Source of the DNA: Leptolyngbyaceae cyanobacterium CSU_1_4
GTDB taxonomy: Bacteria > Cyanobacteriota > Cyanobacteriia > Elainellales > Elainellaceae
DNA length: 46,313 nt
Assembly: GCA_012034615.1 (NCBI GenBank)
Contig: JAAUPA010000007.1
Span: 1-46,313 of the forward strand
Direction of reading: 5' to 3'
This document shows positions 1 through 46,313 of this stretch, piece after piece. The notes beneath the pieces are model-generated. The model was not told the DNA's origin. It ran no database searches and saw only the letters and a program-made list of their open reading frames with translations. Positions within the stretch are counted from its first letter, which is position 1; each line of letters starts with the position of its first letter. The position numbers and the translations under genes were made by a program.

Positions 1-1287
1 GCTCATGGGGGTGAGGACGTTTTCGTAGCCTTTGACCCAGCTTAGGTCGTTCGTCCAAGAGGCTCCGTCCATGTGGAAATTGGGGTTTTCTTGCTGAAGG
101 GCTTGGATGGCTGAGTGGACGGCTTCGGGGGTGGAATGGTTGGGGTCAACCCGTTGCCAGATTAGATGTTGGGCGATCGCCTGACACTCAGGATAGTCTT
201 CATCTTCACAGCCTGCCGTCTCCATCAGCTCCAAATACTCACTGCCCGTCATGCCTGCAACGCTGCTGTCTTGCGCCACCTCATGCCAAGTCCGCTTGAA
301 GGCGCTAGGAAATTCGTTCATCATCACGCCGCCATTTTCGCCATCGCCAATTTGGGTCACTAGCGGCGGTACTGAGATGCCTTTGATCTCTTGCCGAGAC
401 AGGGTTTTTGCTTCGTAATAGGGTTGCATCTGTCCCACCAATTTGGTGTCAGAGCCTTGGGTTTTAATCAGGGCAGTCATGCTGACGGTTTCACCTGCCG
501 AGTTGCGAGCAACCAGACGATGGGGCAAATGTCTTGATGTTAAAGAATGTCCGTCTAAAGTTTCGACCGAATGCTCTTGCACCATCACCCAGCGATAGCC
601 ACAGTCTTTGAGAGCTTTGACAAATTCGTAAAGCGCGTCGGGATGGTTGGGCAAATGCATTTCGGGAGGCGAAAAGCCTTTAACCCGTGCCAGCGCTTCC
701 CAGCCAAAAATAGCGGCAAAGTGGTGTTGCCATGCTTGGATATGGAGCTTTAGATCGGGGATGGGGGTGGAGGGCGCGACTGCATGGCTCCAAGTAGTTC
801 CGAGCCATTCGACGTAGGGCTGATAGGTGGTGTCGCAGGTAATGCGCTTGAGGCGATCGAGGGCATCGAGTTTCATTTGCCCGAGTCCCCAGAGCAGATT
901 TCCCGAATAGTCGAGCATGACCTTGGGGTGACAGCCTTGATTGATCAATTCGGGAATAAACTCTGCCATGCGGGTGTAGCACCACAGGAACGTTCCGGCG
1001 TTGTGATTATCGCCTTCGTAAGGATGCTCGAACATTTGTTGCAGATTGCTGATGAGGGCACCGTGAATGCCTGCCGGGATAGTGGGTTGGTGCATATGCA
1101 GGGCGATCGCAAATCCTGCCGAAATTTGCTCAAACTGCACGTTTGTTTTGGGCAACCAATGGGCTTGATTGACCTGGCTGACTTTTTGCACCGCAGATTC
1201 ATACCCTGAAAAGTTGGGCAATCCGTCGATTTGGTCTTTTAGCTGAGGCAGGGTGGCAAAGCGAGAAGGCTGGAGAGAGGCGGACAT
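1..1287 (-). CDS. Glycoside hydrolase family 57 protein (3' part outside window)
   Basis: The minus strand reads open from an ATG at 1287 to the left edge without a stop, giving the first 429 residues of a longer protein. It resembles the GH57 family of retaining alpha-glucan-acting enzymes (amylases, 4-alpha-glucanotransferases, branching enzymes). The family's first motif is visible as HMHQP near residues 64-68. Further on come an N-H-N-A-G-T-F block near 110 and, near 205-215, GFSPPEMHLP, which lies in the region where the family carries its catalytic Glu. Cyanobacterial GH57 proteins of this type are usually about 700 residues or more, so the C-terminal half is missing here. A role in glycogen metabolism is expected from the family; exact substrate cannot be told. 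The gene faces away from the CyanoP gene, sharing a 144-bp divergent promoter region. Confidence 0.85.
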   Translation of the reverse strand, partial: MSASLQPSRFATLPQLKDQIDGLPNFSGYESAVQKVSQVNQAHWLPKTNVQFEQISAGFAIALHMHQPTIPAGIHGALISNLQQMFEHPYEGDNHNAGTFLWCYTRMAEFIPELINQGCHPKVMLDYSGNLLWGLGQMKLDALDRLKRITCDTTYQPYVEWLGTTWSHAVAPSTPIPDLKLHIQAWQHHFAAIFGWEALARVKGFSPPEMHLPNHPDALYEFVKALKDCGYRWVMVQEHSVETLDGHSLTSRHLPHRLVARNSAGETVSMTALIKTQGSDTKLVGQMQPYYEAKTLSRQEIKGISVPPLVTQIGDGENGGVMMNEFPSAFKRTWHEVAQDSSVAGMTGSEYLELMETAGCEDEDYPECQAIAQHLIWQRVDPNHSTPEAVHSAIQALQQENPNFHMDGASWTNDLSWVKGYENVLTPMS

Positions 1288-1431
1288 GGCAATTCACCAG
1301 TAAGGGGCGCTTCTTCTTATTCTGACCGATCGCTGGGAGGTTAAATGCTACGAATTACCTTACCAGGCGGTGCCAACACGGTAAGATTTATAACGGCTAG
1401 ATTAATCTGGATTAATAAGGAAATTTAGGAA

Positions 1432-1971
1432 ATGCTGAAGCGAATTGCGGCGGTGCTGCTGGTTGTGCTGAGTTTGAGTTTGCAAAGTTGTGCTTCGGCG
1501 ACTACTAATTTAATGAGCTATGCCGACAATTATGATGGCTACGAGTTTCTTTACCCCAGCGGCTGGATGACGGTGAAAGTTGAGGGCGGTCCTGATGTGG
1601 TGCTGCATGACATTATTGAGGAAACTGAGAACGTTAGCGTCATTATTAATCCAGTGCCCGAAGGCAAGACGCTGAAAGATTTGGGTACGCCGAGCGAAGT
1701 AGGATATCGGTTGTCGAAAAATGCGATCGCCCCTCCTGGTTCGGGTCGCACGGCTGAGTTGGTGAATGCGATCGCCCATGAAGTTGACAACGAAACTTAT
1801 TACATTTTGGAATATGCCGTTCAATTGCCCGATCAGCTTCGTCATAACCTAGCCAGCGTCGTCGTTCGTCGGGGTCAGTTGTTCACATTCAATCTTTCCA
1901 CCAGTGAAAAACGATGGGAGAAAGTGCCTGATTTGTTCAAAAGAGTTGTAGATTCCTTCTCAGTTTACTAA
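1432..1971 (+). CDS. CyanoP, PsbP-family photosystem II lipoprotein
   Basis: This encodes 179 residues with a bacterial lipoprotein signal: a charged start (MLKR), a Leu/Val-rich stretch and the lipobox LQSC, placing the lipidated Cys at about residue 20. The mature part starts with the PsbP hallmark Y-D-G-Y-E-F-L-Y-P-S-G-W and ends with a V-V-D-S-F segment, as PsbP-fold proteins do. CyanoP is the cyanobacterial relative of the plant PSII extrinsic subunit PsbP. It is lipid-anchored on the lumenal side of thylakoids and is linked to early PSII assembly. A purine-rich ribosome site (aaggaa, then aggaa) precedes the ATG. The maf gene follows 29 bp downstream on the same strand, so the two may be co-transcribed. 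Confidence 0.88.
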   Translation: MLKRIAAVLLVVLSLSLQSCASATTNLMSYADNYDGYEFLYPSGWMTVKVEGGPDVVLHDIIEETENVSVIINPVPEGKTLKDLGTPSEVGYRLSKNAIAPPGSGRTAELVNAIAHEVDNETYYILEYAVQLPDQLRHNLASVVVRRGQLFTFNLSTSEKRWEKVPDLFKRVVDSFSVY

Positions 1972-2000
1972 TCGGTTGACTAAAACTTGGTTCCTACACA

Positions 2001-2600
2001 ATGATTCCTTTGATTTTGGCTTCTGCTTCTTCCGCCCGCCGCCGCCTGCTGAACGAGGCAGGGATTTCGGCTTTCGTCTGCCCTAGTGATTTTGATGAAT
2101 CGCAGGTGCAGATTGATGACCCTGCTGAGTTGGTTCAAACTTTGGCGAAGGGAAAGGCAGAGGCTGTAGTTCGCCAATTTTCTAATTCGCTAATTCTGGG
2201 CTGCGATTCAGTTTTGGCGATGGATGGCAAAATCTACGGCAAGCCCCTAAGTGTGGCAGACGCGATCGCCCGTTGGCAGCAAATGCGGGGTCAAGTGGGT
2301 GATCTTTATACGGGGCACGCCCTGATTGATCAGACGCAGAACCAAACTTTAGTGCGATCGCAAGTGACGCGGGTATTTTTTGCAAACGTGAGCGATCGTC
2401 AAATTGCCGCCTATGTTGCTTCGGGAGAACCGCTGCAATGTGCAGGTTGCTTTGCCCTCGAAGGACGAGGCGGGTTATGGATTGAAAAAATAGAAGGCTG
2501 TTATAGCAATGTCATTGGCTTGAGCCTGCCCCTCTTAAGAAAGATGCTGAGTGATTTAGGATACGATGTCGCAGATTTTTGGCAATTTGTGCAAGAATAA
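2001..2600 (+). CDS. maf: Maf-like nucleoside triphosphate pyrophosphatase
   Basis: The 199-residue product has the usual Maf length and starts with the family signature [13 protein letters not shown]. Other family blocks are present: a D-F-D-E segment near 28-32, K-G-K-A-E-A near 50, and L-G-C-D-S-V near 66-71, which carries a catalytic-site Asp. The C-terminal part contains the [15 protein letters not shown] motif. Maf proteins are cytosolic house-cleaning enzymes that hydrolyse non-canonical or selected NTPs to NMP and pyrophosphate; some are linked to inhibition of septation. Which nucleotide this member prefers (dTTP/UTP or m7GTP type) was not resolved. It follows the CyanoP gene by 29 bp on the same strand. 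Confidence 0.9.
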
Positions 2601-2924
2601 AATCTTCATGAGTTTTGGCTAACTCATGGGTGTGTTCCAAAATGTTTACAGGCTTTGTATGTTGGGTGCTAGAAGATATTTTGACCGATCTGACTTTACG
2701 GTGTCTTTACAGGCTTGAAAAAACTACTGATGCTAATTAGGCGGTTCTAAAGAGACAATTTAACAACAGGTTCACGGGTAAACCTGCTCCTTAAAATAAA
2801 TAAGACCTCGTTTAGAAACTGATCAAACCTGCTCCGAGGCAAGTCAAACGGCTCGGCAAAAATTGCACCTTCGTTTTTAAGCCATCCAGGATTGTATCTA
2901 CTCCCCCTGAATTTTGGAAGCCCC
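2601..2924. other. Intergenic region with small inverted repeats
   Basis: No gene is seen in this 324-bp stretch between maf and the kinase. Just after maf there is an 8-bp perfect inverted repeat (CATGAGTT / AACTCATG, about 2608-2629) without a T-run, so only a weak terminator candidate. The string AAACCTGCTCC occurs twice, near 2777 and 2824. The kinase promoter presumably lies in the right half, but no clear -35/-10 pair was picked out. Confidence 0.4.
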
Positions 2925-3992
2925 ATGAATCCATCAGTTGCAAGGCTGGATAGTTTGCGTTTTTCGCCTCAACATCAAACCCAACTGGGTCAGATGTGCG
3001 GGTCGGGTGAGCTGTTTCACGATCGCTACAGCATTCACCGAGTATTAGGTCGTGGCGGCTTTGGGGTTACTTTTTTGGCTCAAGATGCCAAACTGCCAGG
3101 TTCGCCCCTCTGTGTCATTAAACAGCTTTGCCCCAAGGTGAGTAACCCCCTAACGTTACGACGGGCTGAGCAACGCTTTGAACGAGAAGCGACGATTTTA
3201 GGGCAGTTGGGTAGCCATGCCCAAGTTCCTAGTTTGTTAGATTATTTTGAGGAAGATAACGAATTTTATCTGGTGCAAGAATATGTAAAGGGTTGGACTC
3301 TGGCAAGGGAGGTAAAACGGGAAGGGGCGCTTTCTGAGGCAGAAGTCAAGCGGTTTTTGCTAGAGATACTGCCCGTTCTAACCTATATTCACCAGCATGG
3401 AGTGATTCACCGAGATATTAAACCGCCCAATATTTTGCGATCGCAGGACGACGGGCGGCTAGTGCTGATCGATTTTGGGGCGGTCAAAGAGCAATTTGTT
3501 GATCCCGATCGGGTGACCGAGCGCACCTCAACGACTCAGTTTGTGGGGACGTTGGGCTTTGCGCCTGCCGAGCAGTTGGCGTTGCGTCCAACCTATGCCA
3601 GCGATATTTTTGCCCTAGGGGTAACCTGCCTGTATCTGCTCACGGGTAAGCCGCCCATGGATTTTTCCTACGACTTTGCTACGGGTGACGTGTGTTGGCA
3701 GAACTGGGCAACTGTCAGTGAACACTTTGGGAAGGTGCTCGACCGAATGCTGAAGGTTTCATTGCGCGATCGCTTTCAGTCGGCTGCCGAAATTCAGCGA
3801 GCGCTAGAGCTAGAGCCCCATCTCAGCGAGCTTCAGCGATGCATGAATTTGCGTCCCGCCTTAGAAGATATCTCGGATGAGGCGTTGCTGAGCAGCGGCA
3901 GATATTTGCCCCCGACGGTGCGAACCGCGATCGCCATTCGCCGCTGGAACAACAAAGCGATCGCCAGGGAAAACCGAAGGTTAGCCACTTAA
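2925..3992 (+). CDS. Serine/threonine protein kinase (Hanks type)
   Basis: The 355-residue protein is almost entirely a Hanks-type kinase domain. It shows the glycine loop GRGGFGVTF, the ATP-binding Lys in VIKQL, the catalytic loop HRDIKPPNIL, the Mg-binding DFG in DFGAVK, and an activation-segment end G-T-L-G-F-A-P-A-E-Q. This is the cyanobacterial subfamily that begins with a linker and F-H-D-R-Y before the Gly-loop. No transmembrane helix or sensory/WD40/TPR extension follows; the roughly 80-residue tail is Arg-rich and featureless, so the kinase is probably soluble. A TTG at 2892 in frame would add 11 residues, but the ATG at 2925 has GGAAG four bases upstream and is preferred. The substrate is unknown. 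Confidence 0.88.
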   Translation: MNPSVARLDSLRFSPQHQTQLGQMCGSGELFHDRYSIHRVLGRGGFGVTFLAQDAKLPGSPLCVIKQLCPKVSNPLTLRRAEQRFEREATILGQLGSHAQVPSLLDYFEEDNEFYLVQEYVKGWTLAREVKREGALSEAEVKRFLLEILPVLTYIHQHGVIHRDIKPPNILRSQDDGRLVLIDFGAVKEQFVDPDRVTERTSTTQFVGTLGFAPAEQLALRPTYASDIFALGVTCLYLLTGKPPMDFSYDFATGDVCWQNWATVSEHFGKVLDRMLKVSLRDRFQSAAEIQRALELEPHLSELQRCMNLRPALEDISDEALLSSGRYLPPTVRTAIAIRRWNNKAIARENRRLAT

Positions 3993-4111
3993 GCTCGCCT
4001 CCTGGTTGACTGACAAAACTTGAACTGCCCTCACCCCAACCCATCTCCCAGAGCGGGCTACTGGGTACACACATGTCTAAGCTAGCTACGCTTCAGTCTT
4101 TTCAGCCCACT

Positions 4112-4146
4112 AAATCCCCCAGAAGCACACAAGGAGAGGGGGGATT
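4112..4146. repeat. C-rich/G-rich inverted repeat, relative of the window's intergenic repeats
   Basis: AAATCCCCC (4112-4120) and GGGGGATTT (4138-4146) form a 9-bp perfect hairpin in the gap between the kinase and the methyltransferase, whose genes converge here. The same C-run/G-run core recurs in the larger repeats at 10745, 14141, 15985 and 25957. It may serve as a bidirectional transcription barrier, but there is no clean T-run. Confidence 0.5.
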
Positions 4147-4203
4147 TCAAGCCAGTCCTTTGTCTGAAATCCCTTAAGTTAGCAAGTTAGCCTGGGCTGC
4201 GGG

Positions 4204-5085
4204 TTACGCAGGTTGGGGAGTGGCATCGGCAGTCCAGAGAGATTCAAAGCCAAGGGTTGGATCGCTGGTTGGATCAAGGGATGAGTCGGCGATCGGCTTT
4301 ACGCCTCGGCTCACTTGGTGTACACCCCAGACGCTTTCTGTCCGCACATCGCCAAACCCCGCAATTCCCATCCAAGCATCCACGCTGCCCTGAGCATAGG
4401 CACGGATGTAAGGCTCCTCAAAAATTTGGGTGAGCCACTCAGTTTGGCGGAGAGTCGATTGGTTGCCATCTAAAATCAAGACTTCTCCCCCTGCCCTAAG
4501 TAACCGGAAGCATTCGTCTAGCACTTTACAGGAAATGGCGGGGGGGGTTTCGTGGAACAATAGGGAAGCCGTGACTAAATCAAAGCTGCGATCGGCAAAG
4601 GGGAGTTGCTCGGCTTTGCCTTGCTGAAACTGAATATTTAACCCTGCCTGACGGGCTTTATCATCTGCCACAGCCAGCATATAGGGCGACAAATCAATTC
4701 CAATCACTTCTGCCTGAGGAAATTTTTGCTGGAGCAAGCGGGTGGTTGAGCCAGTTCCACAGCCTAAATCTAAAATGCGTTGGGGTTGGCAACGAATCCG
4801 TTCTATTAAGGATTGACGCACCCATAATTCGTTGGGCGGTAGAACGTGCTGCGTAATGGGATCATAGGAAAAGGCAGCTCCTAAATTTAAGTAGCCCTCT
4901 TCAATGCCATGAAAGTTTTGGGCGTAGTATTTGGGGTACTCAAAATTAGGTTGACGAAAGCGATCGCTCTCCTTTTCCCAATCTCGACTCTGGTAGTATT
5001 TTTTAATTTCTTCTGAATCGAGCAAAAAGGTTTTGAAGAAGGGAGCCAAGAACTGTTCAAATATCGTGTCTTTGCGAGGTGTCAT
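4204..5085 (-). CDS. Class I SAM-dependent methyltransferase
   Basis: The 293-residue protein has a Rossmann-like methyltransferase fold. Motif I is I-L-D-L-G-C-G-T-G-S-T-T-R (near 141-153), binding S-adenosylmethionine. The acidic motif II is V-I-G-I-D-L-S-P-Y-M-L (near 163-173), and a post-motif region F-D-L-V-T-A-S-L-L-F-H-E follows. The first roughly 100 residues (Y-Y-Q-S-R-D-W-E, Y-P-K-Y-Y-A-Q-N-F-H-G) form an N-terminal extension of the type seen in a conserved cyanobacterial family. The methyl acceptor is not evident; small molecules such as quinones or lipids are typical for this fold. No membrane segment is seen. The gene is divergent from the HAD phosphatase, with a 168-bp shared upstream region. 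Confidence 0.8.
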   Translation of the reverse strand: MTPRKDTIFEQFLAPFFKTFLLDSEEIKKYYQSRDWEKESDRFRQPNFEYPKYYAQNFHGIEEGYLNLGAAFSYDPITQHVLPPNELWVRQSLIERIRCQPQRILDLGCGTGSTTRLLQQKFPQAEVIGIDLSPYMLAVADDKARQAGLNIQFQQGKAEQLPFADRSFDLVTASLLFHETPPAISCKVLDECFRLLRAGGEVLILDGNQSTLRQTEWLTQIFEEPYIRAYAQGSVDAWMGIAGFGDVRTESVWGVHQVSRGVKPIADSSLDPTSDPTLGFESLWTADATPQPA

Positions 5086-5253
5086 AAGCGATCGCCCAAT
5101 GCATCTAAGTTGAACTGTTGACCGTTGTGTTGATCTTTCTGCTGAATATTCTCACAGCTTTACTAATTTTAATGAATTCACCAGAAAGTTATAATTCTTT
5201 CAGCCTCAGGGAAATCATTGGCTGCACCTGTCCATCCTCAATTTTGTCTTCCT

Positions 5254-5973
5254 ATGCTTAAAGCAGTGTTGTTCGATTTCAATGGCGTAATTATTAATGA
5301 TGAGCCGTTGCATGAGAAGCTGCTGGCACAAATTTTGGTGGAAGAAAATTTAAGGGCAAATCCAGACGAGTTTCGAGAGGTTTGCTTAGGCAGAAGCGAT
5401 CGCGCTTGTTTGCACGATTTACTTCTGCGGCGCGGACGAGTCGTCAGCGATGAATATTTAACCGGATTGGTGGCGCGGAAGTCTCGCTATTATCAACAGC
5501 AGCTCGAAGCCCTAGAAGCCGTCCCTACGTACCCCGGTTTAACGGATCTAATTTTTAAAATTCGAGTCGCCAATCTCACCATGGCAGTAGTCAGTGGCGC
5601 AGTACGCGCCGAAATTGAATGGGTGTTAAATAGCCTCAATTTAGCTCAATATTTTAGTGTGATTGTGGCGGGTGATGATATCACAACCAGCAAGCCTGAC
5701 CCTGCTGGCTATTTACTAGCGGTCGATCGCCTCAATCAGCAGAACCCGGGGTTGGCGCTGCGACCCGAAGAATGTCTGGTCATTGAAGATACCTTTGCGG
5801 GTATTGAGGCAGGCAAACGCGCTGGTATGAAAGTTGTGGGCGTGGCAAATTCTTATCCTTATCACATGATGCAGCGGCAGTCGAATTGGGCGGTCGATTA
5901 TCTTTCAGAATTAGAGCTTGACCGAGTACTGCAAGTATTTTTGGGCAGAGAAAAACCAGAGGTTAAAGACTAA
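5254..5973 (+). CDS. HAD superfamily (subfamily IA) hydrolase, beta-phosphoglucomutase-like
   Basis: The product has 239 residues from the ATG at 5254; a TTG at 5218 would add 12 residues that do not look like this family. Motif I is F-D-F-N-G-V-I, motif II V-V-S-G-A, motif III the Lys in S-K-P-D-P, and motif IV V-I-E-D-T-F-A-G-I-E-A-G. The helical cap lies between motifs I and II. The order matches beta-phosphoglucomutase and related phosphatases acting on small phosphorylated sugars. Motif I has Asn where most HAD phosphatases carry the second, acid/base Asp (D-x-D), which should change or weaken catalysis. The gene ends 17 bp before a tRNA gene on the same strand. Confidence 0.82.
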   Translation: MLKAVLFDFNGVIINDEPLHEKLLAQILVEENLRANPDEFREVCLGRSDRACLHDLLLRRGRVVSDEYLTGLVARKSRYYQQQLEALEAVPTYPGLTDLIFKIRVANLTMAVVSGAVRAEIEWVLNSLNLAQYFSVIVAGDDITTSKPDPAGYLLAVDRLNQQNPGLALRPEECLVIEDTFAGIEAGKRAGMKVVGVANSYPYHMMQRQSNWAVDYLSELELDRVLQVFLGREKPEVKD

Positions 5974-5990
5974 GCTAAAATAACAGTCGC

Positions 5991-6063
5991 GGGGGGTTAG
6001 CGCAGTTGGTAGCGCGTTGCGATCGCACCGCAAAGGCCACCGGTTCGAGCCCGGTACTCTCCA
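5991..6063 (+). tRNA. tRNA-Ala (anticodon CGC)
   Basis: The sequence folds by hand into a full cloverleaf: acceptor GGGGGGT (5991-5997) with ACTCTCC (6056-6062), D-stem GCGC/GCGC, anticodon stem TTGCG/CGCAA, T-stem ACCGG/CCGGT and T-loop TTCGAGC. The seven-base anticodon loop ATCGCAC puts CGC at positions 34-36, reading the GCG codon. The acceptor shows G3:U70, the main identity element for alanyl-tRNA synthetase, which supports Ala. Discriminator base is A (6063), and CCA is not encoded. A complete HIP1 octamer (GCGATCGC) lies across the anticodon stem and loop (6019-6026). Confidence 0.88.
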
Positions 6064-6157
6064 TTAATATTGATTAAAAAATCATTCGGTTGGGCATTCT
6101 GAGCGTGACGCGAGGTCGCTTTTTTGTGGCAAAAGTTCCTTTACCGCCGTTCCCGTG

Positions 6158-8863
6158 ATGAAATTTCGATCCGTCAAATTTGATTCGCTGCGATCGAAAT
6201 TGGTCTTGTCTTTTTTAGTGGTTTCGCTGCTGCCGATCTTTTTACTCACGGGGGTCAATCGGCAAAGCACCACTGCGGTCATGACTCAAAATGCCAACCA
6301 AGCGCTGTTGGCAGCAGCCAGCCAAACCGCCCTGCGGCTCGATAGTTTTATTCAAACCAACCTAGATACGGTTCGAGTGGAAGCTCAGCTTCCAGGGGTG
6401 ATCAGATATCTTCAGTTGTCGCCCGAGCAACAGGCAGAAAGCCCAGAAGCAATGGAAGCTGCCGCTATATTTTGGAGTTTAGCTCGTCGAGATCCGTCGA
6501 ATATTTTGTCTTATTCGCTGTTAAACCTCCAGGGAATAACGGTTTTTGACACCTATGCTCCCGATATGTATCGCGATCGGGCAACCGAAGATTATTTTTG
6601 GCAACCTCTGACTTTAGACTCTGCATATACATCACCTGTACGAATTCAGTCTCGCCAAGATGGAACCGCCAGCATTTATTTTAGTAGCCCTGTGAGAAAT
6701 GCATCGGGAGAAGCGTTAGGAGTTTTGGCAGTGCGCTACAACGCGATCGCCCTGCAACACATTGTTCGCCAAAGTCAAGACTTAGCGGGTTCTCAATCTT
6801 TTGTCGTCGTTTTAGATGAATATCACATTCACATTGTGGATGGTAGCCCCATTAGCCAGCAGTTCAAGTCTTTGATCCCGCTGGCACCTGCCCAAACGAG
6901 GCTTTTACAAAAACAACAGCGTCTTCCCGACTTTCCCCCCCATCAACTCACCATCCGTCAGCCCGACTTTGAGCACGCCCTGAATCAGGTCTGCCCCCTC
7001 ACTCAAACCTGCCCTCCGGTTTATGTCACCACCCCCATTCCCGGTTCCCCCGATCGCAACAAGCGAGTCGCCATTGTTCGGCTGAAAACCCAGCCCTGGT
7101 TTGTGGCTTTTTCCCAGCCCGAAGAAGTGTTTTTATCGCCTATCCATGCCCCCATGCAAGCCACGATCGCCCTAGCTCTTAGCATTGCCGTAATCGTGGC
7201 GATCGCGGCGCTCAGTGTGGCTCGGTGGTTGTCCAAACCTTTAGATCTCTTGGCGGAAGGCGTGAGCCAGTTTACAGCAGGCAACTTGGCAGCCCGGGTC
7301 AACGTTCAGTCAAAGGACGAAATTGGCGTACTCAGTGCCAGTTTTAACATGATGGCAGAACAGGTGGGAAAGCTTTTGAAACGGCTGGAAGATCGAACGG
7401 TGGAACTGGAGGAAAGTCGGTACATTACCTTTGCAGTTAGTGAGCTTTCTAAGTCGATTTTGGATAGCGATCGCCTTTTGCAAGAAGCCGCTAAGTTAGT
7501 GCAGGAAGGTTTTGCCGTCACCTATGTGCAAATTTATTTATGGGATGAGGGCACGGGTCAGCTCCAGCAGCGAGCCACGGCAGGCAAATTTGAGGATGCT
7601 GATCAAACTTTCGCTCATCATGCTTTTGATTATGACCTTGCAGACGGCGGAGAGAGTTTGGTGGCGATCGCTGCCCGCCAGTTTCAGCCTCAAATTTGTC
7701 ATGACCTCGCCCCCTGCTCTCCCCCCTTCATTCCCCAATTTCACCTCGCTCGTTCCGAAGTTGCTGTTCCCCTCATAAGTCGTGGTACGCTTTTGGGCGT
7801 ATTAGATATTCAAGATAGTACCCCCGATCGCTTTAGCAAAACCGATCAAGAAACCTTCAATACCCTCGCCGGACAAATTGCCACCGCCCTAGAAAACGCC
7901 TCCCTCTTTCACGCCATCCAAACCACCGAAGCCCAATATCGAGACAAAGCCCAAGAGCTGCAACAAACCCTTGAGGCACTCCAACAAGCCCAAGCAAAAC
8001 TGGTGCAGAGTGAAAAAATGTCGAGCTTGGGTCAGCTCGTTGCGGGCATAGCCCATGAAATCAACAATCCCATCAGCTTTATTTACGCCAATCTCACCTA
8101 TCTTAATCAATACCAAACTGACCTGTTCAAATTACTGCAACTTTACCAACAGCACTATCCCCAGCCCGCCGCCGAGATTCAAAAAGAGCGAAACAGAATT
8201 GATTTGGCTTTTATTAGCCGAGACTTTAGCCAAATCCTAGCGTCTATGAAAGTTGGAACAGAACGGATTCGCAAAATTGTTTTGTCTTTACGTAACTTTT
8301 CGCGGTTAGATGAATCTGAAGTAAAACCTGTAGACATTCATGAGGGAATTGAAAGTACTCTGTTCATGTTACAAAGTCAACTCAAAGCATCTCAGACTCA
8401 CCCTGCTATTAAGATCATTAGAGAGTACGCTGATTTACCTCTCATAGAATGTTATGCAGGACAAATGAATCAAGTGTTTATGAACATTTTGATGAACGCT
8501 ATAGATGCCTTAAAAACGTGTGTCTCCACGCCCGACTTACAGGATTTACCCACAGGTTCAGCCACTTGGCTCAAAACTCAGGATACGCTAAAAATTTTAA
8601 TTAAGACAGAGCTGGTAGGAGACGACGTTGTTATTCGCATCATCGACAATGGGATTGGCATGACAGAAAACACCCGACACAGACTTTTTGACCCCTTTTT
8701 TACGACCAAAGAAGTGGGCAAAGGCACCGGGTTAGGGTTGTCAGTGAGCTATCAAATTGTGACAGAAAAGCATCATGGGCAATTGTCTTGCAATTCTGAG
8801 TGGGGAAAGGGAGCGGAGTTTGTGATTCAGATCCCGATCGCGCTTAAATCCCATCCAAAATAA
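6158..8863 (+). CDS. Membrane sensor histidine kinase (dCache-HAMP-GAF-HisKA-HATPase)
   Basis: This 901-residue protein has an N-terminal membrane helix (about 15-35) and a roughly 300-residue extracytoplasmic region of the Cache type. A second helix (about 333-356) is followed by HAMP (P-L-D-L-L-A-E-G). A GAF domain spans about 420-580, followed by a coiled coil and the kinase core. The phospho-acceptor His is in G-I-A-H-E-I-N-N-P, and the ATP-binding domain shows N-A-I-D-A, D-N-G-I-G-M and G-K-G-T-G-L-G-L. The HEINNP subtype, with an insert between the His box and the rest of the dimerisation domain, is common in cyanobacteria. Ligand and partner regulator are unknown; no response regulator is adjacent. 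GTG at 6155 is a possible start three bases earlier; neither start has a strong ribosome site. Confidence 0.9.
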   Translation: MKFRSVKFDSLRSKLVLSFLVVSLLPIFLLTGVNRQSTTAVMTQNANQALLAAASQTALRLDSFIQTNLDTVRVEAQLPGVIRYLQLSPEQQAESPEAMEAAAIFWSLARRDPSNILSYSLLNLQGITVFDTYAPDMYRDRATEDYFWQPLTLDSAYTSPVRIQSRQDGTASIYFSSPVRNASGEALGVLAVRYNAIALQHIVRQSQDLAGSQSFVVVLDEYHIHIVDGSPISQQFKSLIPLAPAQTRLLQKQQRLPDFPPHQLTIRQPDFEHALNQVCPLTQTCPPVYVTTPIPGSPDRNKRVAIVRLKTQPWFVAFSQPEEVFLSPIHAPMQATIALALSIAVIVAIAALSVARWLSKPLDLLAEGVSQFTAGNLAARVNVQSKDEIGVLSASFNMMAEQVGKLLKRLEDRTVELEESRYITFAVSELSKSILDSDRLLQEAAKLVQEGFAVTYVQIYLWDEGTGQLQQRATAGKFEDADQTFAHHAFDYDLADGGESLVAIAARQFQPQICHDLAPCSPPFIPQFHLARSEVAVPLISRGTLLGVLDIQDSTPDRFSKTDQETFNTLAGQIATALENASLFHAIQTTEAQYRDKAQELQQTLEALQQAQAKLVQSEKMSSLGQLVAGIAHEINNPISFIYANLTYLNQYQTDLFKLLQLYQQHYPQPAAEIQKERNRIDLAFISRDFSQILASMKVGTERIRKIVLSLRNFSRLDESEVKPVDIHEGIESTLFMLQSQLKASQTHPAIKIIREYADLPLIECYAGQMNQVFMNILMNAIDALKTCVSTPDLQDLPTGSATWLKTQDTLKILIKTELVGDDVVIRIIDNGIGMTENTRHRLFDPFFTTKEVGKGTGLGLSVSYQIVTEKHHGQLSCNSEWGKGAEFVIQIPIALKSHPK

Positions 8864-8992
8864 GCTTTATAACTCTGAAATTTCTGCCCCGGTTACAAAC
8901 TTTTGGCTCGACCTATCGAACAGGGGCACTAACGCGATACTCTAGAACTCATTTACTCTTTGGTTTGCTCTTTGGACTGCCGGAGCCAGGAT

Positions 8993-10005
8993 ATGAAATC
9001 TAAAGTCAGGAGAGTAGGGGAGCCGCGCCCTCTGCGAGAGAGTCGCAAGGGATCGATGCGAGAGAGCCGCAAAGGGTGGCTTCGTGGGTCTCCATCGATT
9101 CGCCGCATTGAAAACCGAGATGGCAAACTGAATGTTGTGGGGTTGGGCGCTTGGTACAGGTACTGGCGCGATCCCTACCATTGATGCTGACTATTCCTTG
9201 GCTGGGTTTCGTCGGTTTGGTTTCGTTGGCTTACATTTTCATTAATTTTCTGTTCGCGCTCCTCTTTCTGGCAGGCGGCGATTGTATTGTGGGAGCCGAA
9301 CCGGGAAACTTTTGGGATGCTTTTTTCTTTAGTGTGCAAACCCTAGGCTCAATTGGATATGGAGTCATGAGTCCGGGTACGCGCTATGCTCATATCATAG
9401 TAACGGCTGAGGCGATCGCGAGTTTATTGGCGATCGCTGTGGTCACAGGGCTTGCTTTTGCTCGCTTCGCCAAGCCCACCGCCCGAATTATATTTAGTAA
9501 AGTAGCCGTCATAGAACGGTACAATGGCGTACCCACCTTAACCTTTCGTGCCGCCAATCAACGCCATAACCAAATTGTTGAGGCTCATACTCGGGTGTAT
9601 TTAATGCAGGATGAGCAGACCCAAGAAGGAAAATTTTTGCGACGGTTTCATGAACTCAAATTAATCCGCAATCGCACACCCAGTTTTACCTTAACCTGGA
9701 ACGTGATGCACTCGATTAACGAAGACAGTCCTTTATATGGACAAACACTAGAATCTTTGGAGAAATCTCAGGCTCAGATTGCGGTCTCCATTAGTGGCAC
9801 GGATGAGACCGTAGCCTACAATATCCATGCAAGACACCTGTTTAGCCCTAGCGAAATTTTGTGGAATCACCAGTTTGTTGACATTTTCTACCAGGCTTCC
9901 AATGGCGATCGCTACCTCGACTACGCTCACTTTCACGAAGCGATTCCCCTAGAGGCGACGATCGACCCATCCTTAGAGCCACTCTTCGACTCAAAAACCG
10001 GCTAA
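8993..10005 (+). pseudogene. Inward-rectifier K+ channel (Kir/KirBac-like), broken by a one-base frameshift
   Basis: Two frames together encode a full KirBac-type channel. The first (ATG at 8993, with GGAGCCAGGA upstream) carries the N-terminal tail and slide helix ending W-R-D-P-Y-H, then a stop at 9182-9184. The other frame resumes at once with L-M-L-T-I-P-W-L-G-F, the outer membrane helix. It continues with the pore helix F-F-F-S-V-Q-T-L, filter G-S-I-G-Y-G, inner helix and the cytoplasmic beta-sandwich domain to 10005. One extra T at 9180-9182 (cat-t-ttg) would join them. KirBac channels are tetrameric K+ channels of the inner membrane. The filter has Ser where Thr is usual (T-I/V-G-Y-G). 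The N-tail contains a near-duplicated R-E-S-R-K-G block coded by a roughly 24-bp imperfect repeat. The last four bases overlap the convergent rexT gene. Confidence 0.82.
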
Positions 10006-10310
10006 GGCTGCTCCAACGCCCGCAGCACTGCATCTAACAAGCCTGGAAACCGCGCCTCTAAATCGTCCCGCCGCAGCGAATTAATATATTGAGTTCCCTC
10101 CCGTTGGGAATAAATAATGCCCGATTCTCGCAAAACTTTGAAGTGATGGGAAAGCGTAGATTTTGCCACCGAATCTGACAGGGCACAGCAAGGCAGCAAA
10201 TTTTGACTGGCTAAACGACGCACCACCTCCAGGCGCACCGAATCGCCTAGGGCATAGAGCACGCTAGCCAAGGTCAGATCTTTTCGATCAGGATAATGAA
10301 TCAGTCGCAT
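10002..10310 (-). CDS. rexT: ArsR-family redox-sensing repressor, RexT-like
   Basis: The 102-residue protein is a winged-helix ArsR/SmtB regulator. The recognition-helix region reads S-V-A-K-S-T-L-S-H-H-F-K-V-L-R-E-S-G-I-I, followed by the wing R-E-G-T-Q-Y. It lacks the usual metal-binding Cys/His sets but has a vicinal pair, Cys41-Cys42. This matches RexT of Anabaena PCC 7120, an ArsR-type repressor of thioredoxin TrxA2 that loses DNA binding when oxidised by peroxide. The neighbour supports this: a thioredoxin gene is divergent, 110 bp away, with a perfect 17-bp palindrome between. The expected role is derepression of trxA2 (and autoregulation) under oxidative stress. Its 3' end overlaps the Kir channel gene by four bases. 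Confidence 0.82.
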   Translation of the reverse strand: MRLIHYPDRKDLTLASVLYALGDSVRLEVVRRLASQNLLPCCALSDSVAKSTLSHHFKVLRESGIIYSQREGTQYINSLRRDDLEARFPGLLDAVLRALEQP

Positions 10311-10347
10311 GGTTGCATTATGCCATAGGAAACGCTATAGTTCTGTT

Positions 10348-10364
10348 ATTCGAGATTCTCGAAT
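10348..10364. promoter_or_regulatory. Perfect 17-bp palindrome, likely RexT operator
   Basis: ATTCGAGATTCTCGAAT is an exact inverted repeat (8 bp per arm around a central T) in the 110-bp rexT-trxA2 divergent region. Its size and position, 38 bp from the repressor start and 57 bp from the thioredoxin start, suit an ArsR-type dimer site controlling both genes. Binding is inferred from location and family. Confidence 0.65.
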
Positions 10365-10420
10365 TAATGAGTTTTGAAGTTATCATTTGAACTCATCAGA
10401 AGTAAACAGAGGTTTTCGCC

Positions 10421-10747
10421 ATGTCATCCGTTACATCCGTCACAGACGCAAACTTTCAGCAAGAAGTTCTGAGTAGCGAAATTCCTGTTTTAGTTGATTT
10501 TTGGGCTCCTTGGTGCGGTCCCTGCCGCATGGTTGCCCCATCCGTTGATGAGATATCGACGCAGTACGAAGGTCAACTCAAGGTTTTTAAGCTTAATACT
10601 GATGAGAATCCAGGTACAGCGAGTGAGTATGGTATTCGCAGCATTCCGGCGCTGCTGATCTTCAAGGGTGGAATTAAGGTCGATATGGTGGTTGGGGCGG
10701 TGCCTAAAACCACGATCGCCGCCACCGTCGAGAAATATCTGGCTTAA
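10421..10747 (+). CDS. trxA2: Thioredoxin, TrxA2-like
   Basis: The 108-residue protein is a classical thioredoxin: [10 protein letters not shown] active site with Cys32 and Cys35, the buried Asp in V-D-F-W, and the cis-Pro in R-S-I-P-A-L. It has no signal peptide and should act in the cytosol, reducing target disulfides with electrons from a thioredoxin reductase. The gene is divergent from an ArsR regulator of the RexT type, as for trxA2 in Anabaena, so peroxide-induced expression is likely. The ribosome site is in AACAGAGG upstream of the ATG. The 3' end runs directly into a MITE-like repeat whose left end begins at or next to the stop codon. Confidence 0.9.
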
Positions 10748-10884
10748 TCTGAGAAGTCTCCAAAATCCTTACACTGCCCCCATTGTGGAGGACTTCCGAA
10801 CCCGTTCTCGTTCAAAGTCCCCCATTCTAGGGGATTTAGGGGGCGGATTGGGCAGCAATCTAGACTTTTCAGATCACCTCTAAG
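10745..10884. repeat. MITE-like intergenic repeat, copy 1 (left end trimmed)
   Basis: This 140-bp block closely matches the 158-bp element at 25957-26114. The order is the same: left end TCTGAGAAG, then TGCCCCC, a GACTTCCGAACCC block, CAAAGTCCCCC, a G-run core, then AGCAATCTAGACTT and right end CACCTCTAAG. The outermost left bases (CTAAGAGGATG in the other copy) are missing where it meets the trxA2 stop codon. No protein is encoded. The C-run/G-run core can form a hairpin and may act as a terminator for trxA2. Confidence 0.75.
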
Positions 10885-11294
10885 CCCATTCTTCTAGGTG
10901 AACGACTCCCGACTCTGATGCTTCGCATACAGAGCAGGCTTCGCGCTTCGTTCGGGAGCTATCGCAAGAACCGTCAGCGCGCAGACACGGGCGTACCCAC
11001 CGCGTAGTTGACAAGAGATCGGACAAAGCCGTATTCCCAACCCGTCCAAGTTATGGCATGAAACCCTTACCCAGTCAGTAATTGCTCGGTTCCTCCATCT
11101 CCCCTTCCCTCGCTTTTGGCATGGGTCAGGGGAGTGTCGTCAACTCGCTCGCATTCTTCCCGACGCTCACCCGAAGCGGGTAGAGCACGAGGTTGCTGCT
11201 GCATTAGCTTAAAGACCTTATCTTTTTTGCCAACCTTAATCTTTGCCAACCTTAATCCATCCTGTCACCCTGTAATCCCTAGGAGATCAGCCCC
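10885..11294. other. 410-bp intergenic region
   Basis: No convincing gene is present. Near 10907-10965 there is a run rich in GCTTCG motifs, typical of degenerate cyanobacterial intergenic repeats. A 16-bp stretch (CTTTGCCAACCTTAAT / TTTGCCAACCTTAATC) is tandemly repeated at about 11226-11260, just upstream of the nitroreductase. The nitroreductase ribosome site (CCCTAGGAGATC) is at the right end. The left part may be decayed mobile DNA, but no family was recognised. Confidence 0.4.
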
Positions 11295-11939
11295 ATGCCT
11301 CTAGATGTGCCCACCGCGATCGCCCAACGTCGATCAATTAAAACGTTTAAACCCAACGCGATCGCCCCTGACCTGCTTAAGCAATTGGTTGAACTGACCG
11401 TCGCTGCTCCCAGCAGCTACAACATTCAAGGCTGGCGGATTATTTTGGTGCAAGATGCTGCCCAAAAAGCTGCTTTAGCCGAAGCCGCTTGGGGACAAGC
11501 GCAAATTGTGCAAGCTCCCGTAACCTTTGTGTTTGCCACTGATGTGTCGGTAGGAACGGGAGACTTAACCCCAGTTTATGAACAAGGGCTAGCCACGGGC
11601 GCTTGGTCAGAGGCAACGGTCAGTTATTTCAAAACCGCCATTCCTCAGTTTTATGCCAACGTGGGCGATAAAGCCCGCGAGTATGGAATTAAAGATGCAT
11701 TAATTGCCGCCACCCATTTAATGTTGGCAGCAGAAAGTTTGGGTCTATCCACTTGCCCGCTGAACGGTTGGGTAGAAGAAAAAGTTAAAGCAGTTGTGGG
11801 GCTAGAAGACAAGCCAGAAGTGGCGATCGCGCTTCTCGTCACAGTTGGATATGCCTCTGAACCTCGGAAAAATCCCGGTCGGTTGCCGCTCTCATACAAC
11901 GTCTTTCAAGACAAGTTTGGAATACCGTATGTAGGCTAA
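11295..11939 (+). CDS. Nitroreductase family FMN oxidoreductase
   Basis: The 214-residue protein begins with the family start R-R-S-I-K-T-F, whose Arg residues bind the FMN phosphate. P-S-S-Y-N-I-Q-G-W-R follows (residues about 38-47), and the C-terminal part has L-P-L-S. Length and blocks fit the NfsB/YdgI-like group: cytosolic homodimeric flavoproteins using NAD(P)H to reduce nitroaromatics, quinones or related electrophiles. The physiological substrate is not evident. AGGAGA lies 11 bp before the ATG. The gene stands alone, with a repeat-rich 410-bp gap upstream and a 120-bp gap downstream. Confidence 0.85.
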   Translation: MPLDVPTAIAQRRSIKTFKPNAIAPDLLKQLVELTVAAPSSYNIQGWRIILVQDAAQKAALAEAAWGQAQIVQAPVTFVFATDVSVGTGDLTPVYEQGLATGAWSEATVSYFKTAIPQFYANVGDKAREYGIKDALIAATHLMLAAESLGLSTCPLNGWVEEKVKAVVGLEDKPEVAIALLVTVGYASEPRKNPGRLPLSYNVFQDKFGIPYVG

Positions 11940-12062
11940 GGCTCTCACCTTATCTCCGATCGAAGGTTGCAAATGGGTGATTTGGCAAGGCAGAAATAAG
12001 CGACAATATCGGGGTTCATCTTAAAATATGCAGCAACGCCCGTCTCTTTGCCCCACGCATTT

Positions 12063-12956
12063 ATGGATGCCATGACCGTTACTCGTTTCCGCTTTCTGAG
12101 GCTCCAGCGCCTTTCTCAATATCCTCGCCTTTCCATTCAAATGATGGGGGCGGGGATCTTGCTGACCTCGTTATTTGTCATGGCTGCCCTGTTCTCGCCC
12201 GTCCTGCAATCTTGGGGAGTTTTGCAAAGTCCCCTGGAAGCCCTAGCCAACATCCCTCATCAACCGCCTTCTCCCGAGCATTGGTTTGGCACTAGCCGCC
12301 AAGGATATGATGTGTTTTCGCGGACGTTATTTGGAAGTCAGGCAGCGTTACAAGTAGTGGGGGTTGCGACAGCGATGAGTTTACTGGTGGGCGTACCGTT
12401 AGGATTAGTCAGCGGTTATTTGGGCGGTAAGCTGGATAAAGCTCTGCTGTTCTTAATGGATACTATTTATACCTTGCCCGGTTTATTGCTGTCGGTAACG
12501 TTGGCGTTTGTAGTGGGGAAAGGGGTGTTTAATGCGGCGATCGCCCTCAGTATTGCCTATGTTCCTCAATATTATCGGGTTGTTCGTAATCACACCGTTA
12601 GCATAAAGACAGAACTGTTCATTGAAGCCGCGCGATCGATCGGTGCTTCAACGTGGCGTGTTTTATCCAAATATCTGTTCTTTAACGTTATTCAAAGTGT
12701 TCCTGTTCTGTTCACGCTGAATGCAGCCGATGCAGTTTTGGTACTAGGCGGATTAGGATTCCTGGGCTTAGGATTGCCTGAACAAACACCCGAATGGGGC
12801 ATGGATTTGCGACAAGCGCTCGATGCATTGCCAACGGGAATTTGGTGGACAGCGTTATTTCCAGGATTGGCGCTAACCCTGTTGGTAGTTGGCTTGTCTC
12901 TCATGGGCGAAGGCTTAAATGAGCTAATTAATCCTTTGTCGCGGGAGGGTGATTAA
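12063..12956 (+). CDS. ABC transporter permease, DppC/OppC type
   Basis: The product is about 297 residues, with one N-terminal membrane helix (about 25-45), a periplasmic loop, and five more helices in the BPD_transp_1 domain. The loop has the DppC-type segment P-E-H-W-F-G-T-S-R-Q-G-Y-D-V-F-S-R. The cytoplasmic coupling motif is E-A-A-R-S-I-G-A (about 182-189), and the end G-E-G-L-N-E-L-I-N-P is typical of DppC. It should be one of two permeases of an oligopeptide or related importer; no partner permease, binding protein or ATPase is adjacent. Start candidates are TTG 12048, ATG 12063 and ATG 12072; none has a clear ribosome site. Its stop overlaps the next start (TAATG), so translation of the ROK kinase is probably coupled. 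Confidence 0.83.
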   Translation: MDAMTVTRFRFLRLQRLSQYPRLSIQMMGAGILLTSLFVMAALFSPVLQSWGVLQSPLEALANIPHQPPSPEHWFGTSRQGYDVFSRTLFGSQAALQVVGVATAMSLLVGVPLGLVSGYLGGKLDKALLFLMDTIYTLPGLLLSVTLAFVVGKGVFNAAIALSIAYVPQYYRVVRNHTVSIKTELFIEAARSIGASTWRVLSKYLFFNVIQSVPVLFTLNAADAVLVLGGLGFLGLGLPEQTPEWGMDLRQALDALPTGIWWTALFPGLALTLLVVGLSLMGEGLNELINPLSREGD

Positions 12957-13846
12957 TGGAAATGGAAGAAGTGATTGGGATTGATTTAGGCGGAACTGCC
13001 ATAAAACTTGGTCGGTTCGATCGCCAAGGAAATTGCGCTCAATGTCTCACAATTCCAACACCACAGCCGCCCGACCCGGATGCAGTTTTAGCAGAGATGG
13101 TAGAGGCGATCGCCCAATTGGATACAGAAACGGTAGTGGCGATCGGGGTGGGCACACCGGGACCGGCGGATGCAGCAGGGCGCATCGCGATCTATGCCAT
13201 TAACTTGGGCGGTTGGATCGACATTCCGTTGGCAGACTGGTTAGAAGCAAAAACAGGCAAACCCACAGTGATTGGAAACGATGCCAATTGCGCTGGACTT
13301 GGCGAACATTGGATCGGTGCAGGTCAACCGTTTAAAGATCTAGTCATGCTGACCTTGGGAACTGGAGTGGGCGGTGCCATTATTTTAAATGGCAATCTGT
13401 TTGTCGGGCGGAAGGGCACGGCTGGGGAGCTAGGCTTGATTACGCTGAATCCGGCTGGGGCTCGGTGCAACAGTGGCAATCATGGGTCGTTGGAGCAGCA
13501 TTTATCGGTGCGGGCAATCCGACGACGAACGGGCTTAGAGGCAGAGGAATTGGGCAGAAGGGCGGAGCGAGGGGATGAGGAAGCGATCGCGTTTTGGCAA
13601 AGCTATGGACGCGAATTGGGGATTGGAATTGTCAGTTTGATGTATGTGTTAACCCCAGAGGCGGTCATTATTGGGGGTGGAGTTTGTCATAGCTGTGAGT
13701 TTTTCTTTCCTGCTGCTTGGATGGAAATTGAACAGCGAGTTGTAGACTATTCTCGGCTCGATGTGAAGCTTTTGCGAGCAGAGTTGGGAAATCAGGCAGG
13801 AATGGTGGGAGCTGCAAAGCTAGCATGGTCTAAGTTTGGCGCTTAG
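12956..13846 (+). CDS. ROK family sugar kinase (glucokinase-like)
   Basis: The 296-residue protein shows the N-terminal phosphate-binding motif G-I-D-L-G-G-T-A-I-K, the sugar-site/catalytic segment G-N-D-A-N-C-A-G-L-G-E-H-W with its catalytic Asp, a second phosphate motif L-G-T-G-V-G-G-A-I, and G-E-L-G. It should phosphorylate glucose or a related hexose with ATP (or polyphosphate in some members) in the cytosol. The ROK zinc motif (C-x-C-G-x-x-G-C) is largely lost: C-N-S-G-N-H-G-S keeps one Cys, so zinc binding is doubtful. There is no DNA-binding N-terminus, so it is an enzyme rather than a ROK repressor. The ATG overlaps the permease stop by one base. Confidence 0.85.
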   Translation: MEMEEVIGIDLGGTAIKLGRFDRQGNCAQCLTIPTPQPPDPDAVLAEMVEAIAQLDTETVVAIGVGTPGPADAAGRIAIYAINLGGWIDIPLADWLEAKTGKPTVIGNDANCAGLGEHWIGAGQPFKDLVMLTLGTGVGGAIILNGNLFVGRKGTAGELGLITLNPAGARCNSGNHGSLEQHLSVRAIRRRTGLEAEELGRRAERGDEEAIAFWQSYGRELGIGIVSLMYVLTPEAVIIGGGVCHSCEFFFPAAWMEIEQRVVDYSRLDVKLLRAELGNQAGMVGAAKLAWSKFGA

Positions 13847-13850
13847 TCCC

Positions 13851-14093
13851 GTTTTGTGGGATTATTGGGAGCAAGAGGTTAGCGGCTTAACGCGATTTAT
13901 GCAGCGTCACCAAGACCATCTGGCAACGCGCTCGCATTTATTCAGTGTTGAACTAGATCATGAAGGCACACGAGACCGTCAGACGAGCCGGATTGCCACA
14001 GTATTTGAGTTGTCCGATGAGCTGAAAGCGGTATGGTCGGGGGCACAACTGGGAGTAGAAGTCATCCGAGTAGGTCCGCGGCAGGGCAACCCC
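13851..14093 (+). pseudogene. Transposase fragment, probably ISAs1 family
   Basis: In frame from 13851 the reading V-L-W-D-Y-W-E-Q-E-V-S-G runs on to V-E-L-D-H-E-G-T-R-D-R-Q, a stretch like the region around the second catalytic Asp/His of ISAs1-type DDE transposases. It ends L-G-V-E-V-I-R-V-G, after which similarity appears to stop at about 14090. There is no start codon of its own (the frame opens inside the ROK gene). The N-terminal catalytic part and the C-terminus are missing, and a palindromic MITE follows 48 bp later. It is a remnant, not a functional gene. The family call is from motif recall and is moderate. Confidence 0.5.
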
Positions 14094-14140
14094 ATAATGT
14101 ATCAGCCCTACCGCACAATGGGCTACGGTGTATACAAATG

Positions 14141-14323
14141 GGCTACGGTGTATACACATAAGTCTAGACTGGCTTCGTTCCAAGCTTTTTCGCCCCCCTA
14201 AAATCCCCCAAATTGGGGGACTTTGAAGCACAGAACTGGATCGGAAGTTCCCCAATTTGGGGGGGTGGGGGGCGGTTCGCCAGGACTTGGCTAGATTCGA
14301 TCACTTGTGTATACACGGTAGCC
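14141..14323. mobile_element. 183-bp palindromic MITE-like element with terminal inverted repeats
   Basis: The left end GGCTACGGTGTATACACA (14141-14158) is matched by TGTGTATACACGGTAGCC at the right end (14306-14323), 17 of 18 bases pairing. Inside, a C-run/AAATT/G-run block near 14193-14224 is mirrored by another near 14246-14274, so the whole element can fold into one long imperfect hairpin. The terminal 20 bp (from AATGGGCTAC to TATACA) is also tandemly duplicated just to the left (14118-14137). No protein is encoded. It lies between the transposase fragment and the RTX gene. Confidence 0.75.
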
Positions 14324-14350
14324 TATTTTGGGAGAGGGACTTTGATTGCT

Positions 14351-15681
14351 CTAGAACGGTGAGGCAGCCACAATAATGTCGCGAGCGATAAGGGCAGGCT
14401 TTTCTCCAAAGATGGCGATTTTTACCTGTCCGACTCCGCCTTTGCCGTCTCGATCGTAAAAGAGGGCACCGTTACGCTGGTTATAGATGAAGCGATCGCT
14501 GCGATCGAGCGCTTTTTGCCACTGGCAAATTGATTGCGGCGCAGGTTGCCCTGTCTGAGTCCGGCAAAATCATCGGAGTCCACGACCAGCACATCGCCTT
14601 CTCGCTTGTCGAAATCCAGGATACGATCGACTCCCGATCGCGGAGCGCCGAGGACGAATCGATCGGCTCCGGCTCCGCCTGTTATCCGGTCTTGACCTGC
14701 GCCACCGAAAAGACTGTCGTTACCTGCGCCACCGTTGAGCGTATTCACGCCTGCATTACCGATGATCAGATTACCGCCATCGTTGCCAGTTCCGGTGAGA
14801 TTGTCTGTTCCAGTCAAGGTCAAGTTTTCAAGATTTGCCCCTAACGTAAAGCTGATCGAGGCTTGAACGGTATCGGTTCCGGCATCGGCGGCTTCGGTAA
14901 TCACGTCGATCGCATCGCCGATCACATAGATGTCATTGCCTAGTTCGCCCGCAAGCTGATCGGTTCCAGCGCCGCCATCAAGAATGTCGTTGCCGCCGCC
15001 GCCGCGCAGCGAGTCATTTCCAGCTAAACCTCGGAGCGTGTTTTGAGCATCGTTTCCAAAGAGTTCGTTGTTTAGCTCGTTGCCCGTACCATCGATCGCT
15101 GTGGTAACTTCAGCATTCAGGGCAAGACGTTCTACGTTTGCACCGAGCGTATAGCTGATCGAGGCAATGACGAGATCGTTATCCCCCTCATTCGCATTCT
15201 CAACCACGACATCGCCAGCATTGTCCACAATGAATACATCAGTCCCAGAGCCGCCCTCCATGCGATCGCTGCCCAGTCCGCCATCGAGATAGTCACTGCC
15301 TGCTTCTCCTCTCAGCACATCATCTCCTGCTAAACCCTCAAGCCGATTGTCGTTGTTGTTGCCAATCAGCAGATTACTGAACGCATTGCCTTTAGCCTGC
15401 TGGCTGCTTCCTTCCAGCAGGAGCAAATTTTCAACATCTGGGAGGTTTTCCAGGCTGAAGTCGATTGCACTAGAAACCAAATCGATTCCGACAACTGGCA
15501 ATTCAATGACAACATCGAGCGGGCTATCGACGACATAGCTATCGTCCCCTGGACCACCATCGAGTCTGTCGTTGCCGCCCCGACCGTTGAGAAAATCTTG
15601 ACCTGCAAAGCCGAAAATGATGTCTGCCTGATCTGTTCCGAGTAGCGTGTCGTTGTTGTTAGTGCCGTTGATAATTGCCAT
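14351..15681 (-). pseudogene. RTX (hemolysin-type Ca-binding repeat) protein, frameshifted near its C-terminus
   Basis: From the ATG at 15681 (AAGGAG ten bases upstream) the frame encodes three clusters of G-G-x-G-x-D nonapeptides, e.g. [11 protein letters not shown] near 33. They alternate with spacer units of the type [12 protein letters not shown]. These Ca-binding beta-rolls occur in type-I-secreted surface or extracellular proteins; no signal peptide is present, as expected. After N-Q-F-A-S-G-K the frame runs into an Ala/Ser/Thr tail stopping at 14422. A shift at the A-run (14513-14517 on plus) restores the usual RTX end [11 protein letters not shown], then D-G-K-G-G, stopping at TAG 14351. 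Restored length is about 442 residues. Sequencing error or real loss of the secretion end are both possible. Confidence 0.8.
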
Positions 15682-16098
15682 GATGTTTGCTCCTTATAGT
15701 GAAGAGGGTTGAAGTTAGAGCTAAATGAAACCGAGGCAGCACAATTTGTCAGCAGTTATTGCTTAACTAACCCGATTGAAGTTGCTTTAAGCCTTTGAGA
15801 ATGAAGAACGAAGCGATCGCTTAATCAGTTCGTTTTCATTCAGTTTTCCTCAGTCTCTTGAACTCCTTACTTCACTCTTACGGGCGAGTTTTGGCACTTA
15901 TGCAGTCTCGGTCGATGAATTTTGAAAAATTTCTGAATTCGCTCTGGAAAGCGGCTGAGAGGATGATTGAAAGTAACTACTCAGTCTGCCCTCACGCTAA
16001 ATCCCCCAGAATGGGAAATTTAGGGGGCAAATTCATATCGTGATTCAGCAACGCCTTTTATTTCTTATTTTTTAATTAATAGCGGCTAATCTATTAGG
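15682..16098. other. Intergenic region containing a short copy of the C-run/G-run repeat
   Basis: No gene is supported. The left part is the RTX leader and promoter. At about 15989-16028 the string GCCCTCACGCTAAATCCCCC, then a short spacer and AAATTTAGGGGG, is a truncated copy of the window's C-run/G-run hairpin core. An A/T-rich stretch (16050-16085) follows, then a 13-bp tandem duplication of GGCTAATCTATTA (16084-16109) that runs over the stop codon of the downstream kinase gene. Confidence 0.5.
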
Positions 16099-17360
16099 CT
16101 AATCTATTAACGGCAACCGCACCCGAAAGCAACTCCCTACGCCTTCTTTACTGCTGACTGTAATTTCGCCATCATGCTGTTGCGCGATCGCTTGGGCAAT
16201 AGATAGCCCTAATCCTTGCCCGCCTAAACGATAAGACCTTGCTCGGTCTGCTCGCCAAAATCGTTGAAAGACTAGCTTCAAACGTTCCGGCGCAATTCCT
16301 ATTCCTGTATCTTCAACGCTAACAATCACAAATCGATTGATTCGCCCCAAGGTTAATGCCACTGTACCGCCTGGGGGCGTGTACTGCAAAGCATTTTCTA
16401 ACAGGTTAGAGAACAGTCGATTCAGCTTGGAGGTATCGCCTAAAACCATTAAGCCAGAGGTCAAACTAGATTTGAGTGCAATTTTACGAGATTGGGCTTG
16501 AGGCTCTAATAGGGCAATTAAATCTTGCAAACTTTATCGAGCAAAATGGGTTTTAGCTCGATAGATAATGCTGGATTGACAGCGGTCGATCGCGCCAAAA
16601 GCAACAAATCTTCTACTAACCGAATCATTTGGTTCGTTGCACTGGCGATCGCGGATAACTTTCTGGCATCTTTAGGATGAATGCGTTCAGGATGCTTCAA
16701 AATCACATCAATCGAAATTTTAATAGCCGTTAAAGGGCTGCGTAACTCATGAGACGCATCGGCAGTAAACTGTTTTAACTGCTCAAAGCTTTGCCGAGTC
16801 GGCTTAAGTGACTCGTTGACCAACCAAACGCCACCCACTCCAGTTAACGCTAATGCGACCACGCCGCCCACGCCAAATCCCCAGCGCAACCAATTGATCA
16901 CATCCTCAATTTCAGACATCGATTCACTAGCGCGAATATAACCTTCTAACTTTAAATCAGGCTGCTCTAATTGACGAGAATAGACCGGAATAGTGAACGT
17001 GCGGATGCGATCGCGCGGTAACGTTAAAATCCCAACTCGTAACGGCAAATCAACCTGAATTGATCCTTGTTTAGCAAGCTCTTTTCCGTTTTCATTGAAC
17101 CAGCTTAAACTTTGACGATTCCGCCGAAACAAATCTTGCCATGGAATCTCGGCTCGGTTGTCCAAATGTTCGCCGCCCTCTAACTTGACACTTGTTAAAC
17201 TAGGCGCCGCCGATTGTGCTAGTGTTAACAGCCGATTATCAACCTGTTGGTAAAGGCTATGGACAAAAAATAGGTAAACTGCCGCTGCCGATGTCCCAAA
17301 AATCACTGCCATGACCGTCAAATAAGCCAACAGCAGCCGCCACCCAAAGTCTCGAATCAA
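16099..17360 (-). pseudogene. rppB: Two-component sensor kinase (RppB/NrsS-like), split by a one-base frameshift
   Basis: Two overlapping frames make one EnvZ-like kinase of about 420 residues. The first (17360-16518) has membrane helices at about 10-32 and 160-185, a periplasmic domain between, and the HisKA box D-A-S-H-E-L-R-S-P-L-T-A. It stops at D-K-V-C-K-I. The second resumes with L-Q-D-L-I-A-L-L-E-P-Q-A and contains the ATP-binding domain (N-L-L-E-N-A-L-Q-Y-T, D-T-G-I-G-I, G-L-G-L-S-I-A). One more T in the TTT run at 16532-16534 on this strand would join them. The start is TTG at 17360, overlapping the upstream regulator's TGA (TTGA), with GGAGG eight bases before it. The partner is the RppA-like regulator. 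In Synechocystis this pair is linked to redox and nickel/photosystem gene control; the signal here is unknown. Confidence 0.8.
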
Positions 17361-18046
17361 GCCCCAACCTCCAACCCCTTCAACCGATAGCCCAGACCAT
17401 GCACGGTTTCAATTAAATCGGGCGGCGCACCTGCTGCCCTGAGCTTGTGCCGTAAGCCTTTAATGTGCGTGCGTACAGTCTCCTCAGTCGGCGGCTCTTC
17501 TAGCGACCACAGCCGCTCTAAAATTTGACTGCTGCTAAAGACCCGCCGCCCATTGCGCAGAAATAATTCTAAAAGCCCATATTCTTTAGGAGTGAGGGCT
17601 AACAATTTTTCTCGATACGATACTTCGCAACTGCTAGGGTCGAGCCGCAATTCGCCCAACTCATAAACCGTCGGTAAGGCAGCACCGCCACTGCGCCGCA
17701 GCAAGGATCGAATCCGCGCTAGTAGCTCGGTTAAATCAAAGGGTTTAATTAAATAATCATCGGCTCCTGCATCTAGACCTAAAACGCGATCGCCCACTGT
17801 ATCTCTTGCGGTCAGCATTAAAATGGGCGTGATACAATTCTGCGATCGAATCTTACGACAAAGGCTAACGCCATCCATATCGGGCAGCATAACATCCAAC
17901 AAAATCAGGTCATAGGTGTAAGCCTCGACCAAATCCCAAGCGCTGCCCCCTTCATATGCCACATCAATCACATAATTTTGATCAGTCAGATCTTCTGCCA
18001 ATGCATCTGCAATGCGTTCATCATCTTCAACGAGTAGAATTTTCAT
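17357..18046 (-). CDS. rppA: OmpR-family response regulator, RppA/NrsR-like
   Basis: The 229-residue protein has a receiver domain (1-120) with the acidic pair E-D-D, phospho-acceptor Asp51 in L-L-D-V-M-L-P, the Thr in L-T-A-R-D-T and the Lys in I-K-P-F. A winged-helix DNA-binding domain follows (about 130-225), ending in E-T-V-H-G-L-G-Y-R-L. The resemblance to cyanobacterial RppA is strong, especially V-R-T-H-I-K-G-L-R-H-K-L and the double Pro linker. The ATG at 18046 is chosen because AAGGAG lies seven bases upstream; a longer reading from 18064 lacks support. It overlaps its kinase gene by four bases. The kinase reading is broken in this sequence, so the pair may or may not be functional. 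Confidence 0.82.
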   Translation of the reverse strand: MKILLVEDDERIADALAEDLTDQNYVIDVAYEGGSAWDLVEAYTYDLILLDVMLPDMDGVSLCRKIRSQNCITPILMLTARDTVGDRVLGLDAGADDYLIKPFDLTELLARIRSLLRRSGGAALPTVYELGELRLDPSSCEVSYREKLLALTPKEYGLLELFLRNGRRVFSSSQILERLWSLEEPPTEETVRTHIKGLRHKLRAAGAPPDLIETVHGLGYRLKGLEVGA

Positions 18047-18113
18047 CGTTTTACTCCTTCTCAATGAGCTACGGCAGATGCTCTCCTACGATAGTGGAAA
18101 GAGTGGTTGATGT

Positions 18114-18160
18114 AAAAATAATTAATCAGGAGCAAGCAAATACCTTCTCCTGATTAATTA
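18114..18160 (-). terminator. Rho-independent terminator of the DUF4168 gene
   Basis: On the minus strand TAATTAATCAGGAG pairs perfectly with CTCCTGATTAATTA (14 bp; plus 18119-18132 and 18147-18160) and is followed by TTTTT. It lies 32-73 bp past the DUF4168 stop and just upstream of the rppA start, so it separates the two minus-strand units. Confidence 0.8.
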
Positions 18161-18191
18161 GATTAATTATTTTTTCAGGGCTTAGAAAATC

Positions 18192-19289
18192 CTAATTGTT
18201 CAGGATTTGCTGCAACTGTTGCTGCAAATCAGCATCTTGACGAACCGCAGTCAAAATTTCGTTAAACCGCGTCAGCTCCAATCCTTGAGACTCAACTGCC
18301 TGCACCCTACGAGTTTGAGTTTCACTTTGAATAGTTTCTAGCTGTGTCGCAACCTGTTGAACTGCTTGCTGTTCTTGGGGTGTTGCGGGCGTGCTAGCTT
18401 GAGCAGTGGTAGGAGACTGTTGGACACTATACAATTCTCTAAATCGATCTTCTGATAGCCCTGCTTTTTTAATGGCTTCACTAACTTGCTGTTGCGCCGT
18501 TTTTTGAATCTCTTGCAACTGTGGAATAACCTCAGCAAACTTTTGTAGCTCTGCCGGACTCACTGCCGCAGGTGTTTCTGTTGCAGGTGCTCCACTGGGA
18601 GACTGGGGTGAAGTGGGAGCGGCGCTAGGAGCCTCAGGCGATGCAGGTGCCCTAGTTGGGCTCTGCGCCGGAGTGGTGCCAGGAGCATTAGGAGTTTGGG
18701 CAGACGCAGGAGTCTCAGTTCTGAGGGCATCAGCCTCTCCCTTCGTCAGGGTGGCAGCCTTACCATCACTAGGAACCATGCTCGGGGCAGGAGTTGCAGT
18801 TGGAGAATTTGCGCCAGGTGCAGTCAAGCTTTGAGGCTCGGGTGCGGGAGAGGCAGGCATTGCTGAACCAGGAGTTGAACCGGGAGATTCCATGCTGTCT
18901 GAAGATGGTTTGTCGCCGGGACTCATGCTGCCACTAGGTTCAGGAGCAGAAGGTTCAACACTGGGTGGAGTGGTTTCGCTGGGGAGAGAGAATTGGGGAG
19001 AATCTGTAGGAGCCATTTGGGGTTCTACAGAGGCTGGAGGAACTGCCGACTCACGAGGCTCAGAACTGGAGGGAACGGCGGTAGGTTGTTCTCCGTCTGG
19101 GCAGCGAGAGTTAAGGGGAGTCACTTCGCAGAGAATTTTCATTCCTTCTGCTGACATCACAATGTCTTCAGGAGCAGAGGATTCGTTGGAAGTCTGGGAT
19201 AGGGCTGGAAGACTAACCAAGAGGCTTGCACCCGCAGCGCTCATAACTAGAAGATTTTTAAGCAAATTTGAGCGATCGCGCATGATCAT
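18192..19289 (-). CDS. DUF4168 domain protein with long Pro/Ser/Ala linker
   Basis: The 365-residue protein starts with a Sec signal peptide (about 1-31: charged start, A-A-G-A-S-L-L-V-S-L-P-A-L-S-Q) and should be exported. Residues about 65-245 are a low-complexity linker rich in Pro, Ser, Ala and Thr. The C-terminal 120 residues contain the DUF4168 pattern, two related helical halves: E-L-Q-K-F-A-E-V-I-P-Q-L-Q-E-I with G-L-S-E-D-R-F-R-E-L-Y, and Q-V-A-T-Q-L-E-T-I with G-L-E-L-T-R-F-N-E-I-L. Function is unknown; the family is common in cyanobacterial periplasm. The ATG at 19289 has GGAG eight bases upstream. It ends at a strong terminator. Confidence 0.75.
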   Translation of the reverse strand: MIMRDRSNLLKNLLVMSAAGASLLVSLPALSQTSNESSAPEDIVMSAEGMKILCEVTPLNSRCPDGEQPTAVPSSSEPRESAVPPASVEPQMAPTDSPQFSLPSETTPPSVEPSAPEPSGSMSPGDKPSSDSMESPGSTPGSAMPASPAPEPQSLTAPGANSPTATPAPSMVPSDGKAATLTKGEADALRTETPASAQTPNAPGTTPAQSPTRAPASPEAPSAAPTSPQSPSGAPATETPAAVSPAELQKFAEVIPQLQEIQKTAQQQVSEAIKKAGLSEDRFRELYSVQQSPTTAQASTPATPQEQQAVQQVATQLETIQSETQTRRVQAVESQGLELTRFNEILTAVRQDADLQQQLQQILNN

Positions 19290-20052
19290 TATTAAGGCTC
19301 CTAATCGTGTGATGTTGTGCTGGTGGGATTGATTTTTGAACCCCTATCAACCAACGGGTTGAGAGTTTTGGAGAGATGAAGTCTCTAAAAACTCTTGTCA
19401 GTTGGCAATAGGAATACTTTGTACTTTGATCTCGTGAGTCGGTGGATAAGGCAACCTTTCACTGCATCATCGAGGAATAATGGACTCATCAAGCTACAGA
19501 TGAATGACTAGCTCATGAGCCGATTACAGCAGTCATAAAGCTTTAATGAAATGAAATGCTGCTGATAGACTAAGGAGTCTGTAATCAAAAGAGCAACTCT
19601 CAATAAATTCGACTTTTGCAATCTGGAAATGCTGTCTCTAAGAGATTTCCTGAGGCTTAAGTCTAATGAGGAAAGCTTGACTGGTTAAGCATCACTGAAC
19701 CTCCATTGAAGATAGGCGAAGTATAGATAGTTACAGTTAATCGCCAACTCAAACTACACTAAAGGTAAGATGTGAAGTTTTTGTGAAGAGAAATCCGAAC
19801 TGGCGCTGTAACCTTGGCGCTGAAACAGTTAGAGAAATATTACTACTTTCTAATTCCCGATTATTTCTGCATCCTAAATTTTTATGAGCTCCCTTAAGTT
19901 ACCTCTTTTGACGGATGCACATTGATGATTTATTAATGCGATCGCCCTTCTAAAAAGAGTTGATTTTGCTCTACGAAAATAGACCTTGAGCGAAATAAAA
20001 TGGATGACCGGCTGATGAGTTCTAAAAGATTAATGAAAAAGAAAAAACAGGC
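19290..20052. other. 763-bp gene-free region between the DUF4168 gene and ssrA
   Basis: No reading frame here looks like a gene. Near 19360-19399 an imperfect inverted repeat (AGAGTTTTGGAGA / TCTCTAAAAACTCT) sits upstream of the DUF4168 gene and could be part of its leader. The rest is A/T-rich with scattered TGA/TAA codons in every frame and no recognised RNA. An unannotated small RNA cannot be ruled out. Confidence 0.4.
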
Positions 20053-20081
20053 ATAAAAAGGGGTGCGTTACCAACGCACCC
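20053..20081 (-). terminator. Rho-independent terminator of ssrA
   Basis: On the minus strand GGGTGCGTT-GGT-AACGCACCC forms a 9-bp perfect stem with a 3-base loop, followed by CTTTTTATG. It starts 14 bases after the tmRNA 3' end. Confidence 0.88.
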
Positions 20082-20094
20082 TACTTTAGCGGGA

Positions 20095-20473
20095 TGGAGC
20101 TGACGGGAGTCGAACCCGTGTCCGCCCTGGGTATTAATATTCCGATCATTCACAGGTTTAGCTTATCTAGTCCTCTAAGCGGGAGCCGTCTATTGTCCCA
20201 GACGGGGGATTCTCTAATTGAGTCTTAGCGAGTTTTTAACTAGAGGAACCAAACTCGAGCATCCGTTGGGGTTGGTCTACACTCTTAACGGAGTCGGACT
20301 GTAGACGCTCGAACCTATAAGAGGTTTTTAGGCAACCGCAGCTGCTTTACGAGCAAAGGGTACGATGTTGTTCGCATGTACGTGTTTTGAGCCATTGATT
20401 TGCGAGAGTTAGCCCGCTCTCGACCTGCATCGCGAAATAACGTTCGCCAAAACGTCGAAACCGTGACAGCCCC
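20095..20473 (-). ncRNA. ssrA: tmRNA (transfer-messenger RNA)
   Basis: The minus-strand 5' end GGGGCTGTCACGGTTTCGAC is the universal tmRNA start, and the 3' end has the tRNA-like T-arm GGTTCGACTCC and CAGCTCCA. GGGGCTG pairs with CAGCTCC as the acceptor stem. The tag reading frame (20328-20375) encodes ANNIVPFARKAAAVA and a stop, the cyanobacterial proteolysis tag. The 379-nt one-piece form is normal for cyanobacteria. It rescues stalled ribosomes by trans-translation with SmpB. CCA is not encoded. It ends at a clear terminator. Confidence 0.96.
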
Positions 20474-20567
20474 GTGTTTTGTCTGTTCATTATACTTGCT
20501 TGTACAGTATAACGTCTAGCCAGGTTTTGGGTTTGCGAGGTTAACCGAATCAGAAGAGTCCTTTAAT

Positions 20568-21347
20568 TTAGACGAATCGAGTTAACTGCACTCGATATCG
20601 CTCTTTTCGCGTGACCGAAACTTCGCCAATTTCTAGCCGCCCTTTGCCCCGAATCGCAACCAAATCTCCGGGTTTAAGCTGATGGCTCGACTGCGTGATG
20701 TCTTTCCAATTGACTCGGACATCGCCGCTGTTGATTAAATCTGCCATTTTGCTACGCGACATGCCAAAACCTGCCGAGGCAACTGCATCTAACCGCATAG
20801 AGGCTTCGGTAGTGGTGAGTTCTTTTTTCTTCGGTTCGCGTAGCTTCAGTTCACTCCAGTCAATTCGGCGCGTTTTGACGGGCACCGATCGCACCTGAGT
20901 GAGACTTTGCTCTAAAAATTCCACCATTTCGGGCACCACGATCGCCTGAGCGCCGCGTTCACCTAAAACCAGAATATCGCCCACTTTCTCGCGCACAATG
21001 CCTGTGCCCAACAGCGCTCCTAAGAAATCTCGATGGGTCGCTTGATCGAAGAGGAAGTTTCCGGCAATATCGAGGGCTGCGACCGCGACTTGGGAGGTCT
21101 CTAGGGGAAGATCGGCATGGGCGATCGCCACGCGCTGACGTTCGGCTTGGGGATATCCGCCCCAAGGGAGTAGTTCCACTTCAGTGAGTCGTGCAAAAAC
21201 TTGTTGTACCTCGGCTAATTCGGGCGGTGATAAAAAATCAGAGGCAACAATGTCCCAGGTTTTCAGCGCTTGCTCGGCTTGGTCAATGACCCGGACGATC
21301 GCTTCTCGATTTTCAACGCCCTTAAGGAGTTCTTCTCGTGGCAGCAT
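20568..21347 (-). CDS. Photosystem II S4 domain protein (YlmH-like RNA-binding)
   Basis: The 259-residue protein matches the cyanobacterial/plastid 'photosystem II S4 domain' family. The N-terminal two-thirds is YlmH-like (W-G-G-Y-P-Q-A-E-R near 82-90, and F-L-G-A-L-L-G-T-G-I-V-R-E-K-V-G-D-I near 130-147). The C-terminal S4 RNA-binding domain (about 180-245) shows R-L-D-A-V-A-S-A-G-F-G-M-S-R-S-K and G-D-V-R-V-N-W-K. YlmH relatives bind ribosomal or tRNA-like RNA and have been linked to ribosome rescue, which is interesting beside ssrA, though that link is inference. No membrane segment is present. The gene is divergent from the MATE exporter. Confidence 0.85.
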   Translation of the reverse strand: MLPREELLKGVENREAIVRVIDQAEQALKTWDIVASDFLSPPELAEVQQVFARLTEVELLPWGGYPQAERQRVAIAHADLPLETSQVAVAALDIAGNFLFDQATHRDFLGALLGTGIVREKVGDILVLGERGAQAIVVPEMVEFLEQSLTQVRSVPVKTRRIDWSELKLREPKKKELTTTEASMRLDAVASAGFGMSRSKMADLINSGDVRVNWKDITQSSHQLKPGDLVAIRGKGRLEIGEVSVTRKERYRVQLTRFV

Positions 21348-21420
21348 GGATGAGTTTGTGTAATGCTTTTCAATTTTATCGAGACTTTAGGGTTGTGCGT
21401 AAGCAGGGTGAAGAGTAGTT

Positions 21421-22788
21421 GTGTCAATTCGATCTCAAATCAGTTCTGAAATTCGGGCTTCTTTATTTTTGGCGCTTCCTCTAGCTGGGGCACAGATGGC
21501 GCAAGCAGCGATCGCTTTTGTTGATACTGCCATGATGGGGAAACTGGGCAGCTCAATATTGGCGGCAGGAGGCTTGGGCGCAATTAGCTTTGGCGCATTG
21601 CTGATTGTGGGTTCGGGAATTGTGGCGGCAGTGAGCCCTCTGGCTGCCGAGGCGTATGGGGCAGGACAGCCGCAAAAAGTAGGGCAGGTCATTCGTCAGG
21701 GGTTTGGATTGGCGGTGTTGGTGGCGTTGCCCACTATGGTGTTGATTTGGCAAATGCGATCGCTGTTCAGTTCAATGGGTCAGCCGCCGGAGCTTTTAGA
21801 GCAAACAGAGCGTTATTTGCGGGCGATCGTTTGGGGCTATTTGCCGGGTTTAGGGTTTGCTGTTTTGAAAGACTTTGCTTCGGCGATTTCAAAACCTCGC
21901 TCAGTCATCATCATTACGCTGTGCAGTGTGCCGCTGAATATCATCGGGAATGATGTGCTGATGTATGGCAAATTTGGATTGCCGGCGTTGGGTTTAGAGG
22001 GAATTGGCTGGTCGAGTACTATTGTATTGTGGGTGATGTTTTTGGCGATCGCTCTTCATATTCATCACCAACGACAATTTAGAATTTATGGCATCTTTCG
22101 AGGCTTCCCAACGTTCGATCGCCACCTGATTCAAGAGCTGCTTCACATTGGGCTACCCATTGGCATCATTGCTTTCGTCGAAACAGGGCTTTTCACCGTT
22201 ACGACTTACCTCATTGGACAAATGGGTGTCGCACCCTTAGCCGCCCATCAAATTGCCTTAGAAACCGCAGGCGTAACCTTTCGGATTCCCTTAGGCATTG
22301 CTTTTGCCACGACGGCTCGAGTCGGACAATTAAGGGGGCAGAACAATCCCCGAGGTGCTCGGTTTGCCGGATATGTGGGCATTGCCTTGGGCGCGGCTTT
22401 TATGTGTGGTACCGCGATTTTATTTTGGACGATCCCTCGCCCCATTGTGGCGCTATTTTTGGATATTCAAGATCCTGCTAACAGCAAAGTGGTTGAACTG
22501 GCTCAGGTGCTTTTGGGCGTGGCGGCTACGTTTCAACTTTTTGACGGTATTCAGGTGATTGCGGCTGGGGCGCTGCGAGGTTTAAAGGACACTCGTATTC
22601 CCATGGTGATTGGTATATTTGCTTATTGGGGCATTGGGTTAGGGAGTGGCTACGGATTCGGCATGGTGTTGGGTTGGGGCGCGGTGGGGCTCTGGTGGGG
22701 GCTGGCGCTGGGGTTGGCGGTTGCTGCGGGCGTGCTGACTTGGCGGTTTAGTACAATTCACTTACAGCCATCAGAGCAAATACGGTAG
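21421..22788 (+). CDS. MATE family efflux transporter
   Basis: The 455-residue protein has about 12 hydrophobic helices and MATE features. In the first half are P-L-A-G-A-Q-M-A-Q-A-A-I-A-F-V-D-T-A-M-M-G and S-P-L-A-A-E-A-Y-G-A-G; in the second half, I-G-L-P-I-G near 238 and A-A-G-A-L-R-G-L-K-D-T near 385. It should export organic cations or small toxic compounds across the inner membrane using Na+ or H+. The substrate is unknown. The start is GTG at 21421, close behind AAGAGTAGTT, a weak ribosome site. It is divergent from the S4 protein gene (73 bp apart). The downstream SLH gene is separated by a tandem repeat array. Confidence 0.87.
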   Translation: MSIRSQISSEIRASLFLALPLAGAQMAQAAIAFVDTAMMGKLGSSILAAGGLGAISFGALLIVGSGIVAAVSPLAAEAYGAGQPQKVGQVIRQGFGLAVLVALPTMVLIWQMRSLFSSMGQPPELLEQTERYLRAIVWGYLPGLGFAVLKDFASAISKPRSVIIITLCSVPLNIIGNDVLMYGKFGLPALGLEGIGWSSTIVLWVMFLAIALHIHHQRQFRIYGIFRGFPTFDRHLIQELLHIGLPIGIIAFVETGLFTVTTYLIGQMGVAPLAAHQIALETAGVTFRIPLGIAFATTARVGQLRGQNNPRGARFAGYVGIALGAAFMCGTAILFWTIPRPIVALFLDIQDPANSKVVELAQVLLGVAATFQLFDGIQVIAAGALRGLKDTRIPMVIGIFAYWGIGLGSGYGFGMVLGWGAVGLWWGLALGLAVAAGVLTWRFSTIHLQPSEQIR

Positions 22789-22834
22789 GGTTAGAATCAA
22801 AGAAGAGCAGATTGCATCGATCGATCTGATACAG

Positions 22835-22899
22835 TTGCCCGTGATAATTGCCCGTGATAATTGCCCGTGATAATTGTCCGTGATAATTGCCCGTGATAT
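22835..22899. repeat. Tandem array of a 13-bp unit, five copies
   Basis: TTGCCCGTGATAA repeats with an exact 13-bp period at 22835, 22848, 22861, 22874 (one change, TTGTCC) and 22887 (last copy incomplete). It occupies the leader of the SLH lipoprotein gene, ending 18 bp before its likely GTG start. The last copy supplies an in-frame TTG. Such arrays expand and contract by slippage, so spacing of the promoter may vary among strains. Confidence 0.9.
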
Positions 22900-22916
22900 T
22901 TACTCATCCCCTTATC

Positions 22917-23978
22917 GTGTTACCCAAGTTTTTCCTCTTCTCTGCCCTAATTTTTTTACTCCCTGCCTGTGCTAATGCTCCCTGGGCAGAGAGAGTAGGG
23001 CGATCGCTTGCACCCGATCCTCGGCTTAAAGATAATCCGGTGGCGATCGGTTCACCGTCCGCAACGCCCAGCCCCTCCCCAAGCGCTGGGACAAAGTTGC
23101 CGTCCCCTAGGGGAGCACTGCCTAGTCTTTTTACAAATGATAATCTCCTAACAAATCCAGTTCCCCAACCGGGCGACCCTGATTTTATTGGACCGATTCC
23201 TTCTGTAAAACCGCCTCCCAATGGTTTCGTGAATTCTTCAGGAAACGCTGCTGCAACGCCATCTCCATCCAGCGACCTCAGCCAAGTCTCTCCCGAATTT
23301 CAGACTTACATTACCGACTTAACCAATCTAGGTGCGCTGCAACTCCCTAACTCTCAGAGGTTTGAACCGAACAAAGCCGTTACCCGCCGCGAGTATGCCC
23401 GCTGGCTGGTTGCAGCCAATAATTTGATTTATGCCGACGTGCCCGCCCGAAAAATTCGTCTGGGCGCATCGACCGATCAACCTGCGTTCAAAGATGTTGC
23501 CACTAAAGATCCTGACTTTGGAGCCATTCAAGGCTTAGCAAACGCTGGATTAATTCCCAGTGCGCTGTCGGGTGAAAGCGGTGCAGTCAACTTTCGTCCT
23601 GATGCGCCGTTGACCCGCGAAGATTTGATTGCTTGGAAAGTTCCGGTCGATATGCGGCGATCGCTCCCCAATGCTACTCTCGACGCTATCAAAGAAAGCT
23701 GGGGCTTTCAAGACGCTGCCAAGATTGACCCCAAGGTTCTGCGAGCGGTATTAGCGGATTATCAGAACAGCGACTTATCTAACATTCGGCGCGCCTTCGG
23801 TTACACCACGCTGTTGAGTCCGAAGAAAACAGTCAGTCGGGCAGAAGCGGCGGCAGTGCTGTGGTTCTTCGGTGCGCAAGGAGACGGTTTATCAGCAAAA
23901 GATGCATTGCAATCTAATCAGCCGAATTCGCAACCCAGTGTGCAACCTAGTTTACCGCCTAATCCAATTGGTCCCTAA
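22917..23978 (+). CDS. S-layer homology (SLH) domain lipoprotein
   Basis: From GTG 22917 the product has 353 residues; a TTG at 22887 inside the repeat array would add ten. The N-terminus is a lipoprotein signal with L-L-P-A-C, so the mature protein should be lipid-anchored. A Pro/Ser/Thr-rich linker (about 45-125) leads to SLH-like modules: L-G-A-L-Q-L-P-N-S-Q-R-F-E-P-N-K-A-V-T-R-R-E-Y-A-style (about 145-175), N-F-R-P-D-A-P-L-T-R-E-D-L-I (about 230), and T-V-S-R-A-E-A-A-A-V-L-W near the end. SLH modules bind peptidoglycan-linked polymers, and cyanobacterial relatives hold the envelope together. The gene converges on cpeZ with four bases between stops. Confidence 0.78.
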   Translation: MLPKFFLFSALIFLLPACANAPWAERVGRSLAPDPRLKDNPVAIGSPSATPSPSPSAGTKLPSPRGALPSLFTNDNLLTNPVPQPGDPDFIGPIPSVKPPPNGFVNSSGNAAATPSPSSDLSQVSPEFQTYITDLTNLGALQLPNSQRFEPNKAVTRREYARWLVAANNLIYADVPARKIRLGASTDQPAFKDVATKDPDFGAIQGLANAGLIPSALSGESGAVNFRPDAPLTREDLIAWKVPVDMRRSLPNATLDAIKESWGFQDAAKIDPKVLRAVLADYQNSDLSNIRRAFGYTTLLSPKKTVSRAEAAAVLWFFGAQGDGLSAKDALQSNQPNSQPSVQPSLPPNPIGP

Positions 23979-23982
23979 GGCT

Positions 23983-24600
23983 TCATGTTCCAGGCTTGCG
24001 TCGGTACTGGCTCACCATTTCTAACCGAGACAACGCACTGGTTGCCGCTTCTCGCACATAGGCATCAGCCGATTCGTCATTCACCAACGCCGTCAGCACT
24101 TCAGCCCCCCGGCTATCCCCCACTGAAGCCAACGCATTGACAATTGAAACTGCCAACCCCACGTTATCAGTAGTTTCTAAAGCTTCAATTAAAGTATCAA
24201 GGGCAGGAGTGCCAATCTCGCCAAGCGCCATGGTTGCCGCAATATGTACGACTGGATTAGCGTCATTAAGCGCCGCTTTCAGTCCTTGCATTCCGGCTTC
24301 AGGAAACGTTTCTTCAGGATAATTGAGCGCAATTTGCGCCAACGCCTTGGCACAACTGCCGCGAACGGTAACATTATCGCTATTGAGCAAGTCTTCGACC
24401 AAAAGCGGCACAGCATCTGCACCAATTACTCCCAACGCTTTAACCGCTGCTCGCCGAAAGACGACATCATCATCGCCCATCACGTTCATCAGTTGCGCGA
24501 TCGTAGTTTCATCTCGGTTTTCTGCTAACTCAATCATGGCGCGATCGCGCAAATGCGGATTTGGATGCTTCAGTTGTTGTAGTAAGGCTTCGTTCGACAT
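23983..24600 (-). CDS. cpeZ: Phycoerythrin bilin lyase subunit CpeZ (HEAT repeats)
   Basis: The 205-residue protein is built of HEAT/PBS-lyase repeats of about 31 residues, with recurring A-V-K-A-L-G-V-I-G, A-T-M-A-L-G-E-I-G and A-A-T-S-A-L-S-R-L blocks. Length and position match CpeZ, the partner or chaperone-like subunit that assists CpeY (and other lyases) in attaching phycoerythrobilin to phycoerythrin cysteines. It follows cpeY by 35 bp on the minus strand, in the expected order after cpeBA. CpcF is a related alternative, but the phycoerythrin genes alongside favour CpeZ. Confidence 0.83.
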   Translation of the reverse strand: MSNEALLQQLKHPNPHLRDRAMIELAENRDETTIAQLMNVMGDDDVVFRRAAVKALGVIGADAVPLLVEDLLNSDNVTVRGSCAKALAQIALNYPEETFPEAGMQGLKAALNDANPVVHIAATMALGEIGTPALDTLIEALETTDNVGLAVSIVNALASVGDSRGAEVLTALVNDESADAYVREAATSALSRLEMVSQYRRKPGT

Positions 24601-24635
24601 GATGTACTTGTAAATAAAGATGGATTCAACAGAGA

Positions 24636-25898
24636 TTATTTAAACGAGTTAATTTTTGCTTGAACCAGCCAATCTGGATCGCTCCCTTCATAGCCGCTCA
24701 GATCTCCCAACTTTTCTAGCGCCATAATAGCGGTGTATTTCAAATCCCAAATTCGAGCTTCTAAGCATTTTTTAAGTTCAGGAATTGCTCGTCGATCGCC
24801 CAATTGACCCAGCGCGATCGCCGCCGCCGCCCTGGATTTTTGAAACTGAGGCTGACGGTTGTGCAGCGCTTCTACTAACAGATCATAAGCAGGCGCGTGC
24901 TGCAACCAGCCGAACAGTTTCATGACATGAAAGTGAGCGCCATAATCATTATTCGCTTCTTCCTCATAGGTGGCAAATAGCGCAGCAGGCGCAACATCTG
25001 AGTAATGATCGAGAAGGGTTTGGGTTGCCAAATAAGCCCGTCCAAAATCAGTTTCGTACAAGTCTCGGATCAGGGTAATCAGCGGCGGAACTTGCTCGTT
25101 ACGATGAACTAAATCTAACGTGTTGGGATGATCAAACAGCGTTTGTTCTAAGTAAGGCTGAACGGCGGCAAACGTAATTTCTCCCTCAGGAATACCCTGT
25201 TCTGCTAACATCCGAATGCCGCGCAGTCGGAACACCAGCGAAACCGGGCAACGCGCAATCTGAGGAATAGCATCATAGTACTTGGCATCAATCAAATCTT
25301 GAATGGAGAGGCGACGAGCAAAAACATTGGGATGTTGCAGCAGCGCCACTACTTTTTGCATATTGGTGAAATCGCGCGTGAACCGACAAACTGCTGCGAT
25401 CGCGGCACTAGAAATAGGTGCATCTTCAGAATTGACAAACCTACGAATGCGATCTAGCGCAGGCTGATAATCTAACTTGGTTAGCGTGTGAATAATCACC
25501 CGATAAGTTTGCCCCGGTTTTTCTAAAAGTTGAGCAATTTCTTCCAAGATTTCGGCATCCTGAGTGCCAATTTCTCCAATTGCCCAAACTGCATTTTCTA
25601 CGGTGTAACAATCATCTTCTGCCAAACAAGTCCGAATCACAGGTAAAGCCTGTTTTGCCTCCAGTCTGCCCAAGGTTTCAACTGATTTACGACGCACAAT
25701 GCGGTTTTCTAAAGCCGGATCGGTTTGTTGAATCGCTCGCATTAATGCCTGAATAGAGTTTTCAGACGAAAAATTAATTAAATGGGAAGCGGCAATATAG
25801 CGCGAGTCGTCTTCACTCACTTGGTCATAGGGCGTGTCTAAAAGAGCGATCGCCTGTTCTTCGGTCAAGTTAAATAAATTGAGAAATCGCTTATCCAT
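24636..25898 (-). CDS. cpeY: Phycoerythrin alpha-subunit bilin lyase CpeY
   Basis: The 420-residue HEAT-repeat protein has the E/F-type lyase start R-F-L-N-L-F-N-L-T-E-E-Q-A-I-A-L-L and repeats such as V-E-T-L-G-R-L-E-A-K-Q-A-L and E-N-A-V-W-A-I-G-E-I-G. It is much longer than CpcE (about 275) and close to CpeY (about 430). CpeY with CpeZ attaches phycoerythrobilin to Cys82 of CpeA. The gene lies downstream of cpeBA on the same strand but is separated by a terminator and a MITE-like repeat, so it may depend on read-through or its own promoter. cpeZ follows directly. Confidence 0.85.
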   Translation of the reverse strand: MDKRFLNLFNLTEEQAIALLDTPYDQVSEDDSRYIAASHLINFSSENSIQALMRAIQQTDPALENRIVRRKSVETLGRLEAKQALPVIRTCLAEDDCYTVENAVWAIGEIGTQDAEILEEIAQLLEKPGQTYRVIIHTLTKLDYQPALDRIRRFVNSEDAPISSAAIAAVCRFTRDFTNMQKVVALLQHPNVFARRLSIQDLIDAKYYDAIPQIARCPVSLVFRLRGIRMLAEQGIPEGEITFAAVQPYLEQTLFDHPNTLDLVHRNEQVPPLITLIRDLYETDFGRAYLATQTLLDHYSDVAPAALFATYEEEANNDYGAHFHVMKLFGWLQHAPAYDLLVEALHNRQPQFQKSRAAAAIALGQLGDRRAIPELKKCLEARIWDLKYTAIMALEKLGDLSGYEGSDPDWLVQAKINSFK

Positions 25899-25956
25899 AG
25901 TTGATCGTTAGGCTATGAGCTAGGTTTACCGCCTTGATTCCGAACCCTGTTTGATT

Positions 25957-26114
25957 CTAAGAGGATGTCTGAGAAGCTATCAAAAATTCTTACGCTTGCC
26001 CCCCACCTCCCATTCTGGTAGACTTCCGAACCCCTTCTTCTTCAAAGTCCCCCAGAATGGGGGATTAGGGGGCAGATCGGATAGCAATCTAAACTTCTCA
26101 AACATCCTCTAAGA
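25957..26114. repeat. MITE-like intergenic repeat, copy 2 (complete, 158 bp)
   Basis: The ends are near-perfect inverted repeats: left CTAAGAGGATGTCTGAGAAG, right (reversed) CTTAGAGGATGTTTGAGAAG, 18 of 20 identical. The middle has the C-run/G-run hairpin core (CCCCCAGAATGGGGG at about 26050). A second copy is at 10745-10884 and an end fragment at 37655. No protein is encoded. It separates cpeA from cpeY. Confidence 0.8.
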
Positions 26115-26137
26115 CATTACTCCAATAAGACATAACT

Positions 26138-26205
26138 CCAAAAAACAAGGGGACTCTGGGTCGTCGCTCAACTGCACTGAGCAAAACAACGAACCAGAAC
26201 CCCCA
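26138..26205 (-). terminator. Terminator after cpeBA
   Basis: On the minus strand GGGGTTCTGG pairs with CCAGAGTCCCC (with G-T pairs; arms at plus 26194-26204 and 26149-26159). The loop holds an inner stem GCTCA/TGAGC, and TTGTTTTTT follows. It sits about 45-110 bp past the cpeA stop and should end most cpeBA transcripts before cpeY. Confidence 0.7.
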
Positions 26206-26249
26206 CTGCGACTAGACTTTTATCTAATCAACTGCCTGACGGCAACTGA

Positions 26250-26768
<519 letters not shown>

Positions 26769-26794
26769 TCAGAAGGTTTTAATAACTTTGCAAA

Positions 26795-27406
<612 letters not shown>

Positions 27407-27454
27407 CTATTGAACATAAAAGGAGGAGGGGCATTCAGTCTCGGTTATGAGAAA

Positions 27455-27476
27455 CTAAGCAATAATCCTTAACAAT
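27455..27476 (-). promoter_or_regulatory. Direct-repeat motif upstream of cpeB (TTGTTA-like)
   Basis: Read on the minus strand, ATTGTTAAG and ATTGCTTAG follow each other with four bases between (7 of 9 identical), about 100-120 bp upstream of cpeB. In Fremyella the cpeB promoter carries TTGTTA direct repeats bound by activator proteins; only the first repeat here has the exact hexamer. The assignment is tentative. Confidence 0.3.
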
Positions 27477-27514
27477 TAAAAACAGCCCCTAGCCAGAGTT
27501 GTTCTGACTAGGGG
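27470..27514 (-). terminator. Terminator of nblA
   Basis: On the minus strand CCCCTAGTCAGA-ACAAC-TCTGGCTAGGGG is a 12-bp stem (one G-T pair) with a 5-base loop, followed by CTGTTTTTAATT. It lies 27 bp beyond the nblA stop and closes the nblA unit before the cpeB promoter region. Confidence 0.9.
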
Positions 27515-27540
27515 GAGTAAGCTCGGCTTCTAAGAATTCT

Positions 27541-27705
27541 TCAAGACTGCTTCAACAACTGCTTAATCACGTTCTCTTTGACCATCAGTTGACGCATGAC
27601 TTCTAGCAAAAAGGTCTGTGCTTGCTCTGTGCTCAACAACTTCACTTGCTCTTCGTAAACCTTGAGGTTAAACTGCTGCTCCATGCTTAATCCTGGAATT
27701 TCCAT
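27541..27705 (-). CDS. nblA: Phycobilisome degradation protein NblA
   Basis: This 54-residue protein has the NblA/Ycf18 pattern L-S-M-E-Q-Q-F-N-L-K-V-Y, L-S-T-E-Q-A-Q-T-F-L-L-E-V-M-R-Q-L-M-V-K-E-N and a basic K-Q-L-L-K end. NblA is a small helical adaptor that binds phycobiliproteins and brings them to Clp protease during nutrient starvation. The ATG at 27705 is used because GGAGAG stands eight bases upstream; a 21-residue longer reading lacks conservation. It is a single-gene unit: a sigma70-like promoter upstream and a strong terminator downstream. Its position directly before cpeBA on the same strand is notable, but the terminator argues against co-transcription. Confidence 0.93.
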   Translation of the reverse strand: MEIPGLSMEQQFNLKVYEEQVKLLSTEQAQTFLLEVMRQLMVKENVIKQLLKQS

Positions 27706-27750
27706 TTCGCTTACTCTCCAGAGAAGTACGACACTTTTTGATTGGATACA

Positions 27751-27779
27751 TATTAACAAAAGTAACACCTGCTTGACAA
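27751..27779 (-). promoter_or_regulatory. Candidate sigma70-type promoter of nblA
   Basis: On the minus strand TTGTCA (plus 27774-27779), a 17-bp spacer and TTAATA (plus 27751-27756) match a -35/-10 pair. They stand about 45-75 bp upstream of the nblA ATG. A GTA-N8-TAC NtcA site was looked for here and not found. Confidence 0.4.
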
Positions 27780-27919
27780 GTGGTTCGTTATATACATTTC
27801 CGAATAAACCCTAAAGACTGAATCAGTCGTTGGTTTTTGCTTCTTTGAAAAAGCTGGGGATCTTAGGAAGGCTTTATAGTATAAGCAGTCAACAGTCTGG
27901 CGTTATGGAGTCGCGTATG

Positions 27920-28507
27920 GACGCAATGGAGTTTTTTCAGGTTAGTACGGGGAAGTGGCGATCGCAGCGAACCACACACCACTTAGCTTTCAGACGATCG
28001 GAAATGGGCGAGTCTGAAATTCAAGTCCAGGCTTTGGCTGCTGATGATCCTCAAGTGATTGAAATTTGTCAGATTCATGAGGTTGACCCCAGCTTGGCGA
28101 TCGGCGGAGCCTATGTGTCGTGGCAAGGGTCGATGGGTTGGGACAAGGAAGACGAAAACCATGAAGGAACAACAGTGTTTGCCTTAGTGCCAGAAGGCAG
28201 CGATCGCCGTCAAGGAACTCTGCTGCGAGAGCGAGGCTATGCTGAAATCGTCCCGGTTGCAGGTCAATTTCACATGGATGATGACGATGCCTTGGTTTTA
28301 GTGACTGAATACGAGACGATGAGTTCAGTCGAACGGTTTTCGTTTGCCAATCCTAGTTTACGGATGCGAACCAGTACGGTAAAACGATTTGGGGGCTTTA
28401 GTACTGCCACTTTCTGCACCGAATTTCGGATGACTGACGCTGAGGGCGCTCCGGTGGCAGCAGCAGCGGCTAACCCGATCGAATCTTTTTCTTTCTTAGG
28501 CTGGTAA
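27920..28507 (+). CDS. S-type (CpcS/CpeS family) phycobiliprotein bilin lyase
   Basis: The 195-residue protein is of the CpcS/CpeS lipocalin-like family: M-E-F-F-Q-V-S-T-G-K-W-R-S-Q-R-T-T-H-H-L-A-F at the start, then G-G-A-Y-V-S-W-Q-G-S-M-G-W, T-E-Y-E-T-M-S-S-V-E-R-F and R-T-S-T-V-K-R-F-G-G-F. These lyases carry a bilin in a beta-barrel and attach it to Cys82-type sites of phycobiliproteins (CpcB, ApcA/B or CpeB depending on subtype); the CpcS-III/CpcU versus CpeS subtype was not settled. ATG 27920 is chosen because GGAG lies six bases upstream; ATG 27905 is the alternative. It is divergent from nblA. An HExxH protein gene follows one base after the stop. Confidence 0.85.
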   Translation, partial: DAMEFFQVSTGKWRSQRTTHHLAFRRSEMGESEIQVQALAADDPQVIEICQIHEVDPSLAIGGAYVSWQGSMGWDKEDENHEGTTVFALVPEGSDRRQGTLLRERGYAEIVPVAGQFHMDDDDALVLVTEYETMSSVERFSFANPSLRMRTSTVKRFGGFSTATFCTEFRMTDAEGAPVAAAAANPIESFSFLGW

Positions 28508-28508
28508 A

Positions 28509-29096
28509 TTGCGGCTTTATAGCTCTGATCCCTTTGCTCGTGGCTTAGATTATCTTTATGCGATGCGTGGTCTAGCGCTTGATCCAGAAATGGTGGATCT
28601 GATGTTTGACCTGAATGCTCGATCGCCGATTTGCGCTTGGATAGGCGATCGCATCGATCAGGTCAACGCCTCGCTCCAACAGTGTCTTCAAGCGTGTCAT
28701 CATTGCTTTCACACCGCTGATCAACCCCATCTGCAAATCTTTGCTGCCCCATTAGCCTCTCGATTTGGCATTGATGGCTTGTGCAACCTTAGCACCACGC
28801 CTATTACCCTTCTGATTGATGTCGGACGAGTCATTCCTCAAGATTGGCTAGCATTGGTTGCGCATGAATATGCCCATGCCTATGCGGGTTCGCCGGGGCA
28901 TCATTCGGAGTTTGCCCGATCGCTAGCACACTTGTGTTTAGGGTTGGCGATCGCGGCTCCTCCTACCACAGAAAATCATTTGCGGGTGTATCCGCCTTAT
29001 CACTCCACTTCAGAGCCGCTTGCCTTTTGGCGAGGCGAAACTGAGTGGCGATCGAGTGTTACGGATTACTACAGTTTCAAAAAATCAATAGGTTAA
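28509..29096 (+). CDS. Uncharacterised protein with an HExxH metallopeptidase-like motif
   Basis: The 195-residue reading starts at TTG 28509, one base after the lyase stop; a later ATG at 28560 would drop 17 residues that look like genuine protein (L-Y-S-S-D-P-F-A-R-G-L-D-Y). The central feature is L-V-A-H-E-Y-A-H-A-Y-A-G (about 118-129), an HExxH zinc-binding signature, with G-H-H-S-E-F next to it that could supply a third ligand. There is no signal peptide or clear membrane helix. No family was recognised beyond the motif. The tight spacing behind a bilin lyase suggests co-translation and a possible role in phycobilisome assembly or turnover, which is inference. Confidence 0.65.
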   Translation: MRLYSSDPFARGLDYLYAMRGLALDPEMVDLMFDLNARSPICAWIGDRIDQVNASLQQCLQACHHCFHTADQPHLQIFAAPLASRFGIDGLCNLSTTPITLLIDVGRVIPQDWLALVAHEYAHAYAGSPGHHSEFARSLAHLCLGLAIAAPPTTENHLRVYPPYHSTSEPLAFWRGETEWRSSVTDYYSFKKSIG

Positions 29097-29225
29097 AGTA
29101 CTTACTCATTTTATGCTGATTTTCAGTTCTTTCTAAGGCTGAGTCAGATAGGCTGTTTTCAAAATAACGGCTTAACTGACTCGTCTAAGACATTGAAAAA
29201 TCAACTTTTTTAGAGAGGTTTCAAA

Positions 29226-29999
29226 ATGCCGATTCCTTTACTCGATTACAATCCTTCTTCTCAAAATCAGCGGGTTACAAGCTTTGAAGTAGCAAGCGAT
29301 GAACAGCCGAGAATCTATACCACCGACAATTTATCTGATACTCGTAGCCTGCCTGCCGATGAAATGGATCAGTTGATCATAGCGGCTTATCGCCAAGTGT
29401 TTCATGAACAGCAAATGTTGCAGAGCAATCGTCAAACCCTTCTAGAATCTCAGCTCAAATCTCGCCAGATTACCGTTCAAGATTTCATTCAGGGTTTGGC
29501 AACGTCGGATGCTTTTCGGCGGTTAAATTACGAAGTCAATAACAATTATCGGTTTGTTGAACTTTGTGTGCAGCGGTTGCTGGGGCGGCGCGTGTATAGC
29601 GATCGCGAAAAGCTCTCCTGGTCTATTGTTTTGGCAACCAAAGGTTTAAACGGCTTCATCGACGATTTACTCAACAGCGAAGAATACCTCACCACTTTTG
29701 GGATCAACACGGTGCCCTATCAACGACGGCGATCGCTGCCTCAGCGAGCCCAAGGTGAACTCCCCTTCGAGCGCATGGCACGCTATGGCACCGACTATCG
29801 CAATAAACTACCGCTGCCCAGTCAAACTGCGATCGCCGGACGAGCCGACGGGCTGTTTAAGCAATTTGAAACCTTCGATTTTCCAACGTTTGTCCAACGA
29901 GCAAACTGGGCAGTCGTTTCGGGGCTACTGCTGGTATTTTTGCTAATGGTCGTGATTTCGTTAGCAATTTCAGCCTCAGCCGCTAGCCCCGCAGGTTAG
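29226..29999 (+). CDS. cpcL: Membrane-anchored phycobilisome rod linker CpcL (CpcG2-type)
   Basis: The 257-residue protein starts [17 protein letters not shown], the CpcG-family start, and has the PBS linker domain (about 45-180: N-Y-R-F-V-E-L-C-V-Q-R-L-L-G-R-R-V-Y). Unlike CpcG, its C-terminus is a hydrophobic helix (about 228-250: V-V-S-G-L-L-L-V-F-L-L-M-V-V-I-S-L). That is the mark of CpcL, which ties rod-only phycobilisomes to the thylakoid membrane and feeds energy to photosystem I. GAGAGG lies ten bases before the ATG. The CpcG-type linker follows 184 bp later, across a 13-bp hairpin. CpcL levels are light-colour controlled in some strains. Confidence 0.92.
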   Translation: MPIPLLDYNPSSQNQRVTSFEVASDEQPRIYTTDNLSDTRSLPADEMDQLIIAAYRQVFHEQQMLQSNRQTLLESQLKSRQITVQDFIQGLATSDAFRRLNYEVNNNYRFVELCVQRLLGRRVYSDREKLSWSIVLATKGLNGFIDDLLNSEEYLTTFGINTVPYQRRRSLPQRAQGELPFERMARYGTDYRNKLPLPSQTAIAGRADGLFKQFETFDFPTFVQRANWAVVSGLLLVFLLMVVISLAISASAASPAG

Positions 30000-30026
30000 C
30001 AAACCCAACCAAAATACGTCGGCCGT

Positions 30027-30064
30027 AATCAGGGTGGGTAGCTCAGCGCTAACCCACCCTGATT
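30027..30064. other. Strong hairpin between cpcL and cpcG
   Basis: AATCAGGGTGGGT (30027-30039) and ACCCACCCTGATT (30052-30064) pair perfectly over 13 bp around a 12-base loop. No T-run follows on plus, so it is not a standard terminator. It may block exonucleases or partly end cpcL transcripts, setting the cpcL:cpcG ratio. Confidence 0.65.
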
Positions 30065-30183
30065 GGCGATCTAAGTTAAGTTGTGTGACTTTTTTATTAG
30101 ACTAAAGCGAATAATGCCCCCGATGACCGTATGATGATTGATAAATTTGTAAGAATCCGTATGAAAAGGGAGCTTTTGTAAGC

Positions 30184-30933
30184 GTGGCAATTCCTCTTTT
30201 AGAATACTCTCCGTCTTCTCAAAACCAGCGTGTAGCTGGATATGAGGTCGGGAGCGATGAACAGCCCAGAATTTATTCCACTGAAAACCTGCTCTCCTCG
30301 AGCGACATGGATAACTTGATCGAAGCGGCATACCGCCAGATTTTTTTCCATGCCTTTGCAACCGATCGCGAACCTTTCTTAGAGTCCCAACTCCGCAGCG
30401 GTCAGATTACCGTGCGAGATTTTGTGCGCGGTTTGTTGTTATCTAATACCTACAGACGTAGCTTCTACGACCTCAACAGCAACTATCGTTTTGTTGAGCA
30501 GACTGTACAACGGGTGCTCGGTCGCGATGTGTATAGCAACCAAGAAAAACTCGCTTGGTCTATTACCGTTGCAACCAAAGGCATCGTTGGGTTCATCGAC
30601 CAACTGCTCGATAGCCCAGAATACATTGAGGCGTTCGGGTACGACATCTTGCCCTATCAGCGTCGTCGGGTGTTGCCCGGTCGAACCGAAGGCGAAAGAC
30701 CCTTTAACATCAAGTCTCCTCGTTACGATGAGTATACTCGTCGCAAGCTTGGGTTCCCTCAAGTTATTTGGCAGTCTACTGTTCGCAGCTACATTCCCCA
30801 AGACCAGAAGCCCAAATCGGGTAGCCCAGCGCTATTCCTCGATATGGCGCGGAGTCTCAATGCACGGGGAAATACTCCTCAAAAGTTATCAACCGCAAAC
30901 ATTGACATCTATGGGTCTGTTCCTCGTCGTTAA
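30184..30933 (+). CDS. cpcG: Phycobilisome rod-core linker CpcG
   Basis: The 249-residue protein has the CpcG start ([16 protein letters not shown]) and a PBS linker domain (about 35-175, with [18 protein letters not shown]). A hydrophilic core-binding C-terminus ends [10 protein letters not shown]. It joins phycocyanin rods to the allophycocyanin core. The start is GTG at 30184 with AAGGGAG about 11 bases upstream; no ATG would preserve the conserved N-terminus. It is a paralogue of the upstream CpcL (near-identical starts), suggesting tandem duplication. It ends at a rho-independent terminator. Confidence 0.93.
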
Positions 30934-30975
30934 GGGCGGTCTATAAATTAGCTCTAGATTTAGCTCTAGATTTAG

Positions 30976-31012
30976 GGAGGAGAGAAGCGCAATGTTTCTC
31001 CCCTCCTTTTTT
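30976..31012 (+). terminator. Terminator after cpcG
   Basis: GGAGG-A-GAGAA pairs with TTCTC-C-CCTCC (one mismatch) around an 8-9-base loop, followed by TTTTTT. It is 42 bp beyond the cpcG stop. Confidence 0.85.
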
Positions 31013-31044
31013 GGAGCTCAATTTCGTTGCTTGTTTTTTATCCC

Positions 31045-31491
31045 TCAGACAGAGCCTTCATTCTGATCTAAGCGTGGTGTTGCTAGCTGTTCTGGCTGAA
31101 ACCCAAGATCAATTAAAGCTTTACGAATTTTGGTTTTAGAAGGGCGCGCTCGAGGAGCCGTGAGCCCTAGTTCTCTTGCGGTCTCAAACAATTCCCGCAT
31201 CAGTAAATCTAAAGAAGTATCTTCGGCATCTTCGGGAAACTTTTCAATTCTGCCTTCGTATGCCAAGGTATAGAGCTCAAGATGATGCTTGCCCATACCC
31301 CGCGCTAGTTTTCTTAGGGTTTCGGGGGTGGGGCAAGTGCCCTTAAAGCAGGCTCCCCGCAACCGAGGCTGGGGAATGCCTGACAATTCTGCCAGATGAT
31401 TCATGCTGATGGATTGTTCTTCCAGGTATTGCAGAATCAATCGCCCCAAGGGAGAACAATCTTCAGATTTAATTTGCAACCTTGCTGGCAT
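31045..31491 (-). CDS. XRE-type helix-turn-helix protein
   Basis: The 148-residue protein has an N-terminal helix-turn-helix (about 14-75): L-I-L-Q-Y-L-E-E-Q-S-I-S-M-N-H-L-A-E-L-S-G-I-P-Q-P-R-L-R, then T-P-E-T-L-R-K-L-A-R-G-M-G. This resembles XRE/Cro-type DNA-binding domains. The rest has a short acidic stretch and a basic C-terminal segment (T-A-P-R-A-R-P-S-K-T-K-I-R-K). No ligand or membrane domain is seen. It converges on cpcG, beyond the terminator. A role in antenna gene control is possible from its position between the phycobilisome genes and the RcaC-like regulator, but nothing in the sequence proves it. Confidence 0.7.
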   Translation of the reverse strand: MPARLQIKSEDCSPLGRLILQYLEEQSISMNHLAELSGIPQPRLRGACFKGTCPTPETLRKLARGMGKHHLELYTLAYEGRIEKFPEDAEDTSLDLLMRELFETARELGLTAPRARPSKTKIRKALIDLGFQPEQLATPRLDQNEGSV

Positions 31492-31846
31492 GATCGGATG
31501 TTGGGAGAGTTAGGGTACTTATAGAATAACGGTTGAAGGGCGATCGCGTCTTAAACCTGCTTCATCGACCCGCCAGACCCAAAACAATCTTCAAACAAAA
31601 ACCAATATCAACGAGCTTAATCGCTTAATTGGGTCACGAATGACTCACAGTGGTTAACTTGACTAAATTTACAGATTTGTTTAATGTTTTCAGTCGTGAA
31701 CTTAGCCCCTCGATACGGTTGTTGAGTCCGGCTTGATCGGCAAGAGCCGCTCTGCATGTCTACTCACTTCGGACTGATCCTTGGATTCAACCTTAGTACT
31801 ATGGCTGCCCGACTGCTAAGACCGTCCAACTCAACTGATGGTAACT
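31492..31846. other. Divergent intergenic region (XRE / multi-REC regulator)
   Basis: This 355-bp stretch holds the promoters of two divergent regulators. No gene is seen. No clear -35/-10 pair or operator palindrome was picked out. Confidence 0.4.
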
Positions 31847-33952
31847 ATGCGAATTTTATTGGTCGATGATGACAAATCCTTAATGACCTTGCTGCGGGCT
31901 AAACTGGTGAGTCAGCAGTATGTGGTTGATGTGGCGAGTGATGGAAAAGAAGGCTGGGAACTGACCGAAGCGCTCAACTATGACTTAATTGTGCTAGAGG
32001 TGATGTTACCAAAATTAGATGGCATCAGCTTTTGCCGCCGCCTGCGAGAAAAAAATAGTCAATCTTTGGTGCTGCTGCTGACCGCAAAAGAAACGCTCAA
32101 TGACAAAATTATGGGGCTAGATGCGGGTGCTGATGATTACCTGATTAAACCGATGCCGATGCCCGAATTAGTTGCCCGAATTAAGGCACTTTTGCGACGG
32201 CGAATCGCAACCGTATCTTCGGTACTAGAATGGGGAGCTTTGCGCCTCAATGTTGATAATTGCAAAGTGACTTACGAGAATCAACCCCTGAACCTGACGG
32301 CAAAAGAATATGCGTTGCTTGAACTATTTTTGCGGAATCCTCAGCAGATTTTTAGCCAAGGGGCAATTCTCACTCAGCTTTGGTCATTTGAAGTTGATCC
32401 TCCAGGCGGAGAAACGGTAAGAGCGCATATTAAAAGACTGCGACAAAAACTTAAAACTGTTGGAGCCGAGGATTTAGTTGAAACTGTTTATGGGCTAGGA
32501 TATCGCCTTAACCATATTGTGAAGGAGTTTAAGCCGGGGCGCAGAGTCAACTCGGGTGAGCAGCAAGATTTTTTGAACGTGCAGAACACTCAAGGCGAAG
32601 AACACTTAGTCAATGCTGGCTGTGAGGACACGACTCAAGTGTTAAGTTGCGCTTTGGGAATGGAGCAAGGAACGGATTTTCTACTGAAAAAATCTGCTTT
32701 AACGCGAATTTTAATGATTGATCGAAATCAAGCTTTTATCGATCGCTTTGTGACTGAAGCCGGAACAAAAGATATTCAAACCGCGATCGCCCTGACTCTG
32801 AGTGCCGCTCAAGAATCCATTCAACGGGTACGCCCCGATGGTGTGATCATTGATCTATCTCAGTTTGATCAGACAGAAGGCTTAAAGCTATTGGAAGATT
32901 TAGGACAAGTGTCTCGGTCTTCTATTCCAGTTTTAGTGCTGACTGATCCGTATCAATCGCTAGACCGAGTGGCGATCGCCCGTCGCAAAGGACGCGGTTT
33001 TTTGCAAAAGCCAATTGCGGCGGAGCGAGTATTAGCGGCAATGATTCAAGAGCTCAAGCCGCTGAACCCAAATGAATCTAAAATTATGGTGGTAGACGAT
33101 GATCGAATGGTGTTGCGCCTGTTGCATGTCACCTTAGAACCCTGGGGGCTGCAAGTAACCACCCTCGATAATCCGCTTAACTTCTGGGAGCAGCTAGAAG
33201 CCGTCAAACCAGATTTGCTCATTCTAGATGTTAACCTGCCCGAAATTGACGGCATTGAGTTGTGCCAAACCTTGCGCAACGATTCGCAGTGGGCATGGCT
33301 TCCCATTTTATTTTTGACTGGGCAACAAGATTTTGAGTCGATTCAGAAAATCTTTGCCGCTGGTGCCGATGACTATGTGTCCAAACCTATCATTGCACCT
33401 GAACTCATGACGCGGATTTTGAATCGTTTAGAGCGAACCCGGTTGCTGCGTCGGCAAGTAGAAGTCGATGCGCTAACCAATCTTCCTAATCGATCGCGCG
33501 CTAACCAAGATTTAAATAAGTTTTTGCAGATTGCGAAGCATTCTCAACAGCCCGTTTGTTTGGCGGTGTTGGCGATCGATCACTTAGTCCACATTAATCG
33601 TCAGCATGGGTATCGAGTCGGCGACCAAATGCTGCGCCAACTCGCCCTTACGCTTCAACAAGAACTGCGCCATGCAGATATTGTGGCGCGTTGGGAAGGA
33701 GCGGAATTTGTGGTGGGTATTTATGGAGCAACCCGGCAAGACGGAAGTAAATGGTTGCTCGAAATTTTGAATCTGCTTCCTCCTGTGCCAATCCCGGCTT
33801 CAAATCAAACTTCTGTTCAGATTACATTTAGCGCCGGTGTAGCCCAATATCCCGATGATGGGACAACGGTTCAAGCTCTGTATCAAGCCGCTGAAGCAAT
33901 TTTAGAACAGACAAAACTAGAGGAACATCATCAGTCCAAAAAGCTTTGCTAA
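31847..33952 (+). CDS. Multi-receiver response regulator, RcaC-like (REC-wHTH-REC-REC-GGDEF-like)
   Basis: The 701-residue protein has, in order: REC1 (1-118), an OmpR-type winged helix (about 125-225), a linker, a degenerate REC2 (about 285-395), an intact REC3 (about 408-525; V-V-D-D-D, phospho-site L-I-L-D-V-N-L-P) and a GGDEF-like domain (about 540-695). In REC1 the phospho-acceptor position is Glu51 (L-I-V-L-E-V-M-L-P; codon GAG at 31997-31999). The GGDEF motif is E-G-A-E-F, so cyclase activity is unlikely. The REC-wHTH-multi-REC layout recalls RcaC, the DNA-binding output of chromatic acclimation in Fremyella, though no HPt was seen and the GGDEF-like end differs. ATG 31838 is three codons earlier and equally possible. 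It faces away from the XRE gene and converges on the REC-PAS gene. Confidence 0.85.
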   Translation: MRILLVDDDKSLMTLLRAKLVSQQYVVDVASDGKEGWELTEALNYDLIVLEVMLPKLDGISFCRRLREKNSQSLVLLLTAKETLNDKIMGLDAGADDYLIKPMPMPELVARIKALLRRRIATVSSVLEWGALRLNVDNCKVTYENQPLNLTAKEYALLELFLRNPQQIFSQGAILTQLWSFEVDPPGGETVRAHIKRLRQKLKTVGAEDLVETVYGLGYRLNHIVKEFKPGRRVNSGEQQDFLNVQNTQGEEHLVNAGCEDTTQVLSCALGMEQGTDFLLKKSALTRILMIDRNQAFIDRFVTEAGTKDIQTAIALTLSAAQESIQRVRPDGVIIDLSQFDQTEGLKLLEDLGQVSRSSIPVLVLTDPYQSLDRVAIARRKGRGFLQKPIAAERVLAAMIQELKPLNPNESKIMVVDDDRMVLRLLHVTLEPWGLQVTTLDNPLNFWEQLEAVKPDLLILDVNLPEIDGIELCQTLRNDSQWAWLPILFLTGQQDFESIQKIFAAGADDYVSKPIIAPELMTRILNRLERTRLLRRQVEVDALTNLPNRSRANQDLNKFLQIAKHSQQPVCLAVLAIDHLVHINRQHGYRVGDQMLRQLALTLQQELRHADIVARWEGAEFVVGIYGATRQDGSKWLLEILNLLPPVPIPASNQTSVQITFSAGVAQYPDDGTTVQALYQAAEAILEQTKLEEHHQSKKLC

Positions 33953-33980
33953 AGCATTCCGCCGAGCTTAACGTTTTAGC

Positions 33981-35141
33981 TTAACTGCCTTCTTTTTGGG
34001 CAGTCAAATCTCGAATAATGCCTTCGTAAAATATCAGTTCACCCAACAAATCTCGAACTCCGCGAACTGTCTCAGAAATCCAAATAATCCGTCCATCTTT
34101 TCGATAAACCTGAGATTCAAAATCAACGATTGAACCCTCTTCCTCAATACGCGCAACAAACTCTTCTCGACGACGGGGTTCTACATATAAATGCTGGGAA
34201 ATATTCTTCAAACCTTGGAGTAAATCTTGCGCTGACTCGTAGCCATACATCTGAACCAACGCTAAATTCACTTTAAGATATTTTCCAGTAGGCGATGTTT
34301 GAAACATGCCATAGATAGCATTTTCAAAAAAATCACGATACAAAGCCTCTGCCTGTCGCCGCTCTTTAATTTCGGTTTGATAGAGAATGTTTTTCTCCTC
34401 TAAACGCTGTTGTAAATCGCGCAGCTTAAGTTGACATTCGATCCGTGCCAGTACTTCTTCGAGTTGAAAGGGCTTGGTCACAAAGTCAGAGCCACCTGCG
34501 TTAAAAGCCCTAACCTTGTCGGCAGAGTCGTTCATCGCGCTCATAAAAATAATTGGAATATTAGCGGTTTTAGCATTTGCCTTAAGACTTTTGCAAATTT
34601 CACAACCATCAATTCTGGGCATAATTAGATCTAGCAAAATCAAATTTAGATGCACTTCGTTGGCTATTTCTAAAGCTTCAACGCCGCTGCTAGCCGTATA
34701 AATTTGATAGCCTTGCTGCATCAATGCCATAGACAGTAGCTTAAGATTAATAGGGGTATCATCTACTAGCAAAATATTGGCTGGATAGACTGTTTGGCTA
34801 AGCTTAAATCCTAAGAGCCAAAAGATTTTTTGTTCAATACTTTTTAGTTCTTGGCGATAGCGTATTTCGCGTAAACGCAGCGTTTGATGGGAAAAAATGA
34901 GGTGTTCTAGCTCTTCGATGGTGGTATTAATTGCAATGGGTTCTAAGTACAAGCTTTCAAGCATGGCATTGAGATCGCAAAACGGATCTGCCTTAATTGC
35001 GGCACCCTTTGCCACTAAAGATTGTAAACGATCTAAGTTTTGGTACAGTAATCTACGGATGTAGTAGACCGTTGTTAAAGTTAAGGATCTTTTTTCTTGA
35101 AATATGGAAATAGGACTGAATTTTGAGTGTGGGTCAGTCAT
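33981..35141 (-). CDS. Response regulator with REC and PAS domains
   Basis: The 386-residue protein has an N-terminal helical region (1-115), a receiver (about 119-240; L-L-V-D-D, L-I-L-L-D-L-I-M-P-R-I-D-G, M-S-A, T-K-P-F), a short coiled coil, and a PAS/PAC domain (about 270-380: Y-R-D-F-F-E-N-A-I-Y-G-M-F-Q-T-S, then W-I-S-E-T-V-R-G-V-R-D). It ends without an enzymatic domain, so it probably passes a signal by protein contact. The ATG overlaps the stop of the upstream hybrid kinase by four bases (ATGA), so the kinase and this protein form a pair. It converges on the RcaC-like regulator with 28 bp between stops. Confidence 0.83.
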   Translation of the reverse strand: MTDPHSKFSPISIFQEKRSLTLTTVYYIRRLLYQNLDRLQSLVAKGAAIKADPFCDLNAMLESLYLEPIAINTTIEELEHLIFSHQTLRLREIRYRQELKSIEQKIFWLLGFKLSQTVYPANILLVDDTPINLKLLSMALMQQGYQIYTASSGVEALEIANEVHLNLILLDLIMPRIDGCEICKSLKANAKTANIPIIFMSAMNDSADKVRAFNAGGSDFVTKPFQLEEVLARIECQLKLRDLQQRLEEKNILYQTEIKERRQAEALYRDFFENAIYGMFQTSPTGKYLKVNLALVQMYGYESAQDLLQGLKNISQHLYVEPRRREEFVARIEEEGSIVDFESQVYRKDGRIIWISETVRGVRDLLGELIFYEGIIRDLTAQKEGS

Positions 35142-37419
35142 AGATGTCCTCCTTTTTGATAACGCCGCCGTTCAGCTTGTAATGCTACCCTGACTTGTTG
35201 ATAGGCAGCGATCGCAGTCGTTGTTTTTTCTGCCGCCCCTGCTAATATTCCCTGCCCTGCCATTCGTTCTAGGTCTTTACAAATTCCTGCTAGCGTCATT
35301 GCTCCCAAGGTGGCACTACAGGTGCCCAGGGTATGAACAATTCGATGGAACGTAATGGAATCTGCTTGGTTTAAAGCACCTTGCATTTTCTCAAAAAACA
35401 CAGGTACATCCACTAAGTATTCATCAATTGTTTCTGTGAGAAAATCTGAGATGCTTGTAGAAGAATTGAAGCTCACCATTTTTTCAATTTCGTGTAGAGC
35501 GTTGGGGTCAAGAACCGGTGAACTCGATCGACTACGACATCGGCTCAGGGTTTGGATGAAGTCTTCAAGGCGGAAAGGCTTGGTTACATAGTCATTCATG
35601 CCTGCTGCCAAACAACGCTCCCGATCGCCCGTCATGGCATTTGCTGTCATGGCAATAATTCGGGGATGAGTGTCGAGTGTCATCTGTCGAATATGTTGCG
35701 TTGCGGTTAACCCATCCATCTCTGGCATGTTCACATCCATGAGCACAACGTCGTACGGTTGCTGGTATTTTTGGTGAGCAATAGCTGCGATCGCTTCGTT
35801 TCCATTACTCACCACATCTGCTTCGTATCCTAAACGGGTTAGCAACATCAACACCATTTTTTGTTAATGGCATGATCTTCAGCCAACAAAATTCGTAGGG
35901 GATGTCTTTGTCCCATCTGAGAGTCAATTTGTAGGGGGACTGATGGCTCAGGGTGAAGAGCGATCGGAGCGACGATCGGTGTTGTGAGGGTGAAATAGAA
36001 GGTGCTACCTTGATCGGGCTGGCTTTCTACCCAAATTCTGCCGCCCATCATTTCGCAGAGTTGTTTGCACAGCGATAATCCTAATCCGGTGCCACCATAT
36101 TGTCGGGTAATGGAAGAATCTACTTGGCTAAAAGATTGGAAGAGGCGATCGCGGCGATGGATAGGGATACCAATGCCCGTGTCAGATACTGCGAACTGGA
36201 GCTCGACGGATTGAGGAATGGTAGTGGCGATCGGGATAACTGATAGTTTTACTTCGCCTGTCGCCGTAAATTTAACCGCGTTGCTCAATAAATTAATCAG
36301 GATTTGTCTAAGCCTAGCACTGTCTCCCATAATGATCTGGGGAAGATTAGGGGCAGTGACAAACCTTAACTCAATTCCCTTTTCTCTGGCAGTAGGAACA
36401 AATAAATTGACGACGGCTTGAATGCACTCTGACAAATTAAAAGACTGCTGATTTAGCTCTAGCTTACCCGCTTCAATTTTAGAAAGATCCAAAATATCAT
36501 TCAGAATGGTTAACAGGGCATCACCACTGGAATGAATGGTGCTAATTAAGTCTTGTTGATGGGGCGCTAACTCAGTATTGCGTAGAAGTTCTGCCATGCC
36601 GATCACAGCACTTAGGGGAGTCCGAATTTCATGACTAATCATGGCGAGAAACTCTTGTTTTGCTAGTTCTGCCTGCTTTTGTTCAGTCATATCTCGAATG
36701 GTATAAACAAATCCCTGAAAATCAGACACCTGGGTTTGGAGAACGGCACACGATACTTCAACCGGAATTTGATGTCCTGATTTTGTTTGACAAAGGGTTT
36801 CAGTGGAACCCAAAGAATCTTCGCTCTCAATGCCCAATCTCTCAATGACATCAAAAATAGATTGCCCAATTAACTCTGAATCGTTGCACTCTAGCAAGGC
36901 TTGTGCTGCTGGATTAACTGTTTTAATTTTGCCTGAACGCTGGGTAACAATCAGGGCATCCGCCATGGAGAAAATAATCTGGTTAACATATTCCTGAGAA
37001 GCAGAAATTTGACTTAACAGTAAATTCGTTTCATTAGAGTTTTGAACGAGTGATTGTTCTAATTCCAGTTGTTTTGTCACATCCTCTAGAAACAAAACAA
37101 GCTGACCTTCTATTGCGTCTTTTTTGCTGGCTCGAATGACAAATAGGTCAAAATATAACACTTGCCCAGGATGGGGCGATCGCGTAATGGCTTTTATTTC
37201 AAACGAAGATTGCTGCCCCTCCAAAACAGCTTGCAGCGCAGTTTCAGAGCCAGTTAACTCGGGAAAGAGATCCTGAATTTCGGGTGCTAAGCTAAGTTCA
37301 GCACAGGATTCGACAAAACGACCTGCCCCAGTAGATACTTCGAGAATGGTCAAATTTTTAGCAAGGATAAAATACTCGATATGGCGAAGCTCGAGAAGAT
37401 GCTTGAGTATGAAGTTCAT
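35138..37419 (-). pseudogene. Hybrid histidine kinase (PAS-HisKA-HATPase-REC-HPt), split by a one-base frameshift
   Basis: The first frame has PAS domains (up to about 260), HisKA with M-I-S-H-E-I-R-T-P-L-S-A, HATPase (N-L-L-S-N-A-V-K-F-T, D-T-G-I-G-I, G-T-G-L-G-L) and the start of a receiver, R-I-L-L-A-E-D-H-A-I-N, before stopping at 35848. The second frame resumes M-V-L-M-L-L-T-R-L-G-Y and completes REC (V-V-L-M-D-V-N-M-P-E-M-D-G, T-K-P-F). It ends with an HPt domain whose His is in R-I-V-H-T-L-G-T-C-S-A-T-L-G-A. One missing base (C, or an A in the A-run, near 35857-35864) explains the split. No membrane helix, so a cytosolic sensor. REC plus HPt means a phosphorelay, likely to a separate receiver such as the REC-PAS partner or the RcaC-like regulator. 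TTG 37431 is an alternative start. Confidence 0.83.
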
Positions 37420-37654
37420 GTGCTTAAGCAATCCCGTGGCAAACGTAGAAGTACAGTAGTTCCAAATGATTGATTAGAGGCATTTAGCTTCCTAGGTTCC
37501 TAAAAGAATTAAAGAGGGTTTGGCTCTCATCAATGACCTATTTTTTGTAAATGGTTGCTAAAAGTTAGTACTTTTGAGAGCTATTCTACATTTAGCTTTA
37601 TCTAATAGTGTAGAAAAGTTTTGTGATTTTCTAGTGACATGTATCACTCCTTAG

Positions 37655-37708
37655 CTTGAGAGGATATCTAAGAAGTCTCAAAGATTATTATGAGGTTATC
37701 TGAAATCG
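37655..37708. repeat. End fragment of the MITE-like repeat
   Basis: CTTGAGAGGATATCTAAGAA followed by GTCTCAAAGATTATTATG matches the left end of the element at 25957 with scattered changes. The C-run core and right end are absent. It abuts the stop codon of the GTPase gene (37709). Confidence 0.5.
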
Positions 37709-38245
37709 CTACAGATGTTTTGCTAACGTTTGAAATAATTGATCAACATGAATTCCAGTTTTGGCTGAAGTGGAATAAATACTAAGAACGCTGAGTGGAT
37801 AATTTTGTGATGCTTTGAGTAATACATCTAACTGCTCAGGGTCAATCAGATCAGATTTATTCAGTGCTATTACAAACACGCCTTGGGGATTAAGGTTGGT
37901 AAACCGTTCAATATGTTCTGCCAAATGCTCAAGTGTTTCTGGGCGGGTCACATCTGCCACCACGATCGCCCCCTTTGCCCCTTGTAGGTAGGTAGGGGCG
38001 ATCGTCTTAAATTTTGTGCTTCCTTCAATATCCCAAATTAAAAGTTGGAAAACTGTTGGAGTTCCTGCTTTTTCAACTTCTATCAATTTTCGAGAAATTT
38101 TAACACCGACCGTCGAAAGATATTGATCGCTGAACTGGCGATCGACAAATCGATTAATCAGGCTGGTTTTACCCACTCCGAAATCACCGATAAGACATAT
38201 TTTCTGGCAATCACAGACATGATGAAGGGGGGTATCCGCGCTCAC
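37709..38245 (-). CDS. Ras/Rab-like small GTPase
   Basis: The 178-residue protein has all five G motifs: P-loop G-D-F-G-V-G-K-T-S (20-28), switch-I Thr45 in S-T-V-G, G3 W-D-I-E-G-S (71-76), N-K-S-D (129-132) and T-S-A-K (159-162). The Rab-like layout (I-W-D-x-x-G-x-x-x-F, then Y-L-Q-G-A-K-G-A-I-V-V-A-D-V-T) is clear. The residue matching Ras Gln61 is Ser76, so intrinsic hydrolysis should be weak and a GAP is likely needed. No C-terminal lipid-modification Cys. GTG 38245 is chosen: it overlaps the stop of the upstream roadblock/OmpA gene (GTGA), indicating translational coupling. That partner contains a roadblock domain, the fold of MglB-type regulators of prokaryotic small GTPases. Confidence 0.85.
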   Translation of the reverse strand: MSADTPLHHVCDCQKICLIGDFGVGKTSLINRFVDRQFSDQYLSTVGVKISRKLIEVEKAGTPTVFQLLIWDIEGSTKFKTIAPTYLQGAKGAIVVADVTRPETLEHLAEHIERFTNLNPQGVFVIALNKSDLIDPEQLDVLLKASQNYPLSVLSIYSTSAKTGIHVDQLFQTLAKHL

Positions 38246-40353
38246 GGGGCTGTCGGCTCTACAATAACACAACGGCTCAACCAGTTGGGTTGAGTTGAGT
38301 CTACTCCGGGTGGCAGATCGGTTGATCCTTGAATCTGTAAACGGCTAGGGTCAATTCCTCGTTCAGTCAAAGCTTGCTTGAGGGCATGAGCGCGATCGAG
38401 GGCAATCTGTTCTGAGCCGGGTTCACGGGTTGGAGAATTGCTGTAGCCAATGATCTTTAACGACTGACGAGGATAGTGATTTAAAAAATTGATGACCTGT
38501 TGAAGCTTATAGCCTCGATCGCTAGGATGTAAGCTAGAGACATCGGGCTCAAAATAAAAGCGAACTTCAATTCGGAGCGGCTGCACTTGAACTGTGCTGA
38601 GGGTAGATAGCACTCCTGGAATTTGGGCAAAAGATTGGGGAATATGGCTAGCCTCGATTAGGGGGCTAATAGTTCCTTCGATCCATACTTTGCCGTGATG
38701 ATATCGAGTTGCGATCGCCACACCCTCAAGACGATTTAGCACACGGGTGACGCGCTGAACTTCAGCCGCCGCTAAAACCGGGTCGGCAGGCACTTCTACT
38801 GCAACAATCTCATTTTTAACCTGCCATTTCGGCAGCGCAACTGCGACCACTTGCTCAGCTTTTTGCCGCAGCAATCCATTAGGAACCCTTCCTGATAAAG
38901 ACAAATAGTCCTGCTTAGCTTCAACCTGCAAGTTATATATCGACAATTGAGGGGCGGCATAAAGAGCAGCAACGGCGGCAGACTCGGCTTGCTGCTGCCT
39001 GAAGCCCAGATACTGAAAAATGCTCCAAGGAACAGCCATTAGCCCTACGATCGCCAATCCGCAGAAGAATAGAGCAGAGGGTTTACCGCCCTTCTCGGCA
39101 GCCGATTCTCCGCTATCTCTCAAAATTTCTAATGCTTTTTGAATGTCCTCTGGAAGGGTTGCCGAATTGCCATCAAAATGATGCAGGAGGGGGTCATACT
39201 GACAAACCAAATGCCTTAAGGTACTCTGCATCATTTTGATAAATGCTGCGGAAGGTTCCCCTTTGACAACGGTTGCTAGATAACAATAGCCCGCCACCTC
39301 TAACACAATTTTTGAGGTGCCATAGTCGATACTGTCTAGCTCCAGCGGCAAGTCTCCCGATTGAGAAATACAATCATTGACAAAGCCTCGAATTGCAGTC
39401 AACATTCCGGCTAACATGTCTGATTCTAAATGTTGTTCAGGATGCTGAACTTCAGCAATGACCAAACCAGACGCTTTATGAATCAAGAAAATTGCCTGAA
39501 CCTGAGACGGCATGACTTCGCGAATGATGAGTTCAGCTTCAGAAACGCCCTGCATTTTTGCCCGAATCTTTCGGGTAATGCCTTCAACACTCAAGGTTTG
39601 TTCTATCTTTTCATTAATGGCATCTAGGGTCGCGCCCATGTACTTCCCGACTGTGTTCCCAATAATAGGATACAGAGCATCCACCATGGCATCTTGTTCA
39701 AGGAAAATTTGTTTCTTAATAGCTTGTCCCATGGTGGGGGCGATCGCATCTGAAAGTTCTTCTGAGTTGAGTGCAACTTGTTGGGCAATGGCTGGAGAAA
39801 TTGATGAAGCTAAGGCGTTCCCCATGCTTTGACGGTTCTGCTGAGTCCGGCTTTGAATAATTTGATCGATGATGGGAGCGATCGCCTCAATCATTTCTTC
39901 TTTGGAATGGGCAACTTTTTGAGCTAATAATTCGCCGATCCGAGGCAGTAGTAATTCACTCAGCTCTTGTGGATCATAAATTTGATGCTCTAATCTGAGC
40001 ACTTGCTGCCGAGAACCTGCAATTAAATCATTTAATATCCTCAGTTCAGCACCCATTAAAAGCTGCTGAAGCTGTTGGAATTGAGTCTCGTTTGTTTCTA
40101 TCGAAGTTTCTAGAGGCGGGGGCGGAAGTGGGAAGTTAATCTGCATGGAAAAGCTTGGCAGTTGTTCAAGATGCAGCCCAACTTCAATAGGAAACTCGTC
40201 TTCTTTTTCGATTTCTTTTGCGATCGTAGGCTCAGGTTCAATAATATCTAAATCAACCAGCAGATTTAAAAACTGATGAAGCTGATCAACTTCATCCTGG
40301 CTAAGATTTTCTTCAGTCGTTAAATTTTCAAGACGATGCATTATTTTACTCAT
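38242..40353 (-). CDS. Roadblock-like / BON / OmpA trans-envelope protein
   Basis: The protein has 703 residues from ATG 40353 (AGGA upstream; GTG 40371 would add six). Numbered from that GTG: a Leu-rich N-terminus; four related helical units of about 23 residues (about 155-246, pattern E-x-M-x-x-A-I-A-P-I-I); and a domain at about 285-395 (V-Q-A-I-F-L-I-H-K-A-S-G-L-V-I-A-E-V) resembling roadblock/LC7. Then come one membrane helix (about 432-455), two BON-like segments (about 475-600) and a C-terminal OmpA domain (about 600-709, with I-I-G-Y-S-N-S and A-L-D-R-A-H-A-L-K-Q-A-L). The roadblock part would be cytoplasmic and the OmpA part would bind peptidoglycan. It overlaps the small GTPase gene, the likely partner, and follows a coiled-coil gene by 108 bp. 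Confidence 0.78.
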   Translation of the reverse strand: MSKIMHRLENLTTEENLSQDEVDQLHQFLNLLVDLDIIEPEPTIAKEIEKEDEFPIEVGLHLEQLPSFSMQINFPLPPPPLETSIETNETQFQQLQQLLMGAELRILNDLIAGSRQQVLRLEHQIYDPQELSELLLPRIGELLAQKVAHSKEEMIEAIAPIIDQIIQSRTQQNRQSMGNALASSISPAIAQQVALNSEELSDAIAPTMGQAIKKQIFLEQDAMVDALYPIIGNTVGKYMGATLDAINEKIEQTLSVEGITRKIRAKMQGVSEAELIIREVMPSQVQAIFLIHKASGLVIAEVQHPEQHLESDMLAGMLTAIRGFVNDCISQSGDLPLELDSIDYGTSKIVLEVAGYCYLATVVKGEPSAAFIKMMQSTLRHLVCQYDPLLHHFDGNSATLPEDIQKALEILRDSGESAAEKGGKPSALFFCGLAIVGLMAVPWSIFQYLGFRQQQAESAAVAALYAAPQLSIYNLQVEAKQDYLSLSGRVPNGLLRQKAEQVVAVALPKWQVKNEIVAVEVPADPVLAAAEVQRVTRVLNRLEGVAIATRYHHGKVWIEGTISPLIEASHIPQSFAQIPGVLSTLSTVQVQPLRIEVRFYFEPDVSSLHPSDRGYKLQQVINFLNHYPRQSLKIIGYSNSPTREPGSEQIALDRAHALKQALTERGIDPSRLQIQGSTDLPPGVDSTQPNWLSRCVIVEPTAP

Positions 40354-40461
40354 TGTCTCGTTCCTAGACACCGCTTGGAATCTTTTAAAGGTACTCCTTT
40401 TTAGTTAAAAGCACCTTCTGTTGGTCATTCCTAGACCGTATCTAGGAACAAGTCAAATGAG

Positions 40462-41100
40462 TTAGCCCTGCGAAGAATGCACGGCTTCTTCTGAATGCTT
40501 CCGAACCGCATACAAAGGAATGTCCTCATACTTTTTGCTGCTGTCAACTTTTTCTTTTAATGCTGGAATAAATTCTGATCCCTTCAGGCGCATTCCAAGG
40601 TGAAACAGCATTTCAGCCAAATCATCCTTAGAAACTTTGTTGTCCCGCAATTGCGAGAAGCAGCGTTCTGTTTCTTCTAAAACCAAGTCTCGCAGCGCAG
40701 CAATATCTTGTTGCAACCCATCTCGCGTCTCTGCTAGTTCAGTGTGCAGCGATGTAGATTGAGTATCCAGTGCTTCATCCAATGTTTGAATATTGTTAGA
40801 AAACTTGCGAGCAAGGCGATCGACCTGTTGACGCAAATCGGTACATTCTTCTTGAGAGGAAAGATGATGTGATTTCAGCTTTTTATCGAGCACTTCAACC
40901 GCAGCCCTTAAATCAGCAGTCATCGCGGCTTTAAACTGATCTAGGCGATCGCGCGTTTCTTGTTGTAGCATTGCCAAATCCGACTCGATTTTGTAGAACC
41001 GATTGTCGTAGTCACGAGTTTGTGCACCAAAAATAATATCTCTAATTTGATCGATGTTGCCGAGCCGTTCACGCACTTCTTCTTTGGTAATGTCGCTCAC
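40462..41100 (-). CDS. Coiled-coil protein of the GTPase locus
   Basis: The 212-residue protein is almost wholly helical and charged. Heptad-like stretches run from about residue 30 to 160 (R-F-Y-K-I-E-S-D-L-A-M-L-Q-Q-E-T-R-D-R-L, and C-T-D-L-R-Q-Q-V-D-R-L-A-R-K-F). A short C-terminal part may be a separate module (D-D-L-A-E-M-L-F-H-L-G-M-R-L-K-G). No signal peptide or membrane segment, so it should be cytosolic. No family was recognised. The start is GTG 41100 with GAGGTG seven bases upstream. It is the first gene of the minus-strand unit with the roadblock/OmpA protein and GTPase, and is divergent from the polysaccharide operon. A scaffold or filament role for the module is a guess. Confidence 0.7.
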   Translation of the reverse strand: MSDITKEEVRERLGNIDQIRDIIFGAQTRDYDNRFYKIESDLAMLQQETRDRLDQFKAAMTADLRAAVEVLDKKLKSHHLSSQEECTDLRQQVDRLARKFSNNIQTLDEALDTQSTSLHTELAETRDGLQQDIAALRDLVLEETERCFSQLRDNKVSKDDLAEMLFHLGMRLKGSEFIPALKEKVDSSKKYEDIPLYAVRKHSEEAVHSSQG

Positions 41101-41357
41101 GTATACACCTCAAGATTACTGAAAACTGCCACTGGCTAGAGTGCCCTTTCTTTATGGATTCATAACAGTAGAAGTAGTCATTAGCCTCAGGAAACCTAGT
41201 CACAGCTTCTTCACATTTACGCTTTATATTTTTTAACCAGAGGAGCTCGAAGCTCAATCCAGTTAAAGATCTCAACAGTGGCTTTGTTCTGATGATTACA
41301 GACTTGGCTGGGGCACACTAAACGGCAAGTTTATCTTTCCTTCACAAATTTGCAGAA

Positions 41358-42452
41358 ATGGGATCGTTAGTTATACGGTTATACTGTTTTGGAAAATTAA
41401 GTTTCAGATTGGCATCTACTATGAATATGGGTTGCGTGAGTTTTGGTGTGCTGATCACGGTGTTCTTCGCTTTGCCAGGATGGAGTTTGCCGCTTTCTCC
41501 AGGCGATCGGATCAAAGTCTCTATTCCCGAAGGCGATCTGTTCCAAGGCACCTATGAGATCAATCTAGATGGCGGCTTAAAAATTCCGTATCTATCCTCC
41601 GTCCCGGTGGCTGGATTAGAACCTGCGCAAGTCGAACAGGTTCTTAAACAAGAGTTTATTAAAGCTGCGCTCTTTAATCCCAAATTTATTCAAGTTAGCG
41701 TTCAGGTTAGTCAGTGGGCAGCCATTCAAGTTAATGTTGCAGGCGAAACCTTTCAACCAGGACGAGTCATTATTAATCAGCGATCGCCCGAAGAACTCGC
41801 AAATAGCACATCGTTATCAGGCGACTATCCTCCGCAACGATTCCTGACGGCGGCAATTCAGGCAGCAGGAGGGGTATTGCCGACTGCAAATGTTAAACAC
41901 ATTCAATTGATTCGGAACGGAGAACAGACAACGTTTGATCTTTCGGGTATTTTTAATGGTGAAATAGTTGGTGAAGTGCCTTTAATTGCAGGCGATCAAA
42001 TCATTGTGCCGGACTCGGGACATTTTCACACCGCCTTGGTGCGTCCTTCTCAAATTACAATTCCAGGTTTACGAGTCTTTTTATCCAACTTAACCCAACC
42101 TGCAATCAATAATGCTGGCGCTGGTATTAATAAAGATTCCACGGCTTTTGTTTACGGCTCTCGCTTTTCACAAGCCGTGGTTGCCGCTAACTGCGTTGGA
42201 GGCGGTCGAGAGAATGCTAAGCGCCGAGCAGTTCTGGTTCATACCGATCGCATTACGGGGCAGACCGAAGCGATCGATCGTCCTGTGGAACAGTTATTAC
42301 GAGCGGCTAACGATGACGAAACCAATCCTTTCTTAATGCCCGACGATGGAGTGGCTTGCTATGACTCTGCTACCACAAACTTGCGAGGTGTGGCGCAAGT
42401 GTTAGGCGATATTTTTTCGCCTTTTTCGTTGCTATTCAATCTATTGAGGTAG
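41358..42452 (+). CDS. Polysaccharide export protein (Wza/GumB-like)
   Basis: The 364-residue protein begins with a signal sequence whose charged part (R, K, R in the first 17 residues) comes only with the ATG at 41358; ATG 41421 (residue 22) gives a shorter signal without charge. The mature part starts L-S-P-G-D-R-I-K-V-S-I-P, the polysaccharide biosynthesis/export (PES) domain, with G-G-L-K-I-P-Y-L and repeated SLBB-like beta modules (I-Q-V-N-V-A-G-E-T-F-Q-P-G). It should form the outer-membrane/periplasmic exit channel for a capsule or released polysaccharide. It is the first gene of a plus-strand operon with a Wzz/GumC-like protein nine bases downstream. The upstream region (41101-41357) is shared with the coiled-coil gene and has no gene of its own. 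Confidence 0.82.
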   Translation: MGSLVIRLYCFGKLSFRLASTMNMGCVSFGVLITVFFALPGWSLPLSPGDRIKVSIPEGDLFQGTYEINLDGGLKIPYLSSVPVAGLEPAQVEQVLKQEFIKAALFNPKFIQVSVQVSQWAAIQVNVAGETFQPGRVIINQRSPEELANSTSLSGDYPPQRFLTAAIQAAGGVLPTANVKHIQLIRNGEQTTFDLSGIFNGEIVGEVPLIAGDQIIVPDSGHFHTALVRPSQITIPGLRVFLSNLTQPAINNAGAGINKDSTAFVYGSRFSQAVVAANCVGGGRENAKRRAVLVHTDRITGQTEAIDRPVEQLLRAANDDETNPFLMPDDGVACYDSATTNLRGVAQVLGDIFSPFSLLFNLLR

Positions 42453-42460
42453 CAAAACTA

Positions 42461-43899
42461 ATGAAGGATCAGGGTGTGATGATTCAACCGGGTTCTAGGA
42501 AAAAGCGGCAACTGCGCTACTTAGTTTTAAGCCTGCTGTTAAATGCAGCAATTTGGGGACTAACCCTGTTTTACCTCAAACAGGCAAAATCAACTTATAC
42601 CAGCGAATGGGCAATTATTTTACCGGGTTCAGCACCTGGAATTGATATTAATTTACCCAATATTGGACAAGCCAGTTCTTCTAGCAGTTCTCCGTTTGGG
42701 GGTGCCACAACCGATCCTAGAGCGAACTATCAATTTATCGCAACGAGTGATGCAGTTTTAACTCAAGCTGCAATGTCTATTCAGACTACTGAGAAAGAGT
42801 TTGGAACTCCGCGAGTTAAGCTAATTGATAATACAACGATTATGACAGTACAAGTTCAAGGGGATAGCCCAGAGCGATCGCGGCAGAAATCTTGGGCGCT
42901 CTATCAAGCTCTAGAAAAGCGGCTGGGGCTGTTGCGCGTTGAAGAAGTTGCTCGCCGAGATGAGGGCATTGAACACACCCTTCAATTTGCCAAAAATAAG
43001 TTGGTAACCGCACAACAGCAGCTTTCTCATTACAAAGTTAATTCAGGACTCAGTTTTCCAGGACAGGTCGATAATCTTTCTGTCAACGTGGAGCAATTAC
43101 GCCGACAGCGGGCAGAAGCTTTAGTACAGGCACAACAATCGACTCGCCGATTGCAGCAACTTGCCGCCAACTTGGGCATTTCATCTCAGCAGGCGGCGGA
43201 GGCATTTTTGCTACAAGCCGACCAACAATTTCAGCAGAATCTTAAAAGCTACAGCGAAACTACAGCCAATTTATCAATCTTACGTTCAAAATGGGGACTT
43301 AATCATCCTGAAGTGGTGCGGGAGCTAGCAACGCAAGAAGCCTCGGGGATGGCGCTCCGCGATCGCAGCACGACGCTTTTAGGCAGAGAGGTGGGGCAAC
43401 GGGCACTAGCGACCCTTAGCCTCGGTAGTGGCGACCAGGGCAGCGGACGCGCCAGTTTGTTCCATGAATTGATTACCATCATGTTGAGCAACGGGGGTTA
43501 GCTGAAGCGGTCAGAACATTAGATCAACAGATTAGTGCATTAGATTATCGTCTCACCGATTTATCTCAGAAACAATCAAAATTAGAAAGCCTTGAACGAG
43601 AAATGCAAACCGCAGAAGCCGTTTTCGCTTCAACCGTTGCCAAACTAGATTTGGGCAAATCTGAAATTTTTTCTGCTTATCCATTAGCCCAATTGGTTGC
43701 AGAACCTAGCTTGCCTCAGGAAGCCAGTGCGCCCAGACGATCGCTCATTTTCCTTGGCTCAACCACAGGTTCAATATTTTGTAGCGCTGGCTTAGGGTTA
43801 CTTTGGTGGCGCAAACGTTTGATAGATTTGATGCAAAAACAAAGAAGTTTGGCGATTGCATCACCGTTATCGAGTCGGGATGAGGAGCAGGCAGCATGA
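42461..43899 (+). pseudogene. Chain-length regulator (Wzz/GumC-like), split by a one-base frameshift
   Basis: From ATG 42461 the frame gives an N-terminal membrane helix (L-V-L-S-L-L-L-N-A-A-I-W-G-L-T-L-F-Y-L, about 20-40) and a Wzz-type periplasmic domain with a long coiled coil. It stops at N-G-G (43501). The other frame continues L-A-E-A-V-R-T-L-D-Q-Q-I-S-A-L-D to the second membrane helix (L-I-F-L-G-S-T-T-G-S-I-F) and stops at 43899. One additional G in the G5 run (43493-43497) restores a protein of about 479 residues. Wzz/GumC proteins set polymer length and link the inner-membrane polymerase to the Wza-type channel; no tyrosine-kinase domain is fused. The stop overlaps the ATG of the next gene. 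Confidence 0.8.
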
Positions 43900-45184
43900 G
43901 TATATCTATTCAGCCCGAAACGTTCCCAGAACGAGTCATTTGGTATACCTTATTGTGGACTTACGGATTCTTTTGGATTGGTGGATTATATGTGGTGGGC
44001 TCAGTAGTAGGATGGATTCTCTTGGCGTATTGGGTAAGACAATTATGGTATCAAACAGAGGCTACGCCCGCAGGCGATCGCATTCGCATTCCTTGGACAA
44101 CTTGGGTTTGGATCATAGGGATGGTGATGATGGAAGTTGCGTTAGTCATAGGTCATTTAGATTTCAATCTAGAAACTTCTTTAATGATTAAATCTTCCAT
44201 TGGTTGGGCAAAGGGCTGGGCGCTACTGGCAGTCTTTCCCCTCATTGGCACCCTCAAAATTCGCCCCCAGTTGCTGTATCGTATTGCCTGCATGATTGGG
44301 TTTCAATCGTTACTGATTTTCCCGTTTTTCTGCTGGCTTATCTACTACATTTACCCGCAACACCCTATGTTTCTCCCTTACAACTGATTGGCGGTCCAGG
44401 TCCGGAGTTCTTTGCACCTAGTTTGTATGAAATTGATCCGAGTAATGGACAGCCTCGCTGGCGATTGTTTACGCCTTGGGCACCTGCCCTCGGTTTTGTG
44501 GGGAATGTTTATTTTGTTTTGGCATCCCAAGAGGGCGATCGCAAATGGCGTTTCCTGGGCATCATGGGCGCTATCTTTATGTGTGTTATTTCCGTATCAC
44601 GACTAGCGTTACTGGCAATTCCCATCGTGTTTATTTTAACAAAAGTATTATCAAGTTTATCTCGTCCTTTCGCCTTGATTAGCATCGGTATTACCAGCGT
44701 TCTCGGCGGTTTGGTTTCACCCGTATTAATCATGGCGTTAGAATCGTTTTCTGACAAATTCCGCTCAGCGCGTGCCGATTCGTCGCGAGTGCGCGAGACA
44801 TTGGGGCGCATTGCCATCGATCGCTGGCAGAGCGAAGCCCCAATTTGGGGACATGGCATTGTCGAACGCGGACCACACGTCGCCGAGTTTATGCCCATTG
44901 GCTCACATCACACTTGGTTTGGGCTACTGTTCGTCAAAGGAATTGTGGGATTTATTGCGTTAGCTATTCCCTTTATCTGGAGCTTGGTTGATTTAGTGAT
45001 CAAATCTCAAACTAGTAAAACAGCCAGAGTCGGGTTAAGCATGATTTGTATTTTATTTCTGTACACGTTTGGTGAAAATTTAGAAATCCTGGCTTATCTA
45101 TACTGGCTGGCACTGATCATGATGGGAATTGCTTTTTCTGAGGATCAAAGAACTCATTTTGAGGTGGCTCTGTATGAAACCTAA
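43896..45184 (+). pseudogene. O-antigen ligase/polymerase-like membrane protein, split by a one-base frameshift
   Basis: The first frame (ATG 43896, overlapping the preceding stop by four bases) encodes several membrane helices to F-Q-S-L-L-I-F, then drifts to a stop at 44387. The other frame supplies V-F-L-L-A-Y-L-L-H-L-P-A-T-P-Y-V-S-P-L, then I-G-G-P-G-P-E-F-F and R-L-F-T-P-W-A-P-A-L-G-F. More helices and a Wzy/WaaL-type loop (G-H-G-I-V-E-R-G near 44855, S-H-H-T-W-F-G) follow, ending at 45184. One more T in the T4 run (44316-44319) joins them to about 429 residues. It is a polytopic inner-membrane protein that should polymerise or ligate lipid-linked glycans, working with the neighbouring Wza- and GumC-like proteins. 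Confidence 0.78.
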
Positions 45185-46166
45185 AATATTCCATGTGTTA
45201 GATGATCATAGCGTGGGCGGCATTACGGCAACAACGCGCCATATTTCTCATTCTTACCTTAAGGATGATTTTGACTTTCACTTAGTGAGGTCTAAAGAAC
45301 TCTTGTCTTTGCTGCAAACTGAATGCCCTGATCTGGTTATTTTTCATAATCCTAGCTCGTGGCGGCGATCGCTCAACCTAGCGCTGATCAAACTCTACGT
45401 TCCCCATCTCATCATTCATGAACACCACTACTCAGAAGGATTTACTCAGCATAAAGTTAAAAATCTTCAGCGCTTTTACACCATGCTGCAATGGTCATAT
45501 CATCGGGCAGACCGAGTGGTGGCAATCTCTCAAGGGCAAGCAAACTGGATGGAGAAAAATCGTTTGGTTCCGCTCTCAAAGCTAACGATGATTAACCAAT
45601 GTCCTAACCTCGATCGCTTTTTAAATGTTCCAATCAAAGTTAGAGCTTCTCCATTAATTTTGGCAGCCTATGGGCGCTTTTGTGTTCAAAAAGGATTCGA
45701 CATTTTGCTACACGCTATGCGCTTAATTCCAGATGCCAATATTCATCTCAACATCGGCGGATCGGGGAGCGAAGTAGACAAACTCTATAGCCTTGCTCAA
45801 GGCACTCCTAACATCAAATTTTGGGGTGAAATCGAGGATACCCCAATGTTTCTCTCTGCTGCTGATGTCGTGGTGATTCCTTCCCGATGGGAACCTTGGG
45901 GTAATGTCTGTATCGAAGCAAGAGCAGCCGGTAAACCCATTATTGCATCAGATATTGATGGGTTGTCAGAGCAAGTAAAAAACTGTGGCATATTGATTCC
46001 GCCCAACGATCCACAACTGTTAGCAGAGGCGATTCGTTCTGTTACCTTTGCTCCAGCACAACAGTTGGAAAATTGGGGTCATAATGCCCGTGCATCAGTG
46101 GATCGGGCTGGGGAAATATACCTCGAAACATGGCGATCGCTCCTTTGGAAAACCTTACAGTCTTAG
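45174..46166 (+). CDS. Glycosyltransferase family 4
   Basis: The 330-residue protein is GT-B fold. The N-terminal half has D-D-H-S-V-G-G-I-T-A-T-T-R and H-E-H-H-Y-S. The C-terminal half has A-A-Y-G-R-F-C-V-Q-K-G-F-D-I-L-L, the nucleotide-sugar site E-P-W-G-N-V-C-I-E-A-R-A-A-G-K-P-I with the E-x7-E pair, and a C-G-I-L-I-P-P-N-D end. It should transfer a sugar from an activated donor, with retention, in assembly of the polysaccharide handled by the preceding three genes. Start ATG 45174 is chosen: GAGGTGG lies upstream, and an 11-bp overlap with the previous gene suggests coupling. Donor and acceptor unknown. Confidence 0.87.
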   Translation: MKPKIFHVLDDHSVGGITATTRHISHSYLKDDFDFHLVRSKELLSLLQTECPDLVIFHNPSSWRRSLNLALIKLYVPHLIIHEHHYSEGFTQHKVKNLQRFYTMLQWSYHRADRVVAISQGQANWMEKNRLVPLSKLTMINQCPNLDRFLNVPIKVRASPLILAAYGRFCVQKGFDILLHAMRLIPDANIHLNIGGSGSEVDKLYSLAQGTPNIKFWGEIEDTPMFLSAADVVVIPSRWEPWGNVCIEARAAGKPIIASDIDGLSEQVKNCGILIPPNDPQLLAEAIRSVTFAPAQQLENWGHNARASVDRAGEIYLETWRSLLWKTLQS

Positions 46167-46190
46167 CTCAAAATCAATCTGGTTATCTAC

Positions 46191-46230
46191 TTATCTGGTT
46201 ATCTGGTTATCTGGTTATCTGGTTATCTGG
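46191..46230. repeat. Tandem array of an 8-bp unit, five copies
   Basis: TTATCTGG is repeated five times without change just after the glycosyltransferase stop, with a degenerate copy to its left (about 46177-46190). It resembles a slippage-prone microsatellite. The remaining bases to the right edge (46231-46313) hold no recognisable gene. Confidence 0.88.
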
Positions 46231-46313
46231 TTAATTGTCGTTATATTTCTATCCTGTGTCCCTATCCTGTGAATATTTTTCCCCTTACTCAATTTGTTAA
46301 AGATAAACTCTCC

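Follow-up and report, generated by a model that had tools for sequence, protein, structure and literature searches.

The closest described systems are the Group 1 Rup GTPase cassettes, which were catalogued computationally by Wuichet and Sogaard-Andersen in 2014 (PMC4316618). In its passages on these cassettes, that paper describes a coiled-coil protein, a protein consisting of an unknown domain, a transmembrane (TM) segment and an OmpA domain, a Rup GTPase and an output that is either a kinase or a c-di-GMP enzyme; the kinase or DGC/PDE output carries a conserved N-terminal region with an invariant Gln. The same passages list cyanobacteria among the hosts, rank Rup GTPases as the prokaryotic relatives nearest the eukaryotic Ras/Rab/Rho group, state that they are uncoupled from MglB (roadblock) homologues and propose a conservon-like signaling complex for Group 1. 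They also report that the catalytic Gln is absent in Group 1, suggest that a Gln is provided in trans, and state that no Rup GTPase had been experimentally characterized as of 2014. Our search of the open-licence literature for experimental studies of Rup systems returned none, this 2014 paper being the only one to surface, and the Leptolyngbya Dgc2 paper makes no mention of GTPases.

Other systems share parts of this arrangement. In MglA/MglB of Myxococcus and Thermus, a small GTPase gene likewise lies beside that of a roadblock-fold regulator; however, the GTPase family and the G3 motif differ, and the locus analyzed here combines a membrane-spanning regulator, with putatively periplasmic BON/OmpA parts, with two-component or cyclase outputs. 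The actinobacterial conservons (Cvn/Mfp) also group a GTPase, a roadblock protein, a histidine kinase and an extra protein in an operon, but their GTPase is of the MglA family, their kinase is a membrane protein and they have no OmpA/BON protein. Eukaryotic Mon1-Ccz1, TRAPP and Ragulator pair a Rab/Ras-like GTPase with a longin/roadblock-fold partner, although their likeness to the present proteins is one of fold only, with no sequence similarity detected, and they lack an envelope-spanning architecture.

Our analysis of a 46,313-nucleotide window from Leptolyngbyaceae cyanobacterium CSU_1_4 (contig JAAUPA010000007.1) assigns the locus to the Group 1 Rup GTPase signaling modules, which it matches in every feature tested; this copy is thus a cyanobacterial member of a cassette that had already been catalogued (PMC4316618). 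All four components are present, together with Ras-like G motifs and an output protein with a conserved N-terminal domain, and the difference lies in the partner domain that the passages of that paper left unassigned, which here models as longin/roadblock. The preliminary description knew of no characterized system with this architecture, which stands with respect to experiment but not with respect to the gene system, described in 2014. The ORF list confirmed the three minus-strand genes of that description (Table 1), and the start and stop coordinates bore out the GTGA overlap between the GTPase GTG start (38245-38243) and the partner TGA stop (38244-38242). As a universal trait this coupling was rejected, the coordinates giving short spacers in most relatives. 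The fourth gene, a histidine kinase downstream of the GTPase gene, had been missed. The segment first described (37709-41100) ends one gene before the conserved module does.

Table 1. Positions of the module genes and of the domains that they encode, in window coordinates
Feature	Position	Strand	Basis
Coiled-coil protein, 212 aa, first module gene	40462..41100	-	ORF; homologues in 71/80 loci
Partner, 709 aa from GTG: helical N-terminus, longin/roadblock, TM, BON, BON, OmpA-like	38242..40371	-	ORF, Pfam, hydropathy
Longin/roadblock-fold domain (predicted), ~residues 290-398	39178..39504	-	AlphaFold model and fold matches
Single predicted TM helix, residues 434-452	39016..39072	-	Kyte-Doolittle peak 2.16 at 434
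BON domain 1, residues 463-523	38803..38985	-	Pfam E 0.0016, below the cut-off here; relatives exceed cut-off
BON-like domain 2, ~residues 528-597	38581..38790	-	Inferred from relatives L077, L082, L113
OmpA-like domain, residues 606-685	38317..38556	-	Pfam PF00691 E 3.5e-9
Rup-type Ras/Rab-like small GTPase, 178 aa	37709..38245	-	ORF, Pfam, motifs
Histidine kinase: dedicated PAS, second PAS, HisKA, HATPase	35848..37431	-	Pfam, locus survey
Dedicated N-terminal PAS-fold effector domain ("HKN")	37006..37419	-	Motifs, model, fold comparison
Receiver-Hpt part	35138..35857	-	ORF; split from kinase by frameshift within A run

The GTPase matched the Pfam Ras family with an E value of 6e-29, in agreement with its description as Ras-like, and its closest solved structures by sequence were Rab proteins (PDB). 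As in Group 1 Rup systems, it is a single-domain member of the Ras superfamily whose G motifs are eukaryote-like, with DxxG in G3: they are G1 GDFGVGKTS, G3 DIEGS (in the context WDIEGS), G4 NKSD and G5 SAK. Membership of the MglA family was rejected on the G3 motif, which is neither the TVPGQ of MglA Group 1 nor the GTPGQ of MglA Groups 2 to 5, and the MglA/MglB framing of the preliminary description does not fit a Rup-type GTPase with a Ras/Rab-like G3. The position equivalent to Gln61 is Ser, so that the catalytic Gln is absent from G3. Among 96 distinct sequences of this GTPase type, however, the position is occupied by H in 45, S in 35, Q in 14, R in 1 and C in 1, and universal loss of Gln61 was rejected. 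Because this position varies, the absence of the Gln stated for Group 1 in the passages of PMC4316618 is common but not universal, and a Gln in trans is not a necessity for all members.

The partner protein probably starts at an in-frame ATG at 40353 rather than at the GTG. The AlphaFold model of residues 268-412, built from a 72-sequence input, reached a pLDDT of 81 and a pTM of 0.72. The longin/roadblock superfamily fold runs strand-strand-helix-strand-strand-strand-helix, and the predicted order of elements in the partner domain, H-E-E-H-E-E-E-H, contains it. Foldseek matched the model to AP-sigma longins, Mon1-Ccz1, Rag C-terminal domains, Ragulator and Robl/LC7 proteins (E 2e-4 to 4e-3, probability 1.00 for nearly all of the top 50). 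A second structure aligner gave Z scores of 12.8 for Sec22b, 11.4 for Ykt6, 11.3 for TRAPP, 10.1 for MglB from its complex with MglA (rmsd 2.6 over 106 residues), 10.0 for LAMTOR and 9.9 for Robl 3kye; the gap between the longin maximum of 12.8 and the roadblock maximum of 10.1-10.2 is partly due to longer longin alignments. Because of the model and these matches, the domain as predicted belongs to the longin/roadblock fold group, in either branch. The roadblock-like domain of the preliminary description is therefore borne out by structure prediction and fold comparison, but by none of the sequence-profile searches: Pfam found no match for the domain in 26 partner homologues, the PF03259 (Robl_LC7) profile matched nothing anywhere in the genome, and profile searching of PDB sequences likewise gave no match. 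The best-conserved stretch of the domain is the helix that follows strand 2, GMLTAIRSF. In roadblock regulators the equivalent helix forms the dimer and GTPase platform, and by analogy the conservation is suggestive of such a platform here. Longin/roadblock domains may also act as scaffolds without GEF or GAP activity.

The preliminary description had anchored the partner in the membrane, in agreement with the one TM segment and the BON and OmpA-like domains beyond it. The position of the TM helix and OmpA biology would place the longin domain in the cytoplasm, and the BON and OmpA-like domains on the periplasmic side. Of the proposed BON-BON-OmpA series, the OmpA-like domain and one weak BON match were recovered, but Pfam did not detect a second BON in the partner itself, and it rests on close relatives, in which two BON stretches and OmpA exceed the Pfam cut-offs. 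OmpA-like domains bind diaminopimelate (DAP) through an Asp and Arg pair, whose counterparts here are Asn645, in place of the usual Asp, and Arg660. Among 81 sequences the Arg is invariant, and Asp occupies the other position in just 44, with Tyr, Asn, His or other residues in many relatives. Because the usual DAP-binding Asp is replaced by Asn, peptidoglycan tethering by this copy, which had been proposed earlier, appears doubtful from the sequence, though Arg660 is kept.

The kinase reading frame is broken at the receiver domain. In relatives the receiver-Hpt part is fused to the kinase, and one related locus (L113) encodes an intact HisKA-HATPase-REC-Hpt protein. Pfam found no match for the N-terminal domain of the kinase at this locus, and only weak PAS matches in some relatives; the predicted structure, however, was a clear PAS fold (pLDDT 86). 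Conserved features of this domain are FPExxGxE, one Arg, one Tyr and a helix, LEQxLxQxxNE, after the PAS core, of which the two Gln were kept in 39 of 41 sequences and, as Q122 and Q126, were nearly invariant in 67. The output kinase thus has a conserved Gln in the helix after its PAS-fold N-terminus, as expected of Group 1 Rup, and this may be the Gln of the PMC4316618 figure. The domain is carried by HK-REC-Hpt proteins, by adenylate/guanylate cyclases and by GGDEF proteins (diguanylate cyclases). Because extra PAS-bearing enzymes are encoded elsewhere in the genomes, with up to six PAS copies per genome, a single GTPase may have several targets. In a divergent second type of cyanobacterial module, a protein of 127-135 aa with a matching pattern is encoded a few bases after the GTPase. 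By eye, these short proteins and the N-terminus of a Mesorhizobium cyclase have in common an FFLEGLLPL-like stretch and a Gln-bearing helix.

The gene order is conserved far above chance. Among 80 homologous loci, 74 have the GTPase, as the preliminary description would have predicted, 71 the coiled coil and 70 the PAS domain. At most of about 40 surveyed loci the coiled-coil gene is followed by those for the partner, the GTPase and the PAS-bearing enzyme, and this order is the rule in Nostoc, Calothrix, Microcoleus, Planktothrix, Okeania, Spirulina and others. Across 292 genomes from the cyanobacterial phylum, the GTPase occurred in 34 (two related types, E below a hand-chosen 1e-20), the PAS domain in 35 and the partner in 34 (leaving out one match confined to the OmpA part). 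Every pair of these sets had 33 genomes in common, with a Fisher p of ~1e-40 that overstates independence, the genomes being related. The exceptions include partners without an adjacent GTPase (L093, L112 and L114) and PAS domains without a GTPase (G243 and G245). A wider genome scan confirmed at least 560 relatives, and the system is present in Xenococcaceae too. The host's own family, Elainellaceae, is mostly without it; in a tree of the whole partner protein this copy had a long branch within a clade rich in Nostocales (support 0.96), too weak a placement to tell transfer from loss. An identical four-gene order was found on plasmid pWSM1497 of Mesorhizobium sp. WSM1497, comprising a coiled-coil protein (25% identity, E 3e-10), a protein of the OmpA family (27% across its longin region, E 5e-25), a "Rab family GTPase" (38%, E 2e-30) and, as the output, a nucleotide cyclase. 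The coiled-coil proteins have a conserved N-terminal motif, IDQIRDIIFGAQxRxYDxRF by motif statistics, which the Mesorhizobium homologue shares. Compared by BLASTP with the kinase here, the Mesorhizobium cyclase showed no similarity in its N-terminal domain, and the link of that domain to the PAS effectors is one of position and of a shared pattern seen by eye.

Alongside the observed gene order, predicted domain folds and co-occurrence, we infer the physical interactions, the direction of signal flow, the sensed input and dimerization. Our preferred reading, which we regard as reasonably probable, is that the locus, as a Group 1 Rup module, passes a signal from an envelope sensor through the longin/roadblock domain, the GTPase and the PAS domain to an output enzyme. 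The periplasmic BON/OmpA-like part of the partner would sense the state of the envelope, and the signal would pass by way of the single TM helix to the longin/roadblock domain in the cytoplasm. There the domain, which is probably dimeric, would bind the GTPase and set its nucleotide state as a GEF, a GAP or a scaffold. The GTPase would in turn bind the dedicated PAS-fold domain of one or more output enzymes and switch their activity; the output would be a histidine kinase with receiver/Hpt here, and adenylate/guanylate or diguanylate cyclases elsewhere. The coiled-coil protein probably organizes the complex.

Roles could also be divided differently. It is conceivable, though on balance unlikely, that the output enzyme acts as the GAP through its PAS domain, which would provide a Gln in trans, and that the longin/roadblock protein is a mere membrane scaffold or a GEF. 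Such an arrangement, on which the passages of PMC4316618 also speculate, would account for the retained glutamines of the PAS helix and is in keeping with the loss of Gln61 in most GTPases of this type; however, effectors also retain the helix where the GTPase keeps a Gln at that position (14 of 96), and the glutamines sit in a coiled-coil-like signaling helix, where Gln is common. It appears improbable that the genes are inherited together while the envelope protein and the GTPase work independently, the former for instance as an envelope anchor in its own right next to a pair of GTPase and kinase. Partner genes without an adjacent GTPase in some genomes are consistent with it, but of the 34 genomes with the one, 33 have the other, gene order is retained across phyla, and the longin/roadblock fold is a classical small-GTPase platform.

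Least probable of all is an MglA/MglB-type polarity switch that places machinery for polysaccharide secretion or motility, as first proposed. MglB is among the fold matches, and a divergent polysaccharide export operon adjoins the module at this locus; but polysaccharide export or chain-length genes were neighbors at 0 of 80 related loci, which leaves the proposed link to export unsupported. Since this adjacency is not conserved, the suggested roles in slime secretion, gliding and hormogonium control are without evidence. The Ras/Rab-like G3 of the GTPase, the conserved outputs, which are kinases and cyclases, and the occurrence of the system in Mesorhizobium and Xenococcaceae also argue against such a switch.

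The passages of PMC4316618 on these systems contain no mention of BON domains, of nucleotide cyclases as outputs, of PAS-like proteins that stand alone or of G3 variants with a Gln. Relative to those passages, our analysis adds the longin/roadblock and PAS assignments as predicted, the near-exclusive association with the PAS domain, cyclases as outputs, short proteins that are PAS-like and a Gln61-bearing minority of GTPases. More tentatively, a Rab-like GTPase might be regulated directly by an envelope-spanning longin/roadblock sensor and signal to the PAS domains of kinases and cyclases; this would be a bacterial counterpart of the eukaryotic Rab-longin pairing, converting the state of the envelope into a second messenger. 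The near one-to-one co-occurrence of the components in the tractable Nostoc, Calothrix and Planktothrix makes a specific test possible, that of a nucleotide-dependent order of binding. If the constant partner of these GTPases carries a longin/roadblock domain, this fold would be paired with small GTPases not just in the case of MglA but also in the Ras/Rab-like branch.

The histidine kinase gene of the module is parted from its receiver-Hpt portion by a frameshift in a run of A, and in relatives the two form a single unbroken protein. In the neighbouring polysaccharide operon, the chain-length-type gene is spread over two ORFs, as is the Wzy_C gene, and these splits are likely two further frameshifts. 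They suggest indel errors in the assembly. Adjacent to these genes, the plus strand encodes a protein that combines three receiver domains with a winged-helix domain and GGDEF; it does not belong to the conserved module.

Partner-type proteins were also found without a recognisable adjoining GTPase, at loci L093, L112, L114, L161, L171 and L180. At L161 and L189, an ORF of 573 amino acids occupies the GTPase position. The Mesorhizobium partner carries about four near-identical periplasmic repeats ahead of its OmpA domain.

Positions of features discussed
Feature	Sequence	Coordinates	Strand
Kinase frameshift	window	35848-35865	
Receiver/winged-helix/GGDEF gene	window	31838-33952	plus
Operon splits (both genes)	window	43490-43605; about 44200-44400	
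Protein of approximately 130 amino acids in the divergent module	L108	9452-9853	
Mesorhizobium partner	L201	6698-9763	

A second, divergent module type was found at four cyanobacterial loci (L108 to L111), in which a protein of approximately 130 amino acids begins 1 to 2 bases after the GTPase or, in L110, overlaps it. This protein shows the pattern of the Mesorhizobium cyclase N terminus and is probably a free-standing effector domain. In one surveyed genome (G277), the dedicated PAS domain occurs six times, spread across several loci, which suggests that a single GTPase may serve several outputs.
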